A stretch of 15,274 nt of DNA from Neisseriaceae bacterium. Its GTDB lineage: Bacteria > Pseudomonadota > Gammaproteobacteria > Burkholderiales > UBA11063. The notes under the pieces are model-generated. The model searched no databases, was not told the DNA's origin, and was given only the letters and a program-made list of their open reading frames with translations. The translations under genes were made by a program, and so were the position numbers. The stretch lies in the NCBI GenBank assembly GCA_947470205.1, contig CANISK010000011.1:1-15274 (forward strand). Reading direction: 5' to 3'. Shown here piece by piece: positions 1-15,274 of the stretch (the first letter of the stretch is position 1; each line of letters starts with the position of its first letter).

Positions 1-9
1 AAACCGACG

Positions 10-79
10 TGGACTAGATGTCCATAAGGTTTAATTTTTTAAATTTCAACAACGTATAAAGCCCAAAGATAAAGAGTAT
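10..79 (-). repeat. Family B dispersed repeat, copy 1, downstream of bamD
   Basis: In bamD sense this element starts with ATACTCTTTATC two bases after the bamD stop codon. It shares the blocks AACAACGT and AAAGCCCAAAGA (plus strand) with the element at 6561-6662 and the end AAGAGTAT with all family members. Its far side holds a small hairpin with arms TGGAC (10-14) and GTCCA (20-24), enclosed by AAACC (1-5) and GGTTT (28-32) and followed on the plus strand by a T run. That arrangement could end transcription coming from a gene left of the window, but that gene is not visible. The repeat call rests on comparison within this window only. Confidence 0.6.
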
Positions 80-81
80 TT

Positions 82-993
82 TTAAAAAATTTGATACCAT
101 GATTGGTTTTTATATACCCACGGTTTTTTAAGATATCTACTGTTTGGGTAATTTAATAACAATACCTCTTTAGTTTCGTTGGATAGCTTTATGTTACCAA
201 GTTTATCATATGCCACTATTTCTATCGCTAATGATTCTTCAACAAAACTTGTGGTGCTGTAATTGGTAATAATTTCATTGGCATGATTGATTGATGCGAT
301 GTATTCATTCATTACCATGTAATAATGTGTTTTTATAATTTCACTTTTAGCTAAATCTTCAATGATTTGGTTTATAAGCATTTTAGCATCTGGAGTATAT
401 TTTGAATTTGGGTAAATGGTGATGAGATCGGTAAATATCTTATGTGCTTCTTTGAGGTTGGATACTTCAAGTTCACTTGGGTCTTGTTTGGTGTATTTAT
501 CAAAAAATCCATCACTATGCTGATAATTAATATACCCTTTAAGGTATAGTGCATAGTCCATATTTGTACTGGTACTGTATGTGGTGATAAAATCATCCAA
601 ACTACTAATTGCACTTTGGTAGTTATCATATTCATAATAGGCATATGCGATATCCAATAACCCTTGTTGTGCATATATTCCATATGGGTATGTTGTTTCT
701 AATGCGTTATATAACTTAATTGATTTATCATATGTTTTGTTTTGTAGGGACTTTTGTGCTTCTGTGTATATTTCTGATGCGGATTTATTTTTAATGCCAA
801 GTGGGTCATCATCGGTTGCGCAGCTGATTAATAGAGGTGTAGATAGGGTAATTATTAGTAGAAGAGATACTGACGGTGCGATTGCCACGCTTCGATAAAT
901 CGAAGCTCGCAATGACGATGGCACCAAAAATGACAATGATATTCGCAATGATGATAGTATAAATGATAAGAGGAAATTAACTAATGATTTCAT
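82..993 (-). CDS. bamD: Outer membrane assembly lipoprotein BamD (with repeat-extended signal peptide)
   Basis: BamD is the essential lipoprotein partner of BamA in the complex that folds beta-barrel proteins into the outer membrane. The mature part (from about residue 68) shows tetratricopeptide-like helical pairs typical of BamD: a block around AEIYTEAQ-like SASEIYTEAQ, then NKTYDKSIKLYNALETTYPYG and DNYQSAISSLDDFITTYS, and later NSKYTPDAKML. The lipobox is LISC with the lipidated cysteine at residue 58, far later than the usual 18 to 25. The excess is explained by a 42-bp palindromic repeat (875-916) read in frame as residues 26-40. The ATG at 993 overlaps the end of metN by 17 nt and has no clear ribosome binding site, so translational coupling is likely. 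A GTG at 888 would give a short signal peptide but also lacks a binding site. The family assignment is firm; the true start is uncertain. Confidence 0.9.
   Translation of the reverse strand: MKSLVNFLLSFILSSLRISLSFLVPSSLRASIYRSVAIAPSVSLLLIITLSTPLLISCATDDDPLGIKNKSASEIYTEAQKSLQNKTYDKSIKLYNALETTYPYGIYAQQGLLDIAYAYYEYDNYQSAISSLDDFITTYSTSTNMDYALYLKGYINYQHSDGFFDKYTKQDPSELEVSNLKEAHKIFTDLITIYPNSKYTPDAKMLINQIIEDLAKSEIIKTHYYMVMNEYIASINHANEIITNYSTTSFVEESLAIEIVAYDKLGNIKLSNETKEVLLLNYPNSRYLKKPWVYKNQSWYQIF
875..916 (-). repeat. Family A palindromic repeat, copy 1, inside bamD
   Basis: This is a 42-bp hairpin element. Arms ATTGC/GCAAT enclose a perfect inner stem GCTTCGAT/ATCGAAGC. It is the same element as the intergenic copy at 5040-5081, differing at two positions that form one base pair. 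It lies wholly inside the bamD reading frame, and 42 bp is 14 codons, so the frame is kept. A partial relative of the same end (ATTCGCAATGATGA) lies next to it at 941-954. Confidence 0.8.
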
Positions 994-2002
994 AGTGTAT
1001 ATTGGAATTTTTCAAAAGAGTAAAAGCTTTGTTAACCTGATGGATATCTCCATTCATTTCAAGTAGTAATTGCCCAAACGGCATATATTTAATTCTACCC
1101 AATTCACCTTTTAATATACTAAATAATACCCCAGAATCTAATGATATTTTACTTAAAAATGGCTCAAAAGTCGTCTGCCCAATAAATGATACCAATATAA
1201 GGTGGGTGTTGTCTGTTTTGTGGAATTTGTAAAAATCCATCACATCTGATAGGTACTTATCCACCTCTTCTTCTAAGATCAGTTTTCTGGTGATTTCTTT
1301 TTTAGGGTGCAATATGATATCCAGAGTTTTGCCTTGTTCTATGATAGAACCACCATCAATCACCGCTACTTTATCACATATTTTACGTACTACTTCTAGT
1401 TCATGGGTGATGATTACTATCGTGATGTTTAGTTGTTTGTTAATTGTGAGTAGTAGTTCCAAAATAGAGCTTGTGGTTTGGGTGTCTAGAGCTGAGGTTG
1501 CTTCATCACATAGTAATACGTGTGGGTTGGTTGCTAATGCTCTTGCAATTCCCACACGTTGTTTTTGTCCGCCTGAAAGTGCACTTGGATACTTATCTTT
1601 CATTTGATAAAGACCAACTAAGTGTAGTAATTCATTCACTCTTGTGTGAATTTCTTCTTTGGTATAAGTTTTGTGGAATATCATTGATAAAGCTATGTTA
1701 TCAAAAACTGTCTTTGAGGATAATAAATTAAACCCCTGAAATACCACACCGATTTGTTTACGGATTGACCGTAATTTACCATCAGTGCAATTGACAATAT
1801 TTACTCCATTAATATATATCTCTCCGCTATCTGGGGCGTCTAATAAATTAAACATTTTAAGTAAAGTGGATTTACCAGCACCAGATTTACCAATAATCCC
1901 AAAGATTTCACCTTGATGAACCGTGAGATTAATATTATGCAGTATTTTATGTTTTACCCCTTTAACCGAATATGATTTATTTAAATTTTTTATTTCTATC
2001 AT
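977..2002 (-). CDS. metN: Methionine ABC transporter ATP-binding protein MetN
   Basis: This is the ATPase of the MetNIQ methionine importer, acting at the inner face of the cytoplasmic membrane. It has Walker A GKSGAGKST (38-46), the Q loop (Gln89), signature LSGGQKQ (142-148), Walker B ending DEATSALD (166-173) and the switch His200. A C-terminal NIL domain (about 265-341) includes the FIGQ and GVLFSILKGE blocks; in this family it binds methionine and inhibits the transporter. The length of 341 aa matches E. coli MetN (343). It starts 12 nt after yajQ and its last codons overlap the bamD start. The usual partners metI (permease) and metQ (binding protein) are not next to it, so the permease must be encoded elsewhere or the ATPase serves another transporter. 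No good ribosome binding site is visible, again consistent with coupled translation. Confidence 0.9.
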   Translation of the reverse strand: MIEIKNLNKSYSVKGVKHKILHNINLTVHQGEIFGIIGKSGAGKSTLLKMFNLLDAPDSGEIYINGVNIVNCTDGKLRSIRKQIGVVFQGFNLLSSKTVFDNIALSMIFHKTYTKEEIHTRVNELLHLVGLYQMKDKYPSALSGGQKQRVGIARALATNPHVLLCDEATSALDTQTTSSILELLLTINKQLNITIVIITHELEVVRKICDKVAVIDGGSIIEQGKTLDIILHPKKEITRKLILEEEVDKYLSDVMDFYKFHKTDNTHLILVSFIGQTTFEPFLSKISLDSGVLFSILKGELGRIKYMPFGQLLLEMNGDIHQVNKAFTLLKNSNIHYEIIS

Positions 2003-2014
2003 TAAATTTAACCA

Positions 2015-2500
2015 CTAGTCCCTGAAGTTAATAAACTGTAGTGGTAATTCATCAATATCTTTTTTAAGGAGGCTCATTGCGTTTTGTAAGTCGTCTCGTT
2101 TTGCTCCTGTGACACGTACTATCTCTCCTTGTATACTGGATTGCACTTTTAGTTTGTTATCCTTCAGGAGTTTGTTCATTTTTTTGCCCAAATCTTGTGA
2201 AATACCATTTTTAATAGTAATGACTTCTTTTAATTTATTACCACTTATTTTATGCGTGGCACCCTCTCCAAGAAAACGAGTGTCTATTGACCTCTTGGCC
2301 ATTTTATTGATAAGTACATCTTTTACCTGTGAGATTTTAAAGTCATCATCTGCGTATAATGTGAGCTCTAGTTCTTTGAGTTCCACACGTGCGTCACTTC
2401 CCTTGAAGTCAAATCGATTAGTGATTTCTTTATTTGCTTGGTCTATGCTGTTTCCAAGCTCTACCTTGTTCACCTCTGATGCTACGTCAAATGATGGCAT
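2015..2500 (-). CDS. yajQ: YajQ family nucleotide-binding protein
   Basis: YajQ proteins are small cytoplasmic proteins of two ferredoxin-like domains that bind nucleotides. A Xanthomonas homologue is a cyclic-di-GMP effector; whether this one binds it cannot be told from sequence. The conserved start [11 protein letters not shown], the block [17 protein letters not shown] and the late block [22 protein letters not shown] are family hallmarks. The start chosen is the ATG at 2500 (161 aa). An in-frame TTG six bases upstream (2506) is possible but sits only 3 nt from the AGGAG at 2510-2514, whereas the ATG has a spacing of 9 nt and matches the family N-terminus. It is the first gene of the yajQ-metN-bamD operon. 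Confidence 0.93.
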
Positions 2501-2522
2501 ACTCAAATACTCCTAAAGATTA

Positions 2523-2543
2523 ATTATAATGGGTATTATACCA
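2523..2543 (-). promoter_or_regulatory. Candidate promoter of the yajQ-metN-bamD operon
   Basis: On the minus strand there is an extended -10 element TGGTATAAT (2535-2543), followed 12 bases later by a second TATAAT (2523-2528). No convincing -35 hexamer lies 16 to 18 bp upstream, which fits an extended -10 promoter. The transcript leader would be about 25 to 30 nt and include the AGGAG before yajQ. Confidence 0.5.
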
Positions 2544-2633
2544 TACATTCACCTAAAATAAGGGGTGTATATTTTCATTTGATTAATTTTACGAATTTTG
2601 ATTATGGTGCAATACTTATGACTGGATGATATT

Positions 2634-2673
2634 GTGGGGTGAGATTGCCACCCCACAAAGGCTCGCAATGACT
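2634..2673 (-). repeat. Family A palindromic repeat, copy 2 (divergent)
   Basis: It keeps the family ends (GAGATTGCC and GGCTCGCAATGAC on the plus strand) but the central stem is replaced. GTGGGGT (2634-2640) pairs with ACCCCAC (2650-2656). It lies between the yajQ promoter and the terminator of the GH18 gene. Confidence 0.6.
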
Positions 2674-2680
2674 GAAGAAA

Positions 2681-2709
2681 TAACAGCTAGTGATATCCAC
2701 TAGCTGTTA
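2681..2709 (-). terminator. Intrinsic terminator of the GH18 lipoprotein gene
   Basis: There is a perfect 12-bp stem (TAACAGCTAGTG at 2681-2692 with CACTAGCTGTTA at 2698-2709) and a 5-nt loop. In minus-strand sense it is followed by TTTCTT. It lies 47 bp beyond the GH18 stop codon, so it most likely ends that transcript. The A/T flank on the other side could make it work weakly in both directions. Confidence 0.8.
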
Positions 2710-2756
2710 TTTTAAAATAAACATATTATCATTAATAATCCATATTGGATTATACT

Positions 2757-4421
2757 TTACTTATGTTTATGCTTATGTTGTGATTTTAATGTAGTTTGTG
2801 TTGATGGCACAACCAATAAAGGATACATGCCATTAGTGAACGCTCCTTGCGGTTCACATGTAGCAGAGATAGGTGGAAGATATGCAGGGTAAGTCATTTT
2901 ACCAGCTTCGCTACCACAATAATAATCACGACCAACACTCCAATACATTATTCCGTGAAAATATTGATATTTACCTCCATCATTATCAACCATAGTGCTT
3001 ACTTCTTGCTCTATAGAATCTAATATAGGTTGCATTTCATATCCCTTATCATTCGAATTCCATGGCTTTTTCTCTGTATATTTATTCGGATTAAATACAG
3101 TATCCATAAAACCAGCGCTAATATTTGCAACCTCTCCAAGTATTATATTAGTACCATTTGGTATGCAAGTTTTTCTTCTCAATGCTGGGATTTGGCTGTT
3201 CATTAAATCATTACATCTTTGTTGTGATTGCACTAATTTACTTAATGCTTCACCCATTGCAGATAAAAATTTAGGATTATTTTCACCAATACATTGATTC
3301 CAAGTTACCGTGGTTCCTTGGTTGCAAGCTGCGTCATCGGCATAATCTTGATTTCCAAAATTAATAGCCCCAGTCCCACTGTTATAATTTTGCAAGAAAA
3401 TAAAATTCACTTTACCAGTTCTTATTGCATCATCATATGCAGCGTGATCATCTGCATAGGGCTTAAGTGTTGCATCTCCCCCACCTGGTGTGAAAAGAAT
3501 TTGATTGCTGTTAAAGGGGTCTGATTTATTAACATAACCACCTCTACTAAATGGCTGTGGAGCAATTGCAACCTGTAAACCTGATGAACTAATTTCATCT
3601 ACCATGCCATCAATTAAATTTTTGTAATTAAAATTTGGTGGTAAATAACCTGCATCTTCAATGTCCAAATCAATTCCTTGTATTTGAGCAAAACCTTGGT
3701 TATTATAAGCTTTAACTTGAGCTATAACATTTTGCGCAATTGTTTTTCCTGTTGGGTCATCTTTAATAGCCTTTTGATCATTATCACTTAAAAATACACC
3801 ACCAACACTAAGAAATACAAGTGGTGCATCTGTTACCACACGATCTGATTTTAACCTTTGTAAAAAATTGCTTATATCTGGGTTTGTATTAATGTTGTCT
3901 AAGTTAGCAAATCCAATGATAAAAATATTGGGTTTAGTGTATCCATCTTTTTGAATACTACCTGCAATAGCAAATTCAGTAGGACTCACATATGCTGCTA
4001 GATATTTATTTTGTGGTTTTATATTTTTTATTGCGTGTACATTATAAGTGTTTACATTGCCATTTTGAGCGGTTACTTGATATTGTACGACTGCGTTATC
4101 TTTAAAGTAACTAACATTATTACATTTATTTAATTGTGGAATCTTTTGATCTGTTGCAGTAACTATTCCACCGTTCACTTCTATACAAACCTTAATCGGT
4201 ATTGATAAGTCTGTATCCCAAGGTAGACGAATAGGAAAATCATTTGTTGTGGGATTTGCAATTTGAGTATCATTAATCGAAAAAGATGTGATTTGGTTGT
4301 TGGATGAAGGTATATCTCCACCACCACCTCCACCGCCACCGCCACCGCCACCGCCACTACTGTTACATGATACTAAAAATATCATACAAAATAAAGATGT
4401 TATTTTTAAAAAACATTTCAT
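2757..4421 (-). CDS. GH18 chitinase-like surface lipoprotein
   Basis: This is a predicted exported lipoprotein of 554 aa with a glycoside hydrolase family 18 domain. The signal peptide ends in lipobox LVSC with Cys19. A run of 13 glycines (23-35) forms a linker, then a cadherin-like/DUF5018-type beta domain follows (about 43-131, ending in the typical YQVTAQNGNVNTYNVHAI). The GH18 barrel covers about 139-520. Family marks are SVGG (205-208), the catalytic strand QGIDLDIED (248-256) with acid Glu255 and Asp253, and a late MYWS. The first Asp of the usual DGxDxDxE is Gln248. The C-terminus ends HKHKHK. The ATG at 4421 has AAGG nine bases upstream. It is the second gene of a pair with the small lipoprotein (30-nt gap). 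The substrate is probably chitin or another GlcNAc polymer by family. A non-hydrolytic carbohydrate-binding role is possible. Confidence 0.85.
   Translation of the reverse strand: MKCFLKITSLFCMIFLVSCNSSGGGGGGGGGGGGGDIPSSNNQITSFSINDTQIANPTTNDFPIRLPWDTDLSIPIKVCIEVNGGIVTATDQKIPQLNKCNNVSYFKDNAVVQYQVTAQNGNVNTYNVHAIKNIKPQNKYLAAYVSPTEFAIAGSIQKDGYTKPNIFIIGFANLDNINTNPDISNFLQRLKSDRVVTDAPLVFLSVGGVFLSDNDQKAIKDDPTGKTIAQNVIAQVKAYNNQGFAQIQGIDLDIEDAGYLPPNFNYKNLIDGMVDEISSSGLQVAIAPQPFSRGGYVNKSDPFNSNQILFTPGGGDATLKPYADDHAAYDDAIRTGKVNFIFLQNYNSGTGAINFGNQDYADDAACNQGTTVTWNQCIGENNPKFLSAMGEALSKLVQSQQRCNDLMNSQIPALRRKTCIPNGTNIILGEVANISAGFMDTVFNPNKYTEKKPWNSNDKGYEMQPILDSIEQEVSTMVDNDGGKYQYFHGIMYWSVGRDYYCGSEAGKMTYPAYLPPISATCEPQGAFTNGMYPLLVVPSTQTTLKSQHKHKHK
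4317..4355 (-). repeat. Poly-glycine coding microsatellite
   Basis: Thirteen glycine codons lie just after the lipidated cysteine of the GH18 protein. Eight of them alternate as GGC GGT. The 6-bp period can slip in whole codons, so linker length could vary between strains without breaking the frame. Confidence 0.75.
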
Positions 4422-4451
4422 AATTTATTGCCTTATTTAAAATTAAACAAA

Positions 4452-4973
4452 CTAATAACCAAGTAAGTTATTGACATGCACACATATATAATTATACTGC
4501 ATATCTGACACGCTATGTGGGTTAATTTTTATCCATATAGATGAATTAAAATTATATTTAGTGATTTGATTGCCGTATGTATCATATAAAATGGTGTTTG
4601 TTATGCGATATTGCTTTGTAATACAATTCATCTCCCAATTGCTAATTGCAAATTTATATTTTGGTTGATTTGTGTGGTAGGTAAAATTACTTACCAATAC
4701 CACAGTTTTTCTGTCTTGATATTTATATAGATTATTATCGATTAATTCTATACTATTATGGTTTATTTCATCTGAGGTTTGGTTATATTTGGTTATGCCA
4801 AGATAACGCCAATCACCATAACTACTGCCTGGAAGGGTGAATTTATAAACTTTTAACGGCTGAGGTTTGGTGTGTGATATATCTGATGGTGGGGTATAAC
4901 TAGAGCAACCATATAAAAATAATATAATGGTTATACCTAAAAGATAATTAACAATTTTATTTTTGCGAAACAT
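4452..4973 (-). CDS. Small lipoprotein, surface-adhesin E-like
   Basis: This is a 173-aa predicted lipoprotein of unproven function. The signal peptide MFRKNK plus a hydrophobic stretch ends in lipobox LYGC with Cys23. The mature part carries a pattern seen in small surface-adhesin E/CNP1-like lipoproteins: a tryptophan early (DWRYLG), a central block NWEMNCITKQYRI, YDTYGNQI, then WIKINPHSV and a late cysteine in YNYICVHV. The two cysteines of the mature region may form a disulphide. The start is uncertain: ATG 4973 gives the cleanest signal peptide, ATG 5000 adds nine residues, and neither has a Shine-Dalgarno sequence. It is transcribed just ahead of the GH18 lipoprotein, which suggests both act at the cell surface. 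The family name is a pattern match from memory, not a search result. Confidence 0.6.
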   Translation of the reverse strand: MFRKNKIVNYLLGITIILFLYGCSSYTPPSDISHTKPQPLKVYKFTLPGSSYGDWRYLGITKYNQTSDEINHNSIELIDNNLYKYQDRKTVVLVSNFTYHTNQPKYKFAISNWEMNCITKQYRITNTILYDTYGNQITKYNFNSSIWIKINPHSVSDMQYNYICVHVNNLLGY

Positions 4974-5015
4974 ATTAGATTTTTGTTGATTAGGTGTCAT
5001 TTTTGTTATATAAAA

Positions 5016-5024
5016 ATAATAGCA
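5016..5024 (-). promoter_or_regulatory. Possible extended -10 for the two-lipoprotein operon
   Basis: On the minus strand TGCTATTAT matches an extended -10 (TGnTATAAT-like). It would start a transcript about 9 nt before ATG 5000 and 36 nt before ATG 4973. There is no -35 match. The upstream side is a family A repeat, so any further promoter elements would lie inside the repeat. Confidence 0.3.
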
Positions 5025-5039
5025 GTTCAATTAATGAGC

Positions 5040-5081
5040 GGTGCGATTGCCACGCTTTGATAAATCAAAGCTCGCAATGAC
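5040..5081 (-). repeat. Family A palindromic repeat, copy 3
   Basis: A 42-bp hairpin with the same length and ends as the copy inside bamD. The inner stem is GCTTTGAT/ATCAAAGC instead of GCTTCGAT/ATCGAAGC, so one C-G pair became T-A on both arms. This compensatory change is evidence that the folded form matters or that the arms are kept in register. It sits between the HU gene and the small lipoprotein gene. Confidence 0.8.
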
Positions 5082-5163
5082 TTTGTTAGTTGGATATTGT
5101 GAATGAGCTTTATTGATTTCAAGGATGAAGTAGTATTCGTAATGATGATTGAGTGGCGAACAG

Positions 5164-5196
5164 GGGCTTGTATTGAGAATTACTCTCCTCAAGCCC
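5164..5196 (-). other. Inverted repeat downstream of HU
   Basis: GGGCTTG (5164-5170) pairs with CAAGCCC (5190-5196), with extra pairing possible inside (GAGA with TCTC). It begins 14 nt after the HU stop codon. In HU sense the T run comes before the stem and not after it, so it is not a classical intrinsic terminator. It could protect the 3' end of the HU mRNA or be a weak terminator. Confidence 0.4.
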
Positions 5197-5210
5197 ATAA
5201 GAAAAAATTA

Positions 5211-5501
5211 TTATTTCTTCTTTTTCTTTCCTGCAACGGCTTCTTTTAGTGCTTTACCTGCTTTAAATTTTGGCGTAGTGGTTGCGGCTATTTTAATTTC
5301 TTTGCCTGTTTTTGGATTGCGACCCATTCTTGCGGCGCGTGCAACCGTAGAGAATGATCCAAAACCAATTAATGTTACACCCTCACCAGCTTTTAATGTC
5401 TTGGTAACTGCAGCCATAAAGGCGTCAACAGCGGCCGCTGCTTTAACCTTGGTTAATTCGGCATGTTTAGAAATTTCTTCAACTAATTGAGCTTTATTCA
5501 T
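5211..5501 (-). CDS. HU family DNA-binding protein
   Basis: HU is a small dimeric DNA-bending protein that compacts the nucleoid and helps replication, recombination and transcription. The 96-aa protein has the family N-terminus [11 protein letters not shown], the helix block [31 protein letters not shown] (30-50 region) and the DNA-binding arm signature [12 protein letters not shown] (about 60-71). It ends in five consecutive lysines, slightly longer and more basic than the 90-aa E. coli HU. The start ATG 5501 has GGGAG six bases upstream. It is a single-gene unit with its own strong promoter. Alpha and beta subunit types cannot be told apart, so no gene symbol is given. Confidence 0.93.
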
Positions 5502-5617
5502 ATTGGACTCCCTATTAATATTAATATTAAAACCAGTACTAACAACTTTTTATGAAATTATGATAATCACAAACCAAGAATGTGAGGAGATTTAAAATTA
5601 AAACCCCTTAAGACATA

Positions 5618-5646
5618 TTTATATCAGATAATTCCACCGCTGTCAA
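5618..5646 (-). promoter_or_regulatory. Sigma-70 promoter of the HU gene
   Basis: On the minus strand there is a perfect -35 TTGACA (5641-5646), a 17-bp spacer and -10 TATAAA (5618-5623). Transcription would begin near 5611 and give a leader of about 110 nt before the HU start. This is the best-matching promoter in the window and fits a highly expressed gene. Confidence 0.75.
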
Positions 5647-5808
5647 TTATTTTTTTCAACTATTTCAAGCAATTACAAATAACATATTGTTATACATGAT
5701 TATTTTTATTTAAAAAAATATCTATATTTTATAAGATCTTACATCAAATTAACCACTTTTTTATCAATAATATCATTGATATTTTAACTTAACCTCATTT
5801 TAAATAAT
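5647..5808. other. AT-rich spacer between the HU promoter and the next gene
   Basis: Together with the HU leader and promoter this makes a 307-bp stretch without a gene (5502-5808). This part is almost pure A and T. It contains a weak hairpin with TATCAAT (5762-5768) and ATTGATA (5775-5781), which is followed by A and not T in the sense of the gene that ends at 5809. An upstream AT-rich enhancer-like (UP) effect on the HU promoter is possible but unproven. Nothing else was recognised. Confidence 0.4.
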
Positions 5809-6489
5809 TTATAGTTTTGGGGGTATTTTGGTGTTTATTGTAATTAGCTTTGCAATTTCATCTATAAATTGTACAGCTTCTCGAGATACTATGGAAGAAC
5901 CCAATTCTTGTAAAAATAATAATGCGTTATTTACCATTATCATATGTATATCGGAAACATAAGGTAATTCAGTGCGATCAAACAAATATCTCATTACTAA
6001 CATGTCAACCTTAAACAACATTTTAACCAAATCATGCCCCGCATTTTCACACTGACTATATTGCATAATAATCTTTGTCATTTTTGTATCAGTTATTTTG
6101 GGTAATCTTTTTGATGGTTGAGTTTTTAATGATTGATACGCGGCAAACATTATAAGCAATAGTGGTAGTTGTACTTTATCATTATTCTTAATATAACTTT
6201 CAAGGTTGATAAAATTATGAAATCTTTCTTGTATATTGAAGATGTTGTATTGTGTGTTATCTAATAATTGATTTATGGTCTCAAAAAGTTGTAATTCTTT
6301 CTCCTTACTTTGGGTTGTTTTTTGTTTAAGATGATTTATGGTTTTTTCTGTGATAGTATTAATGTGAGATTCAGTGGTATTTGGTTTTTGAATAGCAAAT
6401 AAATTGTTCTCTTTAGGTTTTTCCTGTGGTAATTTCTTAAAAAACTTAAACAAATTAAAAGATTCTTTTGTTTTACTAAGACTATTCAT
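5809..6489 (-). CDS. Hypothetical protein, helical, unrecognised
   Basis: This protein of 226 aa was not recognised. It is mostly charged and helical, with a lysine/glutamine-rich first third and a more hydrophobic middle (LPLLLIMFAAYQSL). The later part reads as amphipathic helices (DLVKMLFKVDMLVMRYLF; NNALLFLQELGSSIVSREAVQFIDEIAKL). It might be a helical bundle. The start is a choice. ATG 6489 has AGGA nine bases upstream, while ATG 6546 adds 19 residues forming a hydrophobic stretch (ILFIFNVLLFTYIGTY) that could be a membrane anchor but has no binding site. It is separated from its neighbours by a repeat on one side and an AT-rich spacer on the other, so it is probably transcribed alone. 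No function is proposed. Confidence 0.65.
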   Translation of the reverse strand: MNSLSKTKESFNLFKFFKKLPQEKPKENNLFAIQKPNTTESHINTITEKTINHLKQKTTQSKEKELQLFETINQLLDNTQYNIFNIQERFHNFINLESYIKNNDKVQLPLLLIMFAAYQSLKTQPSKRLPKITDTKMTKIIMQYSQCENAGHDLVKMLFKVDMLVMRYLFDRTELPYVSDIHMIMVNNALLFLQELGSSIVSREAVQFIDEIAKLITINTKIPPKL

Positions 6490-6560
6490 GCAATAAGTTC
6501 CTATATATGTAAATAATAGTACGTTAAATATAAATAATATACTCATAGTATTTGCAATTT

Positions 6561-6662
6561 GGACTAGGCGGGAATAAAAAATTTATGACGCTGTATACTT
6601 TAGTATATAAGGAATAAATTTTTTATTTCCAACAACGTCCATGTTTCAAAGACGAAGAGTAT
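6561..6662 (-). repeat. Family B dispersed repeat, copy 2, after the barrel genes
   Basis: In gene sense it starts ATACTCTTCGTCTTTG two bases after the stop codon of the second barrel protein. It shares AACAACGT and the GGACTAG block with copy 1. The far half is a large hairpin: GGAATAAAAAATTTAT (6571-6586) pairs with 6614-6630 with one bulged base, around a smaller palindrome near GTATACTTTAGTATAT. The stem may hinder transcription leaving the barrel operon, but no T tract follows it. Confidence 0.7.
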
Positions 6663-6664
6663 GC

Positions 6665-7477
6665 TTAATAAGTCATTCCCAGTGATATCATCTCACCAAA
6701 AGTATTTTGTGGGATATATACCACCCCTGCTATATTTGACTGATGTTGGTAGTTGTTCCAAAAACCACTAACGCCAAGCTCCACATCTTTAGTGATTTGA
6801 TATCTTGCACCAATTGTAGTTGTGAATTGGTAGTTAGTTGCAGCATAACTTTTCCCATATCCCACGGGGGGATTTTGAGTTTGGATGGATTTGATGGCAC
6901 CACTTTGATCCCAGTTGTAACTATATAAACCGTCTGTATATATCAACATATTGTCTAATAATTTATATCCCAACCTCAAACCAAACCCACCAGTGAGAAA
7001 ATAATCTATAGATGCTAATGATTGGTAGTTGTTGGCAACTGCGGTGGATGCAGACCAATTGGCATTTCTGCCAAACATTGCGTAAGGGATAATTTGCATA
7101 TTGCCGTTAAATGGTAAAAACGAATATCCGCCTCTCATGGTAATGCTATACATAAATGGGTCTTGCCCTAATGCAGCAGCTTGATGAGTGGTGGTATCCG
7201 CACCATTAAAAGCAGATCCCAAATACGGCTGATCATAACTGACTACCATATTTAAATTGGCATCTAGCCAAATATTTGCATCAAATAGGTGTTCTATTTC
7301 CATATTGAGTGAATTTGGATGGAATTTTACAGTGTTTTGCGCACCATTTATTAATGTCATCTGGGTGAACTGATATCCCAGATTATATTCATTTTCAAAT
7401 GAAGTGAAATTAGAACCCAACCCTAACATGCTATTTGCTAGTAGTGTTAAACTGGTATTTAAAATTAATTTTTTCAT
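6665..7477 (-). CDS. Outer membrane beta-barrel protein, paralogue 2
   Basis: A 270-aa predicted exported protein with a basic, hydrophobic start (MKKLILNTSLTLLANSMLG). Alternating hydrophobic strands with aromatic ends follow, and the terminal residue is tyrosine (LGMTY), the signal used by the BAM complex. It is clearly related to the gene just upstream: shared blocks are ENEYNLGYQF, PYAMFGRNAN (131-140), a DYFLTGGFGLRLGYK strand and YNWDQSGA (187-194). The signal peptidase site is unclear, unlike in the paralogue. It starts 19 nt after the upstream gene, so the two are one operon. Its family and substrate were not recognised. It may be a small porin or an adhesin-like barrel. Confidence 0.75.
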   Translation of the reverse strand: MKKLILNTSLTLLANSMLGLGSNFTSFENEYNLGYQFTQMTLINGAQNTVKFHPNSLNMEIEHLFDANIWLDANLNMVVSYDQPYLGSAFNGADTTTHQAAALGQDPFMYSITMRGGYSFLPFNGNMQIIPYAMFGRNANWSASTAVANNYQSLASIDYFLTGGFGLRLGYKLLDNMLIYTDGLYSYNWDQSGAIKSIQTQNPPVGYGKSYAATNYQFTTTIGARYQITKDVELGVSGFWNNYQHQSNIAGVVYIPQNTFGEMISLGMTY

Positions 7478-7496
7478 AATATTGACGCTCTTATTT

Positions 7497-8273
7497 CTAA
7501 TAAGTTAAACCAAAGGTTATTGCTCCACCATAACTATTCACTGGAACATATACTGAGGCACCTGTTGTATCCTGCGGAATGGATGCCATATTATTATAAA
7601 AATTATAAAAACCGTTTAATCCGATCTGTAATTGTTTATATACATTGTATTTCACGCCAAGCGTGGTTAAATATACCATGTTGTTTTGTGGCATAACACC
7701 ATTTAATGGGGCAGATTGATCCCAGTTGTATCCCACTAATTGGTCTAAGTACAGGTCTACCTTGTTGTTGATACGATAATCTAATCTACCGCCCATTCCC
7801 AATGTGTAATAAAAATCATTAGTTATATTGCTATTATTGTTATAATATAATGTGCTGGCTGCAACATTTGCATTTCTACCAACTAGACCATATGGAGTTA
7901 GGAGTAGATTGTCGCTAACAATATCAAAAGCATATCCAGTTTTGATATTTATCCCACCCAAGTTTGGATTTTGATTTACTATGGATGCACCACTTCCTAT
8001 ACCATTTGATTGATTGGTGAGTGAATTTACTACGATATTTGTATTAATATCAAACCACACTCCGTTATTAAATAAACGCTCTACCTCTAAACCATATTTT
8101 TGTGATGTTGTATTAGCTTGACTACCAGCGCTATTTTGGAGCGTTGCACCACTCATACCAAAGTTTAGGTTAAATTCGTTATTGAATTGTTGGAATGGGT
8201 GGTAATTGGTTGTGGCGTTGGCACTTGTTATCAATGATACTGATGCCATACAAAATGTGATTATTTTTTTCAT
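7497..8273 (-). CDS. Outer membrane beta-barrel protein, paralogue 1
   Basis: A 258-aa predicted outer-membrane barrel. A clean Sec signal peptide MKKIITFCMASVSLITSANA is followed by TTNYH, with cleavage after ANA at residue 20. The mature part has beta strands and ends GGAITFGLTY with a terminal tyrosine. It shares NEFNLNFG, PYGLVGRNAN, GGRLDYR and YNWDQSAPLNG with the next gene, so the pair arose by tandem duplication and has since diverged strongly. The start at 8273 was chosen for the signal peptide. ATG 8288 is also in frame, but an AAGGA is only about two bases from it and 16 from the chosen ATG, so the ribosome site does not decide. The function within the envelope is unknown. Confidence 0.75.
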   Translation of the reverse strand: MKKIITFCMASVSLITSANATTNYHPFQQFNNEFNLNFGMSGATLQNSAGSQANTTSQKYGLEVERLFNNGVWFDINTNIVVNSLTNQSNGIGSGASIVNQNPNLGGINIKTGYAFDIVSDNLLLTPYGLVGRNANVAASTLYYNNNSNITNDFYYTLGMGGRLDYRINNKVDLYLDQLVGYNWDQSAPLNGVMPQNNMVYLTTLGVKYNVYKQLQIGLNGFYNFYNNMASIPQDTTGASVYVPVNSYGGAITFGLTY

Positions 8274-8308
8274 ATACGTTATACACATTTCCTTTAAAGA
8301 ATTTATTT

Positions 8309-8321
8309 GTTACTTTGTAAC
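8309..8321. promoter_or_regulatory. Palindrome in the leader of the barrel operon
   Basis: GTTAC-TTT-GTAAC is a perfect inverted repeat located 36 bp before the barrel start, with a further ACGTTACC at 8331-8338. It may be an operator for a dimeric regulator. No clear -10/-35 pair was seen around it, so this is only a candidate. Confidence 0.3.
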
Positions 8322-8349
8322 TATTTCGAGACGTTACCTAATACTCAGT

Positions 8350-8390
8350 TTGAGATTGCGACTAATTTATAAATCAAAGCTCGCAATGAC
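8350..8390 (-). repeat. Family A palindromic repeat, copy 4 (degenerate)
   Basis: It keeps the outer arms, here ATTGCGA (8355-8361 region) with TCGCAAT (8381-8387 region), and the right arm ATCAAAGC. The left inner arm has decayed, so the central stem no longer folds. It lies 20 bp downstream of mutM and upstream of the barrel operon. Confidence 0.65.
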
Positions 8391-8410
8391 AACAAACAAC
8401 AATTTATTGG

Positions 8411-9226
8411 TCAGCTTTGACAGGTAGGACAATAAAAGCTATTTCTTTGCCCCAATCTTTTAGCCGTTATTATGTCATTACAAATTTTACATGGTGTGCC
8501 ATTTTTATCATACACTAAATGTAAATTTTGAAATTCACCATGTCCGCCATCTGTGTGTTTGTAATCTTTTAATGTACTTCCGCCCTCTTTAATGGCTTTT
8601 TTTAATAAAATTTTAATATTAGATACTAAAGTTTTTACTTCAGCCTTAAGAATTGATTTGCCATGTCTAAATGGAGAAATTTTGGCTAAAAATAGGGCTT
8701 CAGATGCATATATATTGCCAATACCCACTACAATTGAATTATCCATAATGAGTTGTTTTATGCTGGTTCTTTTTTGATGTAGCCGATTAAATAAATATTC
8801 TTCATCAAATTCATCAGTCAATGGCTCCACGCCTAGATCTTTGAATATTTCATGTTTGGAGTATTGATCTACATATAACACACAGCCAAATCTTCTGGGG
8901 TCATTAAATCTAAAAATTATGTTGTTATCAAAAATAATATCTATGTGGTCGTGTTTTAATAAATTATTCGCATCAGTGACATCTAACAACGTAATTGAAC
9001 CAGACATTCCAAGGTGTACAATTAAATGTCCTTGATTTAAATCTAGCACAAGATATTTAGCACGTCGATGAATTGCAATTACAGTTTTATTGATTAAATC
9101 TTGGGTAATATCTTGATTGATCTTGTAACGCAAATCGCCATTTCTAACAATCACATTAGTAATAGTTTTATTATTTAAATGTGTTATCTGTGATTTCACA
9201 TTCTCTATTTCTGGTAATTCTGGCAT
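8411..9226 (-). CDS. mutM: Formamidopyrimidine-DNA glycosylase MutM (Fpg)
   Basis: MutM removes 8-oxoguanine and ring-opened purines and then cuts the abasic site (base excision repair). The protein begins MPELPE, with the catalytic N-terminal Pro2 (exposed after Met removal) and Glu3. Lys57 is in place, as are HLGMSGS (71-77), the FNDPRRFG loop (107-114), GIGNIYASEALF (168-179, helix-two-turn-helix) and a zinc finger Cys246, Cys249, Cys266, Cys269. The length of 271 aa matches E. coli (269). The start is fixed by the need for Pro2 and by GGGGAG ten bases upstream; a longer frame to 9277 would bury the catalytic residue. It lies 96 bp after suhB on the same strand, with a family B repeat filling most of the gap. 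Confidence 0.95.
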   Translation of the reverse strand: MPELPEIENVKSQITHLNNKTITNVIVRNGDLRYKINQDITQDLINKTVIAIHRRAKYLVLDLNQGHLIVHLGMSGSITLLDVTDANNLLKHDHIDIIFDNNIIFRFNDPRRFGCVLYVDQYSKHEIFKDLGVEPLTDEFDEEYLFNRLHQKRTSIKQLIMDNSIVVGIGNIYASEALFLAKISPFRHGKSILKAEVKTLVSNIKILLKKAIKEGGSTLKDYKHTDGGHGEFQNLHLVYDKNGTPCKICNDIITAKRLGQRNSFYCPTCQS

Positions 9227-9249
9227 TTTTATTGTACTCCCCTTTAAAT

Positions 9250-9309
9250 ATACTCGAAGTATTTGAGTTTTAGGCAAGACGAAGTGTAAAGCTCAAAGAC
9301 GAAGAGTAT
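9250..9309 (-). repeat. Family B dispersed repeat, copy 3, between suhB and mutM
   Basis: A 60-bp palindrome: outer arms ATACTC (9250-9255) and GAGTAT (9304-9309), inner arms TTTGAG and CTCAAA. In gene sense it starts ATACTCTTCGTCTTTGAGC 13 nt after the suhB stop codon. Its other end is about 7 nt from the mutM ribosome binding site, so it fills the suhB-mutM junction. Confidence 0.7.
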
Positions 9310-9322
9310 CGTACATTAACGT

Positions 9323-10111
9323 TTAGTTTGAGCAGTGAACCTGAATAATCTTTTGTAATTGGTTGAGAAGTTTTTGGTTGGCAGCAATGATATTGCCGCT
9401 ATCACCATTATGATGCTTCTGGGTAAAGTCAGTTGCCATACCACCAGCCTCTCTCACTAGTAGAACCCCGGCTGCAACATCCCAAGTTTTGAGGTTATAC
9501 TCCCAGAACCCATCCAAATATCCAGCGGCAACGTATGCTAAGTCTAATGCTGCAGAGCCTGAGCGTCTTTGTCCGGATGTTTTTCGTGTAAGTTCTTTAA
9601 AAATGTTACAGTATTGATCTAATATTGTTAGATCATAGGTAGGAAAACCAGTTCCAATGATTGAATTTTCAAGCTGATTATGAGTTACCCTAATTCTTTT
9701 GTCATTTAAGTACGCCCCTTTACCAATTTCAGCTCGATATAAATCATTTTTATTTGGCTCAAAGACAACCCCTAGGATAATTTTATCATTTTGTTTTAAT
9801 GCAATTGATATGCTATAATGTGGATAACCATGTATAAAATTAGTCGTGCCGTCAATTGGATCTATTATCCACGTATATTCTGAATCTATATTTAAATTAC
9901 CATTTTCTTCACCTAAAATATTATGCTCTGGAAACGCTTGCAGAATTGTTTTTGTAATAATTTCTTCAGATTTTTTGTCAAAATCTGTCACAAAATCATT
10001 GGGATTTTTTTGATAAACTTTTATATTGGAGATATTTCTACTTCCTTGTTGCATAAAGTTACCCGCAAGATATACGGCTTTAATTGCAATATTTGTGAAT
10101 GCTGATGACAT
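9323..10111 (-). CDS. suhB: Inositol monophosphatase family protein SuhB
   Basis: A Mg-dependent inositol-1-monophosphatase. In E. coli SuhB also acts with Nus factors in ribosomal RNA antitermination. Metal ligands are visible: GEE (67-69, Glu68), DPIDGTTNF (84-92, with Asp84 and Asp87) and WDVAAG (210-215, Asp211). The block RRSGSAALDLAYVAAGYLDGFWE (182-204) is characteristic of SuhB. The length of 262 aa is normal (E. coli 267). The start ATG 10111 has only a weak purine-rich AAAGAA stretch upstream. It is divergent from the OPT transporter and is followed by mutM. Confidence 0.92.
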   Translation of the reverse strand: MSSAFTNIAIKAVYLAGNFMQQGSRNISNIKVYQKNPNDFVTDFDKKSEEIITKTILQAFPEHNILGEENGNLNIDSEYTWIIDPIDGTTNFIHGYPHYSISIALKQNDKIILGVVFEPNKNDLYRAEIGKGAYLNDKRIRVTHNQLENSIIGTGFPTYDLTILDQYCNIFKELTRKTSGQRRSGSAALDLAYVAAGYLDGFWEYNLKTWDVAAGVLLVREAGGMATDFTQKHHNGDSGNIIAANQKLLNQLQKIIQVHCSN

Positions 10112-10173
10112 TGTTAGTTTATTCTTTCTTTTGTATGAAATAGTTTTTTTTAAATAAGAGGATAATTTTACCC

Positions 10174-10200
10174 TATATCACTACAAAATAGTGATATAAT
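10174..10200 (+). promoter_or_regulatory. Operator-like palindrome overlapping the OPT promoter
   Basis: A perfect inverted repeat TATATCACTA (10174-10183) and TAGTGATATA (10189-10198) with a 5-nt spacer. Its right arm runs into a consensus -10 TATAAT (10195-10200) for the plus-strand transporter. No -35 is seen at normal spacing, so activation or repression through the palindrome is plausible. It lies in the suhB/OPT divergent region and could control both. A T-rich tract follows, but no gene ends here, so a terminator role is unlikely. Confidence 0.55.
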
Positions 10201-10262
10201 TTTTGCTATTAAAATTATTTTAATACTTTTATTGATAAATATTAATCAAGGAATAATGTAAC

Positions 10263-12215
10263 ATGACTGAGCACAAATTAGAATTAACCATAAAAGCTGT
10301 TGTAATTGGACTGATACTTTCTATTGTATTTTGTGGAACAAATATATATTTGGGTTTGAAAATTGGAAATACAATTAGCGCTTCTGTACCTGCAGCCATA
10401 ATTGCCATGACTGTACTTAGAATGTTTAAAAAATATAGTACACTAGAAAATAGCATATCCCAAACTACAGCTTCTGTGGGCGAAGGGTTGGCGACTGCGG
10501 TTATATTTGTCTTTCCTTCGTTGTTAATATTGCACCGTTGGGATGACTTTAATTATACATACATCATCATGTCTATATTGCCAGGAGCCATTATTGGGGT
10601 GGTTTATTCTGTTATATTACGTAAAGTATTACTTAGTGATAAACAGCTTGGATTCCCTGAGGGTCAGGCTATCGGTAAAGTACTGGAGACCACTGAACAA
10701 AAAGGCAATAAAGAACATACCAAACTCTTAATATTTGGTATGGTTATATCTGGTGTTACTAGTTTTTGTCAAATTGGATTACAGGTGCTATCTGACGCGG
10801 TCACTAAAGCTTTTATGGTTGGTGGTCGTCTGATGGGTGGCGGACTTAGTTTTTCTGTTGCCATTACCAGTGCGGGTTTTTTGGTTGGATTTGCTCAAAT
10901 GTTTGTCGGTTTTTTGGGCTTGATATTTGCATGGTGCATAATGTTACCAATTTTTACCGGTATACATGGCATCAAAGATAGTACTGACTTAGTTGGAAGC
11001 GCATTTTATATCTGGAAAAATTACATTCGTCCAATTGGTGTTGGTATGTTTATTTTTACTGGTTTTGCAACTATTATCATGCTTACTAAACCAATTATTC
11101 GTGGAATTAAAGAATCAGCGCGTGCGCTTAAAGATTTTACAACCATTGCACAAGATAAAGATTTAAGCATTAATAAACTTTTTGTTTTAGTTTTATTATC
11201 TTGCGTACCTGTGGTGTTGATGTTATTGCATCAATTGGCTAGTTTAAATCACTTTAGTGTATTTGTTAATCTTATCATTTCAATCATTATTGTCTTTCTT
11301 ATGCTTATCATTGGGTTTGCACTTGCTGCGGTATCTGGTTATTTTGCAGGTTTAGCTGGTTCTACCTCATCCCCAGTATCTGGTTTATTGTTTATTGCGG
11401 TTATCGCAGTTGCAATTATTTTACAATTTGCTTGTGATTTTAGTATTCCACACGTAAAAGATTCTCTATTGGAAACCACCATTCTTATGGTGGGGTTTAT
11501 TGCGGGAACTGCGGTAATTACCAATGGTACTATTCAAGATTTTAAATCTGGTGAAATGGTGGGATCCACTCCATATAAACAACAAATTACATTGTTTATA
11601 GGGTGTGTTTTATCTGCAATAATTGCCCCATTATTTATTTCACTCATCTTTCATGCATATGGAATTGCCGGAGTGGTGCCAGTTGGGAGCAGTATAGACC
11701 CAACGCATACACTAAGCGCACCACAAGCATCTGCAGTTGCAGCTCTTACACAAAATATTTTAGTTGGATCTCAGGATTGGAGCTTGATTGCTTATGGGGT
11801 TATTCTTGGATTTATAATATTTGTGTTGGATATATTTGGACGTAAAACTGGCAAATTTAGATGTTCTGTGGTATCATTTGGTATGGGGATGTATCTGCCA
11901 CCTGATGTAACTGCGGCATTATTTATTGGTGGGTGTATTCGATTACTTGTTGATAAAAAACAAAAGAAAATCACTGAAACTCATGGAGAGCAAGCGCGTG
12001 AAGATGTACATAATAAAGTAAATTTATTAGTGTGTGGGTTGATCGCCGGTGAATCCCTCATGGGATTGCTATTAGCTATTCCTTTTGTATTATATCAAAG
12101 TAGTGATGCATTAAAAATAGTGCTACCGCATCATGTAATTTCTTGCGCAATCCTTGCTATTATTGTTAATATTTTCATATTTAGGTATATATATAAAGTT
12201 GGCACTAAAATATAA
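10263..12215 (+). CDS. OPT family oligopeptide/metal-chelate transporter
   Basis: A 650-aa inner-membrane secondary transporter of the OPT (oligopeptide transporter/YSL) superfamily, of the prokaryotic branch found in Francisella- and Legionella-like bacteria. About 14 hydrophobic segments are visible. Family marks are GTNIYLGLKIGNTISASVPAAI (25-46 region), LGFPEGQAIGKVL (129-141), a SGYFAGLAGSTSSPVSGL loop in the middle and FGMGMYLPPDVTAALFIGG near the end. By family it moves short peptides or metal-chelate conjugates by proton coupling; the substrate cannot be told. The ATG 10263 has AAGGA ten bases upstream. It is a single-gene unit with an operator-like palindrome at its promoter and a hairpin repeat after its stop. 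Peptide uptake would suit an amino-acid-scavenging bacterium. Confidence 0.9.
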   Translation: MTEHKLELTIKAVVIGLILSIVFCGTNIYLGLKIGNTISASVPAAIIAMTVLRMFKKYSTLENSISQTTASVGEGLATAVIFVFPSLLILHRWDDFNYTYIIMSILPGAIIGVVYSVILRKVLLSDKQLGFPEGQAIGKVLETTEQKGNKEHTKLLIFGMVISGVTSFCQIGLQVLSDAVTKAFMVGGRLMGGGLSFSVAITSAGFLVGFAQMFVGFLGLIFAWCIMLPIFTGIHGIKDSTDLVGSAFYIWKNYIRPIGVGMFIFTGFATIIMLTKPIIRGIKESARALKDFTTIAQDKDLSINKLFVLVLLSCVPVVLMLLHQLASLNHFSVFVNLIISIIIVFLMLIIGFALAAVSGYFAGLAGSTSSPVSGLLFIAVIAVAIILQFACDFSIPHVKDSLLETTILMVGFIAGTAVITNGTIQDFKSGEMVGSTPYKQQITLFIGCVLSAIIAPLFISLIFHAYGIAGVVPVGSSIDPTHTLSAPQASAVAALTQNILVGSQDWSLIAYGVILGFIIFVLDIFGRKTGKFRCSVVSFGMGMYLPPDVTAALFIGGCIRLLVDKKQKKITETHGEQAREDVHNKVNLLVCGLIAGESLMGLLLAIPFVLYQSSDALKIVLPHHVISCAILAIIVNIFIFRYIYKVGTKI

Positions 12216-12216
12216 T

Positions 12217-12260
12217 ATACTCTTCGTCATTCCGTGCTTGACACGGAATCTATATTTTAA
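12217..12260 (+). terminator. Hairpin repeat and probable terminator after the OPT gene
   Basis: The family B end ATACTCTTCGTC begins one base after the OPT stop codon and is joined directly to a different palindrome: ATTCCGTG (12229-12236), loop CTTGA, CACGGAAT (12242-12249). The sequence CTATATTTTAA follows, which is T-rich enough for a modest intrinsic terminator. This type of hairpin (CATTCCGTG...CACGGAAT) is a widely dispersed bacterial repeat, so it is both repeat and likely 3' end. Confidence 0.6.
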
Positions 12261-12331
12261 TGCCAAGTGATGAAATAACGTTTAAAAAGTAATTATAAAA
12301 ACAATTTAGCATTTTATGATAAAATAATAAT

Positions 12332-13321
12332 ATGGCAAATAAAATAACCCCTTCGCACGACCCGTTTGCAAGAAAATTTCTCACTGATATTGAGGTTGCA
12401 AAAGATTTTTTAACGATACATTTAGCTCCAGAAGTATTAGCAAAATGTGATTTAACTACCCTGAATATTGAATCAACTTCGTATATAGAAGATGATTTAA
12501 AGTTACATAACTCAGATGTTGTGTATCGTTTAGAGCTAAATGATCATGGTGGATATGCATATATTTATACATTAGTAGAGCATCAATCTACACCAGATAA
12601 GTTAATGCCATTTAGAATAATTCGTTACCAAATAGCAATTATTCAAAATCACATAGAGAAATATGGTGAAAAATTACCACTACCCATGGTTATACCGTTA
12701 GTGTTTTATAACGGAGTTAAATCACCGTACCCACACTCATCAAATATAACAGATTTATTTGATGATAAAGTATTGTATGACAGTGCTAAATTAGGCACTT
12801 TTAAATTAATTGATTTAACCACCATGGACACAAATGAAATATTTAAACATGGTAAAGTGGCTGTTTTAGAAATGCTACAAAAAGCGGTGCGAGTGAGAGA
12901 TTTTAAAGCAATTATTGGAACGATAATTGAAGTTTTACTATTAGGTAAAACTAGTGGACTCAAACAATCTTTGGTAGACCGTGGCATTTTATATTTATTT
13001 GGTGCACGTGATGTTGAAGAAATAAAACCTTTAATTGAAAAAATTAAACAACAAATTCCTGATTATGGAGAAGATATTATGAATTTTATTGATGCTATGA
13101 AACATGAGGGTAGACAAGAAGGTAGACAAGAAGGTAAACAAGAAGGTAAGCAAGAGGGTAAACAAGAGGGTAAACAAGAAGGTAAGCAAGAGGGTAAACA
13201 AGAAGCTGAACAAAAAATTGCCCAAGCATTAATTAAATTTGGGGTTGATGACTCAATAATTGCGAAGGCTACCCATTTAACTCAATCCCAAATAGAACAA
13301 ATTAAAAAATCAATAAATTGA
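12332..13321 (+). CDS. Rpn family recombination-promoting nuclease (PD-(D/E)XK)
   Basis: Rpn proteins are DNA endonucleases once classed as YhgA-like transposases; in E. coli they raise RecA-independent recombination. The N-terminal part has the family opening HDPFARKFLTDIEVAKDFL (9-27), the catalytic SDVVYRL (Asp62), LVEHQS (Glu83-x-Gln85) and MPFRIIRYQ (92-100). The C-terminal part carries eight tandem tetrapeptides EG(R/K)Q (259-290), predicted as a charged helix, then a short helical tail. The length of 329 aa is normal. The start ATG 12332 has no ribosome binding site. A TATGAT at 12315-12320 could make the message nearly leaderless. It is 51 nt upstream of the ABC exporter. The fold is inferred; such genes often occur in many copies in one genome. 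Confidence 0.88.
   Translation: MANKITPSHDPFARKFLTDIEVAKDFLTIHLAPEVLAKCDLTTLNIESTSYIEDDLKLHNSDVVYRLELNDHGGYAYIYTLVEHQSTPDKLMPFRIIRYQIAIIQNHIEKYGEKLPLPMVIPLVFYNGVKSPYPHSSNITDLFDDKVLYDSAKLGTFKLIDLTTMDTNEIFKHGKVAVLEMLQKAVRVRDFKAIIGTIIEVLLLGKTSGLKQSLVDRGILYLFGARDVEEIKPLIEKIKQQIPDYGEDIMNFIDAMKHEGRQEGRQEGKQEGKQEGKQEGKQEGKQEGKQEAEQKIAQALIKFGVDDSIIAKATHLTQSQIEQIKKSIN
13106..13201 (+). repeat. Coding 12-bp tandem repeat in the Rpn gene
   Basis: Eight units of 12 bp (pattern GARGGTARRCAA) encode EGRQ twice and EGKQ six times. Units differ only by silent or Arg/Lys changes. Because the period is a multiple of three, copy-number changes would lengthen or shorten the helix without a frameshift. Confidence 0.9.
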
Positions 13322-13372
13322 GACAAGTACAAGAAATTGACAGAAAAATTTAACTAATAAACAGGACAGTCA

Positions 13373-15133
13373 ATGCTTAAGTCACCCACAATACCATCTT
13401 TTCTATGGTCTACTATAAAACCATATAAATGGTGGTATTTATTAATGATGCAAGCGCCATTTGCTAATGCAATCTTTCCCCTAGTTTACAATTATTCAAT
13501 CAAATTATTGATAGATTTATTTGCTACCAAATCCCAAATTACATTACATATGGCAATTTATCCTATACTCTTATTTGTGGGGATTAATACTTGGCTGGAG
13601 ATATGCTGGAGAGTGCATAATTTTGCAGCATGGAAATCCATGCCATACATAATGCAAAATGTTATGAATAAAGTTTACACTTATGTTTCAAATCATTCAT
13701 ATGGATTTTTTCAAAATAATCTAACAGGAACAGTTACAGGTAAAGTAAAGGGCATTAATGATGGTTGCCGAGAAATTCATAACGCTCTTGAATACCAAGT
13801 GAGTAAACCAGTTCTAACAACTTGTGTGAGTGGGGTTGCCCTTGCTTGTGTTAATTGGAAAATTTTTTTGCTTGTTTTGATTTTTGCATTTATACAAGGC
13901 TATGTTTCAATTTTTTTTGGTAAAAAACTCAATAGAATCGAGACCGCAAAAGAAAATGCTTGGCATAAAATAATCGGATATATTGCGGATAATATTTCCA
14001 ACATTTTTACAATTAGTTCATATGCAAAAGGACACTATGAAGCATATAAAGTAAATCATCAATATGAAAAACAATATAAACCTCTTGCGTTAGAATGGTG
14101 CAAAGTGGACTTCATTATGTCTTGTATGCAAGCAACAATATATATAGTATTCATAGCGTTATTATTTCTTTATATGATTAGTCTCAAAAATAACAATGAT
14201 ATTAGTATTGGGGATATTGCATTTGTTATGTCTATGGCATATATTTTTCTTGATAATATGTGGGCATCCATAAATGCAATAAAAGATTTTTCGCATACCA
14301 TTGCAAGATTTGTATCTTCATTTTCAATTATGCAAATACCCCAAAATATTATTGATAAACCTCATGCTGAAAAATTAAAAGTTTCAGGCGGTGAGATTAT
14401 CTTTAAGGATTTATGTTTTAATTACGAAAATCATAATACTATTTTTAATAATTTAAATTTACACATTAATGCCGGAGAGAAGGTTGGTATTGTTGGGCAT
14501 TCTGGAGCTGGAAAGTCTACATTAATTTCACTTTTATTAAAAAACTTCAAGGTGACATCTGGGGATATTATTATTGATAATCAAAGCATAGGTAATGTTT
14601 CGTCAGACTCTCTTCGCACTCAGATTTCGTTAATCCCACAAGATATTATGCTTTTTCACCGCTCTATCGGTGAAAATATTGGCTATGCAAAAGATAATGC
14701 AACAAAGCAAGAAATAGAAATGGCGGCAGTATCGGCTAATATACATGATTTTATTGAGGGACTGCCTGAAAAATATAACACCTTAGTTGGTGAACGTGGT
14801 GTCAAGCTTAGTGGTGGACAACGTCAACGAATAGCAATTGCTAGAGCAATTCTAAAAAATGCCCCAATTTTAATCTTAGATGAGGCAACTTCAAGCCTTG
14901 ATTCACAAACTGAATATGAAATTCAAAAATCTATAAACACTATACTGGAACAAAATAAAGCGACGGTTATTGCAATTGCGCATCGTCTTTCAACGATTAA
15001 ATATTTAGATAGAATTATTGTGATTGACAAAGGTCAGATCATTGAAAATGGCTCATTTCAAGAATTAATGACAAAAGATGGTGGAATTTTTAGGTTAATG
15101 TGGGATAACCAAGTCAATGGAATGTTAATTTGA
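13373..15133 (+). CDS. ABC exporter, fused membrane and ATPase domains
   Basis: A 586-aa half-transporter of the ABCB/MsbA type that would work as a homodimer in the inner membrane. The N-terminal part (about 20-310) has hydrophobic segments near 25-50, 60-80, 148-182 and 252-295. The ATPase domain has Walker A GHSGAGKST (375-383), Q loop Gln423, signature LSGGQRQ (479-485), Walker B ILILDE with catalytic Glu504, D-loop SSLD (507-510) and switch His537. All are intact, so it should be active. The substrate (lipid, peptide or drug) is unknown. The ATG 13373 has AGGA six bases upstream. It may share a transcript with the Rpn gene (51-nt gap), but no functional link is evident. Confidence 0.9.
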   Translation: MLKSPTIPSFLWSTIKPYKWWYLLMMQAPFANAIFPLVYNYSIKLLIDLFATKSQITLHMAIYPILLFVGINTWLEICWRVHNFAAWKSMPYIMQNVMNKVYTYVSNHSYGFFQNNLTGTVTGKVKGINDGCREIHNALEYQVSKPVLTTCVSGVALACVNWKIFLLVLIFAFIQGYVSIFFGKKLNRIETAKENAWHKIIGYIADNISNIFTISSYAKGHYEAYKVNHQYEKQYKPLALEWCKVDFIMSCMQATIYIVFIALLFLYMISLKNNNDISIGDIAFVMSMAYIFLDNMWASINAIKDFSHTIARFVSSFSIMQIPQNIIDKPHAEKLKVSGGEIIFKDLCFNYENHNTIFNNLNLHINAGEKVGIVGHSGAGKSTLISLLLKNFKVTSGDIIIDNQSIGNVSSDSLRTQISLIPQDIMLFHRSIGENIGYAKDNATKQEIEMAAVSANIHDFIEGLPEKYNTLVGERGVKLSGGQRQRIAIARAILKNAPILILDEATSSLDSQTEYEIQKSINTILEQNKATVIAIAHRLSTIKYLDRIIVIDKGQIIENGSFQELMTKDGGIFRLMWDNQVNGMLI

Positions 15134-15154
15134 AAATGACAGTTATATGGCATG

Positions 15155-15175
15155 GATTCCCGCCTGCGCGGGAAT
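15155..15175 (+). repeat. GC-rich palindromic repeat after the ABC exporter
   Basis: ATTCCCGC (15156-15163) and GCGGGAAT (15168-15175) form a perfect 8-bp stem around CTGC. This sequence type is a common dispersed repeat in many bacteria and stands out from the AT-rich surroundings. It lies 22 bp after the exporter stop codon and could act as its transcript end, though no T run follows. Confidence 0.75.
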
Positions 15176-15274
15176 GACAAGTGTCTCTCGGGAATGACAA
15201 GTGTCTCTCGGGAATGACAAGTGTCTCTCGGGAATGACAAGTGTCTCTCGGGAATGACAAGTGTCTCTCGGGAA
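15171..15274 (+). repeat. 20-bp tandem repeat array, continuing past the window
   Basis: Five full identical units GGAATGACAAGTGTCTCTCG and the first four bases of a sixth are present, so the true copy number is unknown. The first unit starts inside the right arm of the preceding palindrome, so the first half of each unit (GGAATGAC) is the end of that element. No mismatches between units are seen, which points to recent expansion or active slippage. There are no unique spacers, so it is not CRISPR. Confidence 0.92.

Follow-up and report, generated by a model that had tools for sequence, protein, structure and literature searches.

A solo REP-like hairpin at the metN/bamD joint of a Neisseriaceae bacterium that may be read through as part of a two-part lipoprotein leader

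The window analysed here is the whole of a 15,274-nt stretch of DNA (contig CANISK010000011.1) from an assembly of 1.43 Mb in 197 contigs that is 87.88% complete, and toward one end of it the genes bamD and metN overlap by 17 bp (Table 1). BamD is essential in E. coli and Neisseria. The bamD ORF is intact and is 62% identical to its nearest homologues, the nearest relatives by name being Burkholderiales/Neisseriaceae MAGs; P0001 is found on two contigs, which gives some support against misassembly, though these are perhaps two assemblies of one sample. Elsewhere in the window, 13 glycine codons (4318-4359), a possible slippage site, directly follow the lipobox region of a GH18-like lipoprotein gene (2757-4421), and in a Transposase_31 (YhgA-like) gene a 12-bp tandem repeat (13088-13237) encodes an array of (K/R)QEG units close to the C-terminus.

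Table 1. Genes, repeat copies and candidate start codons (SD, Shine-Dalgarno energy; fold, predicted local 75-nt fold)
Feature	Position	Strand	Details
bamD, longest ORF, 303 aa	82..993	-	YfiO E 1.3e-46; single close match in the genome
Hydrophobic stretch and lipobox LISC with Cys58	820..873	-	no ATG/GTG/TTG codon in frame
REP-like hairpin, solo copy	875..916	-	40/42 identity to 5040-5081; covariance model 64.5 bits at 880-916
60-nt stretch from metN stop to repeat	917..976	-	absent from the leaders of relatives
Partial direct repeat of the element's 5' end	936-954	-	
metN (ABC_tran and NIL domains)	977..2002	-	overlaps bamD ORF by 17 bp
Short-stem copy, intergenic	2643..2672	-	covariance model 32.4 bits
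Second 42-bp copy, intergenic	5040..5081	-	9 nt upstream of Adhesin_E ORF (4452-5030)
Third copy, diverged, intergenic	8354..8390	-	covariance model 52.1 bits
ATG, likeliest start	991..993	-	SD +2.2; fold -1.0
TTG	948	-	SD +2.8; fold -4.9
TTG	936	-	SD +0.1; fold -5.3
TTG	927	-	SD +0.1; fold -14.5
GTG	924	-	SD +1.5; fold -16.0
TTG inside hairpin, alternative start	910..912	-	SD -2.8; fold -22.4
GTG inside hairpin, alternative start	886..888	-	SD +0.3; fold -17.6; leader without K/R

The hairpin repeat at 875-916 is confirmed as real and not a chance occurrence. A sequence-only reading of this DNA had placed the same repeat at 875-916 and 5040-5081, and so it proved: a repeat finder groups the two (95% over 43 nt), and the two mismatches between the 42-bp copies are the two sides of one compensating stem pair (C-G vs T-A). 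The bamD copy folds at -17.4 kcal/mol (z -2.93; equalled by 3 of 200 shuffles), and the fold of the 5040-5081 copy taken alone is less convincing (z -1.18; 28 of 200 shuffles as good). An Rfam search of the window gave no match. The further claim, that the repeat lies in frame and fills 14 codons ahead of the lipobox, also stands; counted from ATG 993 it begins with the third base of codon 26 and ends at the second base of codon 40, codes SSLRASIYRSVAIAP (codons 26-40, the outer two partly) and precedes Cys58 at 822-820. The 42-bp hairpin is open in all three bamD-sense frames. Both 42-bp copies have the same orientation and lie near the 5' end of a lipoprotein-like gene (bamD and the Adhesin_E ORF), and a TCATTRCGAATA motif is found further out from each.

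The genome has about 93 copies of this REP-like repeat, the bamD hairpin among them. The pattern GATTGC-N(4-30)-CTCGCAATGAC has 46 matches in the 1.43-Mb assembly and the control pattern, read backwards, has 0; one listing keeps 45 of the 46, as one match was dropped whose 20-nt flanks equal those of another. A covariance model built from 16 distinct 37-nt copies found at least 88 matches at E <= 1 after scoring 150 of the 2134 first-look candidates, and with six further pattern matches these make 94 rows, standing for 93 places because two rows (C113) are both strands of one palindrome. The repeat core measures 27-37 nt, or 42 bp with its end; the long form pairs as 5 + 7, interrupted by mismatches, around a loop of 4, and short forms have fewer inner pairs. 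Among the 16 aligned copies, 5 of the 7 inner-helix pairs have at least one copy with both bases changed, and such double changes fill 13 cells, where shuffles average 5.3 and none of 500 gets to 13; further pair types are no more frequent than in shuffles (8 vs 8.0; 344 of 500 shuffles). The outer helix is constant because the selecting pattern fixes those bases, as it also fixes those of the A-T and T-A first stem pairs, present in 16 of 16. Across 94 rows the base before GTC is A in 62, C in 22, T in 8 and G in 2, and the tail is TCA in 49 and CCA in 17 (66 of 94 between them); the bamD copy carries CGTC and has the tail GCA. There are 23 close pairs, 21 of them inverted in one order and 16 of these 45-50 nt apart, and the bamD copy is solo, outside any such pair. 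Of 23 genus genomes searched with a stricter pattern, 2 have matches, this one 38 and the other (G015) 4.

A RAYT was considered as the mover of the repeat and rejected, as the four Y1_Tnp matches lack repeat ends nearby (none has the probe TCATTGCRA/GCATTGCRA in its fetched stretch); two of them adjoin ORFs that we read as TnpB by eye. The window also holds a second hairpin type, which we take to be dRS3-like, at 15156-15178 (ATTCCCGC...GCGGGAATGAC, within the interval 15149-15274), with a 20-bp tandem repeat after it that extends as far as the contig end, and at 12226-12250 (GTCATTCCG...CGGAATC).

The repeat stays out of gene interiors in this genome. Judged against ORFs of at least 90 aa from a simple longest-ORF caller (100 aa in one listing), 5 of the 94 rows reach into an ORF, each time close to one of its ends, and the deepest overlap is that of the bamD copy, 77 nt from the ORF start. 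The other overlaps at 5' ends concern ybeY, whose start the repeat straddles, and a NuoL-like gene, where it lies 10 nt inside; those at 3' ends concern ispH, whose stop it straddles, and a type I specificity-subunit gene, which it meets 12 nt before the end, the names coming from Pfam (Proton_antipo, YbeY, LytB and Methylase_S). The NuoL-like gene and ybeY each have an ATG beyond the repeat (MNLFFLL and MINITL), so that these two copies (L020 1501-1529 and L138 701-737) are probably untranslated; they would give wrong N-terminal extensions in automatic annotation. At the 3' ends, the repeat supplies the ispH stop codon and the C-terminal tail of the specificity-subunit gene (L014 1501-1529; L028 1501-1532). 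The idea that the bamD copy is an insertion into the signal peptide is right only in part; none of the other copies is in a gene interior.

The repeat sits in a joint of roughly 100 bp between metN and bamD, and this gene order, yajQ-metN and then bamD, differs from that of the relatives. An rluD-like gene faces bamD in 5 of the 7 relatives' loci listed (L032, L033, L036, L041 and L048; identified by Pfam in L033 and by eye in the others), with L040 beginning near bamD and L050 showing another ORF there, and neither metN nor yajQ has a match in 30 relatives' bamD loci with flanks of about 1.5 kb. Conversely, yajQ precedes metN in 7 of the 8 relatives' metN loci listed (it was not seen in L094), and metN is followed directly by a lepA-like gene (L088, L089, L093), by a metI-type gene (L091, L094) or by others (L086, L087, L090), the neighbours in L088 and L091 having been checked by Pfam. 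With an rluD-like neighbour in relatives and metN here, bamD has been rejoined to new neighbours. This genome's own rluD-like gene is on contig C39, and an exact probe found no end of the repeat element near it in a 3966-bp stretch. The repeat lies at the joint of the changed gene order, and nothing in the analysis points to it as the cause of the change. A metI remnant was considered as the source of ATG 993 and rejected, since the metI-type genes of L091 and L094 begin differently (by eye).

Within the 60 nt between the metN stop and the repeat lies CATCATTGCGAATA, which directly repeats part of the element's 5' end and keeps its reading frame. It matches that end at 14 of 19 bases, a level reached by 8 of 5000 Markov sequences, and with probes of 10 to 20 bases the chance level is 16 to 117 of 5000. 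The covariance model gave 6.0 bits at 917-934 (E 8.2) and scored no copy; a degenerate tandem copy at 917-955 is therefore suggested by the direct repeat and unsupported by the model, and the additional piece that the sequence-only reading had suspected at 941-954 finds partial support. Additionally, TCATT[GA]CGAATA occurs at two places in the stretches of this genome that were scanned, one near each 42-bp copy, which hints at a shared longer unit. In simulations with the same make-up (a pyrimidine-rich strand), 71% of stretches keep the frame open for 19 codons, so that the first hydrophobic stretch encoded here is weak evidence.

How does this leader compare with those of relatives? Of the 22 genus relatives, 20 gave bamD loci (G001 and G007 gave no match), and in 18 of the 20 an ATG makes the lipobox Cys residue 20-27, the remaining two (L035 and L037) having GTG/TTG start candidates only. 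In the six nearest proteins (P0002-P0007) the Cys is residue 18-22, so by counting their Met aligns to residues 37-41 of the window's protein, which is the 3' edge of the hairpin. Read from ATG 993 the leader has 57 residues, more than twice the relatives' length, with 9-mer hydropathy peaks of 2.38 within residues 4-13 and 2.99 at 42-50 (relatives, 2.09 to 4.17, median 3.14) and the repeat-coded R29 and R34 between the two hydrophobic stretches. The second of these, with LISC, reads as an ordinary lipoprotein end. The surplus consists of the repeat and the 77 bases upstream of it (917-993); without the 42 bp, 43 residues, about twice the normal number, still precede the Cys, and the sequence-only reading's simple 42-bp insertion into an existing leader accordingly falls short. 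We consider it improbable that the repeat, alone or within an insert of roughly 111 bp bounded by CTATC, jumped into a MKSLVNFLLSFIL...STPLLISC leader. The length would then fit the relatives (Cys at residue 21 by codon counting), and insertions of REPs and of Rickettsia palindromic elements (RPEs) within reading frames are described in the available parts of PMC3733652 and PMC2229807, but the 42 bp alone are insufficient, the 5-base CTATC repeats (of the 956-960 and 842-846 types) were noticed by eye, the insert must bring a new hydrophobic stretch (the 2.99 peak) at the right place, and the other 93 rows all lie outside gene interiors. The nearest genus genomes are 52% identical in BamD, too distant for the events to be put in order; a scan of named genomes with the single protein gave no relative, and among the best 80 of 570 relatives from a scan with a ten-protein alignment the highest identity is 48%, so no close strain is among them.

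Where, then, does translation begin; upstream of the hairpin, within it or beyond it? Codons 41-57, from the hairpin to Cys58, contain no ATG, GTG or TTG, and with ordinary start codons some repeat DNA is therefore translated, the repeat codons touched numbering 5 from GTG 888, 13 from TTG 912 and 15 from ATG 993. This absent downstream start codon, missed in the sequence-only reading, is the best argument for translation of the repeat. For background we used 71 ATG starts of ORFs of at least 200 aa in fetched stretches of this genome, whose medians are -3.1 for Shine-Dalgarno energy and -4.9 for the 75-nt fold. ATG 993 lies in open mRNA and has no Shine-Dalgarno (about 3% of the 71 are at +2.2 or worse), with the metN stop (979-977) 11 nt after it, and the internal starts fail on structure, none of the 71 having a fold of -14 or below. 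In our judgement, translation probably begins at ATG 993. A start inside the hairpin, at TTG 912 or GTG 888, is a possibility that we rate clearly lower; the repeat would then give the start codon and n-region, and the sequence upstream would be untranslated. Such a start would make the Cys residue 31 (TTG 912) or 23 (GTG 888), nearer the relatives than 58, and the best Shine-Dalgarno energy among the seven belongs to TTG 912, whose leader has R29 and R34, but both codons lie in strong predicted folds that no background start matches, neither is ATG, and the GTG 888 leader lacks K/R, as do just 5 of the 88 homologue leaders that were readable (up to 35 residues) among the 119 homologues listed, four of the five being 13 residues long. 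GTG 888 had earlier been put forward as a possible start, rightly as a possibility, but its fold buries it in the hairpin. A start at another candidate is very unlikely by the same judgement, and we find it barely credible that the repeat is an untranslated 5' element with bamD starting after it at a rare codon (ATA/ATT near 850-855). The NuoL-like and ybeY copies offer a precedent for an untranslated repeat, and the available part of PMC3733652 allows that many REPs at ORF N-termini are extragenic, translation perhaps beginning beyond them; in bamD, by contrast, no ATG, GTG or TTG follows the repeat, and only about 10 residues would precede the Cys.

On balance we favour a solo REP-like hairpin at the metN/bamD joint that is read through from ATG 993 as part of a two-part leader. 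In this model, the hairpin would stand in place of bamD's own start codon and charged n-region, and ribosomes ending on metN would help a start at ATG 993, in the metN tail, and then read through the hairpin. The 57-residue leader would comprise MK, a hydrophobic stretch, a repeat-coded charged stretch, another hydrophobic stretch and the lipobox; export and lipidation by the second hydrophobic stretch with Cys58 are predicted from hydropathy, the leader would be cut off at Cys58 to leave mature BamD unchanged, and the repeat would be a tolerated passenger that happens to supply the n-region. We hold the whole model less firmly than the start at ATG 993, since its history and export steps are also inferred, and against it stand the missing Shine-Dalgarno, the overlong leader and an open upstream frame that proves little. 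More doubtful is a bolder proposal, in which an essential gene for outer-membrane assembly has co-opted a REP hairpin as its start region and draws from it either its start codon or the charged middle part of a bipartite lipoprotein leader; with the internal starts covered by the hairpin, BamD synthesis would then depend on ribosomes from metN.

Several known systems resemble parts of this arrangement. As described in the available part of PMC3733652, CGTC-tagged REPs, among them R. conorii RPE-4/RPE-6 and Neisseria dRS3, end in CGTC (or TGTC/CCTC), have a stem of 8 or 9 bp, a loop of 4 or 5 and a tail that is mostly CCA, and form mostly head-to-head pairs without a dedicated transposase. The repeat here is like them a short, mostly intergenic palindrome with A-T and T-A first stem pairs; its short tail is more often TCA than CCA, its close pairs are mostly inverted, in an order that may be the paper's HH, the Y1_Tnp search found no flanking transposase gene, and some copies lie at ORF ends. 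It differs from that description in its long form of 5 + 7 pairs and in that most rows carry AGTC, and since just 22 of 94 rows carry CGTC we do not firmly file it as a CGTC-tagged REP. The likeness to RPEs drawn in the sequence-only reading is sound as a likeness. RPE-4, -6 and -7 share the motif ATGAC (PMC3767692, in part), which ends the bamD repeat on the plus strand, and RPEs are present in 19 Rickettsia reading frames (PMC2229807, in part); here too a palindromic repeat is open in frame within a conserved gene. Unlike the 100-150 bp elements in gene bodies of Rickettsia, this is a 42-bp solo copy at a gene start in a betaproteobacterial host. The same source, as far as available, presents the signal peptide of Yersinia YPO1552 as partly formed by a repeat (PMC2229807). 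In both cases a mobile repeat would make part of a signal peptide, but YPO1552 is a proposed new exported protein, whereas bamD is an old single-copy gene without a start codon after the repeat. Long autotransporter signal sequences are laid out charged-hydrophobic-charged-hydrophobic. If ATG 993 is the start, the bamD leader, with its possible two-part layout, may be compared with the long signal sequences of autotransporters (PMC2805444, in part), differing in that it is partly repeat-derived and ends in a lipobox; no two-part leader is found in any of the six nearest bamD homologues. A search of open-licence literature by title found no REP in bamD or in a lipoprotein leader, and the repeat's own letters had no match on bacterial repeats there (title and abstract start). 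REPs at ORF N-termini and repeat-derived signal peptides are thus already known; what is special here is that no ordinary start codon lies downstream.

For REPs at ORF N-termini, a simple check of coding versus non-coding status follows; is any start codon left downstream of the repeat? Among the three 5'-overlapping copies in this genome, bamD alone fails this check. Translation of the repeat, if real, would mean that an essential gene can have its start region replaced by a short selfish hairpin, since few sequence constraints bear on a leader that is later removed.
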